Assembly (NCBI GenBank): GCA_020059465.1
Contig: JAGVBZ010000035.1
Span: 62,001-126,000, forward strand
Direction: 5' to 3'
Origin: Brevinematales bacterium
GTDB lineage: Bacteria > Spirochaetota > Brevinematia > Brevinematales > GWF1-51-8
DNA: 64,000 nucleotides
In this document: in pieces, positions 1-64,000 of the stretch
How positions within the stretch are numbered: position 1 is the first letter of the stretch
Layout of the letters: the number at the start of each line of letters is the position of its first letter
Made by a program: the position numbers and the translations under genes
The notes under the pieces: generated by a model
Database searches by the model: none
Told to the model about the DNA's origin: nothing
The model's input: only the letters and a program-made list of their open reading frames with translations

Positions 1-2
1 CT

Positions 3-698
3 TCCGGTTCGGTCGATATGACTAAAATTAAAGCCGATCAGAACGCCTCGGCAAAACCCTTATTTAATCAGGCCGGCCAGAGCGAGGCTTCAAAGAATTA
101 TTCGGACGCGAAGTCGAAATATATTCAGGTAATAACCGCTTATCCGCTTTCCGATTATGTAAAGGATAGTGTGGACGGTATCGAACGGGTTGTACTGATA
201 GAAGGCGCGAAAAGCGCGGGTATGAGTATCGCGGAATTAAAAGCTCAGCATAATAAGTCTGCCAAAGATGAGTTTGATAAAGTTGAAGATTTCCTGAAGA
301 AAAAGAATTACGACAAAGCAAAACTCGGTCTTATAGGTATAATGACTCAGTATCCGCTTTCCGATTATATAGACAAGGGATTAGAGAAACTGGAATTTGT
401 TGTAATCCAGTTGAATGCCGAAAAACAGCAGCAGGATAAGGTACAGGAAGAGAACTATCTTGAGAAAGCCATCGGTCGTGTGATGGATATGGTGGGGAAT
501 GAAATTCTTCTCGACGTGTATAAGGGCAAGTCTCTGACTGTGGGACAAACGATATTTATTTACCGCAAGGATGAAAAGGCGGGAATTATTTATATCGGTG
601 AGGCGAAAGTATCCGTAGTATCGCCGATAATGTCCAAGGCGCAGATTGTAAAAAAGAATGAACCGATCAAAGTCGGCGATATACTATACAGAAAGTGA
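3..698 (+). CDS. TPR-like protein with C-terminal FlgT-like beta domain, 5' end outside window
   Basis: The reading frame is open to the window edge, and the first ATG (base 18) has no ribosome binding site or signal peptide, so this is the C-terminal part of a longer protein. It contains two similar helical repeats, each with the motif YPLSDY followed by a helix (about residues 37-60 and 111-130 from that ATG), as in periplasmic TPR/YbgF-like proteins. The last 70 residues look like a small beta domain of the kind at the C terminus of FlgT-like proteins (phrases such as VGQTIFIYR and VGDILYRK). The cyclase gene starts 7 bases downstream, so the two are probably co-transcribed. The exact function is unknown. 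Confidence 0.6.
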   Translation, partial: SGSVDMTKIKADQNASAKPLFNQAGQSEASKNYSDAKSKYIQVITAYPLSDYVKDSVDGIERVVLIEGAKSAGMSIAELKAQHNKSAKDEFDKVEDFLKKKNYDKAKLGLIGIMTQYPLSDYIDKGLEKLEFVVIQLNAEKQQQDKVQEENYLEKAIGRVMDMVGNEILLDVYKGKSLTVGQTIFIYRKDEKAGIIYIGEAKVSVVSPIMSKAQIVKKNEPIKVGDILYRK

Positions 699-705
699 GG
701 CTCTA

Positions 706-2379
706 GTGAAAATTAGAGGTAAAATCCGATACAAAATACTATTAGTAGTGATCCCGATTCTCATTCTTACCGCGGCGTTCCTCGGCGTCACATCCTATTT
801 TTCCGCGAAAAACGGTATCACCGGAATTGCTAAGGAATTTTTGGGATTCAAACTACAGGATGTTTATAAATACGCCGCCCAGCAGAATAATTTTGTAAAG
901 AATATGGACCTTGTCAGCGATCCGACGATATTTATCAATACCAAGAAATCCGTCGGCGACTACGCTTCGACAGTGATAAATTCGCCGACAGGCGGATTTG
1001 TCGGGGTTACGCTGAGTAACGTTCTGGAAGTCAATACCGTATCGAATTTTAACGCCGAGGATGCGAAGAATCTGGTTTCAAAATTCGAGGGTAAAACCAG
1101 CGGATGGGTAGAGTTCGATTCCCGCGGAAGACAATGGGTGGGAGTTTTTATCGATTTTTCCGATTGGAACTTGGTATTCGTTATCCTAGAAGCACGTAAT
1201 ACGTTCTATCGCAACGTAAATGAAATCGTCGATTTTCTGGTGATCATCCTTTCCGCAAGCCTGGTCATATCGACAATCCTTCTGCTTTTTTTCATCGCGC
1301 GTATTACTACTCCGATCAACAGGTTCGTCAGTACGATTCAGGATATCACATCGAATATGGACCTGACCAAACGTGTGAAAATATTCTACCCGGATGAAAT
1401 AGGGGTACTGGGTTTCTATTTCAATAACATGATCGCGGAACTCGAGGGCGCGTATAACCAGATTAAGAACTACGCCTATCAGACTGTGCTCGCGAAAAAA
1501 CGCGAGGAAAGGATACGTTTTATATTCCAAAAGTTCGTGCCGCAGGAAGTTATCAACCAGGTATTAAATCTTGCATCCGATTCAATGCTGATCGGCGCCC
1601 GCCAGAAAGTCAGCGTTTTCTTCTCGGATATCCGGGGATTCACGACTATCTCAGAAAGCCTCAAGCCGGAAGAATTGGTCCTGTCTCTGAACTCCTACTT
1701 TGACCGAATGGTGCGGATTATTATCAATAAGCACGGAACCATCGATAAATTCATCGGCGACGCTATCATGGCGATATTCGGCGCGCCGCTTGTTCGTCCG
1801 GACGACGCTGAGAGCGCGGTTTATGCGGCCATCATGAATTCCGAAGCGCTTGAGGAATTTAACCAGGGACAGCGGGCGAGCGGGAAAATCGAGTTCCATA
1901 TTGGGGTGGGCATCAATACCGGGGACGCGATTGTTGGCAATATCGGGTCGGAGCAGAAAATCGACTATACGGTTATCGGGGATACGGTAAACCTCGCGTC
2001 GCGATTGGAAGGGCTGACTAAGATGTATCATGTCCCGATTGTGATCAGCGAATTTACCAAGGATGAGATTCCGGCGGGGAAGTTTTATTTCCGCGAACTC
2101 GATACAGTCCGAGTGAAGGGTAAAAACAAACCCGTTAAAATATACTGTCCATACAAACTGGAAACCGCGAAAGCTTATACGGAATACTATAAGAAATTCA
2201 ACGATACCTTATATCAGTATTACGAAGGAAAATTTACAGAAGCGAAAACGAGTTTTATGACATTATTTCAGGAAAGGCCGGAAGACGAAATTTGCCAACT
2301 GTATATCGAACGCTGCGACTACTTGATAAAGAACCCTCCCAAGGATTGGGAAGGTGTCGAAACTATGCATACCAAGTAA
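706..2379 (+). CDS. Membrane-bound class III adenylate cyclase with HAMP domain
   Basis: Predicted to make cyclic AMP from ATP in response to an extracytoplasmic signal. I place the start at GTG 706, six bases after GTGAGG, rather than at the upstream in-frame ATG inside the previous gene. Order of parts: membrane helix at about residues 9-30, extracytoplasmic sensor region (30-170), second helix (173-198), HAMP (200-250), catalytic domain (300-440) and a C-terminal helical tail. The catalytic motifs are complete: FSDIRGFT (first metal aspartate), DKFIGD (adenine-selecting lysine and second metal aspartate) and GDTVNLASRLE (transition-state asparagine and arginine). The lysine favours ATP over GTP. 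The layout resembles spirochaete and Leptospira receptor cyclases. Confidence 0.9.
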   Translation: MKIRGKIRYKILLVVIPILILTAAFLGVTSYFSAKNGITGIAKEFLGFKLQDVYKYAAQQNNFVKNMDLVSDPTIFINTKKSVGDYASTVINSPTGGFVGVTLSNVLEVNTVSNFNAEDAKNLVSKFEGKTSGWVEFDSRGRQWVGVFIDFSDWNLVFVILEARNTFYRNVNEIVDFLVIILSASLVISTILLLFFIARITTPINRFVSTIQDITSNMDLTKRVKIFYPDEIGVLGFYFNNMIAELEGAYNQIKNYAYQTVLAKKREERIRFIFQKFVPQEVINQVLNLASDSMLIGARQKVSVFFSDIRGFTTISESLKPEELVLSLNSYFDRMVRIIINKHGTIDKFIGDAIMAIFGAPLVRPDDAESAVYAAIMNSEALEEFNQGQRASGKIEFHIGVGINTGDAIVGNIGSEQKIDYTVIGDTVNLASRLEGLTKMYHVPIVISEFTKDEIPAGKFYFRELDTVRVKGKNKPVKIYCPYKLETAKAYTEYYKKFNDTLYQYYEGKFTEAKTSFMTLFQERPEDEICQLYIERCDYLIKNPPKDWEGVETMHTK

Positions 2380-2389
2380 GGGGAACGGA

Positions 2390-2905
2390 ATGGCCGAGTT
2401 ATTGTGGACGGAAGAAATCTTTAATAAAACCGTCAAGCAGATCGATAAAGATGAACTCTTTAAGCGGTTGAAGGCGGAAACCAGCGAAGAAGAAATGCAC
2501 CAGGTTGAATTGAATAAAGATTATCCCCTGTTTAAAGACCTATTCGGAGTTAAGATCGAGTACAGTTCTCTACGGGTTCAGCGAATCATAATTGAAGACG
2601 TCTTAAAACTGCTTTCCAGTTTTGTTAAGTTATATAAGGCCGGATCTCATTACCGATATGATGCGATTAACAATATCGAGGGTATCGAATTCATAGCCCA
2701 CCGTTTCGGATTGGAGCATCCCGATGCGAAAGCCATCGAGGGATATATCATGAATAAGGAACTGGTCCATTTTTTTGAATCCCCGGAATACTCCTACATT
2801 ATGCTGAAGTACAAGGACAACCCGGAAAACATTTTCTATGTCTATAAATTTTATTTTACCACGATCAAGGAAGGACTTTTCCTGGTAATCGAGAAGAATA
2901 TTTAA
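2390..2905 (+). CDS. Conserved-looking hypothetical protein, 171 aa
   Basis: Ten bases after the cyclase stop, with a good ribosome site (GGGGAACGG) before ATG 2390; an upstream in-frame ATG overlaps the cyclase and is less likely. The protein is soluble, acidic and mixed alpha/beta, with no signal peptide, membrane helix or motif I recognise. Its position as third gene of the cyclase operon suggests a role linked to that signalling pathway, but nothing in the sequence shows it. It ends base-to-base against the convergent deaminase gene. Confidence 0.6.
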   Translation: MAELLWTEEIFNKTVKQIDKDELFKRLKAETSEEEMHQVELNKDYPLFKDLFGVKIEYSSLRVQRIIIEDVLKLLSSFVKLYKAGSHYRYDAINNIEGIEFIAHRFGLEHPDAKAIEGYIMNKELVHFFESPEYSYIMLKYKDNPENIFYVYKFYFTTIKEGLFLVIEKNI

Positions 2906-3433
2906 TCAGATATCATATCCGCCCAATTGATTCTTATAATTTTCATTCCATATCTGTACAAGACGATTGCGGTATAAGTCGTCGATAATCGGAGAACTAT
3001 AACGAATCGTCCTGAGTCTGGGGTCGTTTCGGAGACCTTCTTCTGTGATAGACAGGTCGCTCAGGAACTCAAGATCGCCCTCGAAACCGAAATAATCCCT
3101 CGTTTCCTGCGTATCGAAAATATAAAAGCACTCCCGTATTCCCGCCCATTTAGCCGCGTGGTAGCAGAGCATACATGGGAAATGGCTGGTCAGGAGAATA
3201 CTCTCCGGCAAATGAACCGTACCCTTAGCGGATGTCGCGCATGACAACGCCTCGACTTCCGCGTGACGGGATACGTCCATACTCCCAAGCACATTGTTTG
3301 TTCCGGCGGCAATCATGACACCTCCGGAAACGATTCCCGCGCCGAACGGGCCGCCCTTACCATCACGCAGGCCGTCAAGTATGGCCTCATAGATTTTTAA
3401 GAAATATTCGTCCCAGTTAATCCCGTTGTCCAT
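2906..3433 (-). CDS. Cytidine/deoxycytidylate deaminase-fold nucleoside deaminase
   Basis: Zinc-dependent deaminase of the CDA/guanine-deaminase superfamily. The two zinc motifs are clear: RHAEVEAL (histidine ligand and catalytic glutamate, about residues 76-83) and PCMLC (two cysteine ligands, about residue 110). The substrate cannot be read from the sequence; the layout is closest to guanine-deaminase or tRNA-adenosine-deaminase-like enzymes, but it lacks the usual SCEPCPMC context and has about 50 extra C-terminal residues. The stop codon abuts that of the convergent gene. It lies 9 bases downstream of the TrmB-like regulator in the same direction, so the regulator probably governs or at least accompanies it. 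Confidence 0.8.
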   Translation of the reverse strand: MDNGINWDEYFLKIYEAILDGLRDGKGGPFGAGIVSGGVMIAAGTNNVLGSMDVSRHAEVEALSCATSAKGTVHLPESILLTSHFPCMLCYHAAKWAGIRECFYIFDTQETRDYFGFEGDLEFLSDLSITEEGLRNDPRLRTIRYSSPIIDDLYRNRLVQIWNENYKNQLGGYDI

Positions 3434-3442
3434 ATCCGGCTC

Positions 3443-4270
3443 CTATTCTCCCAGATGACGTTCTATCGCTTCCAAGAGTTTCCTGTCCTCGTTTGTCATT
3501 AAAACTTTCAGCTTCTCGGTTCCAATGAATTTCCATAGACGGATCATATAGATACTCTCGATAATATGCTGTTTCGATGTATGTACCATTACTTCATTTT
3601 TAGAATGCACCGCTTTTGCAGATTTTTGGTCGGTATAATTCGCAAGTATGGTTTCTTTGCCGTCGCAAACGAGAATGACCTCCGGCGGGATTATTCCCTC
3701 GAATGTGAAGGTATTGCGGAGATTGTAAGAATAAAGAGTTAGCTCACGGGTATCCATTGTAAAGTATGAAAAGACGTCGATTTTTACCCCGTCATGAAGT
3801 TTTTTATGGAGAGTCTCGCTGAGAGGGTCGAAGTTCTCCTGAAGATGTGTACAAAGATAGATTTCCGTTTCCGCGCGCTCAATCATGGAGATGAGGGAAT
3901 TTTGGATATTTTTTCTGCCGAGGATATTCCAGAAATAATCCGATTCATCGGCGACAAGATACTGCTTCAGCATCTTGGCAATATTACCGCGTGCGACCGT
4001 GAACTCGGTTTCGATATTTCGGAGGAATTCCTCAATTTCAACGGGGATGTAGGTATCGGGGTTGGATTTTACAATCCGGGCGCCGCCTTTTTCTACCAGA
4101 CGCCCGAGCATTTCGTACACCACGGGGCGGAGAATACCGCTGATCTTGGATAATTGGTATCCAGTGATAGGATGGTTTTCCAGAAGGGCGAGATAGACAC
4201 GTGCCTCGTTGGGACTCAGTCCCAAGTTTTCAAAGCTCTCGATGATTTCGGAATGCTCGGTAAGCCCCAA
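3443..4270 (-). CDS. TrmB-family transcriptional regulator
   Basis: The N-terminal 75 residues form a winged-helix domain typical of TrmB: a phrase like LGLSPNEARVYLALL, then ITGYQLSKISG and VVYEMLGRLVEKG. The C-terminal half fits the TrmB effector-binding region related to phospholipase-D folds. TrmB proteins usually sense sugars or related metabolites. The best start is TTG at 4270, six bases after AGGAG; the next ATG is well inside the DNA-binding domain. It forms a two-gene unit with the deaminase. The ligand is unknown. Confidence 0.8.
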   Translation of the reverse strand: MGLTEHSEIIESFENLGLSPNEARVYLALLENHPITGYQLSKISGILRPVVYEMLGRLVEKGGARIVKSNPDTYIPVEIEEFLRNIETEFTVARGNIAKMLKQYLVADESDYFWNILGRKNIQNSLISMIERAETEIYLCTHLQENFDPLSETLHKKLHDGVKIDVFSYFTMDTRELTLYSYNLRNTFTFEGIIPPEVILVCDGKETILANYTDQKSAKAVHSKNEVMVHTSKQHIIESIYMIRLWKFIGTEKLKVLMTNEDRKLLEAIERHLGE

Positions 4271-4287
4271 AACTTTCTCCTGAAACT

Positions 4288-5310
4288 CTACTTTATTTTA
4301 TACTCGAATACTCCGCTTCCGCCGCCCTGCATGCTCATTGTTTCCTTGGCGACATCCACGATAATCTTCATTGCATTCATCTTGGTTTTTCCTTGGAGCA
4401 GGATAGGGTTCCCGGTGAGTATCATCAATTCGCTTTTAAAATCGTAAACACCCCATTTAGAAAAAGCCTTTTTATCGCCAGTCAAGATCACGACATTGCC
4501 CAGCAGATTCGCTTTCTCCTCGTCGTCGTACTTTTCCATTACGGTGGAATAAGCCTTAATGTTGTTCTTTTTAAACTCTATCACAGGGTTTTCGCTGATA
4601 CGGGAGTAACCGAGAGCCTCGTAATAATCGAGTTTTCCGGACTTTATCAGATAATTATCGTTCGTGTTTTCGATAATAACATTTCCCGAGGCGGTATAGC
4701 TGGAAAGCTTGTTATCCTTCGATAACACCTCGATAGTATTCGCGGTGAGCACTTGGGATTTATCCACCGTTTTCGCGTTTCCGTTCACAGTGAATACTCC
4801 GCCGCCCTGGTTATAGCGCGCTTTATCGCCCGTAATAGTAAACTCCTTGCCTACTATTTCGACATTGCCCTCCAGTATCATATAGTCCTTGTCAGTGAAA
4901 AAAGTCATAATATCGCTTTTTGCGGTAGTTCCGTCTTTTTTCAGATAGATAATAGGATTTTTCTGGACGATCATCTTTTTTTCTTTTGTATAATATGTAC
5001 CTTCGCCAGCCTTCAGGACAGTCTGTTCTTTTTTATTCTGAAAAACGAGATTTCCATAGGCATACCCTGTTTCGTTTTTATCGTCGTAAATAATTGTATC
5101 GGCGACCAGTATGTTATACCCCTGAACAATCTTCGGTTTATTTTTATTCGAGATTTCAAGAATGAGACGTTCGATTTCCCAATAGTAGACGCTTTTCCCT
5201 GCCGTGACATTGACAGGCTTCTTTTCCGACATGGTAAAAATACTGGAAAACACAAGCGACGTAAAAATAAATAAAGATAAAATGATAGTTCCGAAAGAAA
5301 TCCGTTTCAT
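4288..5310 (-). CDS. lptA: LptA/OstA-like lipopolysaccharide transport protein
   Basis: Periplasmic bridge protein of LPS export. A signal peptide (about residues 1-23) is followed by an unusually long array of OstA/LptA beta-jelly-roll repeats, recognisable as recurring phrases such as GNLVFQNK, LEGNVEIVG and GNVVILTG. At 340 residues it is nearly twice the length of E. coli LptA (185), so it may span a wider periplasm or include LptD-N-like repeats. It lies 8 bases after the LptC-like gene, which supports the call. The start is ATG 5310 with AGGAACG upstream. Confidence 0.85.
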   Translation of the reverse strand: MKRISFGTIILSLFIFTSLVFSSIFTMSEKKPVNVTAGKSVYYWEIERLILEISNKNKPKIVQGYNILVADTIIYDDKNETGYAYGNLVFQNKKEQTVLKAGEGTYYTKEKKMIVQKNPIIYLKKDGTTAKSDIMTFFTDKDYMILEGNVEIVGKEFTITGDKARYNQGGGVFTVNGNAKTVDKSQVLTANTIEVLSKDNKLSSYTASGNVIIENTNDNYLIKSGKLDYYEALGYSRISENPVIEFKKNNIKAYSTVMEKYDDEEKANLLGNVVILTGDKKAFSKWGVYDFKSELMILTGNPILLQGKTKMNAMKIIVDVAKETMSMQGGGSGVFEYKIK

Positions 5311-5318
5311 AATCGTTC

Positions 5319-5846
5319 CTACTTGCTGATTACACCGACGACATCCAAAATCTGAACTTCTTTGAGTCCTGAATCCGCCCGCATCTTATATCCCTTAATA
5401 ATCGTTTTTCCTTTTTCTAACGTGACCTGTTCGTTAGTCTCGGTGTAAAAGTGTTTTTTTGTGTTTTCCCAATAAACTTTTTTCGACGAGAGAACCGACC
5501 CGTTATCAGAAAATATCTTCACATTTCCCGAAGCTGAGACATTTTTAGTCTTTTTATTGACATACCCTTCGTCGCTCGAAAGGAAGGATTGGATAGTGTT
5601 ATTCGGGCTATAAAACGTCATCGTGAGATTGAATAAGTATATTTCACTGCTGGCGTCAAACATTTTCGCTTCCGACGACTTCAGTACCCATTCGCGTTTC
5701 CCGTTGTTATCATAGGATGTATATTGAAAATCCCCCATAATAAAGTCTGGAATAGCCCCTGTGGTTTTCTTCCCTGACTTCAGCTTGATATTGCATCCCG
5801 TTTGGGAAACGAATAGTATGATAGTAAAAATAAGTATTTTTTTCAT
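5319..5846 (-). CDS. lptC: LptC-like lipoprotein of LPS export
   Basis: In LPS transport LptC sits at the inner membrane and passes LPS to LptA. This 175-residue protein has an N-terminal hydrophobic stretch ending in QTGC, an imperfect lipobox at about residue 18, followed by beta-rich OstA-type sequence (SASGNVKIFSDNGSVLSS, LEKGKTIIKGYKMRAD). The E. coli protein has a membrane anchor rather than a lipobox; lipoprotein forms occur in other phyla. It is the first gene of the lptC-lptA unit and has a good promoter at 5895-5923. Confidence 0.75.
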   Translation of the reverse strand: MKKILIFTIILFVSQTGCNIKLKSGKKTTGAIPDFIMGDFQYTSYDNNGKREWVLKSSEAKMFDASSEIYLFNLTMTFYSPNNTIQSFLSSDEGYVNKKTKNVSASGNVKIFSDNGSVLSSKKVYWENTKKHFYTETNEQVTLEKGKTIIKGYKMRADSGLKEVQILDVVGVISK

Positions 5847-5894
5847 TGCGGGGCACCCCCGGTTTAGTAGTAGGATCGCTAATACTGTATAAAT

Positions 5895-5923
5895 ATTATA
5901 GGTGATTTATCAGAATTATGCAA
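5895..5923 (-). promoter_or_regulatory. Promoter of lptC-lptA
   Basis: Read on the minus strand: -35 TTGCAT (5918-5923), 17 bp spacer, -10 TATAAT (5895-5900), about 50 bases before the lptC start. Its -35 lies in one arm of an inverted repeat (ATGCAAC 5918-5924, GTTGCAT 5941-5947) whose other arm holds the -35 of the divergent nfi promoter. Confidence 0.7.
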
Positions 5924-5941
5924 CGGATTTAAAAAAAACTG

Positions 5942-5970
5942 TTGCATTTCGGATCGTCAGCGACTATAAT
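5942..5970 (+). promoter_or_regulatory. Promoter of endonuclease V gene, leaderless arrangement
   Basis: -35 TTGCAT (5942-5947), 17 bp spacer, -10 TATAAT (5965-5970). The start ATG of the gene is at 5976, where transcription should begin, and no ribosome binding site is visible, so the mRNA is probably leaderless. Confidence 0.7.
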
Positions 5971-5975
5971 ACCAT

Positions 5976-6671
5976 ATGCGGAAAGAATTAATCGATAAAA
6001 CCCTCGCAATTTGTCAATCGGGCGATATCCCTGCTGCGATAGCCTTACAGAAGGAACTTGCCGTACTCAACGACTGCTCGGGAATAGTATATCCGATCTC
6101 AACAGTTGCAGGAGTGGACATCGCCTATGACGGGAACACGGCATACGCGGCCGCGGTAGTCATGGATTATGCCTCGCTGGATATTATCGAGAAAACATCA
6201 TTTATAGAGAATGTTTCTTTTCCTTATATATCGGGGTTATTATCCTTCCGGGAATTTCCTGCTATCCTGAATACTATGAACAATTTGAAAACGCGGCCGG
6301 ATTTATTGATATTCGACGGACAGGGGATAGCGCACCCGAGAAAAATGGGTATCGCCGCGCATTCAGGGATACTGCTCGATATACCGTCAATCGGTTGCGC
6401 GAAATCGCGTCTGTGCGGGGAATATGAACCGCCGGGGAAAAACCGTTTCGATTTTTCCATACTCCGCAATAAGGGCGAAGATATCGGAATTGTTTTACGT
6501 ACCCGGGAAAACACCAAACCCGTGTTTGTATCGCCGGGATATAAAGTGCCGTTCGGCGATTTATTGGAAATAATTCGGCATCTGACGGGGAGTTTCCGTC
6601 TCCCTCTGCCGACACATCTTGCCGACAGGATGAGTAAACAAATCAAGGGGTCAGCGAATAACTCTTCTTAG
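5976..6671 (+). CDS. nfi: Endonuclease V (deoxyinosine 3' endonuclease)
   Basis: Repairs deaminated adenine in DNA by nicking at the second phosphodiester bond 3' to deoxyinosine. The family motifs appear in order: VAGVDIAY (catalytic aspartate), YISGLLSFRE (glutamate and substrate wedge region), FDGQGIAHPR (aspartate), GCAKSRL, SPGYKVPFGD and RLPLPTHLAD. At 231 residues it is of normal length (E. coli 223). The last 21 bases overlap the 3' end of the convergent PHP gene. The start sits directly after a -10 box, suggesting a leaderless transcript. Confidence 0.95.
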   Translation: MRKELIDKTLAICQSGDIPAAIALQKELAVLNDCSGIVYPISTVAGVDIAYDGNTAYAAAVVMDYASLDIIEKTSFIENVSFPYISGLLSFREFPAILNTMNNLKTRPDLLIFDGQGIAHPRKMGIAAHSGILLDIPSIGCAKSRLCGEYEPPGKNRFDFSILRNKGEDIGIVLRTRENTKPVFVSPGYKVPFGDLLEIIRHLTGSFRLPLPTHLADRMSKQIKGSANNSS

Positions 6672-7388
6672 AAACGCCTCTCGCAGCGAGTCGAGGCCGA
6701 TTTCCCTCAACGTACAGTCGAACTCCAACTCATGGAAATTTGTCCCGACCATTTCCGGCGCGTGCGAATCGGAATTCGTGATCAGGGGGTACTTTTTTAA
6801 TATGTCGGATTTAGGCTCTGCATTGAGAAAACGTTTTGTGACCTCGATCGCGTCGTAATCGTACTCCGGCAGGTATCCGATCTGGGAGATGATGCTGAAA
6901 TAGGGGCGGTCGATATGCGACGGGACTGTCAGCCCGCCCGCGGAATGAATCTCCGGGATAAGCTTTTCCAAGGGGAAAGAAGTTGCGAGGTCGCCGCCGA
7001 TATAATTTTCTACTGCACCGGTTATTATCTCGTGCTCATCGACCACTACCTGATCGCCGAATTTAGCGGGGTCGTTTTTTAGTATAGGCAGTGCGGACTG
7101 AATCAGTTCGCCGAATTTAAGCGCCGGGTAGGTGTCATCGAAAAGCGCCAGGACGTGGACTTCTTCCTGAGTAGTGATTTCCATCCCGTAGAAACATCGG
7201 ATATCTTCTCTTGCGTCACAGATACGCTTTATTGTAGGGCAGTTCAGCGCAGAATGATGATCGGTCAGCGCGATCAGTTTTATCCCGTTTATGACCGCAA
7301 GCTCCACAATTCGTGAAGGGGACATTTCCAGCGAGGCGCATGGGGATAGGCAAGAATGGATATGGAGATCGGCGCGGACCCGGATCAT
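6651..7388 (-). CDS. PHP-domain metal-dependent phosphoesterase
   Basis: PHP-type phosphoesterase, related to the RNase AM/TrpH family and to DNA polymerase PHP domains. Metal-binding motifs are visible: DLHIHSCLSPCA at residues 7-18, LTDHHSA at 41-47, a GMEITTQEEVHVLAL stretch near 68, SHIDRP near 157 and TNSDSHAPE near 203. The substrate is not evident. It overlaps the upstream DRTGG gene by the four bases ATGA, and is the last gene of the signalling module. In clostridia and Thermotogae, PHP proteins of this kind lie beside DRTGG and RsbW-like proteins near [FeFe]-hydrogenase genes. Confidence 0.85.
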   Translation of the reverse strand: MIRVRADLHIHSCLSPCASLEMSPSRIVELAVINGIKLIALTDHHSALNCPTIKRICDAREDIRCFYGMEITTQEEVHVLALFDDTYPALKFGELIQSALPILKNDPAKFGDQVVVDEHEIITGAVENYIGGDLATSFPLEKLIPEIHSAGGLTVPSHIDRPYFSIISQIGYLPEYDYDAIEVTKRFLNAEPKSDILKKYPLITNSDSHAPEMVGTNFHELEFDCTLREIGLDSLREAFLRRVIR

Positions 7389-7717
7389 CGGTGAATCGTC
7401 TCGTGGATTTTATATGAGGAAATATACTGATTGTCGCGTGTTTGAACAATCCCGATACCTTCTTTTATTGCGGCATCAAGCATATCTGGGGGAATATCGC
7501 GGCCGTTGCAAATCAGGATTGCATAAATACCCGCAAGCGATGCGACCGCGACAGTGTTTTTATGCGCCTGAATAGTAATCAGAATAGAACCTTCTTCGGC
7601 GTTGCCCATCACGTCGCTGAGGAGGTCGGATGTGTAACCGCAGGTCACATCGGGATCAATTTCCGCAGGGGTGGAGGAAATAAGATGAAGCTTATTAGCA
7701 ATTTCAGAAAGTTTCAT
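7385..7717 (-). CDS. DRTGG-domain protein (second copy)
   Basis: A small 110-residue protein matching stand-alone DRTGG domains, which also occur in some phosphotransacetylases and are thought to bind a small ligand. Key features are the G-x-T-S-D-L-L-S-D-V-M stretch at about residues 27-37 and the TVAVASLAGIYAILICNG region. It is a paralogue of the protein at 10720-11073: both share the S-D-x-L order after the first strand and the region before I-L-x-x-N-G. The ribosome site AAGGAA precedes ATG 7717, four bases after the chemoreceptor stop. Confidence 0.75.
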   Translation of the reverse strand: MKLSEIANKLHLISSTPAEIDPDVTCGYTSDLLSDVMGNAEEGSILITIQAHKNTVAVASLAGIYAILICNGRDIPPDMLDAAIKEGIGIVQTRDNQYISSYKIHETIHR

Positions 7718-7721
7718 AGGT

Positions 7722-9797
7722 TTATTCCTTCAATGACACCGTTTGCGAATTATTGTTTATTTCCTTCGGGTCTATCAGTTTCAGGCTGCCCAGACTGACA
7801 TCGAGAGTCTCGAGTTGATCGCTGATCGACATAAAATAATGATAGATATGGTCGAATACGTCGGTTAGCGCGGTCAGGTAATTTTCCTGGTGTTTTCCCA
7901 CCTGATCGATCTTGGAGGTGGAGGTTTCGAGAGATGAAACCGAACCCATGAGTCTCCGGTTGCTGTCGGCCTGAAACTCAAGGTTTTGTGTAATTCCTTC
8001 AGTGATAGAAACGACACGCTTCATTTCGTCTCCGCTGGAGACCGACTTCTCCCTGTGTCCATCGGCCGCGACCTCGATATCCTTTATCAGCTGGTTTGTC
8101 GATTTTACCGCGTCCTGTATCGAATGCATCGCAATCGACATCGATTTTGCGCGGTTGACCAGCGTCTCGATCTGTTTAGTCATCGAGTTTAGCAAATCAG
8201 CGATTTCAGTGGTCTGCTTGGAGGTGCTCTCGGAAAGAGAACGGATCTCGCTTGCAACCACCGCAAAACCGGCGCCGAATTCTCCGGCATGAGCGGCTTC
8301 GATTGCGGCATTCATCGCCATGATATTTGTTTCATCCGCAATGGAATATATGGTATCGGTAATATCGGATATACTCGAACCGGAATCCCGGATGTTTCCG
8401 ATTGCCTCGTTCATTTCAATGATTGCTCTTGCACCCTCGTCTGCGGAGGTGGTGAGCTTGTTTCCGAATTCCGCCGCCTTTTCAGCCGATTGGGTAAGGT
8501 TTTTCATCGATACGGCAAAGCTTGCGAAGGATTGTCCGGTGTCGCTGATTAAGTGCGACTGCTCCCGGATTTTTGATATATTATCATCGATGACAGTTAC
8601 AAGGCTTTTTATTAAACCCGAGGTCTGGTGGGATACATCGACCTGTTGGCCGACCTCGTTGGAAACCTCCTGCGTCAGGGTCTGTATTTCCTCGTTGGAA
8701 CGCATCAGTTCCTCGATATTATGCTGTTCCTGACGTGTCTGATCGATCAGGCTGCGGGCAATCTTGTATATGCTCAGAAACAATCCGTTCAGGTTTAAAA
8801 TCAGTTGATTGATCAGTACCTGTAATTCCCCGATATCGTCGTCGGTGGTTTTCACGAGGAAGTGTGAAAGGTCGCCTTCCAGATTGACAATGTCGCGCAG
8901 ACGAGTATTGATGCCTTTGATGTGGGATGAAAAATTATAAACCCAGACGCCGAGAATAAACCAGAGAACTGCGATGAAAAGCGCCGATAAACCGGTGAAG
9001 AACAGGTTACGGTAAATGTATTCCTCGTTCATGGATGCTATCATTAAATCAGCTTTTTCTTTTACAACCGGGTCTGAGGACTGTCCCGCTAAAAAAAGAA
9101 ACTCCCGGTATGGATTAGAGAAACCTTCCTTAAAATCGGGATTGACCTTTAATGCGATATGATCCACTCCGCTCAGCGTTTCATTCTGACTGAGTAAAAT
9201 CATCGTAAAACCGATAGAGATCATCAATGTAAATGCGAATACGGTAATCAATGTACGTTTTCTCAGGCTGACAGGCTTGTCCATCAGGTGGAATTCCTGA
9301 ACCTTCATACTCTCTTTGACTTTACGCATGACGAAACTGAAATACTCTCTCTGCAGGATTCCTAAAACCGGGCCTATCGACATGACGACAACAGTAAACC
9401 TGATTGTCGACCATCGTAATGCGCCGTCGGCAAACATAGTTGCGGCTACGGAGAGCGGGGTGACTACCATGAAACCGATGACATTTACCATCATAAAAAA
9501 GCGGTTTATAAACGCTTCTTTCTTTAGAAATAAAACTTTATCCTCGCCGGATAATTGACAATCCTGACCGCATTTTCCGATCAGTTTCACAATGGGAGAA
9601 AGAAGAATCCTTATGATAATACTTACAATGATAAAAACACAGATGATTGATGCGACGGCGGGACCCATTCCCTTCAGCACCATATCGAACGGCAGTCCTA
9701 AAAACGGATATATAATAAAAAATGAAAAAATAACGAATAATATTTCTGAAAGCAGAAAGAAGATCAGCATGGAGCGGACGAGTGGAATTTTTTTCAT
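7722..9797 (-). CDS. Methyl-accepting chemotaxis-like protein with six predicted membrane helices
   Basis: A signal-transducing receptor. The signalling hairpin tip is clear ([20 protein letters not shown], about residues 490-510), with long coiled coils on both sides. The N-terminal half is unusual: six hydrophobic helices (about 10-33, 45-67, 102-120, 131-148, 187-207, 268-290) rather than the normal two, with a short extracytoplasmic loop of about 60 residues between helices 5 and 6, then a HAMP-like region (about 290-345). No CheR-binding pentapeptide is seen at the C terminus. It sits between the CBS-HATPase and a DRTGG gene, which suggests it feeds that local module rather than, or as well as, flagellar chemotaxis. 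Confidence 0.85.
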
Positions 9798-9815
9798 AGT
9801 TCCCCCAATCGGAGA

Positions 9816-10730
9816 TTATTCGCCTGAAATCTGGATCACCGAACGTACGGTGGTTCCTTTTCCTATTGCAGATTCGATCTTAAAATCGTCGGAAACCTTG
9901 ATTACATTCGGGAGACCCATTCCCGCGCCAAATCCGAGTGAACGAATCCATTCGTTAGCGGTGGAAAATCCCGGCTTGATTACCTCGTCGGGATTCTCGA
10001 TACCCGGCCCGGTATCCTCTGCGATCAGCACGATTTTTGAGGGGTCAAGCTCAAGCATCAGCTTCCCGCCATCGGAATGGATTGCAACATTGATCTCCAG
10101 CTCATAGGAGGCAATAGAAGCGCGGCGGATAGTTTTCTGAGAAATCTCCTGCTCCCGGAGCAGACGTTTTATTTCAAACGACGCTCTTCCAGCGTTCTCG
10201 AAATCCAGCTTTTTTATCGGGAACTCCTCGTGAATCTTATTCGCAGAGTGGGCGGGATGTTCTGGATGAATCCTGTCTTCCAGTTCGGTGATTTCCTGAT
10301 TTAATTCCTGTACGAGCGACATCAGAATATCGCGGCTGGTCAGTATCCCCACCAGTTGTTTGTTTTTATCGATTACAGGGAATCTGCCGTAGGAATACTT
10401 ATCGAAATAGGATATGGCGAATGTGAGCGGCATATCGTCCTCGAGAAAGACAACAGACTTGGTCATATGCATTTCAATTGTTTCGTCGATATATCCCTTA
10501 TCGAATGCATTGAGGATATCGTCTACGCTGATAATTCCGAGGAGCCGTTCGCCGTCGACAACCGGGATACCCGAGACCCGTTTCTCCTTCATCATCCTCT
10601 GTGCTTCGCGCAGAGTGTTTGTTTTTTTTGTCATATGTAAAGTAGTGGACATTGCATCCTTTACTTTTAGACGAAGCAGGATTTCAGTGACAACGCTTGG
10701 GAGTTTTTCAAGGGAGATTTTAGAAGCCAT
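9816..10730 (-). CDS. CBS-pair protein fused to an RsbW/histidine-kinase-like ATPase domain
   Basis: Two CBS motifs (about residues 25-75 and 85-145) form a Bateman module that usually senses adenine nucleotides. A coiled linker leads to a C-terminal HATPase domain of the anti-sigma/RsbW type (165-304), with EDTGPGI (N-box aspartate region), GFGAGMGLPN and GKGTTV ATP-lid motifs. There is no phosphorylatable-histidine dimerisation domain, so it is more like a serine kinase or anti-sigma factor than a classical sensor kinase. It overlaps the upstream DRTGG gene by 11 bases. Similar proteins accompany DRTGG and PHP genes in hydrogenase regions of anaerobes. Confidence 0.85.
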   Translation of the reverse strand: MASKISLEKLPSVVTEILLRLKVKDAMSTTLHMTKKTNTLREAQRMMKEKRVSGIPVVDGERLLGIISVDDILNAFDKGYIDETIEMHMTKSVVFLEDDMPLTFAISYFDKYSYGRFPVIDKNKQLVGILTSRDILMSLVQELNQEITELEDRIHPEHPAHSANKIHEEFPIKKLDFENAGRASFEIKRLLREQEISQKTIRRASIASYELEINVAIHSDGGKLMLELDPSKIVLIAEDTGPGIENPDEVIKPGFSTANEWIRSLGFGAGMGLPNVIKVSDDFKIESAIGKGTTVRSVIQISGE

Positions 10731-11073
10731 TTTTCCGCTCTACGGGGAACAGTTTTCCCAATAAAACACATGCCTCGAAGTTATAGTAGGATGTCCATAG
10801 CAGTGTGATTTTCAGCTCGTTGGCAAGTTTTACGGTATCCTCAGGGACATTTTTTCCGTTGGTGAGTAAAATCGCGTTCGCCTCAACCATATCGGCGGTA
10901 CGGACGACCTGCGGGGTTGTCAGCCCGGTAACCAGAAGGATTTCCTCCATATCGGTGGTAAGCACATCGCTCATCAGACCGGATGCAAGCACGCCTATAA
11001 CATAGTCTTTATCGCCCTGATAGAGCACCTTACAGTTCAATAATTCTACGATATCCTGAATACTTACTTTCAT
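10720..11073 (-). CDS. DRTGG-domain protein (first copy)
   Basis: A 117-residue stand-alone DRTGG-type protein: VIGVLASGLMSDVL at about residues 25-38, TTPQVVRTADM, and AILLTNGKNVPE. It is the first gene of the five-gene module, behind a near-consensus promoter in the gap after leuS, and its 3' end overlaps the CBS-HATPase gene by 11 bases, implying translational coupling. The ligand and function are unknown; the frequent pairing with RsbW-like ATPases suggests one protein regulates the other. Confidence 0.75.
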   Translation of the reverse strand: MKVSIQDIVELLNCKVLYQGDKDYVIGVLASGLMSDVLTTDMEEILLVTGLTTPQVVRTADMVEANAILLTNGKNVPEDTVKLANELKITLLWTSYYNFEACVLLGKLFPVERKNGF

Positions 11074-11097
11074 TACATCCTCATATATTGTTCATAG

Positions 11098-11125
11098 ATT
11101 ATAAATCGCACCGTTCTTTTGTCAA
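11098..11125 (-). promoter_or_regulatory. Promoter of the DRTGG/CBS-HATPase/chemoreceptor operon
   Basis: Minus strand: -35 TTGACA (11120-11125), 16 bp spacer, -10 TATAAT (11098-11103). Both hexamers match consensus exactly, so the operon is probably well expressed and independent of leuS. Confidence 0.75.
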
Positions 11126-11146
11126 GCCGTTATTTCAATATCATTC

Positions 11147-13576
11147 TTACTTTATCACAATATTTACGAGTTTGTCCTGTACCGCGATAACCTTTACGAT
11201 CTGCGAGTTCTCTGTCCATTTAATGATTTTCGAGCTGGATAACGCTGTCTCTTTCATCTGCTCGACCGGCGTTCCGCGCGGGATTTCTATACTTTCACGC
11301 AATTTGCCGTTGACCTGCACCACCATGACGTAACTGTCGTCAATGACCAACGCTTCGTCATACTTCGGCCATTCGGCGTTGGAAATGCTCGGGGCGTTCC
11401 CCATAATCTCCCATATTTCCTCCCCGAAATGCGGAGCGAACGGGGCAATCAGACGAGCGAGGACAGATAAAATGCCGGTATACTGTTCGTCCATTTTTGT
11501 CAGTTCGTTCACCAGTATCATCATCTGGCTGATCGCGGTATTGAAATTATTCAGGGAATCGAGGTCGTGCTGGACTTTCTTGATCGTTTTATGTGTGAGC
11601 CGCACCAGTTCATCGGGAGGAGCCGCTTCGGATAAAGGAAACTGTGTATAAAGACGCCAAATTTTCTCAAGAAATTTATAAACACCCTTCAAACCGTTCG
11701 TACTCCACGGCTTCATCACGTCAAGCGGTCCCATAAACATCTCGTACAATCGCATGGAATCCGCGCCGAACATGGCGATAATATCGTCGGGATTGATGAC
11801 ATTTCCCCGTGACTTTGACATCTTCTGCCCGTCCTCTCCGAGAATAATTCCCTGATTGCGGAGTTTCATGAACGGTTCCGCTGTAGCGACAAATCCCTGA
11901 TCAAACAGGAATTTGTGCCAAAAGCGGGAGTAGAGAAGATGAAGTACTGCATGTTCGGCGCCGCCGACATAAAGATCGACGGGCATCCAATAATCCTGTT
12001 TATCGCGCGAGGCGAATTCTTTTTCATTCGCCGGATCGAGATACCTGAGATAATACCAGCACGAACCCGCCCATTGCGGCATTGTATTGGTCTCGCGTTT
12101 ACCGGGGCCGCCGCATTCGGGGCATTTTACATTCACCCAATCGTCAATCGCGGCGAGCGGTGATTCCCCTGTACCGGTGGGCTGGTAGGTCTTCACTTGG
12201 GGCAGGATAAGGGGGAGTTCTGATTCCAGCACGGCAACCGTACCGCATTTTTCGCAATGGATAAGGGGGATCGGTTCCCCCCAGAATCTCTGGCGTGAGA
12301 ATACCCAGTCGCGGAGTTTGTAATTGACAGCGAGCTTACCTATACCCTTCTTCTCGAGCCATTCTGTGATCGATTTCTTAAATTCCGGGGTAGTCAGCCC
12401 GTTAAACTCGCCCGAATTGACGGCGATGCCGTCCGATTCATAAGCGCATTCAAGCTTATCGAACAGCTTACCGTCCGCCGAGACAACCTGTATAATATCG
12501 ATCCCGAACTTGGTCGCAAATTCGAAGTCGCGCTGGTCGTGAGCGGGCACGGCCATGATCGCACCAGTCCCGTAGGAAATCAGGACGTAATCGGATATCC
12601 AGATGGGGATTTCTTTCCCGTTGACAGGGTTGACCGCATACGCGCCGGTAAATACGCCTGTTTTATCTTTATTGAGGTCGGTACGTTCCAGATCGCTTTT
12701 CATTCTCGATCTCGCGATATAGTCATCCACTGCTTTTTTAGTATTCGGGGGAGTTATCTTCTCAACCAACGGGTGCTCGGGCGCTAAAACCATATAGGTC
12801 GCGCCGAATAACGTATCGGGACGTGTCGTAAATACTTTCACCGAGTCGTCCGTGCCTTTCACAGTGAAATCGACCTCTGCGCCCTCGGAACGCCCGATCC
12901 AGTTTCGCTGAAGATGCTTAATAGATTCCGGCCAGTCGAGAGGTTCGAGGTCATCCAGAAGACGGTCGGCGTACGCGGTGATTCGAAGCATCCACTGACG
13001 CATATCTTTCTTAACCACAGGCTCGCCGCAACGGTCGCAACGGCCGTTATTCACTTCCTCATTGGCGATACCTGTTTTACATGAGTTGCACCAGTTGATC
13101 GGGATATTCGCCTCGTAGGCAAGCCCCCCTTTGAATAACTGGAGAAAGATCCACTGTGTCCATTTATAATAATCAGGCTCGCAGGTGGAGATTTCCCGGT
13201 CCCAATCGTAGGAAAATCCAAGCGATTTTATCTGCCTGCGGAAATTATCGATATTCGCGTGTGTCGCTTCGCTGGGGTGGGTGCCGGTTTTTATCGCGTA
13301 GTTTTCCGCGGGCAGCCCGAACGAGTCGAATCCCATCGGATGGAGAACGTTATAACCTTTCATACGGAGATAACGGCATATGATATCGGTTGCGGTATAT
13401 CCCTCGGGATGGCCGACATGCAGGCCCGCGCCGGAGGGATACGGAAACATGTCGAGACAATAAAAACGTTTGTCTTTCGGAATATTCTTGTCTTCCGGGG
13501 TTTTAAAAGTTTTATTTTTTTCCCAGTACTTTTGCCATTTTTTCTCAATCTCGGCGAACACATACTCCCTGCTCAT
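11147..13576 (-). CDS. leuS: Leucyl-tRNA synthetase
   Basis: Charges tRNA-Leu. It is a class I synthetase of normal bacterial size (809 residues from ATG 13576, which follows GGGAG; an upstream in-frame ATG at 13666 would precede the promoter and is rejected). The HIGH-type motif is HVGHPEG near residue 50, the KMSKS signature is KMSKSRGNV near 585, and a zinc ribbon with two C-x2-C pairs (CNSC, CDRC) lies near 160. The CP1 editing domain is present ([14 protein letters not shown] near 245, then the [11 protein letters not shown] stretch). A promoter is at 13605-13633. Confidence 0.97.
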
Positions 13577-13604
13577 TGAATACTCCCATAATGATTTGAG
13601 GTAT

Positions 13605-13633
13605 ATTGTAAAGCATTTTTCATGGAATATCAA
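13605..13633 (-). promoter_or_regulatory. Promoter of leuS
   Basis: Minus strand: -35 TTGATA (13628-13633), 17 bp spacer, -10 TACAAT (13605-13610), about 29 bases before the leuS ATG. It lies back to back with the response-regulator promoter. Confidence 0.6.
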
Positions 13634-13659
13634 TTTTAAAAACAGGCGGATAGATAATT

Positions 13660-13688
13660 TTGACAAGAAGGGGATTTCACCTTAAACT
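13660..13688 (+). promoter_or_regulatory. Promoter of the REC-REC-GGDEF gene
   Basis: -35 TTGACA (13660-13665), 17 bp spacer, weak -10 TAAACT (13683-13688); the gene starts at 13718. Confidence 0.5.
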
Positions 13689-13717
13689 ATTACGTAAAAA
13701 ACAATAAAGGATTGTCT

Positions 13718-14989
13718 ATGAAAAGGATATTGATTATCGACGACAACCTGACGGTGGTAAAAAACGTATCCAAGAAGCTCAATGATTCCACCGATATTCC
13801 TGTCGACACCGCCTCTTCTTTCCAGGAAGCAAAAGAGATTTTAACCAAGTCGCCGGAAGGATATCAAATAGCAATCGCGGGAGTGGTTTTACCCGATGCG
13901 AAAGATGAGGAAGCTGTGGACTACTGTTTGGAGAAGGGGCTTCCTGTTATTGTTCTGACCGCGTCTTATGACGAAGAAACGCGGGAACGGCTGATTTCCA
14001 AAAATGTTGTCGATTATATTATCGAACGGGATCAGGGTTATGCAGGAGAGCTTGTTGCATCGGTTCGCAGGATTCTCAGGAACATGCACCATAAAGTTCT
14101 CATTGTAGACGATTCCTCTTTTCATAGAAAATTTCTTGACCGTCTGATGAAGAGCCAGCAGTTTATTGTCCTCGAGGCCGAGGACGGTGAGCAGGGGCTG
14201 CAGATGTTCAAAGATCATCCGGATATCAATCTGATTATCGCGGATTACGATATGCCGAAAATGGACGGCTTCCAGATGCTGAACGCGATACGGGAGAAGC
14301 ACGGAAAGGACGAAGTGACTTTTATTATGCTCTCCGGTGAATCCAACGAGGATATAGTCCCAAGGATTCTTAAGCATGGGGCGAACGACTATGTCAAGAA
14401 GCCCTTTAACCGCGAAGAATTTCTCTGCAGAATAAACATGAATCTTGATAATATGGAAATGCTCCATCGGCTGAAGAGTGTGGCTTATTTCGATCTGGAT
14501 ACCGGCCTTTTCAACCGCAGCTATCTCTATGAGCTTGGTCATGTCGTGCATTCCAACGCATCACGGAACAAGTTCAAGATTGCGGTTACTTTAGTGCTGG
14601 TGGACGATTATGACAGTTTTACAAATACATACGGGGTCGATTTTGCTAACAATGTCGTAAAAATAATCGCAAATGTATACGACCAGAGCTTGAAACGCCG
14701 TTCCGATGTAATCGCCCGTTATTCCTCATCGATTTTATGCGTAGTTACTGAGTATCAGGATGAAAAGGAACTTGTCACGTTCTATGATAGTATTCGTGAG
14801 AAAGTAGATCAGCGAAGTTTTAAGTATAAGAGTAAAGAGATAAAACTGAGCGTCAGCATGGCAGTTTCATGCCAGATGGACAATTCGCTTGAAAAGATGG
14901 TGAATAAAGCCATGAATATCATGGATGTGGTTAAAACCAAAGGGCGGGGAATTACAATGACTGCGGCTGATGCAGGTCTCAAAGGATAG
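13718..14989 (+). CDS. Response regulator with two REC domains and a degenerate GGDEF domain
   Basis: A 423-residue signalling protein from ATG 13718 (AAAGG seven bases upstream; an in-frame TTG at 13712 is less likely). REC1 (residues 1-120) has the acidic pair near its start but reads IAIAGVVLPDA where the phosphoaspartate should be, so the acceptor is glycine. REC2 (125-245) is intact: VDDSS, ADYDMPKMDG with the acceptor aspartate, and KKPF lysine. The C-terminal GGDEF-fold domain (260-415) begins with YFDLDTGLFNRSYL but has SSSIL in place of GGDEF, so it probably does not make cyclic di-GMP. The domain order matches a family with REC-REC-GGDEF layout. It may act as a protein-binding or c-di-GMP-sensing switch. 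Confidence 0.85.
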   Translation: MKRILIIDDNLTVVKNVSKKLNDSTDIPVDTASSFQEAKEILTKSPEGYQIAIAGVVLPDAKDEEAVDYCLEKGLPVIVLTASYDEETRERLISKNVVDYIIERDQGYAGELVASVRRILRNMHHKVLIVDDSSFHRKFLDRLMKSQQFIVLEAEDGEQGLQMFKDHPDINLIIADYDMPKMDGFQMLNAIREKHGKDEVTFIMLSGESNEDIVPRILKHGANDYVKKPFNREEFLCRINMNLDNMEMLHRLKSVAYFDLDTGLFNRSYLYELGHVVHSNASRNKFKIAVTLVLVDDYDSFTNTYGVDFANNVVKIIANVYDQSLKRRSDVIARYSSSILCVVTEYQDEKELVTFYDSIREKVDQRSFKYKSKEIKLSVSMAVSCQMDNSLEKMVNKAMNIMDVVKTKGRGITMTAADAGLKG

Positions 14990-15022
14990 TAAAATTATAT
15001 TACAATGTACCGGGAGCCTTAG

Positions 15023-16222
15023 ATGAAATTCAGTGTCGACGAACAGCTTAAAATTATCTCGCGCGGCGCGGTGGAGATTATTCCCGAAGAAGAACTCAAG
15101 AAGAAATTGGAACGTTCGGTAAAGGAGAACCGTCCTCTCAGGGTGAAATGGGGGGCCGATCCGTCCGCCCCGGATATCCATCTCGGACATACGGTTCCGC
15201 TTCGAAAACTTCGGCAGTTTCAGGAACTGGGGCACGAGGTTTATTTCCTGATCGGGGATTTTACTGCTATGATCGGCGATCCCACCGGGAAATCCGAGAC
15301 ACGGAAACAGCTGACCCGCGAGGAAGTCCTGAGGAACGCTGAGACCTATAAACAGCAGATTTTCAAGATACTTGATCCCGCTAAAACAAAGATTGTATTT
15401 AACAGCGAATGGTGTTCGGAGATGAAATTTTCCGATGTACTTCAACTCACATCCCAGTACTCGGTCGCCAGAATGCTCGAGCGCGACGACTTTGCGAAAC
15501 GCTACAAGGAAGGGCGTTCGATATCAATCGTAGAGTTCATGTATCCGCTGATACAGGGTTATGATTCCGTCGCGCTCAAGGCGGATATAGAAGTCGGCGG
15601 AACAGAGCAGAAATTTAACCTGCTTGTCGGACGCGACCTTCAGACGGCGTACGGGCAGGAGCCGCAGGTTATCCTGACTGTTCCGATTATCGAGGGGACT
15701 GACGGCGTGCAGAAGATGAGCAAATCGCTCGGTAATTATATCGGGGTATCTGAAACCCCGAAAGAAATATTCGGCAAGGTAATGTCTATCCCGGACAGTC
15801 TGATCACCAGGTATTTCGAACTTCTGACCGATGTGACACTGGAGAAGATCAGGGAATTCGAGAACAGGATGAAGAAGGGCGAGAATCCCCGCGATTTTAA
15901 AGTACAGCTCGGGCAGGCGATTGTCGGACAACTTCATAGTATGAAGGATGCCGGGGAAGTACTGACGGAGTTCGAAAGGGTTTTCAAGGAGAAGGGGCTT
16001 CCCGATAATATTCCCGGATACACGATTGTACAAGGGGAAAGGAGCATAGTTGATATTGTAATTGCCGCCGGACTGGTATCGTCGAAAAGCGAGATGCGCC
16101 GTTTAATTAAGCAGAACGCTGTATCGATTGACGGTGAGAAAATTACCGAAGAAATCAGTCTTTCGGGCGGCAAGGAACGGATAATAAAAATTGGAAAAAG
16201 AATCTTTCTGAAGGTGAAATAA
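15023..16222 (+). CDS. tyrS: Tyrosyl-tRNA synthetase
   Basis: Charges tRNA-Tyr. Class I synthetase of 399 residues with the HIGH-type motif HLGHTVPL near residue 53, the tyrosine-site stretch [18 protein letters not shown] near 78, [11 protein letters not shown] near 230 and a C-terminal S4 RNA-binding domain (about 335-399, [17 protein letters not shown]). Length and motif spacing fit the shorter TyrZ-like subgroup. The ribosome site GGGAG precedes ATG 15023. The stop codon directly abuts the start of the sirtuin gene. Confidence 0.95.
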
Positions 16223-16963
16223 ATGCTATTGGAAGGCCTCGATCTTTTTATGGATTCGTTATCGAAATCCAAGTATATTGTCGCCCTGACAGGCGCGGGT
16301 ATATCGACCAATGCGGGAATCCAGGATTTCCGCGGTCCGAACGGTATCTATAAGCGCAAAGATATTCCCGGCGAAAAAATATTCGAGATCAAGTATTTCA
16401 ACGAAAATCCATCGGATTTCTACTCGGTGTTTTCCGAGATGATCGATACATACGCGAACGCCATACCGACGAAAGGGCATCTGTTCCTAAAAAAACTCGA
16501 GGATATAGGCAGACTGAAAACGGTTATTACCCAGAATATCGACGGACTCCATCAAAAAGCCGGAAACACCAATGTCATAGAAGTACACGGGTCTTTCTCG
16601 AATTTTTACTGTTTGTCCTGCGGGAAAGTTTTCCCGATGAATAGTGACTTAGTCTCTGTCGTCCGCAAGGGAAAAATTCCGCTCTGCGATATCTGTAAAG
16701 CTGCATTGAAACCGGATGTCGTGTTTTTCGGCGAGCCTGTGCATGGGCTGGAAAAAGCTCTGACGGAAGTACAGCGGGCGGATATGCTGATTACGATGGG
16801 AACCTCGTTAACGGTTTATCCGGTTGCAACATTGCCGTCCTATATCACTGATTCCACGATGCTTGTCATCATCAATAACGAACCTACCCAATACGACCAT
16901 CGCGCGAAAATCGTCCTCAATGAAGATATAGATATAATAGTGGAAAGGACGAAGCTTTTATAA
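16223..16963 (+). CDS. cobB: Sir2-family NAD-dependent protein deacylase
   Basis: Removes acyl groups from protein lysines using NAD. The motifs are GAGIS-TNAGIQDFRG (NAD site, residues 21-36), TQNIDGLH (catalytic region near 108), EVHGS (the catalytic histidine near 122), a four-cysteine zinc site (CLSC near 130 and CDIC near 155), and MGTSLTVYP near 195. At 246 residues it is of the usual bacterial size. Its ATG follows the tyrS stop without a gap, with AAGGTG inside the end of tyrS as ribosome site, so translation is coupled to tyrS. Confidence 0.93.
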   Translation: MLLEGLDLFMDSLSKSKYIVALTGAGISTNAGIQDFRGPNGIYKRKDIPGEKIFEIKYFNENPSDFYSVFSEMIDTYANAIPTKGHLFLKKLEDIGRLKTVITQNIDGLHQKAGNTNVIEVHGSFSNFYCLSCGKVFPMNSDLVSVVRKGKIPLCDICKAALKPDVVFFGEPVHGLEKALTEVQRADMLITMGTSLTVYPVATLPSYITDSTMLVIINNEPTQYDHRAKIVLNEDIDIIVERTKLL

Positions 16964-16988
16964 TACGGTTCCATAACTTTCGGTATAA

Positions 16989-17564
16989 TTAAAACTTATC
17001 GACAATCAGTTCCGATAACGGGCGTTTCGGGACATGATGCACTTTTTGCTCGTCGCGCCAGTATTTATAACTGCCGTCGGGCGGGATCTCCTCAATTACC
17101 ACTTTCTCAATGGGTTTTCCGATGGCGATGACCAGCATGATTTCATAGTATTCGGGGATACCGAGCGCCTTTTGAAGCCCGTCTTTATTTACAGAACCGA
17201 TTATCAACCCCCCTAGGCCTATTTCAACCGATCCGAGCAGAATAGTCTGCGCGGCGATTCCATGATCGCACCAGAAATTCTGCGTCAGCCGTTTATCGCC
17301 GAGTATAATTATGTATCCCGATGGGCGTTCTCCTTCCTGCGGGGTTCCCGACGGGCCGAGCAGTCTCGCCCATCCGGTATTTTCGAGTATTACCGCGTTT
17401 ACGGCAGGCTCGACAGAAAGGAAATACCGTAAAGGCTGTAGATTGGTGGCCGACGGGCATAAACGGGTCAGTTCCACGAGTTCGGCGAGAGTTTCTTTTT
17501 TCAGCGGGTATGATTCGTCGTAACGGCGGTAACTGCGGTTTTTTTTCAATAAATCTTTCAGCAT
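16989..17564 (-). CDS. Nitroreductase-family FMN oxidoreductase
   Basis: FMN-dependent reductase of 191 residues. The FMN-phosphate motif is RSYRRYDES at residues 11-19, with the dimer/FMN motif PSATNLQPLRYF near 38 and the GIAAQTILLGSVEIGLGG helix near 122. The substrate is unknown. It lies 11 bases after the acyl-CoA ligase in the same direction and is the last gene of that run; the nearby sirtuin gene is convergent. Confidence 0.88.
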   Translation of the reverse strand: MLKDLLKKNRSYRRYDESYPLKKETLAELVELTRLCPSATNLQPLRYFLSVEPAVNAVILENTGWARLLGPSGTPQEGERPSGYIIILGDKRLTQNFWCDHGIAAQTILLGSVEIGLGGLIIGSVNKDGLQKALGIPEYYEIMLVIAIGKPIEKVVIEEIPPDGSYKYWRDEQKVHHVPKRPLSELIVDKF

Positions 17565-17575
17565 CTGCTGCTCCG

Positions 17576-19438
17576 TTATTTATTATTTGTAAAGAGGAAT
17601 CTTTTAACCGTACGCTTCGATGTTTTTGGGAGTTCCTCCGGACTTATCTTGAATCCCTGCGGGATTTTATAGGATGGAAGGTCGTGGGTAAGACGGCGTA
17701 CTTCCTTTCGGATAAGCGTTTCGATTTCCTCATCGGTGAAACTTTTATTCAGTTCCTGTTCTTCAGCGGTAATCGTTTCGAAATTCGGGTAAATGATCGC
17801 AAACGGAACTTCGCCTTTCTCCGCATCGTGTTTTCCGATCACTACCACCTCCGCGATATATTCGCTCTGGAGAAGGTGATTTTCTATTTCTTCAGGATAG
17901 ATATTTTTTCCGCCTTTTGTGACGATAATATTCTTGATACGTCCGGTGATATAAAGAAATCCGTCGGTATCCTGTCGTCCGAGATCACCGGTATGCAGCC
18001 AGCCGTCCTTATCGATCACCTCCTTCGTCTTATCGGGCATTTTGTAATATCCCTTCATTACGCTGTCGCCTTTCACAAGTATCTCCCCGTTTCCGTTTTC
18101 GTCGGGCGTATCGATGCGGACTTCCAGATTGATAAGAGGCAGACCGACCGAACCGGCACGGTTCAGGGTAGGAGTAGTGCTTGCTATTACGGGAGAGGTT
18201 TCGGATAAACCGTAACCCTGCATTGTCACCAGACCGAGTATTTCCATCCCGTCAATCACCTGCTTCGGAATCGGGCCGCCGCCGGATACAAAAAAGCGAA
18301 GTCTCTGCAGGCCGAGGCCGTGACGGACACTTCCGAACAGCGCGTGACCGACCTTAGCGCCAAATAGTTTATAGAGTATCTTACTGATGCCGAACATCAG
18401 ATGAAAAACAATGCTCGTCAGCAGGCCTTTCGCTTTTACTTTTGCAAAGACTCCCTTATATATCTTCTCGATCAGAACGGGAACCGCTGGAATACAACTC
18501 GCTCCGGTATCCTGCAGGATTGGAATAAACACATTGGTCTTAAGAGAACCGATCGGGATAATACGGCCGTAGCTCAGCAGCGGGCACACAATTCCCATCA
18601 TAGTAGGATAGGTGTGATGCAGCGGCAGCAGGACAGCCCAATGATCTTCCTGGGTTAGTTTCGTACTCATCTGGACACCGTCGGCATTGAAAAGCAAATT
18701 GTAATGCGTCAGCATGACACCTTTGGGCAGTCCTGTTGTCCCGGAAGTAAAAATTAGTGCGGCAATATCCTGCGGATCGACTTTTACTTTTTTATAAAGG
18801 TTTACATCTTTCGATAGAAGTTTCTTCCCGGTATGATAGAGAGCGAAGAAACTGGGAAATTCATGGTTTTTATAGGGCGTCGACTGATCGCTTTCCCAAT
18901 CTGCGATCTCAATTACTCTTGAGGAAAAATTCACAGTAGTTAATTTCCCCTTTTTATCCTTCAGGTGCTTATTCATATCGTCAAGCATCTGGGGATCATT
19001 TTTATCAAATACGATAAATTTTTCGATATTCTTCATCATCGGGCGTTTTTCAAAAAGTTTTGTCAGATATGCGGACGAAGTAAATATCATCTGCGCGTCG
19101 CTGTTCTTTATAATATGGATCAACTCGTCTGAGGATAGGAGAATATCGAGCGGGATAACAATGGCTCCGATGTAAACAATTGCGAGATAGGAGATAATCC
19201 ATTCGTTCCGGTTTTCGCCGATCAGCGCAATTTTATCGCCTTTTTTTACACCCATTTTCAGGAGGGCGTTTCCGATGGATTTGACATAGTCCTGGAATTC
19301 CCCGTAAGATACCGTCCAGTAACCCTCTTCAATTTTTCCCACCAATGCGGGAAGGTGAAGCTTATCCGCGTCGAAACCGTCGATTAACTCACGAAAACTA
19401 ACTACATTCCGCGCTTCCGCGACTTTGTTAATTAACAT
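17576..19438 (-). CDS. Long-chain fatty-acid--CoA ligase (AMP-forming)
   Basis: Activates fatty acids to acyl-CoA through an acyl-adenylate. The adenylate-forming motif is complete (LIFTSGTTGLPKGVMLTH, near residue 230), followed by GYGLSETSPV, DGWLHTGDLG and GRIKNIIVTKGGKNIYPEE. At 620 residues it fits long-chain enzymes of the FadD15/FAA type; no signal peptide or membrane helix is present apart from possible surface association. Start ATG 19438 has GGAGAG upstream. Downstream of the TPR lipoprotein by 16 bases, in a run with PaaK, which also makes CoA thioesters. Confidence 0.93.
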   Translation of the reverse strand: MLINKVAEARNVVSFRELIDGFDADKLHLPALVGKIEEGYWTVSYGEFQDYVKSIGNALLKMGVKKGDKIALIGENRNEWIISYLAIVYIGAIVIPLDILLSSDELIHIIKNSDAQMIFTSSAYLTKLFEKRPMMKNIEKFIVFDKNDPQMLDDMNKHLKDKKGKLTTVNFSSRVIEIADWESDQSTPYKNHEFPSFFALYHTGKKLLSKDVNLYKKVKVDPQDIAALIFTSGTTGLPKGVMLTHYNLLFNADGVQMSTKLTQEDHWAVLLPLHHTYPTMMGIVCPLLSYGRIIPIGSLKTNVFIPILQDTGASCIPAVPVLIEKIYKGVFAKVKAKGLLTSIVFHLMFGISKILYKLFGAKVGHALFGSVRHGLGLQRLRFFVSGGGPIPKQVIDGMEILGLVTMQGYGLSETSPVIASTTPTLNRAGSVGLPLINLEVRIDTPDENGNGEILVKGDSVMKGYYKMPDKTKEVIDKDGWLHTGDLGRQDTDGFLYITGRIKNIIVTKGGKNIYPEEIENHLLQSEYIAEVVVIGKHDAEKGEVPFAIIYPNFETITAEEQELNKSFTDEEIETLIRKEVRRLTHDLPSYKIPQGFKISPEELPKTSKRTVKRFLFTNNK

Positions 19439-19454
19439 CGCACTCTCCGGATGG

Positions 19455-20324
19455 TTATTTGGTAATCTCCATAATAATCTGTTTTATTGTACCGCTATAT
19501 GGAAAATCAGTAAAGGATTCTTTTGAAATATTTAATCCTGCTTTCAGAGCCTTCTGAAGATACTCCTTCGCTTTCGGGTAATCTTTCATACGGTAATACA
19601 CGGCGGCAATTCCCGTAAATACCGACGGGTCGGAGTATTCCATAGACATGGCGATTTTTAAATTAATGAGAGCGTTTTTATTCTCGTTCAAGTGGAAATA
19701 CGCATAACCTGCATAACAGTATAACTGCGGAAAATCTTTACGGAGTTTCAGGGCGTCGTTCCACTGAGAAAGCGCGTTAATATAACTTCCCTGCCTGTAG
19801 TAGGCTATACCGCAGATAAAATATGACCAGAAATATCCGTTATTCAGGCGCTCGGCTTCCAGCAGGTATTTCACCGCATCATGGTCATTCCCGGTCTTGA
19901 TCCCGCACATACCGAGATAATAATATGCTTCCCATGACGACGGATTGACGGATACACATTGTAAAAAATCGGCGCGCGCTTCGGGGATTTGACCGGATTC
20001 CAGATAGGTCAATCCTCGGTTGAATAATAACTGAAAATTGGCAGGGTCGGACGATAATCCTTTATCGAAATGCCCGATTGCGGAGGGGTAATCTTTTTTC
20101 AGATGATAGATAACGCCGGAATAAAAATTCGCCGGTGGGGATAACGGGTTGATATGAAGCGCGCCGCCATACGATTCCAGCGCCGCCTCCCAATCTCCCT
20201 GTGAATATGCATCGAACCCTTTCTCAAGGAGCGCAGTCTCGTCGTTCGACGGCAGTTTTATTTCTCTATGACAGGATGCGAGCAGAAGTAACATGATGAG
20301 AGACAAAACTTTTATCAAACTCAA
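19455..20324 (-). CDS. TPR lipoprotein
   Basis: A signal peptide ending LLLLASC (lipobox, cysteine near residue 18) is followed by about seven tetratricopeptide repeats, seen as recurring A-x-x-x-Y/F patterns such as GDWEAALESY and GSYINALSQW. TPR lipoproteins act as scaffolds in the periplasm or at the outer membrane. The start is TTG 20324, seven bases after GAGG. It lies 4 bases after the previous gene, so the two may work together. Confidence 0.85.
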   Translation of the reverse strand: MSLIKVLSLIMLLLLASCHREIKLPSNDETALLEKGFDAYSQGDWEAALESYGGALHINPLSPPANFYSGVIYHLKKDYPSAIGHFDKGLSSDPANFQLLFNRGLTYLESGQIPEARADFLQCVSVNPSSWEAYYYLGMCGIKTGNDHDAVKYLLEAERLNNGYFWSYFICGIAYYRQGSYINALSQWNDALKLRKDFPQLYCYAGYAYFHLNENKNALINLKIAMSMEYSDPSVFTGIAAVYYRMKDYPKAKEYLQKALKAGLNISKESFTDFPYSGTIKQIIMEITK

Positions 20325-20328
20325 TTTG

Positions 20329-21075
20329 TTACCTCAGGATATAGTTTGTTATTTTATCATCCTTCAGGATATTCTGCCAGTAGTTCTCGAAGAAATATAA
20401 TGCGATATCCGAATAATTATATTGAACGCCCGGATAGCTCATCCCGTTCGGGAAGATATTCAATTCCATAGTCTGGATAATCTGCTGCTCGGTTTTCCAA
20501 AACCCGGTGTTGTACACTCCGGCATAGAGTTTTATCAGTTGGGCTTTGGTCTGTGCAGGCTGTTTGGGATAAACAATCCCGGCGATCTTCGAGAAGAGCA
20601 CCAGATAACGGATTTGCCAGTCGATCTTGGTCATCCGCTCGATACGTTCCTTACGGACAGAGGCGGGATCGTTCGGGAAAGTATAGGCAAACAAGGGTCG
20701 GTATTCCTTCAGTTCGTCATGCTTATCCATAAAATCTTCCATCTTCTCGACAAACGACGGCTTCATCTGAAAAATACCCACCGAGAAATCGTTCACGCCG
20801 CTTCCGAAATTGACATAAAACACTTCGAGCGAAAACAGTTCCATACTGTCCCTGAATAACGAAAAGCGAATCAGTTCGGGAAACGCGGGCGGAAGTACTA
20901 TCGCTGGATCGGCCTTCATCTCTTTACATATTTTAATAACTTTCATTTTTATCTCTATCGAGATATTGAGCGCTTTCATAAAATCCTGACCGAATACTTC
21001 AGGGTAATTATATGCAGCGGCGAATAATTTTGTAAATCCTGTCAGGAACAGAAATACGAATATTATTTGTTTCAT
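20329..21075 (-). CDS. Secreted protein of unknown function, possibly lysozyme-like
   Basis: A 248-residue protein with a signal peptide (about 1-19, ending LFAAA). The central stretch SVGIFQMKPSFVEKMEDF and the later phrase AGVYNTGF resemble substrate-site segments of lytic transglycosylase-like folds (compare S-x-G-x-x-Q-x-x-x), and a preceding glutamate (SLEVFY) could be catalytic. The match is too weak to call an enzyme. It is next to the TPR lipoprotein gene and follows paaK by 5 bases. Confidence 0.5.
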   Translation of the reverse strand: MKQIIFVFLFLTGFTKLFAAAYNYPEVFGQDFMKALNISIEIKMKVIKICKEMKADPAIVLPPAFPELIRFSLFRDSMELFSLEVFYVNFGSGVNDFSVGIFQMKPSFVEKMEDFMDKHDELKEYRPLFAYTFPNDPASVRKERIERMTKIDWQIRYLVLFSKIAGIVYPKQPAQTKAQLIKLYAGVYNTGFWKTEQQIIQTMELNIFPNGMSYPGVQYNYSDIALYFFENYWQNILKDDKITNYILR

Positions 21076-21080
21076 GCGGG

Positions 21081-22385
21081 TTATATCTTCCTCTTATCGA
21101 TGACACGTTTTGCTTTGCCCTGGCTTCTCTCGATGGTCTTCGGTTCCACTAATTTCACCTCGACCTTTATTCCGAGTTGTACATAGAGTCTATCGATTAT
21201 CAGTTTCTCGAGCGCTACCAATTTCTTCATTTCATCAGAAAATACTATCTCATTCGCTTCGACCCATACTTCGAGGGTATCGATATTATTCTTACGGTCG
21301 ACAACAATTTGGTAATGGGGCGCGACTCCCTCGATTTTCAGGAGGACTTCCTCGATCTGTGACGGGAATATATTCACTCCGCGTACAATCAGCATATCGT
21401 CGGTACGCCCGCGAATTTTCATAATTCTCGCGGTGGTACGTCCGCATGCGCATGGGGATTCGTCGATATGCGAAAGATCGCGCGTCCGGTAGCGGAACAG
21501 CGGAAGTGTTTCCTTTCCGAGCGGGGTGATGACCAGTTCGCCGGTCTCCCCCTCCTTAACCCATTCTCCCGTCTCCGGGTCTATCACCTCGACAAAGAAA
21601 AAGTCCTCGTTGATATGCATGCCGTTCTTTTCAAGGCACTCGCCCGAAACACCCGGGCCGATGATTTCGGAAAGCCCGTAATTATCGGTAGCTTCGAAAT
21701 TGAATCCCCTTTCTAGTTCTGCGCGGATCGACTCGCTCCACGGTTCCGCTCCGAAAAGTCCGTACTTCAACTTGAGGTCCTTCTCGGGGCTGATGCCCAT
21801 CTCCTTGATATAATCGAGGATATGAAGCGCGTAGGAAGGGGTACAGATCAGCACAGTCGGGCTGAAATCCTGCATGATTTTTATCTGACGCTCGGTATTG
21901 CCGCTCGATACCGGAATAATCGCGGCACCGATCCGTTCGAGTCCGTAATGGAGGCCGAATCCGCCGGTGAAAAGGCCGTACCCGAACGAAATCTGAGCGA
22001 TATCGTCTGCGGTGACTCCTCCTGCCGACGCCAGACGAGCGATGGCTTCTGCCCACATCTCCAGATCGCCCCGGGAGTATCCCACGACAGTTGGTTTCCC
22101 GGTCGTACCGCTCGACGCATGAATACGGACTACGTCCTTCATCGGGGTTGCGAAAAGCTGATAGGGGAAGTTTTCGCGGAGGTCGTCCTTGACAGTATAA
22201 GGAAGACGTCGTATGTCCTCAAGCGTTTTTATATCGTCCGGTTTGATTTTCATCGCGTCCAGTTTATCACGGTAAAATTTAACATTTTCGTAAGTGTACT
22301 GCACTGTTTTTTTTAGTTTCCGCAGTTGGAGTTCTTTCAATTCCTTACGCGGCAAGGTTTCTATTTGCGGATTCCAGATAGGCAT
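21081..22385 (-). CDS. paaK: Phenylacetate--CoA ligase
   Basis: AMP-forming ligase that makes aryl- or acyl-CoA thioesters. It has 434 residues, typical of PaaK. Motifs: [15 protein letters not shown] near residue 90, the [13 protein letters not shown] core near 236, and FRYRTRDL near 302, with the C-terminal lobe ([15 protein letters not shown] near 333). Many anaerobes carry PaaK paralogues without a phenylacetate pathway, and no other paa gene is visible, so the substrate is open. The ribosome site GGGAGAG precedes ATG 22385. Confidence 0.93.
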
Positions 22386-22446
22386 AAGCTCTCCCGTAGA
22401 ATACGAATACGTAGATTGTAATATAAAAACGGTTTTCTATCAATCT

Positions 22447-25400
22447 TTATCTGTAAAAGGTCTCCTCACGCTTTGGCTCTCTCCGGCAGATATCGCGGTA
22501 TTTGCATAACCCGCACTTATCCTTCGCTTCGTATTCAGTCAATTCAGTCCCGGATTTGGGACTATAGAATCCGGGAATTTCCTGATCGGAATTAAAATCG
22601 CCGAGAACTGTGAACGGGGATAGATTTCCATCTTCAAGAAGAGATATCAGTAGTGCAATCTCTCGTTGTTTCTTCTCCCATACGGAGCTAAACGCCTCGG
22701 AATCCTTAGACAAGGGGAATATCTGCCCGTCCTTCCTCTCGCCGAAGCACAATATCGAGATATAATTCAGTTCGTCGACAGCATTCTCCTTCATGATAAA
22801 TTTCATAAACGAAGCGGCGTAGAGATAAAGCTGAAACAACCGCAACGGAATCTGCGCGTAATTTTTAGAATACTTCGAGACATCACCGCTCTTGTAATCG
22901 ATGATCCGGTATTTTCCCGCCCCGTCCGGTTTATCGATACGGTCGATAACACCGTGAATCTGCACTTTTTTACCGTGGATTTCCATCTCGAAGTTCTCGA
23001 TGCGGAATTCCAGCTTATCCGGCAGATAATTTTCCCGCAGATCCTTTTCGAATAGGACAAAGTCATGCAGCGATTTCCGGTAGAACTCCACCTCGTAATC
23101 GAATACCATGCCGCCCGTACGTCCGCTCTTACTGTTCCGTAACGCCAGCCCGATCGAGAGATCGAGCATTTTATAATTCGGGAGTTCTGCCGGTTTGTCC
23201 CTGAGTGTTGAATTCACATAATGATTCAGTACGTCATGCAGGAAAAGCCCCTTATATTCATCGCGGATTATATTTTCGGGATAAGCTTCAGGCTTCAGTT
23301 CCAAAATATACCTGAGAAAAAAGGCGTACCGGCAGTTTCCCATCGTTTCGAGCATAGTCGCGCTGTACCCATGATTTCGCTGAAACGATGTAACCGCATC
23401 ATCGAGCGCGTTTTTTTCGTTAAGCGTTCCCATCGTCCGTTTGTCCGAAAAAGTAACGCCGTCAGTAAAGGACTCATTTTCATTGCGGATTTGCAAAGAG
23501 TATTCAGCCATTTTACCTGCGTAACGAAGGAAGGGAAGAGTGTCCTGCAGTTTACTTATGAGATTGGAATTGAGAAACTGATGATGAGTCGAGATGAAAA
23601 ACCGGAGATTATAAATATCGATCCATTTGCCCGAAGGGACGATATCGAACAATTTCGGCGAAAATTCCTTGCCGGATTCCTTGGGCGGGATGCTGATGAT
23701 CGATTCCTTCGGGAGGTTCCGGTAAATAGTATTGAGGAAGATCGAGGGGAGATTATAATCCCCCTTCTCGGTAAAAGAATTCCGGCAGAGATAAAGGTTA
23801 TGACTAGGCCGGGAGACCGCGATATAAAAATCGAAGCGTTCCAGATCGGTGCGTTTTTCATCGGTAGGGAGTATCATATTCCGGAAGCGTTCATTCAATC
23901 GTTTCCGTTCGTTCTGGTTCAAAATGGACAGCGATCCCATGCCGGGTAACTCGCCGTCGTTCAGTCCGGTGATAAAAAGGGTGCGGAAACCGGTCTCGCG
24001 GAGGTCGTAGGGTGTCAGTATTTTAACACAGTTCTCGGGAAATATTTCATACCTGTAACGGGTATCCCTGACGATTTCGGTAAAAAGTTTATATAGTTCG
24101 TCGAAACTGAATTTTTCAGTATCCAGTACGCGGAGGGCTGTTTTCAGCGAGACCAGCAGTTTCTTCAGCTTCTGGAACGCTGTGTAATCCTTAGTGACTA
24201 TCCAGTATTCCGGGGAATTTTTCAGGCCGTGATCGTCGATCGCCCTATCCATCCCTGATGCGGCAATCAGATTAAATAACCAAGTGCTGAAATCCCCGAA
24301 AGCAACATTTTCATCGGGACGGAAACGGAATATGAGGTCGATGAAAGGTAAGAACTTTCCGCGAAATTCCGTCAGCCTCCGGAGCTTTTCGGCGAGATTT
24401 ACTCCGGATAGGTCGTCTTCGTCGCCTGCGTAACGATTTTTCTTATCCAGCTCGCCCCGGTAAAACGCTATCTTGTTATCGATATAGGATACCCATTCCT
24501 CTTTCCTGCCCTGATAGTACTCGTTATAAAGAAATTCCGACCCGCTGAGGGATTTCCAATCATTATTCTGAGTATACCCCGAATTGGCGACCGATAGAAA
24601 ATCGATGCTGTCCATTCCTTTTACCGCACACCGGAAGAGGTGCAGGATATATCCGATCGCGGGATTGGTACGGAGGGGTTTGTCTTTTGTATAATAGAAA
24701 GGGATACCGAAGTTTGTGAAAATCCCATCGATGAGGTGGTCGTATTCTTCGGGGTTGCGGACAACGACTGCAAAGTCGTTGTATTCAACCTGTTCGATCG
24801 CTTTCAGACGGGATATCTCGCAGGCGATCAGTTCGATTTCACGGTATTTCCCATATCCGTCGATCTCATATATTTTTTGTCCGTGTTCCGCATCGATGCT
24901 CACTTTTTCTTTGGAGAATTTTAGAAAACGCTCAGCGAGTTCGGTAAAAGGCCGTGCAGCCCCGTCTAACGATAAATACTCGACATCGAATTCCTTCTTG
25001 AACGTTTCCAGCGTATCGCCGATGATAGGATAATCGGTTTGGGGCAGGGCAAGCAAGACGGGTTTTGCATTGTTTTCGTAGGTGCGAATCAGACTACTGA
25101 TAAACCCGAACTGGACGGCCGTAAAATCGAAAAATCCGTCGATATAAAGAGCGTAGTAATCATCATTTGTCTCGTTCCCGATAATTTCTGAGGCAGTGCG
25201 GGTATAGAGATAATAATCGTGCAAACCCTTTTCGGAAAGCAGACGCTCGTATTCGGTGTAAATCAGCTTAATATCATGCCATTTTTCCGGGTTGCTCATT
25301 TCGCCGCGGATAACGTCCTTATTGAGAATCGCCGCCGCCCGCAGTTCGAGAATAAGGGAATGGAGCATGCGGATGATGCCGGGGGAATTTGAAATATCGT

Positions 25401-25722
25401 CGAAATACTGGAAATCGGCGGCGCGTTTTTCGGCGATCAGCCGGATAATGAGGAATGTTTCAAAATCGCTGAGCGGGTTCATGGGATGCGTCTTCCGGTA
25501 AGACGAGTTTTCGACTGTCGCCCGGATAAATTCGTCCAACGTATAAACCGGGCGGCCGGTAAACCCGCCTGTCTGCGCGGAAAGTTTCCTGATGAACAGT
25601 TCTTTCTGGAACCTTCCGGGCACGATAATCAAAGGCTCTTTATTTGATTTCAGGATGTGTGCGGCCTCGCCGATGATATGGGCGGTCTTTCCGCTCTTCG
25701 GTTTACCCAACAGAATCTTCAT
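22447..25722 (-). CDS. AddB/RexB-like ATP-dependent nuclease subunit with predicted Fe-S cluster
   Basis: A 1091-residue protein with a Walker A motif at the very start (GKPKSGKT, residues 6-13), a helicase-like body, and a C-terminal PD-(D/E)XK nuclease domain with the core GVIDRID and IIDYKSGD near residues 930-945. Four cysteines at 797, 1070, 1073 and 1079 (NCRYAFF and CGLCKYRDIC) match the Fe-S staple of AddB. AddB with AddA resects double-strand breaks for recombination. No addA is next to it in the window; the neighbours are paaK and ABC-F. It may pair with an unlinked AddA or act as a divergent member. Confidence 0.85.
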   Translation of the reverse strand: MKILLGKPKSGKTAHIIGEAAHILKSNKEPLIIVPGRFQKELFIRKLSAQTGGFTGRPVYTLDEFIRATVENSSYRKTHPMNPLSDFETFLIIRLIAEKRAADFQYFDDISNSPGIIRMLHSLILELRAAAILNKDVIRGEMSNPEKWHDIKLIYTEYERLLSEKGLHDYYLYTRTASEIIGNETNDDYYALYIDGFFDFTAVQFGFISSLIRTYENNAKPVLLALPQTDYPIIGDTLETFKKEFDVEYLSLDGAARPFTELAERFLKFSKEKVSIDAEHGQKIYEIDGYGKYREIELIACEISRLKAIEQVEYNDFAVVVRNPEEYDHLIDGIFTNFGIPFYYTKDKPLRTNPAIGYILHLFRCAVKGMDSIDFLSVANSGYTQNNDWKSLSGSEFLYNEYYQGRKEEWVSYIDNKIAFYRGELDKKNRYAGDEDDLSGVNLAEKLRRLTEFRGKFLPFIDLIFRFRPDENVAFGDFSTWLFNLIAASGMDRAIDDHGLKNSPEYWIVTKDYTAFQKLKKLLVSLKTALRVLDTEKFSFDELYKLFTEIVRDTRYRYEIFPENCVKILTPYDLRETGFRTLFITGLNDGELPGMGSLSILNQNERKRLNERFRNMILPTDEKRTDLERFDFYIAVSRPSHNLYLCRNSFTEKGDYNLPSIFLNTIYRNLPKESIISIPPKESGKEFSPKLFDIVPSGKWIDIYNLRFFISTHHQFLNSNLISKLQDTLPFLRYAGKMAEYSLQIRNENESFTDGVTFSDKRTMGTLNEKNALDDAVTSFQRNHGYSATMLETMGNCRYAFFLRYILELKPEAYPENIIRDEYKGLFLHDVLNHYVNSTLRDKPAELPNYKMLDLSIGLALRNSKSGRTGGMVFDYEVEFYRKSLHDFVLFEKDLRENYLPDKLEFRIENFEMEIHGKKVQIHGVIDRIDKPDGAGKYRIIDYKSGDVSKYSKNYAQIPLRLFQLYLYAASFMKFIMKENAVDELNYISILCFGERKDGQIFPLSKDSEAFSSVWEKKQREIALLISLLEDGNLSPFTVLGDFNSDQEIPGFYSPKSGTELTEYEAKDKCGLCKYRDICRREPKREETFYR

Positions 25723-25800
25723 CCGCTCTCCCGAATTCTATTTACTGATGATTATTTTAACGCGAAACAAAGAACTGTCAATTTACGGACGGGGATAATA

Positions 25801-27690
25801 TCATTCACCTGTGGACACGGTACTGTCATAGGGGAGAATTTTTTCACGGTAGTATTCCGTTTGTGTTTCGTACTCGACAGTGACCGCCTCGAGATCGTTA
25901 TACAGAGAGTCCAGTTTCGATTTGGATTCGCTGATCGACGCGCCGAGGGTACGCAGGGCTTCCGTATCGCTTTTAGACGCGGCTTCTATCAGGGCATGGT
26001 TATTCCTGTCGATGAGGTTTTCATGGGAGACAATCTCCGCTTCGAGGGAATCCATCTGTTTTTTCAACGGGTTTAGGGTACGGTTTTTCTCCTCGATAAT
26101 ATCGGCGCGGATTTTTCTCAGATCTTTTTTATTGATAACCGTTTCGGCCGATATCTTTCTCACCGGTTCCATACTGTTGACCCGCTCGTCCGACCAGCCG
26201 AGCTGTTCGAGGAACTCATCGTATGTCCCGTGAAAAATATACGGGAAGGATTTCCCGTCCGGGCCCGTGCCGTTATCGTCGAATACAATCAGTTTCGTCG
26301 GAATGGAGCGGAGGAACATTTCATTATGCGTGACCATGACAAGCGCGCCGTCAAACTGGTCGAGAGCTTCGAGTAATGCGTCGGCGGACTGCATATCCAG
26401 ATGGTTGGTGGGTTCGTCGAGAAGAAGAAGACTGCACGGCGTGGCGATAATCTTTGCGAGCATAACCCGTGCGCGTTCCCCTCCGGAAAGGACTTCGACC
26501 TTCTTCTGCGACATCTCGCCCTCGAAAAGCATCGATCCCGCGATACTCCGGGCGCGTTCACGGGATGGGATTGCCAGCACCGTATTGATCTCCTCCTCGA
26601 CAGTAAGATGCGGGGTGAGGGTATCGCGGTTGGTCTGTCCGAAATAACCGACCGTAGCCTGAGGGTGCATAGTGATTTCACCGTCGCGGGGTGTAAGCTC
26701 GCCGGATAGAATCCGTATAAGCGTGGATTTTCCCTTTCCGTTCTTACCGATAATCGCAATTTTTTCGTTCTTTTCGAGGGGGAAGCTGAATTCGCGGATA
26801 ATATTATCCGAGCCATAACCAAAAGTAAGGTTCTTGGCTTCGAATACCCATTTCCCGGAAATCGGGTGGTGCTGAAACGCAAAATCGAGGTCTTTTATTT
26901 CGGCAAGATGATCACGTTTTTCCAGTTTCTGCAACGTCTTGATACGGGACTGAACCATACCCGCGAGACGGGCCTTAGCGCGGAAGTGTGTAATAAACTC
27001 CTCGACACGTTTCCGTTCCTTCTCATCGTTCATCCGGGTTTTTTCGTATATCTCCTCGTCCTTTGCAATTTGAAGATACATTTTTGACGTGTCGCCCTTC
27101 ATTTTACGGACATTCCGGCGGTGAATAGCTACAGTATGGTTAATGACAGTATCCATAAATCCCCGGTCGTGTGTGATCAGTATAAATTCGCCCTTCCATT
27201 CCTCCAGGAATTTACGGAGCCATCGGATGGATATTATATCGAGGAAGTTGGTCGGTTCATCTAAGAGAAGCAGATCGGGCGATGAAATCAGGAGTTTGGC
27301 AAGATTGATACGTACCTGAAACCCGCCGGAAAAGGTCAGGGGAGATCGGGCGAGATCGTCCTTCCCGAACCCCAAACCGAACAGGGTTTTCTCGGCCAGC
27401 CATATATCGTTTCGCCGCAGTTCCGGGAGCGCAGAAATGCATTCTTCTAAAAGTGTGGGATGATTTAACGAAATCTTCTGTTCCATAAACCCGATGCGGT
27501 AATCCTTCGGGATAACAACTTTACCCGAATCCGGGGTTTCCTGCCCGCAGATAAGCCGCAGGAGGGTCGATTTGCCATGTCCGTTTCGTCCGGTCAGGCC
27601 GATCTTTTCTCCGGTTTGAATGGAAAGATCGATATTTTCAAATAAGACCTGATGGGGATAAAGTTTTGAGACGCCGACTAATTGTATCAT
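25801..27690 (-). CDS. ABC-F family ATPase
   Basis: Two ABC domains in one chain without membrane helices: Walker A GRNGHGKST near residue 35 and GKNGKGKST near 320, signatures FSGGFQVR near 152 and LSGGERARV near 425, and Walker B LLLLDEPTN in both. A linker of the ABC-F type lies between them (about 240-275), and a coiled coil ends the protein (550-620), as in Uup/YfmR. ABC-F proteins act on ribosomes, rescuing stalls or giving antibiotic resistance. The second signature is canonical; the first (SGGF) is slightly altered. A promoter is at 27714-27742. Confidence 0.93.
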   Translation of the reverse strand: MIQLVGVSKLYPHQVLFENIDLSIQTGEKIGLTGRNGHGKSTLLRLICGQETPDSGKVVIPKDYRIGFMEQKISLNHPTLLEECISALPELRRNDIWLAEKTLFGLGFGKDDLARSPLTFSGGFQVRINLAKLLISSPDLLLLDEPTNFLDIISIRWLRKFLEEWKGEFILITHDRGFMDTVINHTVAIHRRNVRKMKGDTSKMYLQIAKDEEIYEKTRMNDEKERKRVEEFITHFRAKARLAGMVQSRIKTLQKLEKRDHLAEIKDLDFAFQHHPISGKWVFEAKNLTFGYGSDNIIREFSFPLEKNEKIAIIGKNGKGKSTLIRILSGELTPRDGEITMHPQATVGYFGQTNRDTLTPHLTVEEEINTVLAIPSRERARSIAGSMLFEGEMSQKKVEVLSGGERARVMLAKIIATPCSLLLLDEPTNHLDMQSADALLEALDQFDGALVMVTHNEMFLRSIPTKLIVFDDNGTGPDGKSFPYIFHGTYDEFLEQLGWSDERVNSMEPVRKISAETVINKKDLRKIRADIIEEKNRTLNPLKKQMDSLEAEIVSHENLIDRNNHALIEAASKSDTEALRTLGASISESKSKLDSLYNDLEAVTVEYETQTEYYREKILPYDSTVSTGE

Positions 27691-27713
27691 ACCCTGACCG
27701 AAATTTTTCGTTT

Positions 27714-27742
27714 ATTGTAGCCGATACCGTCCGATTCGTCAA
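27714..27742 (-). promoter_or_regulatory. Promoter of the ABC-F gene
   Basis: Minus strand: -35 TTGACG (27737-27742), 17 bp spacer, -10 TACAAT (27714-27719), about 24 bases before ATG 27690. It lies back to back with the promoter of the small cysteine-rich gene. Confidence 0.65.
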
Positions 27743-27766
27743 GCAAAAATAATAATAAATTTTTAC

Positions 27767-27794
27767 TTGACTGTTTGCCGATAAAGAGTATAAT
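27767..27794 (+). promoter_or_regulatory. Promoter of the small four-cysteine protein gene
   Basis: -35 TTGACT (27767-27772), 16 bp spacer, -10 TATAAT (27789-27794). The gene starts at 27821 after GGAGGG. Confidence 0.7.
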
Positions 27795-27820
27795 CAATGG
27801 TATAGAACAGGAGGGTAATT

Positions 27821-28087
27821 ATGGATAAACCGAGATGCGCTTTAAAACTGATCTATAGTTGTTTTGATTGCTTTTATTTCCAGAACCGTTCGGCTCATAT
27901 CGATATTCAAAAGGAAAAGTACCATTGCATGGTCGAAAAGAAAGACTTTTCTTTCGATAAGATGTTCCCCAACGGTGTTCCGGTATGGTGTCCGCTTCCG
28001 GAGTTTGAGAGCGTTCGTCCTTCAAAGGAATTCGCGCCTTTTGAAAGAATTTTAAAGAAGTTGGAACAAGGTACGCCAAAGAAATAA
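27821..28087 (+). CDS. Small probable zinc-binding protein with four or five conserved-looking cysteines
   Basis: An 88-residue protein with its own strong promoter and ribosome site (GGAGGG). Cysteines are arranged as in many small zinc proteins: CFDCFYF near residues 14-20, YHCMV near 35 and VPVWCPLP near 55; the last phrase closely matches the I-P-x-W-C-P-L pattern seen in small predicted metal-binding proteins of anaerobes. It ends directly beside the convergent holB. Its function is unknown; a structural zinc or DNA/RNA-binding role is possible. Confidence 0.7.
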   Translation: MDKPRCALKLIYSCFDCFYFQNRSAHIDIQKEKYHCMVEKKDFSFDKMFPNGVPVWCPLPEFESVRPSKEFAPFERILKKLEQGTPKK

Positions 28088-29299
28088 TTATTTCATTTTC
28101 TTCTGGTACCATCGAGAAATATTCAGCAATAATACAGGGAATACGGCCTGCGGGTTAGTATTCCCGTATCTTATTTTTTTCCATACAGTTTCAATCTCTC
28201 CGCAGATTTCCATAATTTCCGCCGAATTGCTGTTCCGTATCAGCAGCGCGGGCAAATCAGAAAACTCCTGTTCGAGATACTGTTTCAAATCTGTCTTTCT
28301 TAAAAATTGCTGACGTAATATCTGGAGATTCCGGAAATAATTGATCAATTCGTACAAAAAGTGGACCTGCATATCCGGAACAGCATCCGAGTTTAATGAA
28401 TCGATAAAACGAAACAGCTCGGAACTGTGCTGCACATGAGGAGCGATTTTTGCGAAAAACTCCCGGACATTGCTCTGACGTTTCGCACGGTACTGATAAA
28501 CCACATCGTTCATCAGATCGATAGTAGACTGATGATTCCCGGGATTCTCCCCAAAAATAGTCTTGACCGATTGGGGCGAAAGACGATCGAATTTTATTAC
28601 TATACTTCGCGATAGAATTGTCGGAAGGATTTGCGAAAGCTCAGAGACGGTCAGTATGATAAGCGATTGAGACGGGGGTTCCTCGAATAGCTTGAGAGCG
28701 GAATTCTGTGCCTGAACCGTGGCGTTCTCAAATCCTCCGATCAGGGTTATTCTGCGGTGCCCCGACGCGCGCTGGGAATGAAAGTCTATGGTTTCACGGA
28801 TAAAATCGATGGGGATTTTTTGCTTTTTAGTCAACTCGTCCGATGCGCGTTCGATCTTTCCGGCAAATTCCTTATCTTCTGTAAGCCGTTTGTATACACT
28901 GTTATTGAGTATTTCAAATTCCAATTCCTCGCGAAGAACGGAGAACTCGATTTTTTTATCCTTGATCTTATCGGGAAGCTCGCCCAGAAAGATCGATTGG
29001 GATATCCGGCCGAGAAGGTATTTCAGATAGCGGATCAGCTGCTCGCGTAATTTTTCATTTGCAATATTCTGGATAAAATATTTCGTCTTTAACGAGAAGT
29101 TATCGTTCCGGTAAAAAAGAAAATCGGGGGAAAGAAACGGATCTTTTCTTAAAATCTCCTCGGATAAAAATAATCCGGCGGAAAACTTGCCGCAGCCGGG
29201 ATTCCCGTGAAAAATGAGGGTTCTACCCTGAAAATCGTCCTTTAAAAGTTTCTGGAGCAGAATAGCGGGATGTTTCTGGCCGATCAAACGTTTCTGCAT
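28088..29299 (-). CDS. holB: DNA polymerase III delta' subunit-like protein
   Basis: Clamp-loader AAA+ subunit. The N-terminal half has the AAA+ layout: GNPGCGKFS near residue 36 in the P-loop place, then LIGGFENATVQAQNSALKLFEEPP near 184, where sensor-1 and arginine-finger segments lie, and ILPTILSRS near 225. The P-loop threonine/serine is replaced by phenylalanine and the four-cysteine zinc module of DnaX/HolB is absent, in line with a non-hydrolysing delta' role. At 403 residues it is longer than E. coli HolB (334), with an insert near residues 70-150. It is last in pyrB-recJ-holB. Confidence 0.82.
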   Translation of the reverse strand: MQKRLIGQKHPAILLQKLLKDDFQGRTLIFHGNPGCGKFSAGLFLSEEILRKDPFLSPDFLFYRNDNFSLKTKYFIQNIANEKLREQLIRYLKYLLGRISQSIFLGELPDKIKDKKIEFSVLREELEFEILNNSVYKRLTEDKEFAGKIERASDELTKKQKIPIDFIRETIDFHSQRASGHRRITLIGGFENATVQAQNSALKLFEEPPSQSLIILTVSELSQILPTILSRSIVIKFDRLSPQSVKTIFGENPGNHQSTIDLMNDVVYQYRAKRQSNVREFFAKIAPHVQHSSELFRFIDSLNSDAVPDMQVHFLYELINYFRNLQILRQQFLRKTDLKQYLEQEFSDLPALLIRNSNSAEIMEICGEIETVWKKIRYGNTNPQAVFPVLLLNISRWYQKKMK

Positions 29300-29308
29300 A
29301 AGCAGGCC

Positions 29309-31543
29309 TTATCTTCCTTTTATATCCTTCATTACAAGCCGCGCTTCGGACATTCCGTTATACGTATTGACTTCGGGATAACCGACTATATCGTATGCGG
29401 AAAAATCCCGCAGCATTTCGGCTATTTTCTTGGATGAATTCCATGCAATCATCTTAATGCTGGTGTCGTTCTTTTTAAGAGTGACAATCGCGTGATCGTT
29501 ATCCTTTCCCATGTAAAAGACGTCCGATATCCTGACGTTTTCAAAAAGGTAATTGGGAATTTCATTCGCATTTCCGATCGGTTCAAGAATGTTCTCAAGA
29601 TAACGGATATTGTTCAGATTGATTTCGGAAAAATCGGTCAAAACCCCGTCAATCAGTATTTCTTCTTTCATAACATCGTTCTGGTGCTCTTCTATGTATT
29701 CCTTTGCTTTTTTCTTGAATTCATCGAGCTTCTCACGATGAATTGTAAACCCGCCTGCATATTTATGCCCGCCGTACTGGGCGAAGTAATCTGACATATT
29801 TTCAAGCATCTTCACCACTTCGAATTCGCCGCTGACCCGCATCGATCCGGTGCATTCGCCGTTCTCGAGGGAAATAATAACAGTCGGTTTCTGGTATTCG
29901 TGGGTAATCTTATTTGCAAGCAAACCAGTGATGCCCTTGGGGATTTTATCCGATGCAAGAATAAGTATTCTATCGTTATTCAGGTTTTCCGAACGGATAG
30001 TCTGGCGGACAAAATCCTCCGATGTTTTCAGCAGGTTTTTTCGCTGAACATCCTTCTTTACAATATCCCTTGCAAGTGTTTCGCCCTCATTAACCTTTGT
30101 GCTGATAAGAAGCTCTGCACTGAGGCTACCGGTACCCATTCTTCCGGGCGAGTTCAGCAGGGGCGCGATATTCCAACCCACCTGCTTGGATGTGATATTC
30201 TCCAACGGTAATTGGGTTTCGCGGAGAAGGGAAATCAGCCCGGTGGGAGCGTGAGCGAAAAGCTTCAGCCCGTTTTTTACAATATTCCGGTTTTCCCCGT
30301 TCAGCGGCATGATGTCCGCAACTGTGCCAATTGCCGCAAGCGGCAGGTATTCGTTAATCATTTCGACAAAACGGGTGTTCCTGCCGATCAATAGACGGCG
30401 GTATACCTCAGAACAGACCATGCAGTCTGCTATACTGCGATGCATTTGCGCCGGATCGGGATAGTGCCCCAGATAATTGGCAATCGTAAGTAACTGGTGG
30501 TCCTTAGCTTTCTTCAGCATCACCTTGGACATTTTCAGCGTATCTTCCATAGGATTGTTTATTTGAGAAAGACCGGCCTTCTTCAACTGCTGTTGTAGAA
30601 ATTTCAGATCAAAATCGATCAGGTTATGTCCGATCATTTTTCTTTCCCCGGTAAATTCCATCAGCTCTTTAAGAGCGTCAACGATAGAAATTCCGTCCCG
30701 GTCGAGCATATCCTGAGTTATGCCCGTGATATTTATTATTTCCTGCGAAAGCTGTTTCTGTATTTTAATCAGTTTCTGAAAGGTTTGAATGATAACACCG
30801 TTCCTGACCTTTAATGCTCCGATTTCAATAATTTCATCGTTATGGGGATTTAGCCCTGTGGTCTCGAGATCGAGAAAAATCAATTCCTGATCGAAGTATT
30901 CCGGTATTTCTTTTTTCTCGACCATTGCCCACGCAGTTTTTAACGCCACACCCGCGCCGCTTAGCGAACGGAACGGATAGGTGTCATCGTCGACCTTAGG
31001 ATTGATGACGGCGTAAGCATCGGGCAGGGTATCCCGTGCTTCGTGGTGGTCGGTGATAATCACGGTGAGTCCCAATTTATTCGCGATCTCTACTTCATTC
31101 AGCGCAGTAATCCCGCAGTCGACCGTGATCAGAAGCTGTATGTCGTTAATCGCAGCCCATTCGACTGATTCTTTAGTCAGTCCGTAACTTTCGAACCCTT
31201 CGGGAATACGATAGATTACCTGCGCGCCGAGTTTCTCAAGGAGTTTATACATTATCGCGGTCGCGGTTACGCCGTCCACATCACGGTCGCCGAAAATCAG
31301 GATGCCCTTCTTGTTTTTAATAGTTTCCTCAATCTTGAGAATAGCCTTATGCATATCTCTGAATAGAAAAGGATTATGAAGATCCAGAAAATTCGGATTT
31401 AGGTATTCCATCGCTTCGATATAACTGGAGACGTTTCGGTTATTCAGGACAGATAAAATAAATTCCGGCAGTGAGACTTTCTGCCTGAGTTCACGGATCT
31501 GATCGCGGTTAGGGGAGAGAATCTTCCATTCGAGTTCTTTCAT
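29309..31543 (-). CDS. recJ: RecJ single-strand exonuclease with an inserted DnaQ-type exonuclease domain
   Basis: RecJ degrades single-stranded DNA 5' to 3' in repair and recombination. All DHH/DHHA1 motifs are present: GDRDVDG (residues 85-91), TVDCGI (140-145), ITDHHE (163-168), LSGAGVALK (194-202), GTVADIMPL (406-414), SPGRMG and, near 595, GGHKYAGGF. Between LSGAGVALK and GTVADI, residues about 212-388 form a complete DEDDh exonuclease domain: FLDLETTG (D225, E227), HNLIDFD (D312), and HRSIAD (H368, D373). The total length is 744 residues against about 560-580 for ordinary RecJ. The gene lies 9 bases before holB and 11 after pyrB. Confidence 0.95.
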   Translation of the reverse strand: MKELEWKILSPNRDQIRELRQKVSLPEFILSVLNNRNVSSYIEAMEYLNPNFLDLHNPFLFRDMHKAILKIEETIKNKKGILIFGDRDVDGVTATAIMYKLLEKLGAQVIYRIPEGFESYGLTKESVEWAAINDIQLLITVDCGITALNEVEIANKLGLTVIITDHHEARDTLPDAYAVINPKVDDDTYPFRSLSGAGVALKTAWAMVEKKEIPEYFDQELIFLDLETTGLNPHNDEIIEIGALKVRNGVIIQTFQKLIKIQKQLSQEIINITGITQDMLDRDGISIVDALKELMEFTGERKMIGHNLIDFDLKFLQQQLKKAGLSQINNPMEDTLKMSKVMLKKAKDHQLLTIANYLGHYPDPAQMHRSIADCMVCSEVYRRLLIGRNTRFVEMINEYLPLAAIGTVADIMPLNGENRNIVKNGLKLFAHAPTGLISLLRETQLPLENITSKQVGWNIAPLLNSPGRMGTGSLSAELLISTKVNEGETLARDIVKKDVQRKNLLKTSEDFVRQTIRSENLNNDRILILASDKIPKGITGLLANKITHEYQKPTVIISLENGECTGSMRVSGEFEVVKMLENMSDYFAQYGGHKYAGGFTIHREKLDEFKKKAKEYIEEHQNDVMKEEILIDGVLTDFSEINLNNIRYLENILEPIGNANEIPNYLFENVRISDVFYMGKDNDHAIVTLKKNDTSIKMIAWNSSKKIAEMLRDFSAYDIVGYPEVNTYNGMSEARLVMKDIKGR

Positions 31544-31554
31544 CCGGCGGTATC

Positions 31555-32472
31555 CTAATACGTCTCTAAAAGAATGGACAAAAGCGCCATTCTAATAAAA
31601 AGACCGTTATGCGCCTGACGGAAGTATGCGGCCCGGGGATCTTTATCGACTTCATACTTTATTTCATCGACCCGAGGCAGAGGATGCATGATGATCGAAC
31701 TTTTCGGAAGTATATCCATGATCTCGTTATCGATGATATAAATACCGTGAGCTTTTTCATATTCTTCGATTGAAGCAAACCGTTCCCGCTGAACCCGCGT
31801 CTGGTATACGACATCTACCTTTCCGGCGACCTCCCGCAGATCGGCGTTTTCCTCGTAATCGATCCCGTGTTTTTCAAGGTGTTCCTTAATATCGTCGCGC
31901 ATTTTTACATTAGGCGGCGAAACGAAATATATCTTGATATTACTGTATTTCGCCAAAAGATAAGCGAGCGACCGTACTGTACGGCCGTTAGCAAGATCGC
32001 CGACCATTGCGATTTTTATTCCGTCGATGCGGCCGATTTCTTTTTTAATCGTGAAAATATCAAGGAGAGACTGGGTGGGGTGCTGTCCGGCGCCGTCCCC
32101 GGCGTTAATAATTGGGATTTTACTGACCTCGCAAGCACGGTGGGCGGCGCCGGCCTCGTGATGTCGCAGCACAATCACATCGCCGTAACCGCTCAGTACA
32201 CGGATAGTGTCTTCAAGCGTCTCGCCTTTCGCCGCCGACGAAAAATTCTGCGCGTTCTCGGTCGACGCCACACTTCCCCCCAGACGTATCATCGCAGATT
32301 CGAACGAAAGCCGCGTACGGGTGGACGGTTCATAGAATAAGGATATCATTATTTTATTCGTTAGGGTTTTTACTTGGGTGGAGAGTTTTTCCATGATGTG
32401 CGCGACGTCAAAAAGCTCTTCAAGCGATTCTTTAGTGAATTGCTGCGATTCTATGACATGCTTGAGTTTCAT
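31555..32472 (-). CDS. pyrB: Aspartate carbamoyltransferase catalytic chain
   Basis: Second step of pyrimidine synthesis: carbamoyl phosphate plus aspartate to carbamoyl-aspartate. Motifs: YEPSTRTRLSFE (carbamoyl-phosphate site, near residue 50), HHEAGAA near 103, HPTQSLLD near 133 and MHPLPRVDEI near 265. I take ATG 32472 as the start (305 residues) because the strong ribosome site GGAGGGG lies just upstream; an in-frame ATG four codons earlier would place that site inside the coding region. No pyrI follows; the gene leads the operon with recJ and holB, an unusual pairing. Confidence 0.95.
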   Translation of the reverse strand: MKLKHVIESQQFTKESLEELFDVAHIMEKLSTQVKTLTNKIMISLFYEPSTRTRLSFESAMIRLGGSVASTENAQNFSSAAKGETLEDTIRVLSGYGDVIVLRHHEAGAAHRACEVSKIPIINAGDGAGQHPTQSLLDIFTIKKEIGRIDGIKIAMVGDLANGRTVRSLAYLLAKYSNIKIYFVSPPNVKMRDDIKEHLEKHGIDYEENADLREVAGKVDVVYQTRVQRERFASIEEYEKAHGIYIIDNEIMDILPKSSIIMHPLPRVDEIKYEVDKDPRAAYFRQAHNGLFIRMALLSILLETY

Positions 32473-32586
32473 CTTCCCCTCCATTTTGACAAGCTCAAAT
32501 ATTATAAAACAGAATCGGGTAAAAGAAAAGAAACACGGCTTTTCTTTTCATTCGATGGCAGAAAGAACGAAGTATCAGTCGAGGTA

Positions 32587-34086
32587 TTAGATTCCGAAAT
32601 AGAGTTCCGCGGCGATATTATATCCCTGGAATCCGAATTCTCCGGGATAACGCCCAAGTTCTTTGCCGAATAAAGAGAAATGAATCTTGAGATGCACATA
32701 GGTCGCGGGAATCCATAAAAAGACATATTTTAATACCGGGATTTCCGCAAGTATCATCGGGGTAAGGTGCACTGTAAAACCGAGAGTGGGATAGCCCGAA
32801 TTTAGCCCAAATCCGATATGCAGGATATCGAACAGGAACTTGGTATCGAACCCGGCGTGTATCTTACCGAGAAACGAAATGGGATAGGTATACAGTAAAT
32901 CGTCGAGTTGGAAGTAGAACGACGGTTCGTTGATAATAAACCAGATGGATTTATCGAGGGGGATTATATAACGGAATCCAAGCGAAAGGTCGGGAAGTTT
33001 CCACCCGAAATATGCGTCGCTTATCCCGCTCTTAAGCCAGTATCGGGGCGAGATAATATCGGCGAGTTTTCCGGCGATGATAAACTGAGGGGTAACCGGT
33101 TTATAAAACCCGAAATCGAGCGCAAGCCCGAAACCTCCGCGCACCAACTGGCCGTCCCCGAACGCCGAGAAATTAAGGAAATCGCCCCCATTGGCGGAAA
33201 ATGTATAATTCGTTATCTGCGTGAACATAGTTAACGCATCGCCGATGTTATCCGTATGACCCTGGATTTCCACGAATGCCCTGACCGTATATCCGAGGAA
33301 TACCTTTCCTGCGAGCGGCAGATTGACCTGCCCGACACCCAACGCGAACGCAAGTCCCGCCTGGGCATTCAGGTCGACGACCGGGTCATCGATGAATAGA
33401 AGATTTTTATTATTACCGAAAAATCCAACACGAGTATCTGTCGTTACATAGAAAGTAATTCCGAAATGATGCCTGTAGTAAGAGATCAAATTGACGTTAA
33501 CTTCTGCGGAGAATCCTATTTTATCGTTCTTGGCGATTTGTATAATATTGCTGATCTGCTGAATCGTATTTAACGGAGAAGTGTTATACAAGGGTGAAAT
33601 ATCGATTATTCCGAAGGTTAACGCCGATACCAAAGGCTGGAGGATGCTCTGATCCGGACTGCTGCCGTTCAGGGAACCCCGCATGAGGTCCATAAAGTAG
33701 GAGGACTGATAGATCACATCCTCTGATACCATCGTGCTCGCGAATACGTTCAGGATGAACAGTCTTCCGAAACTGTGTGACGGTGCATAGACACGCGGAT
33801 CGATAGTCGCGTCGATATAATCGAAGGAAGGAGTGTCCTCGTCAGTGTCGAGGGAACTTTTCTGGTAATCGAAATCTATCCATATGCTCCCGGGATTCAG
33901 GGCGTTCATCCCGTAATTATTCAGGAGTCCCGGGTTGTTCAGGCTGAGCATCGGATTGGCTTCGTCGAATAGGGTGACACCTCCGATATATCCCGTACCG
34001 GCACTTTGGAAATTTTTAGCGCTGAGGGCATTAGGAAGGGCGAGTAAAAATAGTATAGTAGCCGGTATCAGATAATTTCGAACCAT
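32587..34086 (-). CDS. Outer-membrane beta-barrel-like protein, 499 aa
   Basis: A signal peptide (about 1-22, ending ALSA) is followed by GTGYIGGVTLFDEANPML and a SLNNPGLLNNYG stretch, which resemble the starts of FadL/PorV-type and spirochaete UPF0164-like barrels (gly-rich phrase, then N-x-P-G-L/A). The rest shows alternating hydrophobic beta strands and ends in AAELYFGI. I infer a transmembrane beta barrel of about 14 or more strands. It is the last of four co-oriented exported genes (32587-36850). The function is unknown; PorV-like partner or lipid-transport roles are possible. Confidence 0.65.
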   Translation of the reverse strand: MVRNYLIPATILFLLALPNALSAKNFQSAGTGYIGGVTLFDEANPMLSLNNPGLLNNYGMNALNPGSIWIDFDYQKSSLDTDEDTPSFDYIDATIDPRVYAPSHSFGRLFILNVFASTMVSEDVIYQSSYFMDLMRGSLNGSSPDQSILQPLVSALTFGIIDISPLYNTSPLNTIQQISNIIQIAKNDKIGFSAEVNVNLISYYRHHFGITFYVTTDTRVGFFGNNKNLLFIDDPVVDLNAQAGLAFALGVGQVNLPLAGKVFLGYTVRAFVEIQGHTDNIGDALTMFTQITNYTFSANGGDFLNFSAFGDGQLVRGGFGLALDFGFYKPVTPQFIIAGKLADIISPRYWLKSGISDAYFGWKLPDLSLGFRYIIPLDKSIWFIINEPSFYFQLDDLLYTYPISFLGKIHAGFDTKFLFDILHIGFGLNSGYPTLGFTVHLTPMILAEIPVLKYVFLWIPATYVHLKIHFSLFGKELGRYPGEFGFQGYNIAAELYFGI

Positions 34087-34105
34087 TTGCGCATCCTATT
34101 CGTAA

Positions 34106-35371
34106 TCAAAAACCGGATATTCCCTGGAACTGAAGCAGGAGGTTACTCAGCTGTTGCATCGAGAAACTGTTCGTCAGGTTTGACAGCAGAGTATCCATAT
34201 TGTTGGTACCGATGTTGGTCATATTGATCCATGAAGCCGTAAGCGCCTTCAATCCGCCGCTATGGTCAGCCCATGGGGATTTGATAAAATTGGAAACATG
34301 CAGGACAAACGCGGGCGAGCCTACGATGACGCCATGCAGATCGTTTAAGGGCGTCTGGAATTCATCGACCATTCCCTCGATCATAGTAAAGGTGTAGAAA
34401 ATTCCCGCGAACGAACTGATGGAATTCGAGTTCGTAGAGGCATCCATAATCGAGTCATACAAATTAAAAAATCCGCCTTCAATTGTGCTTCCTGTAAGTT
34501 GTTTCCACAGGCCCTGATCGAACAATTCGAGAAAACGTTTCGGACGGAGTAAACAACCCTTGATATCGTTGACCACGTACATTTTTTTATTCAGAAATTT
34601 TATCAGTATCAGCATGTTTTCCAAACTATCATGGGCGTTTTTTAGAGTGTCCACAATATTCGACCCGGAATTGGAATCGTTCATCTGCATTGTTGCCGTA
34701 ATATTCGACATCATCGCCTGAAAATCCATGATGAACACCGGGGTAGTTGTCGTCCCGTCATTGGAAAGGGTCATAATATCCCCCTCGCCGCCGAAAACCC
34801 CGTCGTTGTTGTAATCGAGCATGGAAAACGTGAGATCGAATGCGTATGCGATTATCAGCATGAGATTCGCTTCGAGACTTTCCTGATTAATGATCCCGTC
34901 TCCCTGCCCGTTGATAATACCATAGGGGCTATTTAATATACCGATGATAGATTGATAAAACTTTCGGTTGGGATTGATCTCGATCGCTTTCTGCCCGGCA
35001 GGAGATGCGATTACCGTGAAAAGATCCTCCACTTGGAAGTCAGGATTAGCCGCCAATTCGGCGGATAATGCATACATGAAATCGGGAAGGAAATGCCAGA
35101 ACGCCGCACGCGCATAACCGACCCTTGCTTTGGAGTTGCCGGGATTGATAACCAGCGCATTGGAATAGGCGGACATCGAGCCTTTATAATCCCCGTTGTT
35201 GTATAACTGCTGACCCTTTTCGGTGAACGACTCAGTGTTAAACCCGGTGAAGGAAGGGTTTGCCCACTCGAAGAAGTTACAGCCGCCTAAGACCATGGCG
35301 ATTATAGACAGCGAAATAAAATAGATCACTAATATGCGCGGCTTGAATAGAATTTCCTTGCCGTTATTCAT
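34106..35371 (-). CDS. Lipoprotein with N-terminal TPR
   Basis: Start at ATG 35371 (AAGGGAG four bases upstream), giving 421 residues with a lipobox VLGGC near residue 31. A TPR-like pair follows (GQQLYNNGDYKGSMSAYSNA near 55 and the next helix pair), then a helical region. The segment DYNNDGVFGGEGD near 185 looks like an EF-hand-type calcium loop. No family is recognised beyond this. It lies 19 bases after the CsgG-like/Ig-like gene and 19 before the barrel gene, so all are likely co-transcribed. Confidence 0.65.
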   Translation of the reverse strand: MNNGKEILFKPRILVIYFISLSIIAMVLGGCNFFEWANPSFTGFNTESFTEKGQQLYNNGDYKGSMSAYSNALVINPGNSKARVGYARAAFWHFLPDFMYALSAELAANPDFQVEDLFTVIASPAGQKAIEINPNRKFYQSIIGILNSPYGIINGQGDGIINQESLEANLMLIIAYAFDLTFSMLDYNNDGVFGGEGDIMTLSNDGTTTTPVFIMDFQAMMSNITATMQMNDSNSGSNIVDTLKNAHDSLENMLILIKFLNKKMYVVNDIKGCLLRPKRFLELFDQGLWKQLTGSTIEGGFFNLYDSIMDASTNSNSISSFAGIFYTFTMIEGMVDEFQTPLNDLHGVIVGSPAFVLHVSNFIKSPWADHSGGLKALTASWINMTNIGTNNMDTLLSNLTNSFSMQQLSNLLLQFQGISGF

Positions 35372-35390
35372 AAATCTCCCTTTTGAGATA

Positions 35391-36353
35391 TTAGTTTCCC
35401 TCAACCGCTTTTGTGACAGTCAATTCCGCAGGCTGGGAAATTCTGTTTCCCAGTTCGTCGGTAACCGAGACAACAATTTTATAAGCAGTATCGAGCGCGA
35501 CAGATTTACCGTTATCGTCCAGCATATCCCACTTTACGTTTTTAGGGGGCATACCTGTTCCTTCAAACTTCTTCACGCCTGCACCGGCCGAGTTCTGAAC
35601 AACCATAGTCCAATTGATGATCTCATACCTGCTCTCGACATCAACCTGTAGAATCACCTGCGGCATCTTCAACGGGTCTTTGACCGCGATAGTAGCGGGA
35701 CTGACCTTAAATGAAACAATCGGAAGCTGGCTTGCAATCTCGTTTTCAACTTCCTTCTTGAAATCTTCTCCCTGATTAACGGGCGGGTGAGTGAGAACAA
35801 GGGCGATATAATCGATGACGTGGGACACTTTCCCCTGCACTGAAGAAAGCCAGTAAACCTGTCCGTTATCGCGGTTATATAATTGAATGTTGATTACAAC
35901 ATAGCTTTTCCCGAAATTTTCATTGAAGCGGAAGTATTCGATATCTCCAGTGATGACTACGTTTGCGGCCTGAGTTTTATTGATATCATATGTGGTCACA
36001 ACACTCTGGTTCACGCCTTCCACATTCAGAGTTCCGGTCTGATTCTTTACATCCTTCGCAATCTTGATGCCGTTCGGCAATGAAAATTCATAGATAGCGA
36101 CGTTGTAACGGGTGAGATGTTTCTTAAGCCCGTTATTAAATAACATTTCGACCTGCTGCTGAGGGGCGCCGTTTAGAACCGCCGTAGCCGCGCTGAAATT
36201 ATCATAAAGGAGAGCGGAAAACTGTTGACCGTAACGGTAAACGGGGCTTGCCGACGGTTTCATCCCGGGATTGAAATCGTATTGTTTCAAATTGAGCGCG
36301 AAAAAAGTAACGGGTAATAACACAATACCTAAGAGTATCCCAAATCTTTTCAT
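35391..36353 (-). CDS. Exported protein with CsgG-like N-terminal region and Ig-like C-terminal domain
   Basis: Start ATG 36353 with GGAGG five bases upstream; the in-frame GTG 12 bases earlier would bury that site. 320 residues with a signal peptide ending FFALN near residue 20. The central 130 residues resemble CsgG/LpoB-type lipoprotein folds: ANVVITGDIEYFRFNEN and VVINIQLYNRDNGQVYW phrases. The C-terminal 100 residues are beta-rich and look like a FlgD/Ig-like domain (VKWDMLDDNGKSV, YKIVVSVTDELG). The family assignment is inferred by eye. It is the second gene of the four-gene envelope cluster. Confidence 0.55.
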   Translation of the reverse strand: MKRFGILLGIVLLPVTFFALNLKQYDFNPGMKPSASPVYRYGQQFSALLYDNFSAATAVLNGAPQQQVEMLFNNGLKKHLTRYNVAIYEFSLPNGIKIAKDVKNQTGTLNVEGVNQSVVTTYDINKTQAANVVITGDIEYFRFNENFGKSYVVINIQLYNRDNGQVYWLSSVQGKVSHVIDYIALVLTHPPVNQGEDFKKEVENEIASQLPIVSFKVSPATIAVKDPLKMPQVILQVDVESRYEIINWTMVVQNSAGAGVKKFEGTGMPPKNVKWDMLDDNGKSVALDTAYKIVVSVTDELGNRISQPAELTVTKAVEGN

Positions 36354-36373
36354 TTTATCCTCCACCGCTATTT

Positions 36374-36850
36374 TTAAAGCATTTTGTACTCAAATGAAAA
36401 ATCCCAACTGATCGAAGCGCTGCCTACGGGCGCGACAACCATATTCGCATAGAGACGGAACCCGAAATAGAACTCCTGAACCACGGGAATCAGGAATCCG
36501 ATACCGGCAGGAAATGCCATCGAAGTGAAATCGATTGGGAAACGAAATCCAGTAAACGCATAAAAGTCTTTCAGCCCGAAGTCGCCGATCAGAGGTAGAT
36601 TGAAATTGAAGAATATACCCGGAAAAAACTCCCCGTGAATGCCCCACTGCAAAGCGGTGACAAAAGGATCGTAACGCAGATACGGTTTGACGACCAAACC
36701 GTCGATATCGAAAAGTTCGAATGACGGAGCGCCCATGACATCATAAGGTCCGTATGCAAACTCGAAACCGGAGATTTTTACGACTTCAGAGAAGAGTACA
36801 TTTCCATTCAGTAAAAGGAGAAAGGCGGCACAACCCAACCATTTTTTCAT
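36374..36850 (-). CDS. Small outer-membrane-like protein, 158 aa
   Basis: Start at ATG 36850 (AGGGG nine bases upstream; a TTG three codons earlier is also possible). A signal peptide ends near residue 22 (NVLFS). The mature protein alternates hydrophobic and polar residues (GIFFNFNLPL, FYGFRL-like strands) and ends in SFEYKML, as in a small 8-strand barrel. No family is recognised. It heads the envelope cluster behind a promoter at 36881-36908. Confidence 0.5.
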   Translation of the reverse strand: MKKWLGCAAFLLLLNGNVLFSEVVKISGFEFAYGPYDVMGAPSFELFDIDGLVVKPYLRYDPFVTALQWGIHGEFFPGIFFNFNLPLIGDFGLKDFYAFTGFRFPIDFTSMAFPAGIGFLIPVVQEFYFGFRLYANMVVAPVGSASISWDFSFEYKML

Positions 36851-36880
36851 TTGGCGCAACCCCTGCGGTTATGGTAAATT

Positions 36881-36908
36881 AGTATAGCACGAAAACAGAA
36901 TAAATCAA
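36881..36908 (-). promoter_or_regulatory. Promoter of the envelope gene cluster
   Basis: Minus strand: -35 TTGATT (36903-36908), 16 bp spacer, -10 TATACT (36881-36886), about 31 bases before the first gene. It lies divergent to ilvD, whose own promoter is less clear (TATAAT near 36955 with a poor -35). Confidence 0.5.
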
Positions 36909-36986
36909 ATAAAAAGAGAATGAAAAATATTTCAATAAAATCATTTTTCATATATAATAATTCCGAGAATCTTTCAGGAGTTATCA

Positions 36987-38657
36987 ATGCGAAGTGATGC
37001 GGTAAAAAACGGCGCACAGCGCGCCCCACACAGATCGCTTTTTAAAGCGATGGGTTTCGATAATTGGGAATTAAAACGTCCGCTTATCGGTATTGCAAAC
37101 TCGTTCAACGAGGTCATACCCGGACACATACATCTGGATAAGATTGCCAATGCCGTGAAGCAGGGAGTTTATGCCGGTGGCGGTATGCCAGTCGAGTTTA
37201 ATACCATCGGTCTTTGCGACGGCATCGCGATGGGGCATCAGGGTATGAAATACTCATTACCGTCCCGCGAACTGATCGCTGATTCGGTGGAGACTATGGT
37301 GCAGGCGTACCAGTTCGACGGCCTCGTACTGATCGCTTCATGTGATAAAATTATCCCCGGAATGCTGATTGCTGCGATGCGCATGAATATCCCGACAATC
37401 TTTATCAGCGGCGGGCCGATGCTTCCCGGGTATGTGAATAAAAAACCCGTCGGACTGGATAAAGTTTTTGAGGGTGTAGGTGAGTTTAATAGCGGAAAGA
37501 TCAATGAAAATCAGCTTAACGAATTAGAGTGCTCGTCATGTCCCGGCGCGGGTTCATGTTCGGGAATGTACACTGCGAATACGATGAGCAATCTCGCGGA
37601 GGGATTGGGCATTGCGCTTCCGATGAACGGGTCTATTCCCGCGGTTTACGCCGAACGGGTCATGCTTGCGAAGAAAACCGGTATAAAAATCGTAGAATTA
37701 GTGGAGAAAGATATCAAGGCGCGCGATGTTATGACTAAGAAAGCGTTCGAGAACGCGATCGCGCTCGACATGGCCCTCGGCGGTTCGACCAATACTGCGC
37801 TTCATCTTCCCGCGATTGCCTACTACGGAGATATCGACCTGCAGTTAAAAGACTTCGCGCCGTTTACAGAGACAACCCCCCATCTGACGACTCTTGCACC
37901 GGCAGGTCCCCATCATATCAACGATTTGTATTTTGCTGGCGGCGTTCCGGCGGTGTTAAAGGAACTTTCTAAGAAAAAACTTGTCCATCTCGACACTATT
38001 ACCGTAAACGGTAACTCGATGGAACAAACCCTGAAAGAATATGTTGCGTTCAATAAGAACACCGAGGTTATTCGCCCCATCGAGTCGCCGGTTCATTCCA
38101 CGGGAGGTCTTGCAGTGCTCACCGGGAATATCGCACCCGACGGCGCCATTGTTAAACAGGCTGCGGTCGATCCGTCGATGATGAAACACAGCGGACCTGC
38201 GCGTGTGTTCAACAGCGAGGAAGAGGCTTCGGGCGCTATCATGAGCAAAAAAATAAACAAAGGTGATGTCATTGTCATTCGTTACGAAGGGCCGAAGGGC
38301 GGCCCGGGTATGCGTGAGATGCTCGGTCCCACATCTGCGGTTGCCGGGATGGGACTTGACAAGGATGTCGCTCTGATCACCGACGGGCGTTTCTCAGGCG
38401 CGACACGCGGTGCGTCGATAGGGCATATTTCTCCCGAGGCGGCGGCGGGCGGTCTGATCGGATTGGTTGAGGAAGGCGATATTATTGAGATCGATATTGA
38501 AAATAAAAAGTTAAACCTGAAAGTGGCCGATAATGTAATCGAGGAGCGGCGTAAGAAGTGGAAGCCCCTCGAACCGAAGATAAAAACAGGATATGTCGCC
38601 CGTTATGCAGACCTGATCAGTTCCGCGAATATGGGGGCGGTGTATCTGAAAAAATAA
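36987..38657 (+). CDS. ilvD: Dihydroxy-acid dehydratase
   Basis: Third step of branched-chain amino-acid synthesis, dehydrating dihydroxy acids to 2-keto acids, with a [2Fe-2S] or [4Fe-4S] cluster. 556 residues, the usual length. Cluster cysteines are visible at SCDKIIPGM near residue 118 and [19 protein letters not shown] near 186. Other family blocks: [14 protein letters not shown] near 267, [12 protein letters not shown] near 438 and [10 protein letters not shown] near 467. The ribosome site CAGGAG precedes ATG 36987. No other ilv gene is in the window, so the pathway is completed elsewhere. Confidence 0.96.
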
Positions 38658-38669
38658 CCGGAAGGGTAA

Positions 38670-40151
38670 ATGAAGAGATTTCCGGCCTATTTCGCTCTGA
38701 TTATGTGCCTTTCGCTTGTGCCTTTGGGACTGTTTTCAGCAAGCAAGGCGTCCGACGCCTATTATCAGGCATACGATGCTATGAACTCGGGGAAATACCC
38801 CGAAGCCGCCGCATTATTTACCGCGGCGATTACTCAGAAGCCTGAGTTTACCGACGCATACTACGGGCGCGGCTTCTGTTACGAACAGATGGGCAAGTAT
38901 GCCGATGCGATGAACGATTATAAAAAGACGATCGAACTCGATCCGAACCATTCGAAGGCATACAACAATCTGGGTGTAGTCTACTTCAAACTATATAACG
39001 ATAACGACAACGCGGAAAAGAGCTTCAAGAAGTCTATGGAGCTTTCTAAAACCAATTCGCTGGTCTATTATAATCTCGCTTCCATTTATTACAATCAGAA
39101 AAGATATGACGAAGCGGTCAGGTATTTTTCCGAAGCTCTCAAACTGCGACCGAATTATATCGAAGCGCTGAATACGCGCGGTCTCTGTTATTTCTGGCAG
39201 AAAGAGTATACCAAAGCCATAATGGATTTCTCGGCGGTACTTTCGTACGAACCTAATAATTCCTCCGCATTAGTGGGGCGCGCTATTTCATGGGTGACTG
39301 TCAATAAATACACCGATGCAAAAAAAGATGTCGAGCAGGCGCTTTCCCTCGATCCCGTGAACCGGTACGCTTTGAACTGCATGGGCGCCATCTATCTGGA
39401 AGCGGATAATTTCGATACGGCATTGACATATTTCAATTCCGCGCTGAATCAGGAACCAAATTTCGACGATGCGCTCTTCAATCGCGCGCTGGTATATTTT
39501 CATACGGGGAAGTATGCCGACGCCCTTGCAGACATCGAACGTCTCTCCCCGATCATGAAGCAGAACGCAATCTGCTACCAGCTTCTCAGCCGCATCTATT
39601 TTGAGAAGTCGGAATTTGCTAAGGCCGACGATAATGCGAAAAAGGCGCTGGAACTTGACAGCGCTCTTACCATGCCTTTTTATATCCGCGGTCTCTCTGC
39701 TTATTTTAATAAAGACTTTTCTGCGGGCGAAGGATACTTCACAAAGTATATCGAGATGATAAAAGATGAAAAATCCTCGATAAACGCTTTATATATGCGC
39801 GGATTGTGTTATCTTAAGGATAAGAAGTACAACGATGCGGCGAAGGATTTTGGAAAGGTGATAGACCTGAATCCGAAATATATCTCAGGATACATCGGGT
39901 TGAATAATACGTATGCATCGCAGGGTTCGGGGATAGCCGCAATCGCTAAAATCTCGCTCGGTCTGAACGCAAACCCCGGATCGGGTCTCCTCTACTATGC
40001 AAGGGGCAACGATTATATTGAGGCGGGAGAATTCAAAAAGGCCGCCTCCGATTTTCAAAAGGCCTCCGAATTGGGGATTGCCGGCGCTGACAAAAAGAGC
40101 ATGGAGATTATTCAATACATGGATTCGATGGCAGTATCTTCAAATAAGTGA
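38670..40151 (+). CDS. Exported TPR protein, 493 aa
   Basis: A signal peptide (about 1-24, ending LFSAS) is followed by about 12-13 tetratricopeptide repeats across the whole protein, with clear helix pairs such as GKYPEAAALFTAAI and LDPNHSKAYNNLGVVYFKL. No enzymatic domain is present. TPR proteins act as docking scaffolds. Starts 12 bases after ilvD and 7 bases before a second TPR gene; the pair looks like an ancient tandem duplication, as both use the same repeat rhythm. Function unknown; periplasmic. Confidence 0.85.
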   Translation: MKRFPAYFALIMCLSLVPLGLFSASKASDAYYQAYDAMNSGKYPEAAALFTAAITQKPEFTDAYYGRGFCYEQMGKYADAMNDYKKTIELDPNHSKAYNNLGVVYFKLYNDNDNAEKSFKKSMELSKTNSLVYYNLASIYYNQKRYDEAVRYFSEALKLRPNYIEALNTRGLCYFWQKEYTKAIMDFSAVLSYEPNNSSALVGRAISWVTVNKYTDAKKDVEQALSLDPVNRYALNCMGAIYLEADNFDTALTYFNSALNQEPNFDDALFNRALVYFHTGKYADALADIERLSPIMKQNAICYQLLSRIYFEKSEFAKADDNAKKALELDSALTMPFYIRGLSAYFNKDFSAGEGYFTKYIEMIKDEKSSINALYMRGLCYLKDKKYNDAAKDFGKVIDLNPKYISGYIGLNNTYASQGSGIAAIAKISLGLNANPGSGLLYYARGNDYIEAGEFKKAASDFQKASELGIAGADKKSMEIIQYMDSMAVSSNK

Positions 40152-40158
40152 GGAGGTT

Positions 40159-41523
40159 ATGGTTCGTTATCTCCTTTCCGTTTTTTTATGGTTTCTGATT
40201 ACACCTTCCGTTATCAACTCCCAGGGCGAATCTATTCCGCCGTTGGCTATAAAATACCTCCAACAGGGTGTTAAATACATGGACGTATGGGACTATGACG
40301 GTGCGATCCGCGAGTTCCGTAACGCCATAAACGCATATCCTGTCTATACCGACGCATATTTCTATCTGGCATGGGCGTACGATAAAAAAGGCGATAAAAA
40401 GCAGGCGTTTACCTATTATGAGACTCTTCTGAAAATAGACCATCTGTATGCTAAGGCATATATCAACCGGGGCGCGATTTATGCAAATACCTACAAGGAT
40501 TTTCAAAAAGCGGTGGCCGACTTCGAGAAAGCGATTGCCATCGATCCCGGCCTTCATGAGGCATATTACAACCTCGGGGTGATCTATCTGGAAAAAGGTC
40601 AGTTCGATAAAGCACTCCCATATTATAATAAAGCAATCGAACTCAATCCCCTCTACGAGAGCGCATATTATAACCGCGGTTATCTTTATATGAAGACCGG
40701 TCAGTTCGATCTGGCGCTGAAAGACCTGACGAAGACGCTTGAGATCAACCCTGCGAAAGCCCCGGCTTATGCGACTGCCGGGATGGTTTATTATAAAAAG
40801 TCCGATAATCATGCCGCGCTGTCCAATTTTAATATGGCACTCGCTCTGGATCCTAATAACAGCTCGGCATATATTGGAATAGGTACTATACACTCAGATA
40901 ACGGGTATTACGACAATGCGCTACAGGCGTTCGATCGGGCTGTAAAGATCGATCCGAAGAACGAGGTGGCATGGAACAATAGGGGCAATATCTACCAAAC
41001 AATCGGGAAATACGATTTAGCGCTTGGGGACTATGATGCCGCGCTAAGCATCAAATCGAATTATGCCATTGCTATCATCAGTAAAGGAACGCTGTATTTC
41101 GAGACCGGGAAATGGGACGAGGCACTCGCAGAGTTCGATACGGGGAAATCGCTTCAACCGAAGAACCCGAACCCTTACTACTTTACCGGACTGATCGCAT
41201 ACATGAAGGGTGATTTACCCTTAGCGTCGTTAAATCTTTCAAATTCCCTCGCGCTATCGCCGGATAATCCGTTATTTCTGACGGTATCGGCGAAGATATT
41301 TTTTGAGCGGAATTTGCTCGAAAATGCGATAATATCGGCGGAAAAAGCCATCACGCTAGACCGGTATAAGTACGACGCATACCTGATACTTGCCGATACC
41401 TATATGAAGAAGGGTGAAAACGCGAAAGCGTTAGAAGTGATCGAGTCCGGGCTTAAAGTACTTCCGCATAATTCTTTATTATTATCCCGTATAGAATTAT
41501 TGAATGCTGGTAAAAATAAATAA
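40159..41523 (+). CDS. Exported TPR protein, 454 aa
   Basis: Start at ATG 40159 directly after GAGGAGG; the longer frame upstream overlaps the previous gene and is rejected. A short signal peptide (about 1-20, ending SVINS) is followed by about 12 TPR repeats, for example GQFDKALPYYNKAIELNP near residue 150 and GKYDLALGDYDAALSI near 285. It is a paralogue-like neighbour of the preceding TPR gene, probably co-transcribed with it and ilvD. Confidence 0.85.
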   Translation: MVRYLLSVFLWFLITPSVINSQGESIPPLAIKYLQQGVKYMDVWDYDGAIREFRNAINAYPVYTDAYFYLAWAYDKKGDKKQAFTYYETLLKIDHLYAKAYINRGAIYANTYKDFQKAVADFEKAIAIDPGLHEAYYNLGVIYLEKGQFDKALPYYNKAIELNPLYESAYYNRGYLYMKTGQFDLALKDLTKTLEINPAKAPAYATAGMVYYKKSDNHAALSNFNMALALDPNNSSAYIGIGTIHSDNGYYDNALQAFDRAVKIDPKNEVAWNNRGNIYQTIGKYDLALGDYDAALSIKSNYAIAIISKGTLYFETGKWDEALAEFDTGKSLQPKNPNPYYFTGLIAYMKGDLPLASLNLSNSLALSPDNPLFLTVSAKIFFERNLLENAIISAEKAITLDRYKYDAYLILADTYMKKGENAKALEVIESGLKVLPHNSLLLSRIELLNAGKNK

Positions 41524-41566
41524 GCTGATTCCGTATATTGGATAGATGGGAATCTCACGGGAAAAA

Positions 41567-42526
41567 TTAGCGCAGTTCCTTGATCAGTTTCCGGTAGATA
41601 TGTTCCGCGGTCAGGCCGAAATGCTGAAATAGTGCCGAAGGAGTGCCCGATTCCCCGAAAACGTCATTGATTCCGATTCGCATAACTTTAGTCGGGTATT
41701 CCTCGCTCAGTAACTCGCAGACCGCGCCTCCCAGACCGCCGACGATAGTATGTTCTTCCAACGTGACTACAAGGCGGGCGCGTTTCGCGACCGATACGAT
41801 CAATTCCTTATTGATGGGTTTTATCGAAGAGACATCGACGACTATAACCGGTATTCCTTCGCTGCGAAGTTTTTCACCGCAAACCATAGCCTCATATACC
41901 ATATTTCCTGTAGCGAGCATCGCGACACGAGCCTCGGGAGCGTCGATCAGTATATTTGCCTGCCCGGCATTAAATTCGTAAGTCTCGTCATAGATGATGG
42001 GGGTTTTCGGCCGGCTCATTCGGATATAAACAGGGCCGTTGATACGCGCGGCCTCCTTGACAATTTTCACAGCCGAGACTGAATCGGCAGGAATAAATAT
42101 ATGCATATTTGGCAGCGACCGGAGTATCGCCACATCCTCGATGGCCTGATGTGATAATCCGTCCTCGCCGACCGAGATGCCCGCATGGGTAGCGGCAATT
42201 TTCACATTCAGATTCTGCGCAGCGACGGCGTTCCTGATCTGCTCGAAGGGGCGAAGGGTAGCAAAAATGGCGAACGTACTCACGAAAACGATTTTACCGC
42301 TCAGCGCCATCCCAGCGGCGTAACCGATCATATTTGCCTCGGCGATACCCATATTGAAGAAACGTTCCGGGAATTTTTTAGCGAACAGTTCCGTGCGGGT
42401 GGAAGCCGAAAGATCGGCGTCCATCACGACGATATTATGATTTTCAGTCCCCAGTTCAACCAATGTTTTACCGTATGCGTCGCGGGTAGCCTGCATTTCT
42501 AATTTCTTCTTTTCTACCTTTCCCAT
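41567..42526 (-). CDS. Transketolase, C-terminal subunit
   Basis: Transketolase is split into two polypeptides here; this is the pyrimidine-binding and C-terminal part (319 residues). Motifs: RDAYGKTLVELG near residue 15, AEANMIGYAAGMAL near 57, THAGISVGEDGLSHQAIEDVA near 105, and the C-terminal YPTKVMRIGINDVFGESG. Start ATG 42526 has GGAGGGG upstream and overlaps the end of the N-terminal subunit gene by 13 bases, so the two are coupled and form one enzyme of the pentose phosphate pathway. Confidence 0.93.
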   Translation of the reverse strand: MGKVEKKKLEMQATRDAYGKTLVELGTENHNIVVMDADLSASTRTELFAKKFPERFFNMGIAEANMIGYAAGMALSGKIVFVSTFAIFATLRPFEQIRNAVAAQNLNVKIAATHAGISVGEDGLSHQAIEDVAILRSLPNMHIFIPADSVSAVKIVKEAARINGPVYIRMSRPKTPIIYDETYEFNAGQANILIDAPEARVAMLATGNMVYEAMVCGEKLRSEGIPVIVVDVSSIKPINKELIVSVAKRARLVVTLEEHTIVGGLGGAVCELLSEEYPTKVMRIGINDVFGESGTPSALFQHFGLTAEHIYRKLIKELR

Positions 42527-43389
42527 GTGATCCCCTCCGTAAGCCAATCTTCTAATGATTCGATACAGCCGAGTTCGTCCAATGCTTTTTCGACCTCTTC
42601 CTTCGAGGGTGCGACGCCGTGCCATTCGGACTTATTTTCCATGAACGAAACACACTTTCCTTTGATGGTATGCGAGACAATTCCAGTAGGTACACCTTTG
42701 CCTTTGTTGGATTTAAAGAATTCGAACGCATTTTCGATTTCATCCGGGTTATGCCCGTCTATTTCCATAGTTGCTAGATTAAATGACCGCAGCTTATCCG
42801 CGATAGGGTCTACGTTCATGACCATCGAAACAGGGCCGTCTATCTGGAGACCGTTATTATCGATAAATATGCATAAATTGTCGAGCTTGAATTGAGAAGC
42901 CGCCATCAACGCTTCCCAGACCTGTCCTTCCTGAATTTCACCGTCCCCAAGCAGGGTGTAAACATTGTAAGACTTTTTCTCCATTTTTCCGGCAAGGGCA
43001 ATTCCTCCCGCAATTGAAATACCCTGACCGAGCGACCCGGTGGAGGATTCTACGCCCGGCAGTTTCCGGCTGTCGGGATGTCCCTGAAGCGGGCTTCCGA
43101 GCTTACGCAGGGTCTTGAGGAGTTTCGGGGAAAAGTATCCTACGCGGGCAAGAATGGCATAGAGCGCGGGAGCTGCATGTCCTTTGGAAAGAATGAAACG
43201 GTCGCGTTCTTCCCATAATGGATTCGCAGGGTCGAAACGCATAACGTTGAGAAAAAGGTAGGAAATTACACTGATCGCTGAAAGCGAGCCTCCGGGGTGT
43301 CCGCTTTTTGCTTCATACAGCATTAGAAGTATATCCCTGCGAAGGGAGTTCAACTCTTTCTCGAATTCTATCCGCTTTTGCTCATCCAT
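42514..43389 (-). CDS. Transketolase, N-terminal (thiamine diphosphate-binding) subunit
   Basis: 291 residues holding the ThDP-binding part. Motifs: SGHPGGSLSAISV near residue 27, SKGHAAPALYA near 69, GSLGQGISIAGGIALA near 117 and the ThDP/Mg motif GDGEIQEGQVWEAL near 147-160, then DNNGLQIDG near 176. Transfers two-carbon units between sugar phosphates together with the C-terminal subunit encoded next. The ribosome site CGGAG precedes ATG 43389. Split transketolases are common in anaerobes. Confidence 0.93.
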   Translation of the reverse strand: MDEQKRIEFEKELNSLRRDILLMLYEAKSGHPGGSLSAISVISYLFLNVMRFDPANPLWEERDRFILSKGHAAPALYAILARVGYFSPKLLKTLRKLGSPLQGHPDSRKLPGVESSTGSLGQGISIAGGIALAGKMEKKSYNVYTLLGDGEIQEGQVWEALMAASQFKLDNLCIFIDNNGLQIDGPVSMVMNVDPIADKLRSFNLATMEIDGHNPDEIENAFEFFKSNKGKGVPTGIVSHTIKGKCVSFMENKSEWHGVAPSKEEVEKALDELGCIESLEDWLTEGITWER

Positions 43390-43491
43390 TGCAGTCGCTC
43401 CGGTTTTTAAAAATTCAGGCTGAAATTATAATGAATAAACCGTTAAAAGTAAAGTTATCGGAAAATGCCGAAGATCATGCCGAAACACCAC

Positions 43492-45102
43492 TTATAGAAT
43501 ATTTTGGAATGTTTTTCGAATCTTTCCGTTCGATACAAAAAACGAGTAGAGCGAGGGTTTTTCGAACACGATTTCGAGGAATTTTTCCGAATCGAAGCGG
43601 TGAATTTTTACACTGGAATGATCGTATGAAAAATCGAAACCGTCCGCAAAATGATAATTCAGGCTAGGGTAGGATTTTTTAACCCTAATGATTTCCTTAT
43701 AAAAATCGAATAAAGGATTGTTTTTTACCGACCAATCGATCGGGTCGCGGTCGAAAAGGCTGGGAGTATTTTTTACTCCGATCTCCTCGCCGTTATAGAT
43801 AAGCGGGATACCCGGCAGAATGAATTTCAGAACATTAAAGGGTATTAAAAATTCCGACGTAAATGTTTCCGATGCACGGGGAGTGTCATGGTTTTCCAGA
43901 AAAAGCATTCTGCGGGCATACTGGGGGTAGTACTGATACTGGGTCTGCACATATTCGAGTATCTCGTAGAAGGGGTAAAACCCACGGTTTATTCTTCGCA
44001 GGGTAAGCATGAGGTTCCAGTCGTATGTCAGGTCGAATCCCGCTGGGTACAGTTCGGGATTGTCGGCTTCCGCAAGCATAAAGATATTCTTTTTTAACGA
44101 TCTGAGACGGGCGATCGAGGTTTGCCAGAAATCGAGCGGAACTAAGAACGCGACATCGCATCGGTAACCGTCTATGTCGAATTCCCTGATCCAGTATTCC
44201 ATCATTTCGGAAATGTAATTACGGGTAGGTTCATAACTATAATCCAGTTCAAGTACATCAGTCCATCCCCAAACTATATTCTGCTGTTTTGTCGGATGCT
44301 TATAGAAATTAGGGTCGATATCTTTCATGACCGAATCGGGTGAGGTATGATTGATTACTAAATCAATGATTACCCGGATATCCATCGAATGAGCGGTATC
44401 CACAAGGCGCTTAAAGTCCTCCTTTGTGCCGAACTCCGGGTTCACAGCATAGTAATCTTTTATTGCATACGGTGACCCCAGGGTACCTTTTCGATCCTTT
44501 AGTCCGAGCGGATGTATCGGAAGCAGCCATATCGTATTCACACCCATCGCTTTAAGCTGCGGGAGTTTTGAGGTTACTCCGTTGAATGTTCCCTCCGGGG
44601 AAAAATTTCTTACAAAGATACTGTAGAGAATCATCTGATCGAGCCATTTGGGAGTATGTGAGACGATTTTTTTTGATAGAGACGGGATAGGGGAATCCTC
44701 GACGATGTAAATATATTTCCAGATTCCCAGTGTTTCAGGCTGTATACGGTCGAATTTCAGTATCAGGGTATTTTTTTCAGCGATCAGCTTTGAGACTTCC
44801 AGAACCTGTTTGCCGGCGGTATTATTCAGCCTGCCGGCCAATTGCCCGTTCAGCCAAACTTTACATTCGTCAGCACCGAAAAATATCAGATAGACGAGAC
44901 CTTTTGTGCGTTTTGGGAAATCGAAGTCCTTTTTCAGCCAAGCCCTCTTATGATCCTTGAAGGGTTCAAAAAAAAGGAAAGAAGGAGAATGATAATCGAA
45001 TGTTTTTTCAGGATAACTGTCAGGGTCAAACCATTCCTCTTTTTCACCGGAATTACTATCGTCAAAAACCAGTTCCCAAAGCCCTTCCAGTTTAACTTCC
45101 AT
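43492..45102 (-). CDS. GH13 alpha-amylase-family glycosidase with N-terminal jelly-roll domain
   Basis: Acts on alpha-glucans. The N-terminal 135 residues form a beta-sandwich like those of glycoside hydrolase family 2 (FFGADECKVWLNGQLAGR near residue 80). The GH13 barrel spans about 155-460 with all catalytic blocks: INHTSPD near 247, GYRCDVAF (nucleophile aspartate near 315), AEADNPE (acid/base near 343) and ENHDTPRA (third acid near 404). No signal peptide, so it is intracellular. The start overlaps recX by 11 bases. The exact linkage specificity cannot be read. Confidence 0.88.
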   Translation of the reverse strand: MEVKLEGLWELVFDDSNSGEKEEWFDPDSYPEKTFDYHSPSFLFFEPFKDHKRAWLKKDFDFPKRTKGLVYLIFFGADECKVWLNGQLAGRLNNTAGKQVLEVSKLIAEKNTLILKFDRIQPETLGIWKYIYIVEDSPIPSLSKKIVSHTPKWLDQMILYSIFVRNFSPEGTFNGVTSKLPQLKAMGVNTIWLLPIHPLGLKDRKGTLGSPYAIKDYYAVNPEFGTKEDFKRLVDTAHSMDIRVIIDLVINHTSPDSVMKDIDPNFYKHPTKQQNIVWGWTDVLELDYSYEPTRNYISEMMEYWIREFDIDGYRCDVAFLVPLDFWQTSIARLRSLKKNIFMLAEADNPELYPAGFDLTYDWNLMLTLRRINRGFYPFYEILEYVQTQYQYYPQYARRMLFLENHDTPRASETFTSEFLIPFNVLKFILPGIPLIYNGEEIGVKNTPSLFDRDPIDWSVKNNPLFDFYKEIIRVKKSYPSLNYHFADGFDFSYDHSSVKIHRFDSEKFLEIVFEKPSLYSFFVSNGKIRKTFQNIL

Positions 45103-45589
45103 TGGCGTCTCCGTAGTGTTCTCCCCCGTTCAGTCGCGTTTCCAGCCGCTTTATCACCTGATCGATAATATGAAAAGAGTATCCGTTTCGGGAAAGCATT
45201 GCCTTGATTCTCTGAAAATCATCACGGCTATACCCTTCTTTGAGTTTCCTGTCGATAAACTCTACAGCCAGTTCGGTTTCGTCATTTTCAGTATATGTCT
45301 GTAATAAGATATCCTCTATCACTTCGCCGGGAATACCCTTCATTTTCAGTTCATTTTTCAGTTTATTCTTCCCTATTTTACGCGAGCGAATCCTGCTCTC
45401 CGCCCAATCATAACCGAATGCAGTATCGTTGATGTAGCCGTCAGATATAAGAAAATTTAATGTTTCATCGATAATAGCGGGGGAAAATTTTAATCCTTTC
45501 AGCTTGAAACGGACCTCTTTTTCCGTTCGCGGCCGAAACATCAAAAAACGCTCGATCCGTTTGATAACTTCTTCCACTTTAGGTTTCAT
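45092..45589 (-). CDS. recX: RecX regulatory protein
   Basis: RecX modulates RecA filaments. This 165-residue protein has three tandem three-helix repeats of the family: FRPRTEKEVRFKLK near residue 20, then YINDTAFGYDWAESRIRSRKIGKNKLKNEL-type phrases near 52-80, and a third repeat ending in YSFHIIDQVIKRL. Start ATG 45589 has GAGGTG upstream; an in-frame GTG two codons earlier lies on that site. recA is not in the window. Its 3' end overlaps the GH13 gene. Confidence 0.88.
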   Translation of the reverse strand: MKPKVEEVIKRIERFLMFRPRTEKEVRFKLKGLKFSPAIIDETLNFLISDGYINDTAFGYDWAESRIRSRKIGKNKLKNELKMKGIPGEVIEDILLQTYTENDETELAVEFIDRKLKEGYSRDDFQRIKAMLSRNGYSFHIIDQVIKRLETRLNGGEHYGDANGS

Positions 45590-45611
45590 AGACACCTCGT
45601 GAAATATTTAG

Positions 45612-45640
45612 AGTATATCGTGAATCTAAAAATATGTAAA
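45612..45640 (-). promoter_or_regulatory. Promoter of recX
   Basis: Minus strand: -35 TTTACA (45635-45640), 17 bp spacer, -10 TATACT (45612-45617), 22 bases before the recX start. Confidence 0.6.
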
Positions 45641-45743
45641 AGAATAGCATATTTTCATATACGGAGTGGGAGTGTGATAATAAAACACTTGAAACATAAA
45701 TGAAGTGCGAAATAAAAAAAATATCTCACTTATCGACTGTTTA

Positions 45744-45772
45744 TTGACAAGGGTCAAGAAATAAGATACAAT
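45744..45772 (+). promoter_or_regulatory. Promoter of the lipoprotein gene at 45834
   Basis: -35 TTGACA (45744-45749), 17 bp spacer, -10 TACAAT (45767-45772), followed by a 55-60 base leader and ribosome site AGGAGG. Close to consensus, so strong expression is likely. Confidence 0.7.
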
Positions 45773-45833
45773 AATATACTTGTTCCAAATTTATTAAGAT
45801 TTACATATTCTGAAAATATCTTAGGAGGTTCAT

Positions 45834-46583
45834 ATGAAAAGAGTTCTTCTACTCAAAAGTGTGTATGTTTTGATGGTTTTTGCGGCCTTAGGTGTAGCTT
45901 GTGCTCCCGCTGCCACTACTACCCCTGGCGGCGGTACTCCTGCTGTAGCAGCAATTGTTGGCACATGGGTGAACAACTACCAGTCTGAAGGCCCGAATCT
46001 TTATACCAACACCTATATCTTCAATGCTGATGGGTCTTATTCCGAGATGAAAAAGGGTCTTTCATTGGGTGTGAATACCCTTACCAACTCGGGAACCTAC
46101 GCTTTCGCAAATAATGTCATGACATTTAACCAGATTTTAAGCGGCGGCAGCACAAATCTGAAAACGATGAAATACCCTGCTTTTATTGATGGTAATAACT
46201 ACTATTCCGGACATGGAAGCATTTATGCGCTGCAGAGCGGCGCCGGCTGGTCGGGCGTATATAAGAACTTTTCTTATAACAGTTGGGTACAAGGTGGCAC
46301 AAACATCATTTACACCAATTTCATGGTTCTTACGTCAACTACCTCAAACATAACGGTGACAGCAGGGACAAATTGCGCTATTACCAATGGAGTTGCATCC
46401 TATTATCAGGAACCGATGGCACCGCCTGTTGGTACTGTTATCTCTTGGACAAATACTTCATCCGACGACTGGCATTCCTTCGATATGATGGGTGTTAGCT
46501 ATTTCAATAAGGTCAGTACTTATATCATGTACTCCAGCACCAATGTGCTCGCGCTCAGCGGTCTGCAGTGGGTAAAGCAATAA
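45834..46583 (+). CDS. Lipoprotein with lipocalin-like beta domain
   Basis: A signal peptide with lipobox LGVAC (cysteine near residue 23), then a Thr/Pro/Gly-rich tether (residues 25-40), then a beta-rich domain starting VGTWVNNY that resembles lipocalin-like or META-type domains (GTWxxxY, then FNADGSYSEMKKG). Rich in Thr, Asn and Tyr. It is a single-gene unit with a strong promoter, a good ribosome site and a strong terminator, which suggests an abundant surface lipoprotein. Function unknown. Confidence 0.8.
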   Translation: MKRVLLLKSVYVLMVFAALGVACAPAATTTPGGGTPAVAAIVGTWVNNYQSEGPNLYTNTYIFNADGSYSEMKKGLSLGVNTLTNSGTYAFANNVMTFNQILSGGSTNLKTMKYPAFIDGNNYYSGHGSIYALQSGAGWSGVYKNFSYNSWVQGGTNIIYTNFMVLTSTTSNITVTAGTNCAITNGVASYYQEPMAPPVGTVISWTNTSSDDWHSFDMMGVSYFNKVSTYIMYSSTNVLALSGLQWVKQ

Positions 46584-46600
46584 TCGGTATCGATTAATTA

Positions 46601-46635
46601 AAAGCCCCGTAGGTGAAAGCTTACGGGGCTTTCTT
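46601..46635 (+). terminator. Intrinsic terminator of the lipoprotein gene
   Basis: 11-bp stem AAAGCCCCGTA (46601-46611) with TACGGGGCTTT (46622-46632), loop of ten bases, then a T-rich tail. Confidence 0.9.
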
Positions 46636-46692
46636 ATGAAAAAAAGAGATTTTCATTAAAAATATTAAAGCGTAATACAAATAAAAAATAAC

Positions 46693-46721
46693 TTCACAAA
46701 AAATGAAAAAAATGGTATGAT
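46693..46721 (+). promoter_or_regulatory. Promoter of the EF-G-like gene
   Basis: -35 TTCACA (46693-46698), 17 bp A-rich spacer, -10 TATGAT (46716-46721); gene start at 46751 after GGGAGG. Confidence 0.5.
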
Positions 46722-46750
46722 AAACCCTTATCGAAATAGGGAGGCTAATT

Positions 46751-48853
46751 ATGGGTAAAATTTACGAACCCAAAATGATCCGTAATATTTCCATCTCCGG
46801 TGCGCCGAATGTCGGAAAGACTACGCTCGCTGAATCGATGCTCTTTTCATCAGGGGTCATTAAAGAAATGGGTAACGTAGACCGCGGAAATACCGTCATG
46901 GATTTCGACGATGAGGAAATTGCTAAGAAGATGTCCCTGCACAGTTCACTTGCCTACACCGATTGGAAAGGAATTAAGATTAATATTATCGATACCCCGG
47001 GTATACCCGATCTAGTCAGCGATGTCCGAAGCGCGTTTCGGGTAACAGAAGGAATTGTATTCGTGGTCAGCGCAGTCGAAGGAATTACAATCGATACTGA
47101 AAAAGACTGGCATTTTGCCGACGATTATAAAATCGCCCGACTTGTTTTTATCAATAAAATGGATGTGGAAGGCGCGGAGTTTTTCTCCCTGGCGGATTCG
47201 CTGAAGGCGAAGTTCCGCAAACCCGTTATTCCGGTACAAATTCCGATCGGATCAGGGAAGAATTTTAAGGGGATAGTCGATCTTGTCCGCATGAAGGCTT
47301 TTTATTTCGAGGGTGATAAAATCACCGAAGCCCCGATACCCGCGGAATTGAATGATAGAATTGCCCAATATAAAGAAGTTCTTTTCGACGCTGTCGCCGA
47401 AACCGACGACACCTTAATCGAGAAGTACCTCAATGGCGAAGAGTTATCGCCCGATGAAGTTGAAACCGGATTGAGAAGTTGTACCATGAATAATAAGGTT
47501 ATTCCGATTCTCTGCGGTTCGGCTCTAAATACGCTCGGTATTCCGACACTCCTCGATACGATTATTTCATTCCTGCCGTCTCCGCTATACATCGGCGAAA
47601 TAGTCGGTGAGTCTCCGGATCATCCCGGTGAGCAGATAAAACGGCATCCCGATATGAATGAACCCTTCTGCGGTTTTATTTTTAAAACCCGAATCGACCC
47701 GTTTGCCGGTAAAATATCTTTTTGCAGGATCCGATCGGGAACTATTAAGCCCGGCGAAGAAATACTGAATGTCAATTCGCGCTCGAAAGAAAAAGTATCC
47801 CATCTATATATGGTGAATGGAAAACAGTTCAAAGAAGCGGAGAAACTTGAGGCCGGCGATATTGCAGTGTTTACCAAACTGGATTCGCTTCATACCGGTA
47901 ATACGGTTTCAGAACCGTCAAAAGCCCTTCTTTTAGAGGGAGTCCGCCTTCCAAAGTCGTCATATTTTGTCGCAATTCACTCAAACGACCGGAAATCCGA
48001 AGATAAACTTTCCGAAGTATTTGCGGCCATTTCCGAAGAAGACGTGACCTTTAAGAAAGAATTCGACGATATAACGAAAGAAATGGTTGTTTCCTGTATC
48101 GGAGAAACACAGGCGAGGATTATTTTCGATACTATTAAACATAAGCATAACCTCATTTTTGAAACCCGGCCTCCGCGCGTGGCTTATAAGGAAGCGATTA
48201 GTCAGAAAACGGAATCACAGTATAAACATAAAAAACAATCCGGCGGGCATGGGCAATACGGAGAGGTATATCTTCGTGTAGAACCGCTTCCCCGGGATTC
48301 GGGTTTCCAGTTTACCGAGGAAATATTCGGCGGCGCCGTACCGAAAAATTATTTTCCGGCTGTTGAAAAAGGTGCGATGGAAGCCTGCGATGCGGGCCCG
48401 ATAGCCGGGTATCCGCTGGTCGATCTAAAGGTGACATTATTCGACGGTTCCTATCATGATGTGGATTCGTCCGATATGGCGTTCAGGATTGCGGCGTCTC
48501 ACGCCATGAAAGAAGCCTTCCATTCCGCGAAGCCGGTTATACTTGAACCCATCGCGAGAGCGAAAATATTTGTAAACGAGGACGATATCGGTGCGGTTAT
48601 GAACGATGTAGGAACACGGCGCGGTAAGGTACACGGGATGGAAAAAATCTCCGAAGATACCACAGCTATCAGCGTCGAGGCTCCTTACAGTGAAATGCTT
48701 GTCTATTCCCCGATCCTGAATAGTATTACCAGCGGACGCGGCCGGTTTGAGATGGAAATCTCGCATTACGATTTCCTTCCCGAATATGAATATGAGAAGG
48801 CAAAGAAACAAGCGGCGGAGATGAAAGCCGAAGAAGAGAGTAAAAAAGTATAA
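46751..48853 (+). CDS. Elongation factor G-like GTPase (EF-G paralogue)
   Basis: A 700-residue five-domain translation-type GTPase. G motifs: GAPNVGKTTL (G1, near residue 17, where standard EF-G has a His-rich GHxDxGKTT), DTPGIPD (G3, near 82) and NKMD (G4, near 136). Domain IV carries SGGHGQYGEVYLRV near 495, with His where EF-G usually has Arg. Such features mark the EF-G-like paralogue group found in addition to the housekeeping factor in several phyla, including spirochaetes, often with a recycling or unknown role. Its true EF-G is presumably elsewhere. Flanked by terminators, so it is monocistronic. Confidence 0.88.
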   Translation: MGKIYEPKMIRNISISGAPNVGKTTLAESMLFSSGVIKEMGNVDRGNTVMDFDDEEIAKKMSLHSSLAYTDWKGIKINIIDTPGIPDLVSDVRSAFRVTEGIVFVVSAVEGITIDTEKDWHFADDYKIARLVFINKMDVEGAEFFSLADSLKAKFRKPVIPVQIPIGSGKNFKGIVDLVRMKAFYFEGDKITEAPIPAELNDRIAQYKEVLFDAVAETDDTLIEKYLNGEELSPDEVETGLRSCTMNNKVIPILCGSALNTLGIPTLLDTIISFLPSPLYIGEIVGESPDHPGEQIKRHPDMNEPFCGFIFKTRIDPFAGKISFCRIRSGTIKPGEEILNVNSRSKEKVSHLYMVNGKQFKEAEKLEAGDIAVFTKLDSLHTGNTVSEPSKALLLEGVRLPKSSYFVAIHSNDRKSEDKLSEVFAAISEEDVTFKKEFDDITKEMVVSCIGETQARIIFDTIKHKHNLIFETRPPRVAYKEAISQKTESQYKHKKQSGGHGQYGEVYLRVEPLPRDSGFQFTEEIFGGAVPKNYFPAVEKGAMEACDAGPIAGYPLVDLKVTLFDGSYHDVDSSDMAFRIAASHAMKEAFHSAKPVILEPIARAKIFVNEDDIGAVMNDVGTRRGKVHGMEKISEDTTAISVEAPYSEMLVYSPILNSITSGRGRFEMEISHYDFLPEYEYEKAKKQAAEMKAEEESKKV

Positions 48854-48857
48854 AAAT

Positions 48858-48884
48858 AGCGGGCGGTTTTTCCGCCCCGCTTTA
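48858..48884 (+). terminator. Intrinsic terminator of the EF-G-like gene
   Basis: GC-rich stem (AGCGGGCGG with CCGCCCCGCT, one bulged C) around a T loop, then TTTATTATTTT, five bases after the stop. Confidence 0.85.
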
Positions 48885-48944
48885 TTATTTTCTGTTTCTA
48901 TGTTATACTACTAAAGTGCTTTTTCCTGGCCTAAGGAGTTGAGC

Positions 48945-51900
48945 TTGAATAAGGTTATCCAAGCTTTTTATATACTTTCCGTTACTCTATTTATTGCGTT
49001 ATCCTATGTTTTTCCACAAAGTACTAATATTTTTATCACTCCGTCGACAAATGTTAACCCGACTAATCAGGTTCCGAAAACCCAACCGATAAAACCTGTG
49101 ATCGCTCCTTATCTGATCACAAATATTCGGGTTTACACAAATTATTTCACCAATGCGAATGAAAAAGGACTGATGCAGACGAATGCCTATATCTATACGA
49201 ATATATCCATAAAAAAAGTAAAAAGCATTATTAACTCTCCTGTCTCGAATTATGTCGCAATTTCCAACATGATAATCAGTAATGTTGTCACTCTGGATAT
49301 GTTTAATAATCCGGTGACTAATGTTCAGACCAACTATATTGCGACCAACGTTTATCTTGTTTATTCTTTCTCAGATTCTTTTCCTTCGCTGATAAAATTT
49401 TTCAAAGACCTGACATGGGATGAATTGAATAATTCACTGGTGGAATTGCTATGGCCTGCGACAATGTGGGGTGTCAGTATCGGAGAATGGAAGGACGATA
49501 CCAAACCGAAATGGAAGAAAAAAGCGGAATGGGATATGGACAAGGGGCTTATCTCCGATAAAGAATTAACCGGTTTTTCGGATGAAACATTTGACAAGTA
49601 TATCTGGAAACAGAAATACGGCGGTATAAAGTTCACCCAGGAGGAAAGCAGCCATCTTGCAATCGGATTCGAGCAATGGGACACAAAAATACTGATACAG
49701 GGATGGATTCAGTTAAAAATGGGATACGGGTGGACGACGAAGGATGAAAATTTCGCGCTTCCGATCCCCGGTATTTCACCGGGTTTTACTATCAATCAAA
49801 CCATGCGCGTCAATGTAATCGGTAAATTCGGCGAAAGAATCGAGGTGAATATCAGTCAGGACTCGCTCAATCCCGACAATGTCTATGAAATCTCCTATAA
49901 AGCGTTGAAAACCGATACCAGCATTTTACGTGAACTTAAAGCGGGGAATATCTCGTTAACTATCCCGGCAAGCAGTCATTATATCAGTTACAGCGGCACC
50001 AGTAAGGATAGTTATGGCGTCAAGGTTGTACTGGAAAAAAGTGATTTCACCCTGCAGACCATTCTCAGTCTGACTAAAAGCAGCAAGGGATATAAGAAGT
50101 TTGTCGGAAATAAAAGCGTCACTACATTGGATATTGTCGATTTCGCATATAGAAAACGGCAGTACTTTATTTTACCCGACCAGGGCTTGGATGCGGGAAG
50201 TGTTGAGGTGCTGTCGATGACCGCGCAGACAAATATTGCAGACCGTCAGATCGACGGATTATACTATATTCGTCTCATCGAGGGAAGCGATTTTTACATG
50301 AATTACGGCACTGGTGAATTCCAGTTGAAGGGCAGCCAGGACCGTAACAACAATCTTGTGATAAAATACACGCACGGCGGTTTATTCGTTACTACGAATA
50401 CAAATTCCGAAATAGGTACCGACGGGAACAACGGTGATAAATTCCTATATCTCTGGAGATCGAGTTGGAATTATTCGCCTTTTCAGCACTGCGGTTACTA
50501 TTCCCTCGGCCAGAGGAACTTCGACCCTACGCGCGGGTTTTCGTTAAAAGTGTATTATACCGCTGATAAATCCAAGCTCGCTGACGTTCAGTTCGAGGCG
50601 TCGGATTATCAGGTGAATACTATTTCAGGAATGGTGAAATTTAATAGCGCTCATCCCTTCCCTGATGTAACAGGTAAGGTTTACACGAATACGGTCGATC
50701 CTTCATCGTCACTCGATTCGACCTATACTATGAAGGTGACTTTTAATGTCGAAGTGAAGAATTATAAACTCGATATGAACATCGTACCCGGAACAGTCAA
50801 GGTGCTGATCAACGGGACTGTGGTGCCGCCGAGCAGTTATATGGTGGTCGATATTTTAGGCGAACTGGTATTTAATAATCCCGCCGCAATCAACGAAAAC
50901 GATTCGATTGAAGTTTATTACGAGTATCGTCCGTTTTTCTACGGATCCCAGAAATTTGACCTTGCCGCGAGACTCGATTGGAAACCATCGAAGATCATCA
51001 ATCTCGGCAGTACGGTGGTTTACGGAATGGGGCAGCGTCAGCCCGGGAACGCCCCGCCTGTCTATGGCGCGCCGTCCGGTACTGTAATCGCCGATATAGA
51101 CGGAAATCTTGATATCGGAAAAGCGTTCGGATTGAACGATGATTTCTCGATCACCTTCAAAGGAGAATATGCAATATCATCCAAGGACGTTAATACCGTA
51201 GGTTATGCGCTGATCGATGATTTTGAGAGTTTGGGCGAAACATTCCGTGTTATGGAGAACGAGTCGCTGTGGATACTTGCCGCGCCGACCACGAATATTT
51301 CCGGTATTACCTATAATAACCGGGGATACCTGCTGTATAAGGATTACAGGAGTTATTATCTCGACGGGAGTTACAGTCTGCTGAATTTCTCTTCATCGCT
51401 TGACGCCGCGAAGATAAAGAGCTATTCCGACAAACCGGGACCCTATCTGACTCTCGGAGGTCATCTTGATCCTGTACAATATCCTAAAGCCATACAGAGT
51501 TCGCTTATCTTCGATTACGACTTCACCGCGGGAAGCTGGGTAGGGGCTTCGATGAATTTTGCGGGACCATCGGGTATAGACTTCAGTCGTTATAATTCAA
51601 TCGTTTTTTGGGTTTTGGTACAAAGCGACGATAATGGGGACGGTATTTTTGAGGATATCGGCAGTCAGGAAGTCGAGGTTTATATTGCAGTCGGCCAGCC
51701 TAATGAAGACTCAGACGGTGACGGTATATTTGACAGCGAGCTTGACCGCGCGCAGGCAGGTTTTGATTTTAATAATTACACGGTAAAGACTACTGTAGAC
51801 ACCCATGTCGGGCGCGGAAGGCTCGGAGAGGGTGACGGAGTGGTGCAGAGCGAAGATTTGAACCGGAACGGGGTGATGGATAATAAAGATTCTGTGATCG

Positions 51901-54900
51901 TTTTCCCGTCTTCAATAGGCATAACCGATATTTCTAATGCGACGGTTCAGCAGGGGGCATGGAGAAAATTTACACTCAACCTGAAGTCGTTAAGCCAGGA
52001 ACAGTTGAATATTTTAGGACATGTATCTGCTGTGACGATTTATATCAAACAGAAAAACGGCGTAAAAGGAAGAATAATTTTCGATACCATAGAGTTCAAG
52101 CAGTTGAAATGGAACCAGATGAAGATAGACGGGGTTGCGACAGAATTTTCACAAGTACTTCTGGGGGAGCCTGTCAGTGTCTATAACAATGTCCAATATG
52201 CAAACAACCGGTTTTATGAATGGAACTCGGCGAACAGTGCTGCGCAGGATCGTGAAAAGGTTTTCGATAAACTTCACGGCCCGCCCGATACATATTCCGA
52301 CGCCAACCAGCGTAACGAAGCGGGCTTCGCAATCAATTACTCGTTGAGCAATGTCTCGATAAACACGAATACGGTTCCGGCAACCGGCGGAAAGATGGGC
52401 ACATTTATCAAGAACCAGTCATATTCGTCTGATATAACGCCATATAAATTTCTGAAATTTTATATATTTATTCCGGAGAAGGATGAAAACGGGGTCGCAT
52501 ACAAATCAGGCGGCGACACCTATACCAACGAATCATTTGTATTTATGATAGGCAACTCGGAAAAAAGCTATTATAAATGGATGCTGCCGATTGACCGAAT
52601 ATCCAGGGACACCTGGCATGAAATCACGATAAACATCTTCGAGAACCTCCGCCTCGATATGGACGGGGTAGTGTTCAGCGGAAACGAGTACCCGTCTATA
52701 AAGGGTTTCCCGAATATTAAGGATGTCAATCATTTTGAGATAGGAGTAGAGACTACTTCTACTAACGAACCGCTCAACCGCGGGACGGTATGGGTAAATG
52801 AAATGTATGTTACGATGGACGAGGCGCTGTTCGGTACCGGGGCTTATATCAATCCCCGTTTCGAGTATAAGAAACCTGTTCTGAAAATAGGCGATACCGA
52901 GATCATCGGGCCGGTACTATTAAACTCCACTTATGAAAATAGAAGCCTGAACTTCATTTCAACCGTAGGGGGTGTAGGGGGAAGCCTCAACGATAATTTT
53001 AATATCAGTCTGAATTCGAGTTTCTTTAAAGAAATAAAGTACTCCTTATCGTATAACCGGAATTACCAGAGCACTGATACCAATGAGATAAATGTCCCGT
53101 TGTATTTGCAATGGAACAGCGCGTCTGAAAAGTTCAACCTTTCGATTATCTATAATGAGAATAAAAAGTATATTCCCTCCATCACCCATAATTATACCGA
53201 AAGTTTCGATAACCGGGTTGCGCATAACCTAATATCGCTTACGAACGACTATGTGCTTGGAATTGCAGACGCGCAGTTCGCCAATACATTTTCTCTCGCA
53301 TACAAACAGAATATTCCCATCGATACTAAACTGATCGTATCACCCGAATTTTCGCTGGTAAATTCGCTGTACTTGATGGACAGATCGAATTATACGAATG
53401 AATCCGCGAAGGACTATCTCACAAACGCTAACGTGTACGCGATGAAAAACCTGAAAAAAACATTGACTGCGGCATTGAGATTTGCGTTCTGGGAATTCGC
53501 GTTAACCGGGGGGTATGTTAAAACTCATGAAAAATACGATAAAATCGGCACCGAGAACGGTTATCGCGCCGAACTCGAGAAAATAAAAGAAACATCCTTC
53601 TTCGAGAGATACTTCGATAGAATAAAAAGTATTGGGCAGGGATTTCATTTCGATGAGGAGAATCTTGATAAACAGAGGTCCGATGCGCTTGGTATGACAT
53701 TCAGCGGAGCGATTATGAAAAATGCCGCTGAAAAAGTGTTGGGTTTCTTAATCAACGACAGTTTTGCAAAGGATACTTCCGGATTTAGCTATAATTCCGC
53801 AGGTGACCTTACCGCCCGTACAGATAAGTATATCCTGAAAAACCTTTGGTCATTAAACGTATTCCCGAAAGTACTGATATTCGATACAGTTAACTTCGAG
53901 TTTACCCGTGTATTGGAGATGTCGTATAACGGTATCGGCACTGAAATACCGTATGAAGATGCATTGTCATCGTTGGGTCAGGTCTATTATGTTCAGCCGA
54001 TTCATTATAGCGCGCTTCTCCTCGGAAATAACGGGCGTATCAACGCGCTGGAGTTGGTAAAGAATTTCGCAGATTCGTTTTATAGCAGTACTTCGAAGCT
54101 GGATGATAAGTTTAAGGTGGAACTGATTTTACCGAGATTGGATGGAATATGGCGTGTTTTTATTCCCCAGCGGTACGGTTTTTATTCCACTCTGACTACA
54201 TCACGGAATCTCAGTTCGTACTTCCAAAGCCTAGATAATAAATTCGATACCACTTTTAAGTTCTTCCTGTCAGAATTCACAAAGGCCTCCCCCGTGAAAC
54301 TTGGAGATATGAATACTACTTTTTCATACCAGAATATTGTGAATTATAATGAACGTAAAATTACAGACAGAGTACAGATGAATATGTACGAACAGCTCTG
54401 GTTCAGTCAGGAAGTGGACTTGAAATTGGGTTATGTTTTCAGTTTCTCCGCCGATTCATATATTAAAAAACAGGAAGACTTCGAACCGGTGTACGGCTTT
54501 CCGTCCCAGACTCCCGTTTCATCGCCCGCCTCGACATGGGGGCATTCGATCGATCTCTCAATCAACTGGGTGATTAAAGACCTGAAGGATTTAAAGATTT
54601 GGTTTATTACCCTCAATCTTCGGGATTCTAAACTGGTAAACCGCGATCAGATCAAGTTTGCAACACAGGCTATCGAGTATAACGGTAATGCGTTTGTCCG
54701 TTATGATCAGAAAATATTCGAACTTTCATTCGAGCATTCGACAGAATATACATTCTCCGAGCTTCTGACCGGGCGATTTATATTAAAAACGGTACTGAAT
54801 CAGTATGCTGAAATTTCTCCGGCGGGCGGAGGAGGAGAGAAGAAAATGACGTATTTCGATCCCGGATTCGGGCTGAATCTATGGCTTGATTTACAGATAA

Positions 54901-54908
54901 AAATATAG
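48945..54908 (+). CDS. Very large SprA-like outer-membrane protein
   Basis: The start is TTG 48945, six bases after AAGGAG (a TTG at 48939 sits directly on the site). 1987 residues with a signal peptide ending VFPQS near 26, then a Thr/Asn-rich segment. Most of the protein is beta-rich, with phrases typical of SprA, the giant barrel of type IX secretion: a recurring motif of the form GTVKVLINGTVVP-x4-Y near residue 625, then YALIDDFESLGETFR near 757 with WILAAPTT, and a later SSLIFDYDFTAGSWVGAS near 857. Asp-rich loops such as DDNGDGIFEDIG suggest calcium binding. It is slightly shorter than Bacteroidetes SprA (about 2400). The assignment is by eye and needs a profile search. Confidence 0.65.
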   Translation: MNKVIQAFYILSVTLFIALSYVFPQSTNIFITPSTNVNPTNQVPKTQPIKPVIAPYLITNIRVYTNYFTNANEKGLMQTNAYIYTNISIKKVKSIINSPVSNYVAISNMIISNVVTLDMFNNPVTNVQTNYIATNVYLVYSFSDSFPSLIKFFKDLTWDELNNSLVELLWPATMWGVSIGEWKDDTKPKWKKKAEWDMDKGLISDKELTGFSDETFDKYIWKQKYGGIKFTQEESSHLAIGFEQWDTKILIQGWIQLKMGYGWTTKDENFALPIPGISPGFTINQTMRVNVIGKFGERIEVNISQDSLNPDNVYEISYKALKTDTSILRELKAGNISLTIPASSHYISYSGTSKDSYGVKVVLEKSDFTLQTILSLTKSSKGYKKFVGNKSVTTLDIVDFAYRKRQYFILPDQGLDAGSVEVLSMTAQTNIADRQIDGLYYIRLIEGSDFYMNYGTGEFQLKGSQDRNNNLVIKYTHGGLFVTTNTNSEIGTDGNNGDKFLYLWRSSWNYSPFQHCGYYSLGQRNFDPTRGFSLKVYYTADKSKLADVQFEASDYQVNTISGMVKFNSAHPFPDVTGKVYTNTVDPSSSLDSTYTMKVTFNVEVKNYKLDMNIVPGTVKVLINGTVVPPSSYMVVDILGELVFNNPAAINENDSIEVYYEYRPFFYGSQKFDLAARLDWKPSKIINLGSTVVYGMGQRQPGNAPPVYGAPSGTVIADIDGNLDIGKAFGLNDDFSITFKGEYAISSKDVNTVGYALIDDFESLGETFRVMENESLWILAAPTTNISGITYNNRGYLLYKDYRSYYLDGSYSLLNFSSSLDAAKIKSYSDKPGPYLTLGGHLDPVQYPKAIQSSLIFDYDFTAGSWVGASMNFAGPSGIDFSRYNSIVFWVLVQSDDNGDGIFEDIGSQEVEVYIAVGQPNEDSDGDGIFDSELDRAQAGFDFNNYTVKTTVDTHVGRGRLGEGDGVVQSEDLNRNGVMDNKDSVIVFPSSIGITDISNATVQQGAWRKFTLNLKSLSQEQLNILGHVSAVTIYIKQKNGVKGRIIFDTIEFKQLKWNQMKIDGVATEFSQVLLGEPVSVYNNVQYANNRFYEWNSANSAAQDREKVFDKLHGPPDTYSDANQRNEAGFAINYSLSNVSINTNTVPATGGKMGTFIKNQSYSSDITPYKFLKFYIFIPEKDENGVAYKSGGDTYTNESFVFMIGNSEKSYYKWMLPIDRISRDTWHEITINIFENLRLDMDGVVFSGNEYPSIKGFPNIKDVNHFEIGVETTSTNEPLNRGTVWVNEMYVTMDEALFGTGAYINPRFEYKKPVLKIGDTEIIGPVLLNSTYENRSLNFISTVGGVGGSLNDNFNISLNSSFFKEIKYSLSYNRNYQSTDTNEINVPLYLQWNSASEKFNLSIIYNENKKYIPSITHNYTESFDNRVAHNLISLTNDYVLGIADAQFANTFSLAYKQNIPIDTKLIVSPEFSLVNSLYLMDRSNYTNESAKDYLTNANVYAMKNLKKTLTAALRFAFWEFALTGGYVKTHEKYDKIGTENGYRAELEKIKETSFFERYFDRIKSIGQGFHFDEENLDKQRSDALGMTFSGAIMKNAAEKVLGFLINDSFAKDTSGFSYNSAGDLTARTDKYILKNLWSLNVFPKVLIFDTVNFEFTRVLEMSYNGIGTEIPYEDALSSLGQVYYVQPIHYSALLLGNNGRINALELVKNFADSFYSSTSKLDDKFKVELILPRLDGIWRVFIPQRYGFYSTLTTSRNLSSYFQSLDNKFDTTFKFFLSEFTKASPVKLGDMNTTFSYQNIVNYNERKITDRVQMNMYEQLWFSQEVDLKLGYVFSFSADSYIKKQEDFEPVYGFPSQTPVSSPASTWGHSIDLSINWVIKDLKDLKIWFITLNLRDSKLVNRDQIKFATQAIEYNGNAFVRYDQKIFELSFEHSTEYTFSELLTGRFILKTVLNQYAEISPAGGGGEKKMTYFDPGFGLNLWLDLQIKI

Positions 54909-54914
54909 AAATAG

Positions 54915-55250
54915 TTAGTCGATAATATCGATTATTTTGCCTACATTGCCGTCCAGCATAGCCCGTTTATTCTCAATACCCTCGTTATCCAACTCGCTCT
55001 CCGAATCTCTTCTTTTTTTCGCTTCTTTTTTTGAATTTTTCTGCTGACGATTATCTTCGATTCTATTGCCTTCTTCCTCGGAAGGATTCAGGTTATGGAC
55101 GACTTCGTTGGTAATTTTACTGTTTTTTGCAAGCTGGTCGTCGGCAACATATTGCATTGCCTCATGGGAAGCATCGGTTTTTCCAAGGGTCGCGGAAATC
55201 TCCGAGGCTTTTGAGAAAAGTACCTGAAGGTCGATCGGATTGACATTCAT
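54915..55250 (-). CDS. Small hypothetical protein, 111 aa
   Basis: Start ATG 55250 with GGAGG immediately after the T-run of the RNase P RNA; the longer frame upstream would run through that RNA and is rejected. Soluble, highly charged, with a C-terminal Lys/Arg/Glu-rich stretch (about 70-95) and a short hydrophobic C terminus GKIIDIID. No motif recognised. It convergently faces the SprA-like gene with six bases between stops. Co-transcription with rnpB would need read-through. Confidence 0.55.
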   Translation of the reverse strand: MNVNPIDLQVLFSKASEISATLGKTDASHEAMQYVADDQLAKNSKITNEVVHNLNPSEEEGNRIEDNRQQKNSKKEAKKRRDSESELDNEGIENKRAMLDGNVGKIIDIID

Positions 55251-55269
55251 ACGAACCTCCAAAAAAAAC

Positions 55270-55598
55270 AGCAGGCCGGTAAGCCGGGTTCTGTTATGGG
55301 ACATCCATCTAGCCGCCGTTTTCGCGGCGGTCCCGCGGGCTACCCGTACGCAAACCGTAAAGCGGACGTACACGTACTGCTTGCCCTTGCATGAAGAGGG
55401 GTTTACAGTGCCGGAATACTTATGCATTCCGCGGTGGGCTCTTACCCCGCCTTTTCACCCTTACCTTTCGGCGGTATGTTTTCTGTTGCACTTTCCGTAA
55501 CTTTCGTTCCCGGTTATTCGCCGGCTCTTCGCTTTTTCATGCCCGGACTTTCCTCCCTTTCCAAGCCGGAGCTTGTGGGGGCGTTCCCTCAGCCTGCT
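55270..55598 (-). ncRNA. rnpB: RNase P RNA (type A)
   Basis: The catalytic RNA that trims tRNA 5' ends. On the minus strand, the 5' part holds the universally conserved GAGGAAAGTCCGGGC (about 55540-55560), the middle holds GTAAACCCC (near 55405) and the 3' part holds ACAGAACCCGGCTTA (about 55281-55295). Helix P1 pairs AGCAGGC (55592-55598) with GCCTGCT (55270-55276). A run of eight T follows at 55261-55268, so P1 may serve as terminator. The first two RNA bases overlap the TAG stop of the upstream protein gene. No good promoter is seen directly upstream, so it may be made from the upstream transcript. Confidence 0.95.
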
Positions 55599-56403
55599 AT
55601 TGTATCTCTATACTTTCAGCTATTTGCTTCTTGATCTCGTGTAATATTCTACTCTCGATTCCCTTATCCATAACAGAAACGCCTGCTCCCGTATTATCCG
55701 ATATGATTCCAGCCTTTGCGATGAATTCCTTCCGTATCTTCAGATCCTGTTCTAATAATATCTGAGCGATAATCAGGGATATCCGTTTGGTAAAAATTAT
55801 TTTCTTTTCGCCGAAAACGGGGTTTGCGAAATAATTCAGGCAGATATCTTCTAAATCCTCCCGTAATTCTGCATCTCCGATAGGATCATAACCCTCAGCT
55901 TTCAATTCTTGGACAAGATTGAGGATTATCGGAGATTCCTTTTTATTTTTCTGATGGGTCTCGACGAATTTTTCCAATCTGAATAAATAACGGATGGCGG
56001 GCGAGGGGATGTTCAAATCATCGAGATTATCGATAAGAAAATGAAGAATATTATAATGCAGTCTTTCCTCAGCAAATGTCTCAAACTTTATTCGCTGTTC
56101 TGGATTATATATATCCACTGTCAGGAGCAGACTCATGCTTCCTATTCCGAGCGCTTTACCGAGGGCATGGCCGTGCAGGGAGTACTCGTTCGCGGTCTGG
56201 AAAACAAGCGGAAGACGTGACGATGCGATCCAATCGGCGACCTGTTCATGGCGGTTGATACAGCATTGAAGGTGTTTTTCGTTCCGGTTACGAATCGCGT
56301 TATCGATCGAGTGATCGACATGATTGAGTATCAGGAAGGCTTTTTTCTCACGGGTTTCGTTCCAATCGGAGATAACGTTTTTCCATGCCGAATCGATCAT
56401 CAT
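55597..56403 (-). CDS. Hypothetical protein, 268 aa
   Basis: A soluble, mostly helical 268-residue protein with no signal peptide, metal motif or membrane helix that I recognise. The ribosome site GAGGAG precedes ATG 56403. It lies 11 bases after the LysM gene and its TAG stop overlaps the 5' end of rnpB, so it forms a compact LysM/hypothetical/rnpB arrangement. A conserved lineage-specific protein is the likely reading; the function is unknown. Confidence 0.6.
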   Translation of the reverse strand: MMIDSAWKNVISDWNETREKKAFLILNHVDHSIDNAIRNRNEKHLQCCINRHEQVADWIASSRLPLVFQTANEYSLHGHALGKALGIGSMSLLLTVDIYNPEQRIKFETFAEERLHYNILHFLIDNLDDLNIPSPAIRYLFRLEKFVETHQKNKKESPIILNLVQELKAEGYDPIGDAELREDLEDICLNYFANPVFGEKKIIFTKRISLIIAQILLEQDLKIRKEFIAKAGIISDNTGAGVSVMDKGIESRILHEIKKQIAESIEIQ

Positions 56404-56414
56404 TGTTTTCTCCT

Positions 56415-57851
56415 CTATTTTTTCGCGAGATAAATAAATTTATGTAAAAACGGGAAACAGCTTAAAACAGTGAGAGTCTGCTTCCCCTCGCGAAGTTCTA
56501 AATAGAACTGTATTTTTGCGGTAAGTTTGGAAACATTTACCTTACCGATAAAATCACCCTCGTTGACCGCCTGATTCTTCTTCACATAGATCTCGTCAAG
56601 AAACCCGTACACCGCACGTTTATTATCAGGGTACTTGACAATTACAACATTATTATACCCGGTAACAAAACCGGCAAATTCAACGATGCCGTCGCCCATA
56701 TTCTTTACTTTCTGAGGGGCGCTCAGATCGATCAGAACCCCGCGTTCCAGTGTACTTACTCCTGTAATTTTACCCGGCTGAACCGCGAATACCGTACTTT
56801 TATCCCACGGCTTTCCCTTCGGCTTTTTCGGGGGCGTAGTGTTCGGCTTGCTACCTATGGTTAATATAACATTATTCTGTGTTTTATTCCACTTTTCTGT
56901 GTTTTTTATAATACTCATACTGACGGGCTTCTGGCCGTTAGCGGGAATAGAAAGCTTTTCTCCGATATAAATCGTATAAGAGGGTTTCTTATTTAATGAA
57001 ATAATTTCATCCACAGTTATCGAATAAAGTTTCGAGATCGATGTGAGTGTGTCTCCGGGTTTTACAGTATGGGTTCCTAATTTTGATACCTCGGGTTCGG
57101 GAACCGGTTTGCTGATCTGGGACGGTTTATTCTTTGAATAGATAACAAGTGTTTCTCCGGACATGATAAGTGTGTCTTTCTTTTTATTCCATTTCACGAT
57201 ATCGTCGATACCCACCTGATACTGCAGCGCAATATGGGAAAGTGTTTCATTATCCGATACGGAATGTTTTATCGGGGGCAGCGTTTCTTCCGGTACTTTT
57301 GAGGAAACGGGGGCTGATTCCTTTGGAAGGAAAATTTTTATCGTCTCGCCGGCATATACGTTTTCGTTCGCTTTGTTATTCCATTTCATCAGCTCTGCGA
57401 CACTGACGTTGAATTTTACCGCGATATGGGAAAGCGTTTCGCCCTGCTGTATCTCGTAGGGGGTTGCTGAAACGGCCGGTATGGGGCTGGCGGATCCAGA
57501 TTTATTAATGACGGGGATATAAAGAACCTGTCCGAGAAATAGGGTTTCGCTCGCGAGATTATTATAGACAATAATATATCCGACCTTTGAATTGTGCTGT
57601 GCGGCAATTTTAATCAGGTTATCCCCGGGCTGGATAGTGTATTTTTTTATTTCATCCGGGATTATCAGCGACTGGTTTTTATAAATTTGATCCGAAAGCA
57701 TTTCGTTCAGTAAAATAATATCCTTGACCTCGCAACCTGATTTTTGCGCTATCCCCCACAAGGTATCGTTTTCCTTGACGATGTAGACTGAAGCATTCAA
57801 ATCAGTTGCCATAAACGCGGTTAAGATGAATAATAGTATAACGAAACGCAT
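56415..57851 (-). CDS. LysM-repeat protein with catalytically dead M23-like domain
   Basis: Start at ATG 57851 after GGAGA (the upstream frame lacks a site). 478 residues: signal peptide (ending LNAS near 20), five LysM peptidoglycan-binding domains (about 23-66, 70-113, 131-175, 196-240 and 262-305, each with a D/E-T-L-x-x-I-A/S pattern), a basic Pro/Lys linker, and a C-terminal LytM/M23-like fold (360-465). The catalytic histidines are missing: YAHL is YGFL and the H-x-H motif is IQFYLEL. Inactive M23 proteins such as NlpD and EnvC activate amidases in cell division, so a role in septal wall cleavage is plausible. Confidence 0.85.
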   Translation of the reverse strand: MRFVILLFILTAFMATDLNASVYIVKENDTLWGIAQKSGCEVKDIILLNEMLSDQIYKNQSLIIPDEIKKYTIQPGDNLIKIAAQHNSKVGYIIVYNNLASETLFLGQVLYIPVINKSGSASPIPAVSATPYEIQQGETLSHIAVKFNVSVAELMKWNNKANENVYAGETIKIFLPKESAPVSSKVPEETLPPIKHSVSDNETLSHIALQYQVGIDDIVKWNKKKDTLIMSGETLVIYSKNKPSQISKPVPEPEVSKLGTHTVKPGDTLTSISKLYSITVDEIISLNKKPSYTIYIGEKLSIPANGQKPVSMSIIKNTEKWNKTQNNVILTIGSKPNTTPPKKPKGKPWDKSTVFAVQPGKITGVSTLERGVLIDLSAPQKVKNMGDGIVEFAGFVTGYNNVVIVKYPDNKRAVYGFLDEIYVKKNQAVNEGDFIGKVNVSKLTAKIQFYLELREGKQTLTVLSCFPFLHKFIYLAKK

Positions 57852-57977
57852 AACGTCTCCGTCGATAAAATACCTGTTCTTATTTTCGGTAAACGGTGGG
57901 GTAATCTGAATAAAAACCATCAAACATGCTGTGAAAAATATATCCTTAACTCATTCATGGGAATAGAACTGTAATGT

Positions 57978-58008
57978 AAACCGGCGCCGTTGTCAGCGGC
58001 GCCGGTTT
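57978..58008 (-). terminator. Strong 12-bp hairpin after the P-type ATPase gene
   Basis: Perfect 12-bp stem AAACCGGCGCCG (57978-57989) with CGGCGCCGGTTT (57997-58008) and a 7-base loop, 11 bases after the ATPase stop. The T-tail is short, but its position between two minus-strand units fits a terminator. Confidence 0.75.
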
Positions 58009-58019
58009 GATTGAGAAGA

Positions 58020-60605
58020 TTACTTCCTATCCTTGAGCAGCACGACATTTCGATTTGTCGCAATTATCTTAACTATTTCAAACCAGACCACCGAAAACAT
58101 TCCCGCCCCAGCGGCTATCAGCAGATCGTACCACATGACATTTGTGAAATGAAAGATTTCCTGCAAAAACGGGACGAAAATCACCAGCCCGAGAAAAAGC
58201 AAAGTCCCCCCCAAAACCCATAACAACGCGGAGTTTTTCACTTTCAACGATTGAAAAATTGTCGTCGACCAGCTCCGGTTCGTCATAATGAGAAAAAGAT
58301 TCGAGAATATCAGCGTGACAAACGCAAGAGTTCTCGCCGCGTCATCGTTCCGTCCGCTTTTTATCGCATATGCGAAGACCGCGCCGACGGCGGCCAAAGC
58401 GATAATTCCCTGCAGAACGCTGAATGTCAGGCTTCGCCTGCCGAAAAGCGGTTCACCGGGTTCGCGCGGCGGGCGTTTCATGATCGTAGGGCTGCCGGGC
58501 TCCACCTCGAAAACTACCGAGCACGCAGGATCGATAATCAGTTCGAGAAATACGATGTGCACCGGCAGAAGGACTCCCTCCTTCCATCCGAGCAGAATAG
58601 GGATCAGCGACATACCCGCAATAGGGATATGGACGCTTACGATATATGACATAGCTTTTTTCAGGTTGTCGAAGATACGCCGTCCTACGGAAACCGCCGA
58701 GACTATCGATGAGAAATCGTCGTCGAGCAGTACAAGCGAAGAGGCCTCGCGCGCGACATCAGTACCGCGTTCGCCCATCGCCACTCCGATGTGGGCGGAC
58801 TTCAGCGCGGGCGCGTCGTTTACACCGTCCCCGGTCATAGCGACCACTTCGCCGTTGGCCTTTAATGCGTTCACAAGATACAGCTTTTGTTCCGGTACGA
58901 CACGCGCGAACACGTTGACGTGCTTTACCCGTTCTTGAAGCAGTACGGGGTCCATCTTCTCCAATTCGTTTCCAGTGATCACCTCATCAGGATTATCCAA
59001 TCCGATTTGGTGCGCTATATTCGACGCGGTCACCGGATAATCCCCGGTAATCATAACGACCCGTATCCCGGCATCGTAACATTCTCTGATCGCGTTTGGG
59101 ACAGTAGGACGAATAGGGTCTTCGAGGCCGATCAGTCCTAAAAATTCGAAACTGATGTCGTGCTGTATATCAGGCAGTTTTTTACCGTGGATAAACGAAC
59201 GCGCAACTCCAAGCACACGCAGGCCCCGTTTTGCCATCTCCTCCACTTTTTGCGAAAGATGCTCGATTTCCCTGGCGGGAAGATGACATAAATCAAATAT
59301 TGCTTCCGGCGCCCCTTTAGCGGAAATTATATACTCGTCGTGCTCTGGGGAGACCCAGACATGCGATAACGCGAGAAGTTCCCGGGATAGCGGATATTCG
59401 CGCACCAGTTCCCAATCGGAATGGAGGTGTTCCGTATGGGACAGCTTGATCTCGCCGAGCTTCTGCAGAGCCTTTTCCATCGGATCGAAAGGGTCTTTTT
59501 TACTTGCAAGGATACCGTACTCCACCAAAACATGAAAATCCTCCGGAAGAGGTTTCTGCTCGCGGTCGGCTATATCGAAGAATTTATCATGCGCGTAGAT
59601 GCGGCGTATAGACATCCTGTTCTGCGTCAACGTACCTGTTTTATCGCTGCAAAGCACGGTTGCCGCTCCCAGCGTCTCTATTGCGGACATTTTGCGGGTC
59701 AGTACACGTTGGCTGGAGATCCTCCACGCGCCTAAGGCGAGGAAAATAGTCAGTACCACCGGGAATTCCTCGGGAAGCATCGCCATAGCCAGCGTCAGAC
59801 CGTTCAGCAGGCCCTGTACCCAGTCCTTGATGACCAATCCGGTGATCACTACTACGCATACGCACAGGATTGCGGCAAAAAGGAATATTCCGCGGACAAG
59901 TCGGTTTGTCTGCTTCTGAAGTAAAGTTTCCTCCTGTTCCACAGATTGCAGGGCTTTGCCGATCTTTCCCAGTTCGGTATAAAATCCGATCGACCGGACA
60001 AGGGCAACTGCCTGCCCCTGAACCACCATTGTCCCCGAATAGACCGATGGCAGGTCGTCACCGCCCGGTCGGCTCATTGCCATCTCTTCCGGATCGTCAT
60101 CGCCGGGGGACTTCCTTACTGCAACCGATTCTCCCGTTAATAGGGATTCGTCCACCGTAAGGTTCATTCCCCATAGAAGTATACCGTCGGCCGGAACTCT
60201 ATCCCCCTCGGTTAAGAACATAATATCGCCGCGCACCACTTCCCGCCCGGCGATGCGGACACGTTCGCCGTTCCGGATAACCAGCGCGCGTGGGCTGGAT
60301 AGGTCGCGGAGCGCTTCGAGGGCGTTCTCGGTCTTTCCTTCCTGGTAGATGGTAATTCCCATCATTACGAAAACGAAGCCGAGAAGCAAGAGCGCGTCGA
60401 TAATCTCCCCTGTCAGGAGATAAATCGTACCGCAGGCAACCAAAAGAAGGAACATAGGCTCTTTTATTACCTCGAATGCTATATGAAAAATACCCCGTTT
60501 TTTAGAGGACGGCAACTCGTTGAAACCTTCTTTCTTTTGACGATCGATGACTTCAGAATCGGTCAATCCTTTTAGCTGCTGGACTTGTTCTTCAGTGAGA
60601 GACAT
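58020..60605 (-). CDS. P-type cation-transporting ATPase (P2 type)
   Basis: Pumps cations, probably Ca2+ or a similar ion, using ATP. 861 residues, the usual P2-type layout: actuator loop TGES near residue 158, PEEFPVV in membrane helix 4 (near 280), phosphorylation motif CSDKTGTLTQNRM (aspartate near 321), KGAPEAI near 440, and GDGVNDAPAL near 600. About ten membrane helices. Bacterial P2 ATPases with PEE-F-P in place of P-E-G-L-P have mixed or uncertain ion preference. Start ATG 60605 has GGAG upstream; it follows the small membrane-protein gene and a structured leader. Confidence 0.92.
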   Translation of the reverse strand: MSLTEEQVQQLKGLTDSEVIDRQKKEGFNELPSSKKRGIFHIAFEVIKEPMFLLLVACGTIYLLTGEIIDALLLLGFVFVMMGITIYQEGKTENALEALRDLSSPRALVIRNGERVRIAGREVVRGDIMFLTEGDRVPADGILLWGMNLTVDESLLTGESVAVRKSPGDDDPEEMAMSRPGGDDLPSVYSGTMVVQGQAVALVRSIGFYTELGKIGKALQSVEQEETLLQKQTNRLVRGIFLFAAILCVCVVVITGLVIKDWVQGLLNGLTLAMAMLPEEFPVVLTIFLALGAWRISSQRVLTRKMSAIETLGAATVLCSDKTGTLTQNRMSIRRIYAHDKFFDIADREQKPLPEDFHVLVEYGILASKKDPFDPMEKALQKLGEIKLSHTEHLHSDWELVREYPLSRELLALSHVWVSPEHDEYIISAKGAPEAIFDLCHLPAREIEHLSQKVEEMAKRGLRVLGVARSFIHGKKLPDIQHDISFEFLGLIGLEDPIRPTVPNAIRECYDAGIRVVMITGDYPVTASNIAHQIGLDNPDEVITGNELEKMDPVLLQERVKHVNVFARVVPEQKLYLVNALKANGEVVAMTGDGVNDAPALKSAHIGVAMGERGTDVAREASSLVLLDDDFSSIVSAVSVGRRIFDNLKKAMSYIVSVHIPIAGMSLIPILLGWKEGVLLPVHIVFLELIIDPACSVVFEVEPGSPTIMKRPPREPGEPLFGRRSLTFSVLQGIIALAAVGAVFAYAIKSGRNDDAARTLAFVTLIFSNLFLIMTNRSWSTTIFQSLKVKNSALLWVLGGTLLFLGLVIFVPFLQEIFHFTNVMWYDLLIAAGAGMFSVVWFEIVKIIATNRNVVLLKDRK

Positions 60606-60654
60606 GATAAATCTCCTTTAATTTATTTTTGAGGTAAGTTAAATGGAGTGAATC

Positions 60655-60879
60655 TCATTCGCCTCCTAAGATGATTCTATCCGCTAGTTCCCAGAAGATA
60701 TGCGGCCAAAAAAATGCTTCGTGAAATTTGAAAACACTATTGCGATAAACCGGGCGGGAATCCGGAAAAACCTCCGGCATATTCGGAAAAAAGGGTAGGA
60801 GAGAATGATTGAGAATAACAAGGGTGGTTGGAATATAGAGAACAAAAAGGAGAAAAAATATAAATATAATAGCCGTCAT
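60655..60879 (-). CDS. Small single-helix membrane protein, 74 aa
   Basis: One hydrophobic helix at about residues 3-24, then a soluble tail with aromatic residues (FKFHEAFFWPHIFWELADR). Ribosome site AAAGGAG lies nine bases upstream of ATG 60879. It sits between the leader RNA and the ATPase gene, so it may be a regulatory or accessory subunit of the pump, as with small proteins beside other P-type ATPases; this is an inference from position only. Confidence 0.55.
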   Translation of the reverse strand: MTAIIFIFFLLFVLYIPTTLVILNHSLLPFFPNMPEVFPDSRPVYRNSVFKFHEAFFWPHIFWELADRIILGGE

Positions 60880-60898
60880 GGGAACCGTCTCCTTTGAA

Positions 60899-60976
60899 AA
60901 TGTTTTTTCAAACGAGGAAGTCCCGTACCCGGAAGGTACTGCCCGAAAGGGCCCGGCTCTAAACCTGATCTTCCAT
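60899..60976 (-). promoter_or_regulatory. Structured 5' leader RNA, candidate riboswitch of unknown class
   Basis: From the minus-strand promoter the transcript starts near 60976. A closing helix GGAAG/CTTCC (60970-60974 with 60916-60920) encloses two stable hairpins: GCCC-UUUC-GGGC (60941-60952) and GUACC/GGUAC (60925-60939). A run of T follows before the ribosome site. I do not recognise a known class; it lacks the conserved cores of the yybP-ykoY, M-box and fluoride riboswitches. Confidence 0.5.
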
Positions 60977-60983
60977 ACAAAAA

Positions 60984-61012
60984 ATTATAAATAGACTAAA
61001 AAAGAAAGTCAA
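60984..61012 (-). promoter_or_regulatory. Promoter of the P-type ATPase unit
   Basis: Minus strand: -35 TTGACT (61007-61012), 17 bp spacer, -10 TATAAT (60984-60989). The -35 begins inside the T-run of the tRNA-operon terminator. Confidence 0.75.
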
Positions 61013-61037
61013 AAAAAGACCGGCAAAAAGCCGGTCT
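61011..61037 (-). terminator. Intrinsic terminator of the tRNA operon
   Basis: Minus strand: 8-bp stem AGACCGGC (61030-61037) with GCCGGTCT (61017-61024), 5-base T loop, then TTTTTTT. It starts five bases after the last tRNA. Confidence 0.92.
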
Positions 61038-61041
61038 TATG

Positions 61042-61114
61042 AGCGGGAAACGGGACTCGAACCCGCGACATCCACCTTGGCAAGGTGGCGCTCTACCAAC
61101 TGAGCTATTCCCGC
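61042..61114 (-). tRNA. tRNA-Gly (anticodon GCC)
   Basis: 73 nt; acceptor GCGGGAA pairs with TTCCCGC, with normal D arm (AGCTCAGTTGGTAGAG) and TTCGAAC T-loop. CCA is not encoded. Last of seven tRNAs. Confidence 0.97.
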
Positions 61115-61164
61115 ATGATAAATATATTCGGAATGATTTCCAAATAACATTAGCCTAAGTTTAC

Positions 61165-61246
61165 TGCGAGAAGCGGGACTTGAACCCGCACACCTTTCGG
61201 TACTAGATCCTAAGTCTAGCGCGTCTGCCAATTCCGCCACTCTCGC
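61165..61246 (-). tRNA. tRNA-Leu (anticodon TAG)
   Basis: 82 nt with acceptor GCGAGAG/TTCTCGC and a short class II variable arm (TACCGAAAGGTG). The anticodon is TAG in the loop ACTTAGGA. Confidence 0.95.
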
Positions 61247-61253
61247 GAAAAAT

Positions 61254-61326
<73 letters not shown>

Positions 61327-61360
61327 GGTCTATTAACAATGATACCAATCTATTCCGGCT

Positions 61361-61434
61361 TGCGCCCGGCAGGACTCGAACCTGCGGCCTTCGGATTCGA
61401 AGTCCACTGCTCTATCCACCTGAGCTACGGACGC
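61361..61434 (-). tRNA. tRNA-Arg (anticodon TCG)
   Basis: 74 nt; acceptor GCGTCCG pairs with CGGGCGC (one U-G). Anticodon loop CTTCGAA gives TCG. Confidence 0.93.
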
Positions 61435-61482
61435 GAAATGTATTTCAAGATCAAGGGCAGTCCCCGACCTCTATCTAAAATG

Positions 61483-61557
61483 GGAGGGAAATGGGACTTG
61501 AACCCACAGCCCTCGGTGCCACAGACCGATGCTCTAACCAATTGAGCTATTCCCTCC
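61483..61557 (-). tRNA. tRNA-His (anticodon GTG)
   Basis: 75 nt including the extra 5' G (-1) at 61557 that pairs with discriminator C73 (61483), the mark of tRNA-His. Anticodon loop CTGTGGC gives GTG. Confidence 0.95.
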
Positions 61558-61563
61558 ACGTTA

Positions 61564-61637
61564 TGCGCCTGACAGGAATCGAACCTGTGGCCCACGGCTT
61601 AGAAGGCCGTTGCTCTATCCAGCTGAGCTACAAGCGC
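61564..61637 (-). tRNA. tRNA-Arg (anticodon TCT)
   Basis: 74 nt; acceptor GCGCTTG/CAGGCGC, loop CTTCTAA gives TCT (AGA/AGG codons). Confidence 0.95.
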
Positions 61638-61645
61638 GATCACCT

Positions 61646-61720
61646 TCGGGGCGAGAAGATTCGAACTTCCGGCCCCCTGCTCCCAAGGCAGGTGCGCTAA
61701 CCGAGCTGCGCTACGCCCCG
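61646..61720 (-). tRNA. tRNA-Pro (anticodon TGG)
   Basis: 75 nt; acceptor CGGGGCG/CGCCCCG typical of tRNA-Pro, loop CTTGGGA gives TGG. First gene of the tRNA operon. Confidence 0.96.
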
Positions 61721-61776
61721 TGGTAACAACGAGTGGCCGTTCAGATGATCTGTGTTCCCGCCTCATTGTGACAAAA

Positions 61777-61805
61777 ATTATAATTCAAAATTCGGCTTTC
61801 GTCAA
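61777..61805 (-). promoter_or_regulatory. Promoter of the seven-tRNA operon
   Basis: Minus strand: -35 TTGACG (61800-61805), 17 bp spacer, -10 TATAAT (61777-61782), about 50 bases upstream of tRNA-Pro. Confidence 0.8.
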
Positions 61806-61904
61806 ATTTCTTTTAGTAATTATTTTCATTTTTCACTCTTGAGAATTAGTTGCGTTTATGAGCTGTTCACGGTATTATATGCAAAATATAACATGGAAGC
61901 GCGA

Positions 61905-62648
61905 ATGTTTTACGATTCAGTTGCGGAATTTTATGACGAAATGACAGGATTCAGCGATGAACTTTTACCGGCCTGTAAGGCGCTGGAAACATTTTTAAAG
62001 CGGTATCCCGCAGAACGGCTCCTCGACTCCGCTTGCGGAACCGGAATATACGCGATAGCCGCATCAAAATTAGGGTTGAGCGCAACCGGGGCGGATTTAT
62101 CCGCAAAGATGATTGAAAAGGCCGAAGCCAATTCCATCCGCGAGAATGTCACAGTGGACTGGGTTACAAGTGATCTCAAAGATCTACAGATGTCCCGGAT
62201 AGAAAAATTTGATATGATACTCTGCATGGGTAATTCCGTGCCTCATTTTCTCACACCCGGCGATATTGGGAATGTATTTCGGGTGTGGAAAAACCTCCTC
62301 AATCCCGGCGGAGTTCTAGTAGTGGAACTTTTAAACTACCGGAAGATACTTGAGCGGAATAAACGGGTGATATATGTCAATAGAAAAAGTAATAAGGAAT
62401 ACATCCGTTTCTATGATTTTATCGACAGCCAATCGCTCCGTTTCAATGTTTTAGAGATTGAATGGAAGGGGAACGAGGCGGACGATCACCTTTTCTCTAT
62501 GCCGCTTCATCCTTATCTTTATGATGAAATTATCGGGATAGGGGAGGCAAACGGATTTCGGGCAGATGGGGTTTTCGAGGATTTAACTATGTCGCCGTTT
62601 GAAAAGCACAACTCCGGCATCGTATTAATCGTTTTTATCAGCAAATAA
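61905..62648 (+). CDS. SAM-dependent methyltransferase, class I
   Basis: 247 residues from ATG 61905, which has GGAAG upstream; an in-frame ATG four codons earlier is an alternative, and the longer frame runs back through the tRNA promoter. The SAM-binding motif I is LLDSACGTGIYAIA near residue 39, followed by GADLSAKMIEKA (acidic residue for ribose) near 60 and a DMILCMGNSVPHF stretch near 102. The target is unknown; it may be a small molecule or tRNA/protein substrate. No operon partner. Confidence 0.85.
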   Translation: MFYDSVAEFYDEMTGFSDELLPACKALETFLKRYPAERLLDSACGTGIYAIAASKLGLSATGADLSAKMIEKAEANSIRENVTVDWVTSDLKDLQMSRIEKFDMILCMGNSVPHFLTPGDIGNVFRVWKNLLNPGGVLVVELLNYRKILERNKRVIYVNRKSNKEYIRFYDFIDSQSLRFNVLEIEWKGNEADDHLFSMPLHPYLYDEIIGIGEANGFRADGVFEDLTMSPFEKHNSGIVLIVFISK

Positions 62649-62677
62649 AACAGTGCTATATAAGATGAAAAAAATCA

Positions 62678-62706
62678 TTGACAAAATGCTATTTTAATAC
62701 TATCAT
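62678..62706 (+). promoter_or_regulatory. Promoter of the RsbW-like gene
   Basis: -35 TTGACA (62678-62683), 17 bp spacer, -10 TATCAT (62701-62706), with an untranslated leader of about 70 bases before ATG 62783. Confidence 0.7.
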
Positions 62707-62782
62707 AAATCAAGTTCTAGTTGATATTTTCCGATTGATAAATGAAATCTGTACCTTAGTTTTTGGGAAGGAGGAACTCTTA

Positions 62783-63409
62783 ATGTTGGTCGAAGATTAT
62801 TATAAGTATGATGTGGTGGGATGGAAAAACGAGAACACCCTGATTGTGCGTCTTCAGGATAATCGTGAGATAGAAATCAAGCAGCTTCTTAAGGACGACA
62901 CCCATGTTCTCTTTAATACCCACGGTATGTATTACAAAGAGTTCCCAAGTGATTTTTCCAAAGTCCGCGCGTACACATCTTATATTGTTCAATACGCCCC
63001 CGATCTGTATAAGGAAGTCAACCTCCTCGAACAGCAGATCAGCGAGTTAATCAAGAACGGCATCGAGCATGGCAACAAGCTCGATCCCAATAAAAAGATC
63101 CGCGTCTGGTTCGATTTCAATAAACGCGCAAAAGTTATTGTCGAGGACGAGGGAGTAGGATTCGGACTTCTTCAGGACTGGAATAAGTTCTCTCTGAACC
63201 GGACGATTTGTCTCGTATCTCAGGATTTCGAACATTTCGCCGATCTGGTTGCATGGAAGGGCCCGGAATCGAACGAGATGGACGGCGGTAACGCGTTATT
63301 CGCCGCGCTGGAGTACTGGAACGGCGGGTTTATCTATAACGGCCGTGGAAACAAAGTAGTCGCGGTCAGGTACTTCCCCGACAATCCGGAATACAAAAAG
63401 TATATATAA
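62783..63409 (+). CDS. RsbW/HATPase-domain regulatory protein
   Basis: 208 residues from ATG 62783 (GGAGG eight bases upstream; the longer upstream frame spans the promoter). The C-terminal half has the Bergerat ATP-fold motifs: SELIKNGIEHGN (N-box, near residue 98) and VEDEGVGFGL (near 126), with a glycine-rich MDGGNALF lid near 170. The N-terminal 80 residues are a separate small domain (DYYKYDVVGWKNENTL). Such stand-alone ATPases act as anti-sigma factors or serine kinases in partner switching. It is monocistronic, with a terminator directly after. Confidence 0.8.
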   Translation: MLVEDYYKYDVVGWKNENTLIVRLQDNREIEIKQLLKDDTHVLFNTHGMYYKEFPSDFSKVRAYTSYIVQYAPDLYKEVNLLEQQISELIKNGIEHGNKLDPNKKIRVWFDFNKRAKVIVEDEGVGFGLLQDWNKFSLNRTICLVSQDFEHFADLVAWKGPESNEMDGGNALFAALEYWNGGFIYNGRGNKVVAVRYFPDNPEYKKYI

Positions 63410-63415
63410 AGAATA

Positions 63416-63438
63416 GGGCGGTTTAAACCGCCCTTTTT
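63416..63438 (+). terminator. Intrinsic terminator of the RsbW-like gene
   Basis: GGGCGGTTT (63416-63424) pairs with AAACCGCCC (63425-63433); any loop forms by opening the centre; then TTTTT. Confidence 0.85.
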
Positions 63439-63461
63439 ATTTAATAAGACAGGAGAAAAAA

Positions 63462-64000
63462 ATGAAAAAGTTTATCGCGGCAGTGCTACTTTTGACAATG
63501 TTTTCAAATGTTTCGTTTACTAAGAATTGGTGGAAGGACGCAGTATTCTATGAAATATTTATCAGAAGTTTTTACGATGCTAACGGCGATGGGAAAGGAG
63601 ATATTCAAGGTTTAATCGCGAAACTTGATTATCTGAACGACGGCGATCCAAAAACTTCGTCCGACCTCGGTATCGACGCGATATGGCTCATGCCCGCGTT
63701 CGATTCCCCTTCCTATCACGGTTACGATACCATCGACTACTATAAGATCGAGCCCGATTACGGAAATAACGCTGATTTCGACCTGCTGATACAGGAAGCG
63801 CACAAACGCGGGATAAAAATCATTCTCGATCTTGTTATCAATCACACCTCATCGCAGATAGAATGGTTCAAGAAGTCGGTCAAAAAAGAAGCCCCATACA
63901 CGGATTATTATGTCTGGTCTCCCACAATCCCCGACGGGGGCTGGGGTAAACCGTGGGGCGGAGGCGGTGCCTCCACAGTATGGTCGTACAGCAGCGCCCG
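63462..64000 (+). CDS. Secreted GH13 alpha-amylase-family enzyme, 3' end outside window
   Basis: Start ATG 63462 with AGGAG seven to eleven bases upstream. A signal peptide (about 1-20, ending SNVSF) is followed by the beginning of a GH13 barrel: WKDAVFYEIFIRSFYDANGD, a GIDAIWLMPAF segment, and the conserved region I IILDLVINHTSSQ near residue 125. The layout resembles trehalose synthase or alpha-amylase/oligo-1,6-glucosidase-like enzymes; the catalytic acids lie beyond the window. It differs from the cytoplasmic GH13 at 43492 in having a signal peptide and no N-terminal sandwich. Confidence 0.88.
   Translation, partial: MKKFIAAVLLLTMFSNVSFTKNWWKDAVFYEIFIRSFYDANGDGKGDIQGLIAKLDYLNDGDPKTSSDLGIDAIWLMPAFDSPSYHGYDTIDYYKIEPDYGNNADFDLLIQEAHKRGIKIILDLVINHTSSQIEWFKKSVKKEAPYTDYYVWSPTIPDGGWGKPWGGGGASTVWSYSSA

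Follow-up and report, generated by a model that had tools for sequence, protein, structure and literature searches.

The window, i.e. the whole 64-kb stretch of Brevinematales bacterium DNA that was analysed, harbours on its minus strand (6651-11073) five open reading frames in the order DRTGG1, CBS2-HATPase (CBS-HATPase in the following), MCP, DRTGG2 and PHP, just as a preliminary description of the locus had listed them. As judged from the sequence, we confirm that the five genes constitute one tight operon behind a strong promoter. From the promoter onwards the features are:

11098..11125, minus strand: sigma-70 type promoter, TTGACA-16-TATAAT, both hexamers exact (12/12), 16-nt spacer
10720..11073, minus strand: DRTGG1, stand-alone DRTGG-domain protein, 117 aa (Pfam PF07085, 27.0 bits, cut-off 25.2)
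9816..10730, minus strand: CBS-HATPase, CBS pair fused to a SpoIIAB/RsbW-type GHKL ATPase domain, 304 aa (Pfam, alignment and fold)
7722..9797, minus strand: MCP, six-TM methyl-accepting chemotaxis protein, 691 aa, genus-specific insertion (Pfam MCPsignal, 5.2e-27)
7385..7717, minus strand: DRTGG2, stand-alone DRTGG-domain protein, 110 aa (fold match)
6651..7388, minus strand: PHP-domain metal-dependent phosphoesterase, 245 aa (Pfam PF02811, above cut-off)

The operon had been called overlapping, which is half right, since two junctions overlap (DRTGG1/CBS-HATPase by 11 nt, DRTGG2/PHP by 4 nt) and two have gaps (18 nt between CBS-HATPase and MCP, 4 nt between MCP and DRTGG2). The promoter, initially regarded as near-consensus, is in fact an exact match; in an alignment with the two same-genus genomes TTGACA is unchanged in both and TATAAT in one. 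A gap separates DRTGG1 from leuS.

Domain assignments

Pfam recognises two CBS domains in CBS-HATPase. The HATPase_c score of 25.4 bits falls just under the cut-off (26.4), but the assignment can be upheld because the modelled domain matches SpoIIAB (1til) with a Z score of 19.0 and an rmsd of 1.8 over 134 aligned residues; the match with RsbW has a Z score of 15.7. In the model, which has a mean pLDDT of 83 with the loop 259-270 below 50, the C-terminal domain has the SpoIIAB/RsbW fold. An alignment of 25 CBS-HATPase sequences from the available relatives (A1) revealed that E210, N214, D239-GPGI (DxGPGI), R263 and most of G266-G272 are invariant. We take these positions to comprise the N-box Glu/Asn and the G-box residues of the SpoIIAB/RsbW kinases. 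R263 pairs with an Arg of SpoIIAB in a phmmer alignment. A STAS partner, the usual substrate of SpoIIAB/RsbW, found no Pfam match among the five operon proteins. As to the amino-terminal part, fold comparison matched the CBS region with AcuB bound to AMP, ADP, ATP or Ap4A, and both the CBS region and DRTGG with the regulatory region of CBS-pyrophosphatase. The proposal that the CBS pair may read adenine nucleotides thus agrees with the modelled fold, which is of an adenine-nucleotide-binding type.

DRTGG1 has orthologues in the order and genus with 51-91% identity (alignment A3 leaves out the G003 DRTGG1 row). Ser35/Ser34 of DRTGG1/2 is invariant. DRTGG2 shares 31% identity with DRTGG1 across 74 aa and scores 18.1 bits in Pfam, below the DRTGG cut-off. 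It is nonetheless rescued as a DRTGG domain by its predicted fold, since the model (pLDDT 97.3) matches AF1212 (2ioj), labelled DRTGG in Pfam, with a Z score of 15.1 and an rmsd of 2.4 over 110 aligned residues; the match with 3l2b has a Z score of 13.4. The PHP protein shows both the profile match and the metal-ligand residues of a phosphoesterase, with D7, H9, H11, D43, H44, E70, H78, H158, D207 and H209 invariant among 17 sequences (alignment A2). Its best PDB profile match is Endonuclease Q, an identity that would echo the adjoining endonuclease V gene (nfi). We did not favour it, as nfi is a neighbour only in the genus of the Brevinematales bacterium among the loci read, and as the protein is far shorter than the EndoQ chain (245 versus 400 aa).

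A conserved gene set with an inserted chemoreceptor

In 30 of 33 related loci the genes for CBS-HATPase, DRTGG2 and PHP directly follow one another, with DRTGG1 upstream of the ATPase gene in 18. It is important to note that L007 and L008 seem to represent one genome by duplicate contigs and that L005 and L102 seem to be the same contig, so that at most 32 of the 33 loci are independent. From this comparison of sequences we conclude that CBS-HATPase, DRTGG1, DRTGG2 and PHP represent a widespread conserved four-gene set. The four genes are contiguous and co-oriented in the window as well, apart from the one interposed MCP gene. Typically, HydA-HydB-2Fe2S-HATPase-HndA is divergent from Rex-DRTGG1-CBS-HATPase-DRTGG2-PHP (L015, L036, L168), and in L112 the ATPase domain is fused to ferredoxin and H-cluster-like domains.

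The interposed protein had been described as six-helix and chemoreceptor-like, which fits well with its six hydrophobic segments and its MCP signalling domain. Chemotaxis partners are encoded in the genome, as indicated by six CheW-domain matches. Pfam detected no sensor domain in the MCP, which offers only a loop of ~65 residues from TM5 to TM6. None of the 33 related loci and none of four same-order genomes has an MCP gene between the ATPase and DRTGG2 genes, for which reason we rejected the MCP as an ancient part of the module; both same-genus genomes that carry the set have it at the same place. The sequence comparison therefore identifies the gene as one lineage-specific insertion, shared only with the closest relatives. 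Synonymous changes in it have reached saturation at a low dN of 0.09 versus G002, which argues that it is under purifying selection and kept, not decaying. Consequently, the earlier reservation that relatives might expose the chemoreceptor as a chance insertion is borne out as far as the insertion goes, while the substitution pattern argues for retention.

There is a substantial chance, albeit somewhat below even, that the chemoreceptor is a passenger, i.e. that one of many MCP genes landed in the ancestral operon, borrows its promoter and is otherwise unrelated to the module. These genomes contain many MCP genes, so that one landing would cost little, and as the insertion is one event, recruitment by chance is possible. 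The restriction to one genus points in the same direction, as do the full-length homologues in G031 and G042 (33-34%), which are not next to the module. However, three genomes have kept the position with nearly abutting junctions, and the low dN likewise speaks for more than a passenger. An unrelated membrane MCP directly after CBS-HATPase in L164, and the pair of histidine kinase and response regulator that comes after PHP in five loci, would also weigh against a passenger, but could be due to chance. Because MCPs are so common, we did not count the L164 case as functional evidence; by our estimate it is near chance expectation among the loci read. In L015 and L036, MCPs are encoded ~4 kb downstream of PHP; they match only at 25-27% over part of the protein, and other genes intervene.

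Association with hydrogenases

A tblastn search of the 64-kb window (E<=1e-3) gave no homologue of HydA, HydB, HndA, Rnf, the NiFe large subunit, CODH/ACS or PFOR. The statement that hydrogenase is lacking is thus correct for the window, but not for the genome, where HydABC-type [FeFe]-hydrogenase operons occur twice, on contigs 13 and 25. The contig-13 operon comprises the same five hydrogenase genes as the L015 type (HydB 72%, HydA 70% to L015) and is the counterpart of the operon that is divergent to Rex and the four-gene set in relatives. With this operon on another contig, and with 27 of the 33 related loci also having no HydABC-operon gene in the fetched DNA (many contigs are short), the missing hydrogenase is no anomaly.

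The Rex operator consensus is matched exactly upstream of the contig-13 operon, and nowhere in the window at up to two mismatches. A site with three mismatches (11088-11105) overlaps the -10 hexamer of the module promoter. We discarded it as a Rex operator, because chance predicts 3.95 sites of this kind and the same-genus alignment shows that the sequence is not preserved.

In a sample of 296 Spirochaetota genomes, Fe_hyd_lg_C occurs in 47 of the 55 with full-length CBS-HATPase versus 119 of the 241 without (Fisher p 7.6e-7); counted by genus, the figures are 34/37 versus 48/101 (p 1.2e-6). Catalytic-type HydA is present in 46 of the 55 CBS-HATPase genomes. In 11 of them HydA is encoded within 12 kb of the module (0.67 expected for random placement), which is in line with the previous notion that DRTGG, RsbW-like ATPase and PHP genes are hydrogenase neighbours elsewhere. 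In each of the eight CBS-HATPase genomes that lack Fe_hyd_lg_C, the set lies close to genes for Rnf, CODH/ACS, [NiFe]-hydrogenase/Hyp or FlpD, although these contexts were sorted after inspection and six of the eight genomes are from one genus. Hydrogenase maturation genes (hypA/D/E) are neighbours in four genomes without Fe_hyd_lg_C; HypD was found by Pfam in L156 and L158. As Fe_hyd_lg_C is also present in the 119 genomes that have no CBS-HATPase, the latter is not required for hydrogenase use.

Discussion

We lean towards reading the four core genes as a kinase module of the anti-sigma type that is gated by adenine nucleotides and tunes H2/ferredoxin/NAD(H) enzymes. The receptor would have been recruited as its input or output. 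The CBS pair would sense adenine nucleotides (AMP/ADP/ATP or Ap4A) and gate the SpoIIAB/RsbW-type kinase domain, for which DRTGG1 and DRTGG2 may be partners or substrates. PHP could act as the opposing metal-dependent phosphatase, or remove the nucleotide signal. The presumed target is the HydABC-type [FeFe]-hydrogenase together with related ferredoxin-linked enzymes, whose genes adjoin the module in many relatives and lie on other contigs in this genome. In the genus, the six-TM receptor was inserted and kept, most likely for co-production with the module, and may inform the chemotaxis array of the energy or redox state. Several observations count against this model, namely that the module is unlinked to hydrogenase genes in this genome and has no Rex-like site, that the five genes include no STAS substrate, and that many loci and genomes have one component and not the other, as detailed above.

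A transcriptional anti-sigma system, in which the ATPase domain binds a sigma factor in the manner of SpoIIAB and RsbW and DRTGG takes the place of STAS as anti-anti-sigma, appears unlikely to us. The top fold match is indeed SpoIIAB in complexes with sigma-F or SpoIIAA, and the invariant R263 aligns with the SpoIIAB Arg, but we recognised no gene for a sigma factor either within the set or among the conserved neighbours, and the regulator found alongside is Rex, a classical repressor. Even less probable is an accessory or assembly role for hydrogenase-type Fe-S enzymes, in which the ATPase would drive chaperoning and PHP and DRTGG would assist, as might be read from the hypA/D/E neighbours and the L112 fusion, because known proteins use CBS and DRTGG for regulation and Fe_hyd_lg_C is so frequent without CBS-HATPase.

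Related gene sets linked to HydABC/Hnd are known from anaerobes, e.g. Halanaerobium Halsa_1862-1871 (PMC4237134) and Clostridium thermocellum Cthe_0340-0342 (PMC3492117). The authors of these papers propose H2/redox regulation, and genes of the kinase, phosphatase and PHP types have already been noted there as neighbours of bifurcating hydrogenases. The literature we searched contained neither an assigned mechanism for such genes nor a measured activity, ligand or interaction for any module member, and, with most subscription journals outside its reach, the search returned no paper treating the four-gene set as a unit. In contrast to the HydABC/Hnd-linked sets, the set in the window stands alone, has an MCP inside, and its ATPase is fused to a CBS pair. 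With the anti-sigma serine kinases SpoIIAB/RsbW it shares fold and GHKL nucleotide-site residues, but the N-terminal CBS pair is additional, the set has no STAS substrate or sigma factor, and the kinase role is putative. Family II pyrophosphatase (3l2b, 3l31) uses CBS and DRTGG together in its regulatory region, which both window proteins match; there, CBS-DRTGG forms one chain with the pyrophosphatase, whereas here CBS and DRTGG belong to different polypeptides, along with a kinase-type domain. AcuB is a CBS-pair adaptor that binds Ap4A and targets the deacetylase AcuC (PMC13039410). The window protein shares its CBS-pair fold, and the adaptor role for adenine nucleotides is a model that we borrow from AcuB by analogy; AcuB carries an ACT domain in place of GHKL. 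Finally, [FeFe]-hydrogenase group C2 is listed as 'chemotactic (putative)' in a table of PMC5037454, an H2-linked protein coupled to MCP signalling. Such a fusion is encoded on contig 23 of the same genome, while the window MCP is membrane-bound and has no hydrogenase domain.

Two results, namely that the ATPase is a SpoIIAB/RsbW-type domain fused to CBS, and that genes for [NiFe]-hydrogenase, Rnf and CODH/ACS adjoin the set where [FeFe]-hydrogenase is missing, turn a vague association into a testable circuit, for which one can ask about the nucleotide, the substrate and the enzyme. In its boldest form, which we regard as improbable, this would be a new partner-switching circuit where DRTGG replaces STAS substrates and PHP replaces PP2C, where the CBS pair lets the kinase read Ap4A or adenylate charge, and which generally governs the ferredoxin/H2 enzymes, i.e. 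[FeFe]/[NiFe] hydrogenases, Rnf and CODH/ACS; within the genus, the receptor embedded in the operon would connect this circuit with the chemotaxis array. With its inserted receptor, the operon is a natural system in which to ask whether chemotaxis takes energy state as a direct input.

Operon architecture and domain assignments

Open reading frames on the minus strand at 6651-11073 agree with the preliminary description of a five-gene DRTGG / CBS-HATPase / chemoreceptor / DRTGG / PHP set:

Within 6651-11073, minus strand: DRTGG1, 117 aa, above the Pfam cut-off
Within 6651-11073, minus strand: CBS2-HATPase, 304 aa, both CBS domains above the Pfam cut-off, HATPase_c below
Within 6651-11073, minus strand: chemoreceptor (MCP), 691 aa, signalling domain above the Pfam cut-off
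Within 6651-11073, minus strand: DRTGG2, 110 aa, below the Pfam cut-off, fold match
Within 6651-11073, minus strand: PHP, 245 aa, above the Pfam cut-off

The junctions are spaced by -11, +18, +4 and -4 nt, and the operon promoter is an exact TTGACA-16-TATAAT; in an alignment with same-genus genomes, TTGACA is identical in two of two and TATAAT in one of two. The 3' end of the PHP gene overlaps that of a convergent endonuclease V-like (nfi) gene by 21 bp (6651-6671).

DRTGG2 and HATPase_c fall below the Pfam cut-offs; their identities were settled by structure prediction. The DRTGG2 model (pLDDT 97.3) matches the DRTGG protein AF1212 (Z 15.1, rmsd 2.4, 110 residues) and the DRTGG domain of a CBS-pyrophosphatase (3l2b, Z 13.4). 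In the full-chain CBS-HATPase model (pLDDT 83), the ATPase domain resembles SpoIIAB (Z 19.0, rmsd 1.8, 134 residues, 22% identity) and RsbW (Z 15.7), and the CBS pair resembles AcuB, DarB and CBSX structures (Z 16-17). Judged by sequence and predicted fold, the CBS pair belongs to the adenine-nucleotide-binding class and is fused to a domain of the SpoIIAB/RsbW type. The nucleotide-site residues of that domain (E210, N214, D239-GPGI, R263, G266-FGAG) are invariant in 25 sequences. The expected metal ligands of the PHP protein are likewise invariant (17 sequences). A single serine is common to all 22 DRTGG sequences of both paralogues (alignments A3 and A5), making Ser35 of DRTGG1 and Ser34 of DRTGG2 candidate phospho-acceptors.

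An older four-gene set and a later chemoreceptor

A CBS-HATPase collection scan gave 33 loci in Spirochaetota and Kiritimatiellae/Lentisphaerae. CBS-HATPase, DRTGG2 and PHP are contiguous at 30 of them (exceptions L012, L024 and L033), and DRTGG1 lies 5' of the ATPase at 18. The set is a real, conserved, uncharacterised signalling module. Downstream of PHP, five loci (L017, L021, L022, L023, L030) encode a large histidine kinase plus a response regulator; the L030 kinase carries 7TMR-DISM sensor domains.

The chemoreceptor has six hydrophobic segments and, between the last two, a loop of only about 65 residues. Within the genus, G002 and G003 hold all five genes in the window's order (identity to the window 90% and 80% for CBS-HATPase, 85% and 70% for MCP), and G001 (73% complete) gave no match. 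An MCP between ATPase and DRTGG2 occurs at none of the 33 loci, four genomes of the same order (G004, G007, G008, G010) carry all four module genes but lack it, and its only full-length homologues above 30% identity outside the genus (G031 and G042, 33-34%) lie at other places. The receptor was thus inserted a single time, in this genus. Against G002, the MCP shows a dN of 0.093 and a saturated dS of 2.8, within the range of neighbouring genes, which argues that the receptor has been kept. The operon therefore has two parts of different age, the older four-gene set and the later MCP; the chemoreceptor is a lineage-specific addition with a putative functional tie to the module.

In a genome of an unrelated family (G173, L164:5303-8447), the gene directly after DRTGG and CBS-HATPase encodes another membrane MCP; this receptor has several TM segments but no large extracellular domain.

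Nearest models

Three systems serve as the closest mechanistic models: SpoIIAB/RsbW, the pyrophosphatase regulated by CBS and DRTGG domains, and AcuB. In AcuB the CBS pair binds Ap4A (PMC13039410). In the module, the CBS pair may gate a putative kinase activity, the DRTGG proteins would be partners or substrates, and PHP would oppose the kinase.

In earlier work, bifurcating hydrogenases are noted to have kinases, phosphatases and PAS sensors encoded upstream, with proposed H2/redox regulation (PMC3492117), and a Halanaerobium operon is listed in which PHP and an 'anti-sigma' kinase adjoin hydrogenase (PMC4237134). Full-text searches, covering few subscription papers, yielded no description of the four genes as one unit, nor of their standing next to genes for Rnf, [NiFe]-hydrogenase or CODH/ACS.

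Relation to hydrogenases

The module had been described as lacking a hydrogenase. This holds for the 64-kb window, where no hydrogenase, Rnf, CODH/ACS or PFOR homologues were found, but not for the genome, which encodes two HydA proteins plus a sensor-like relative. On contig 13 the order is HndA - HATPase - 2Fe-2S protein - HydB - HydA, preceded by an exact match to the Rex consensus. HydB and HydA share 72% and 70% identity with their counterparts at the related locus L015. At L015, L036 and L168 the same hydrogenase operon is divergent to Rex-DRTGG1-CBS-HATPase-DRTGG2-PHP, so that the window's module is the regulatory half of a cluster, standing apart from the enzyme half in this genome; L011, L024, L033 and L035 show partial or rearranged arrangements. 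HydABC-operon genes occur at at least 6 of the 33 loci, a lower bound because many contigs are short. Evidently, a module standing apart from HydABC is common.

Two fusion proteins were observed. At L112:5027-6721, a CBS-less SpoIIAB-like ATPase domain is joined to ferredoxin, partial H-cluster-type and Fe-S domains, and the gene adjoins HydB, HndA, PHP and DRTGG genes. The organism's own contig 23 (L117:6400-8505) encodes a 701-aa protein in which a soluble MCP signalling domain is fused to ferredoxin clusters and an H-cluster-type domain (PF02906, 108 bits). It is a candidate sensor for H2 chemotaxis, of the type that HydDB names group C2; a table in PMC5037454 gives this group as putative chemotactic [FeFe]-hydrogenases.

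Full-length CBS-HATPase is present in 55 of 296 Spirochaetota genomes. Fe_hyd_lg_C (E<=1e-20) accompanies it in 47 of these 55 versus 119 of the 241 others (Fisher p 7.6e-7) and, by genus, in 34/37 versus 48/101 (p 1.2e-6), phylogeny beyond genus being uncorrected. Catalytic-type HydA (E<=1e-70) occurs in 46 of the 55, and it lies within 12 kb of CBS-HATPase in 11 cases versus 0.67 expected from random placement. All eight genomes with CBS-HATPase but without Fe_hyd_lg_C were inspected.

Context of the set in genomes without Fe_hyd_lg_C
G102, G078, one G114 locus: adjoins Rnf genes
G106, G126, other G114 locus: adjoins hyp genes
G138: near [NiFe]-hydrogenase large subunit
G130: adjoins CODH/ACS genes
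G056: near FlpD and a flavin/NAD subunit

As six of the eight come from one genus and the context categories were set up post hoc, these exceptions are a strong lead rather than a test. They suggest a broad role for the set in low-potential (ferredoxin/H2) metabolism.

Follow-up and report, generated by a model that had tools for sequence, protein, structure and literature searches.

The recJ Locus and Its Inserted Domain

The window, that is, the whole stretch of 64,000 nucleotides that was analysed, carries on its reverse strand a recJ gene whose product contains a complete DEDDh exonuclease domain (Table 1). An initial annotation of the DNA had described a complete RecJ interrupted at residues 212–388, equivalent to positions 30910–30380, and both the description and the coordinates are correct.

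Table 1. Features of the window discussed in the text.
Feature	Positions	Strand	Basis or remark
recJ with inserted DEDDh exonuclease	29309–31543	−	single ORF, 744 aa
RecJ N-terminus and DHH domain, residues 1–215	30899–31543	−	Pfam DHH 81–215
DEDDh (DnaQ/PolC-type) insert, residues ~213–388	30380–30907	−	PF00929, structure matches, invariant catalytic residues, model
RecJ C-terminal part, residues 389–741	29321–30379	−	Pfam and conservation
holB-like clamp-loader subunit	28088–29299	−	PF13177, E 1.7e-19; 9 bp downstream of recJ
pyrB-like carbamoyltransferase	31555–32484	−	11 bp upstream of recJ
AddB-like helicase–nuclease	22447–25722	−	ADDB_N, UvrD_C, PDDEXK_1; few genes from recJ
Open frame of 1989 aa	48939–54908	+	no Pfam match at E 1e-5

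The whole protein matches the RecJ family TIGR00644 with 479.8 bits over residues 27–741, exceeding the curated cut-off of 396.9 bits despite an insert of ~176 aa at a usually short linker; a short linker before motif IV (G-T-x-A-D) is a usual RecJ trait but not a requirement of TIGR00644. The Pfam domains follow in the order DHH (81–215), RNase_T/DEDDh (222–381), DHHA1 (525–619), and RecJ_OB (634–740), and the PolC polymerase and PHP domains are absent, so that besides the exonuclease the chain has RecJ domains only. The residues that identify a RecJ are conserved on both sides of the insert: D86/D88/D90, D142, and D165-H166-H167 before it, and D410 in motif IV (GTVADIMPL) and the GGH motif of DHHA1 (residues 591–593) after it. 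The window genome has one RecJ copy, its other two DHH matches being frames of 327 and 341 aa.

The match to PF00929 at residues 222–381 covers profile positions 1–164 of 164 with 112.8 bits (E 3.1e-32; cut-off 24 bits), far from the background-level score that the initial annotation had named as grounds for giving up the domain. Its five catalytic residues, D225, E227, D312, H368, and D373, are exactly those predicted. Compared alone, the exonuclease segment is closest to the PolC-type exonuclease 2p1j of Thermotoga (E 8e-27), followed by DnaQ 8h18 (E 2e-20).

The Pfam order and a comparison of linkers confirm that the domain sits within the DHH core, between motifs III and IV, and is not appended to it: the distance from Y-P-F..L-A-G-x-G-V to G-T-x-A-D is 22–35 aa in standard RecJs and ~177–200 aa in intact fused RecJs. 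The AlphaFold2 model of the full chain has a pLDDT of 90.5 and a pTM of 0.90; in Foldseek searches, the whole chain retrieves solved RecJs (8y30, 5f56) and the insert retrieves DnaQ structures (8h18, TM-score 0.82 by target).

A false in-frame fusion created by a sequencing error is ruled out by the identical single frame in independent assemblies, among them a genome assembled in one contig (G007). The 744-aa RecJ with a complete inserted DEDDh domain is thus confirmed as real and is no artefact of assembly. A DEDDh domain inside RecJ is described in none of the open-licence papers searched, in line with the initial view that the architecture has no standard description, although domain databases may list it uncommented.

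Gene Neighbourhood

From the proximity of holB, it had been suggested that the enzyme acts at replication forks. The vicinity itself holds, since holB stays beside or near recJ throughout the order (families f1–f4), separated from it by a single gene in f2. In carriers outside the order, however, no HolB match lies beside recJ within the flanking sequence examined, so that this vicinity cannot locate the enzyme at forks and fork action is not established. The pyrB-like gene is kept by recJ in f1–f3, and no match to it was found beside recJ in f4. The intervening gene of f2 (L010, 308–1471, reverse strand) encodes 387 aa and resembles by eye a response-regulator/phosphatase of the RsbU type.

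Conservation of the Fused Protein

The search for homologues sharing the insertion point, proposed in the initial annotation, found them in Spirochaetota and Elusimicrobiota. The window genome itself belongs to Spirochaetota: in another member of the phylum, G057, the RecJ (L023) has an insert identical in sequence to that of a named Spirochaetia record (L048). Relatives were detected by an alignment-based scan of genome contigs, a single-sequence scan having given nothing. Fused recJ is present in all 13 genomes of the order with the catalytic residues and RecJ motifs conserved (43–86% identity in the 12 sampled relatives), the gene being broken by unknown bases in one draft (G001). Elsewhere in the phylum, families f17 and f26 carry a fused RecJ at 33–35% identity, and many Elusimicrobiota carry one as well.

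Among 15 fused homologues from the order, f17, and f26 (33–86% identity), the five DEDDh residues are invariant and the RecJ motif residues invariant or nearly so; by chance, the five catalytic residues would all occupy invariant columns of the exonuclease domain with a probability of 3e-4. Within the order, the dN/dS of the insert is ~0.06–0.27 where computable, with synonymous sites near saturation, and this low ratio indicates purifying selection on the insert.

The initial annotation did not include the spread over two phyla or, as described below, the decayed relatives and the scarcity of other DnaQ-type proteins.

Age and Decay of the Insert

A RecJ-core tree, built by a quick method with the insert columns removed and 21 RecJs from other bacteria for comparison, unites every insert-bearing RecJ from Spirochaetota and Elusimicrobiota, together with the shortened relatives, in one clade (SH-aLRT 99). 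Within this clade, Elusimicrobiota (SH-aLRT 96) and most Spirochaetota (97) form subclades, with f17/f26 apart. The exonuclease-domain tree leaves the sister relation of the Spirochaetota and Elusimicrobiota inserts undecided, and the case for a single insertion therefore rests on the RecJ-core tree; constraining all intact-insert RecJs to one clade is weakly rejected (AU p 0.04). One ancient insertion with later decay fits these data best; alternatively, the insert may have been transferred between the two phyla.

The RecJs of Treponema, Borreliella, and Brachyspira-like bacteria have inserts of ~145–182 aa without the catalytic residues. Treponema-type and intact inserts resemble each other with an HHalign probability of 88% (E 2.8e-6), against at most 1% for control domains from the same proteins; for the Brachyspira type, the match is weaker (37%). 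The very short remnants of f8 and L058 could not be recognised as similar to the intact insert when profiles were compared. The Treponema-type insert has an RNase H-like fold whose best DEDDh matches in Foldseek are S. aureus DinG (probability 1.00, TM 0.59) and ERI3 (0.99, 0.56); none of its matches has E < 1e-3, and the high-probability DEDDh matches stand among other RNase H-like ones. Treponema-type RecJs thus look as if they hold a dead, eroded DEDDh copy, which offers an origin for the unannotated segment of ~150 aa in RecJ of Treponema and Borreliella. Such a segment, of ~145–155 aa and apparently a dead DnaQ-like domain, can be seen in L062, L064, L051, and other RecJs of Treponema, Spirochaetia, and Borreliella.

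Within Elusimicrobiota, the inserts form a graded series of lengths from ~180 down to 17 aa: a partial PF00929 match persists in two genomes, most others have remnants of 100–146 aa, and three have 17–18 aa. Two Elusimicrobiota proteins, L182 and L183 (genomes G302 and G369), have a partly deleted exonuclease domain with a partial PF00929 match and a separate DnaQ in the same genomes; to judge by their sequences, these inserts are caught in mid-decay. Overall, this series within one protein, from active-looking to partial to inert or excised, provides a natural record of how an inserted domain loses function.

An origin from mobile elements was rejected. Phage RecJ matches (tblastn, P0001; 12 records listed) come in two pieces covering ~76–84% of the query and lack the insert, and plasmid matches in an exonuclease-only search are, where annotated and among the 14 records listed, separate exonucleases or polymerases.

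Other DnaQ-Type Proteins in Carrier Genomes

The RecJ-borne domain is the sole PF00929 domain in 12 of the 13 genomes of the order, the exception (G003) having a further PF00929 protein; f26 genomes also keep an additional one. For comparison, PF00929 was matched in 209 of 296 Spirochaetota genomes surveyed and not in 87.

Of the Elusimicrobiota genomes, 16 have an intact insert and one of these encodes a separate PF00929 protein, whereas such a protein is found in 31 of the 36 whose insert is decayed, shortened, or absent (Fisher p = 4.8e-8). On the tree, this contrast comes down to one change of state and does not amount to 52 independent events. An independent-pairs test found one pair only, with which significance is impossible. 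Because of this single change of state, the exclusion between intact insert and separate DnaQ is suggestive and is not independent replication.

Possible Functions of the Fused Enzyme

Our moderately held preference is for a single-chain enzyme with two nucleases that serves DNA repair and supplies the DEDDh activity of the cell, the activity itself being predicted. The RecJ part (DHH, DHHA1, and OB) would degrade single-stranded DNA from the 5′ end and the DEDDh insert from the 3′ end, opposite polarities being what the two families predict. The insert would provide the DnaQ/ExoX-like activity of the cell, and the RecJ/OB scaffold would bring it to single-stranded ends. During gap and mismatch repair, one protein could then work in both directions, enlarging gaps or excising strands that contain mismatches. 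In E. coli, RecJ together with ExoI/ExoX shares this work. Substrates and pathway are inferred here from the families; on this reading, two polarities of single-strand degradation that normally reside on separate enzymes would be joined in one chain.

A replicative proofreading role, mainly in f4, is possible: the RecJ-borne domain might proofread in trans for DnaE, at least where the PHP domain of the latter is dead, although we regard this as rather unlikely. An active PHP domain has the signature HHDHEH[C/H]DH, and bacteria with an inactive PHP and no canonical DnaQ may use noncanonical proofreaders (PMC12926913). At least seven of the nine PHP residues of DnaE are changed in all four f4 genomes, which also lack a match to the PolA-type exonuclease PF01612 and have the RecJ-borne domain, with its five residues intact, as their sole PF00929 domain. 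As far as sequence can tell, it is in f4 the last recognised exonuclease among the PF00929, DnaE PHP, and PF01612 types, and the adjacency of holB points the same way. However, the main DnaE retains an intact PHP signature in f1–f3, including the window genome, in f5, f14, and f17, and in all Elusimicrobiota carriers checked (those with a readable PHP region), so the RecJ-borne domain is not needed for proofreading in f1–f3 and these Elusimicrobiota. In addition, none of the 15 fused proteins shows a clamp-binding motif next to the exonuclease domain in a regular-expression scan with a simple consensus, and the f4 genomes, which are small drafts, could have no proofreader at all. That chromosome replication in f4 is proofread by a RecJ-housed, noncanonical exonuclease seems to us slightly less probable again. 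The fused RecJ nevertheless offers a testable candidate answer to a still open question raised in PMC12926913, namely how replication is proofread in bacteria that have neither an active PHP site nor a DnaQ subunit.

Two observations on DnaE should be recorded. The f4 genomes, of 1.5–2.0 Mb, have a sole detected DnaE whose PHP site is almost wholly lost (L133, L135, L145, and L146 in G009, G006, G012, and G011). A second DnaE of ~1020–1035 aa with an altered PHP site occurs in f1 and f3 (L136, L148, L149, and L150 in G000, G003, G005, and G008) and is probably an error-prone polymerase of the DnaE2 type.

The DEDDh domain could also be a retained structural insert in which catalysis carries little weight and which is heading for the decay seen in Treponema. 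Sister lineages do retain RecJ with an eroded, non-catalytic insert, and the shrinkage in Elusimicrobiota is graded, but the invariance of the five residues in the order, f17, and f26 and the low dN/dS in the order make this distinctly improbable. Very unlikely, finally, is an action mainly on RNA, in which RecJ would carry a domain that trims ends in the manner of Orn/RNase T: RNases do occur in the DEDDh superfamily and no separate Orn-like PF00929 protein was found in the window genome, but the nearest relatives of the domain are the DNA exonucleases PolC and DnaQ, and the two other DHH-domain proteins of the genome could be of the NrnA type and do the job of Orn.

Comparison with Known Systems

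Standard bacterial RecJs (TIGR00644; 8y30, 5f54–5f56, 2zxo) share with the window RecJ all DHH/DHHA1 motifs, the OB domain, and the domain order, and differ in having a linker of 22–35 aa in place of a DEDDh domain of ~176 aa. We know of no exonuclease domain among the insertions of Cdc45. This DHH-family protein resembles the window RecJ in having large insertions around its DHH core (PMC4846377).

The PolC-type exonuclease (2p1j) and DnaQ are closest to the insert in sequence and fold and have all five DEDDh residues in common with it, but the host in the window is a RecJ instead of a polymerase, and the consensus scan reveals no clamp-binding motif in it. PolC resembles the window RecJ in that its exonuclease, too, interrupts a domain of another nuclease type (PHP).

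The DinG proteins of S. aureus and B. subtilis also join a DEDDh exonuclease to another DNA-processing enzyme; there, the domain forms an N-terminal addition to a helicase, whereas in the window RecJ it is inserted in the core of a nuclease (PMC12345164, PMC12525004).
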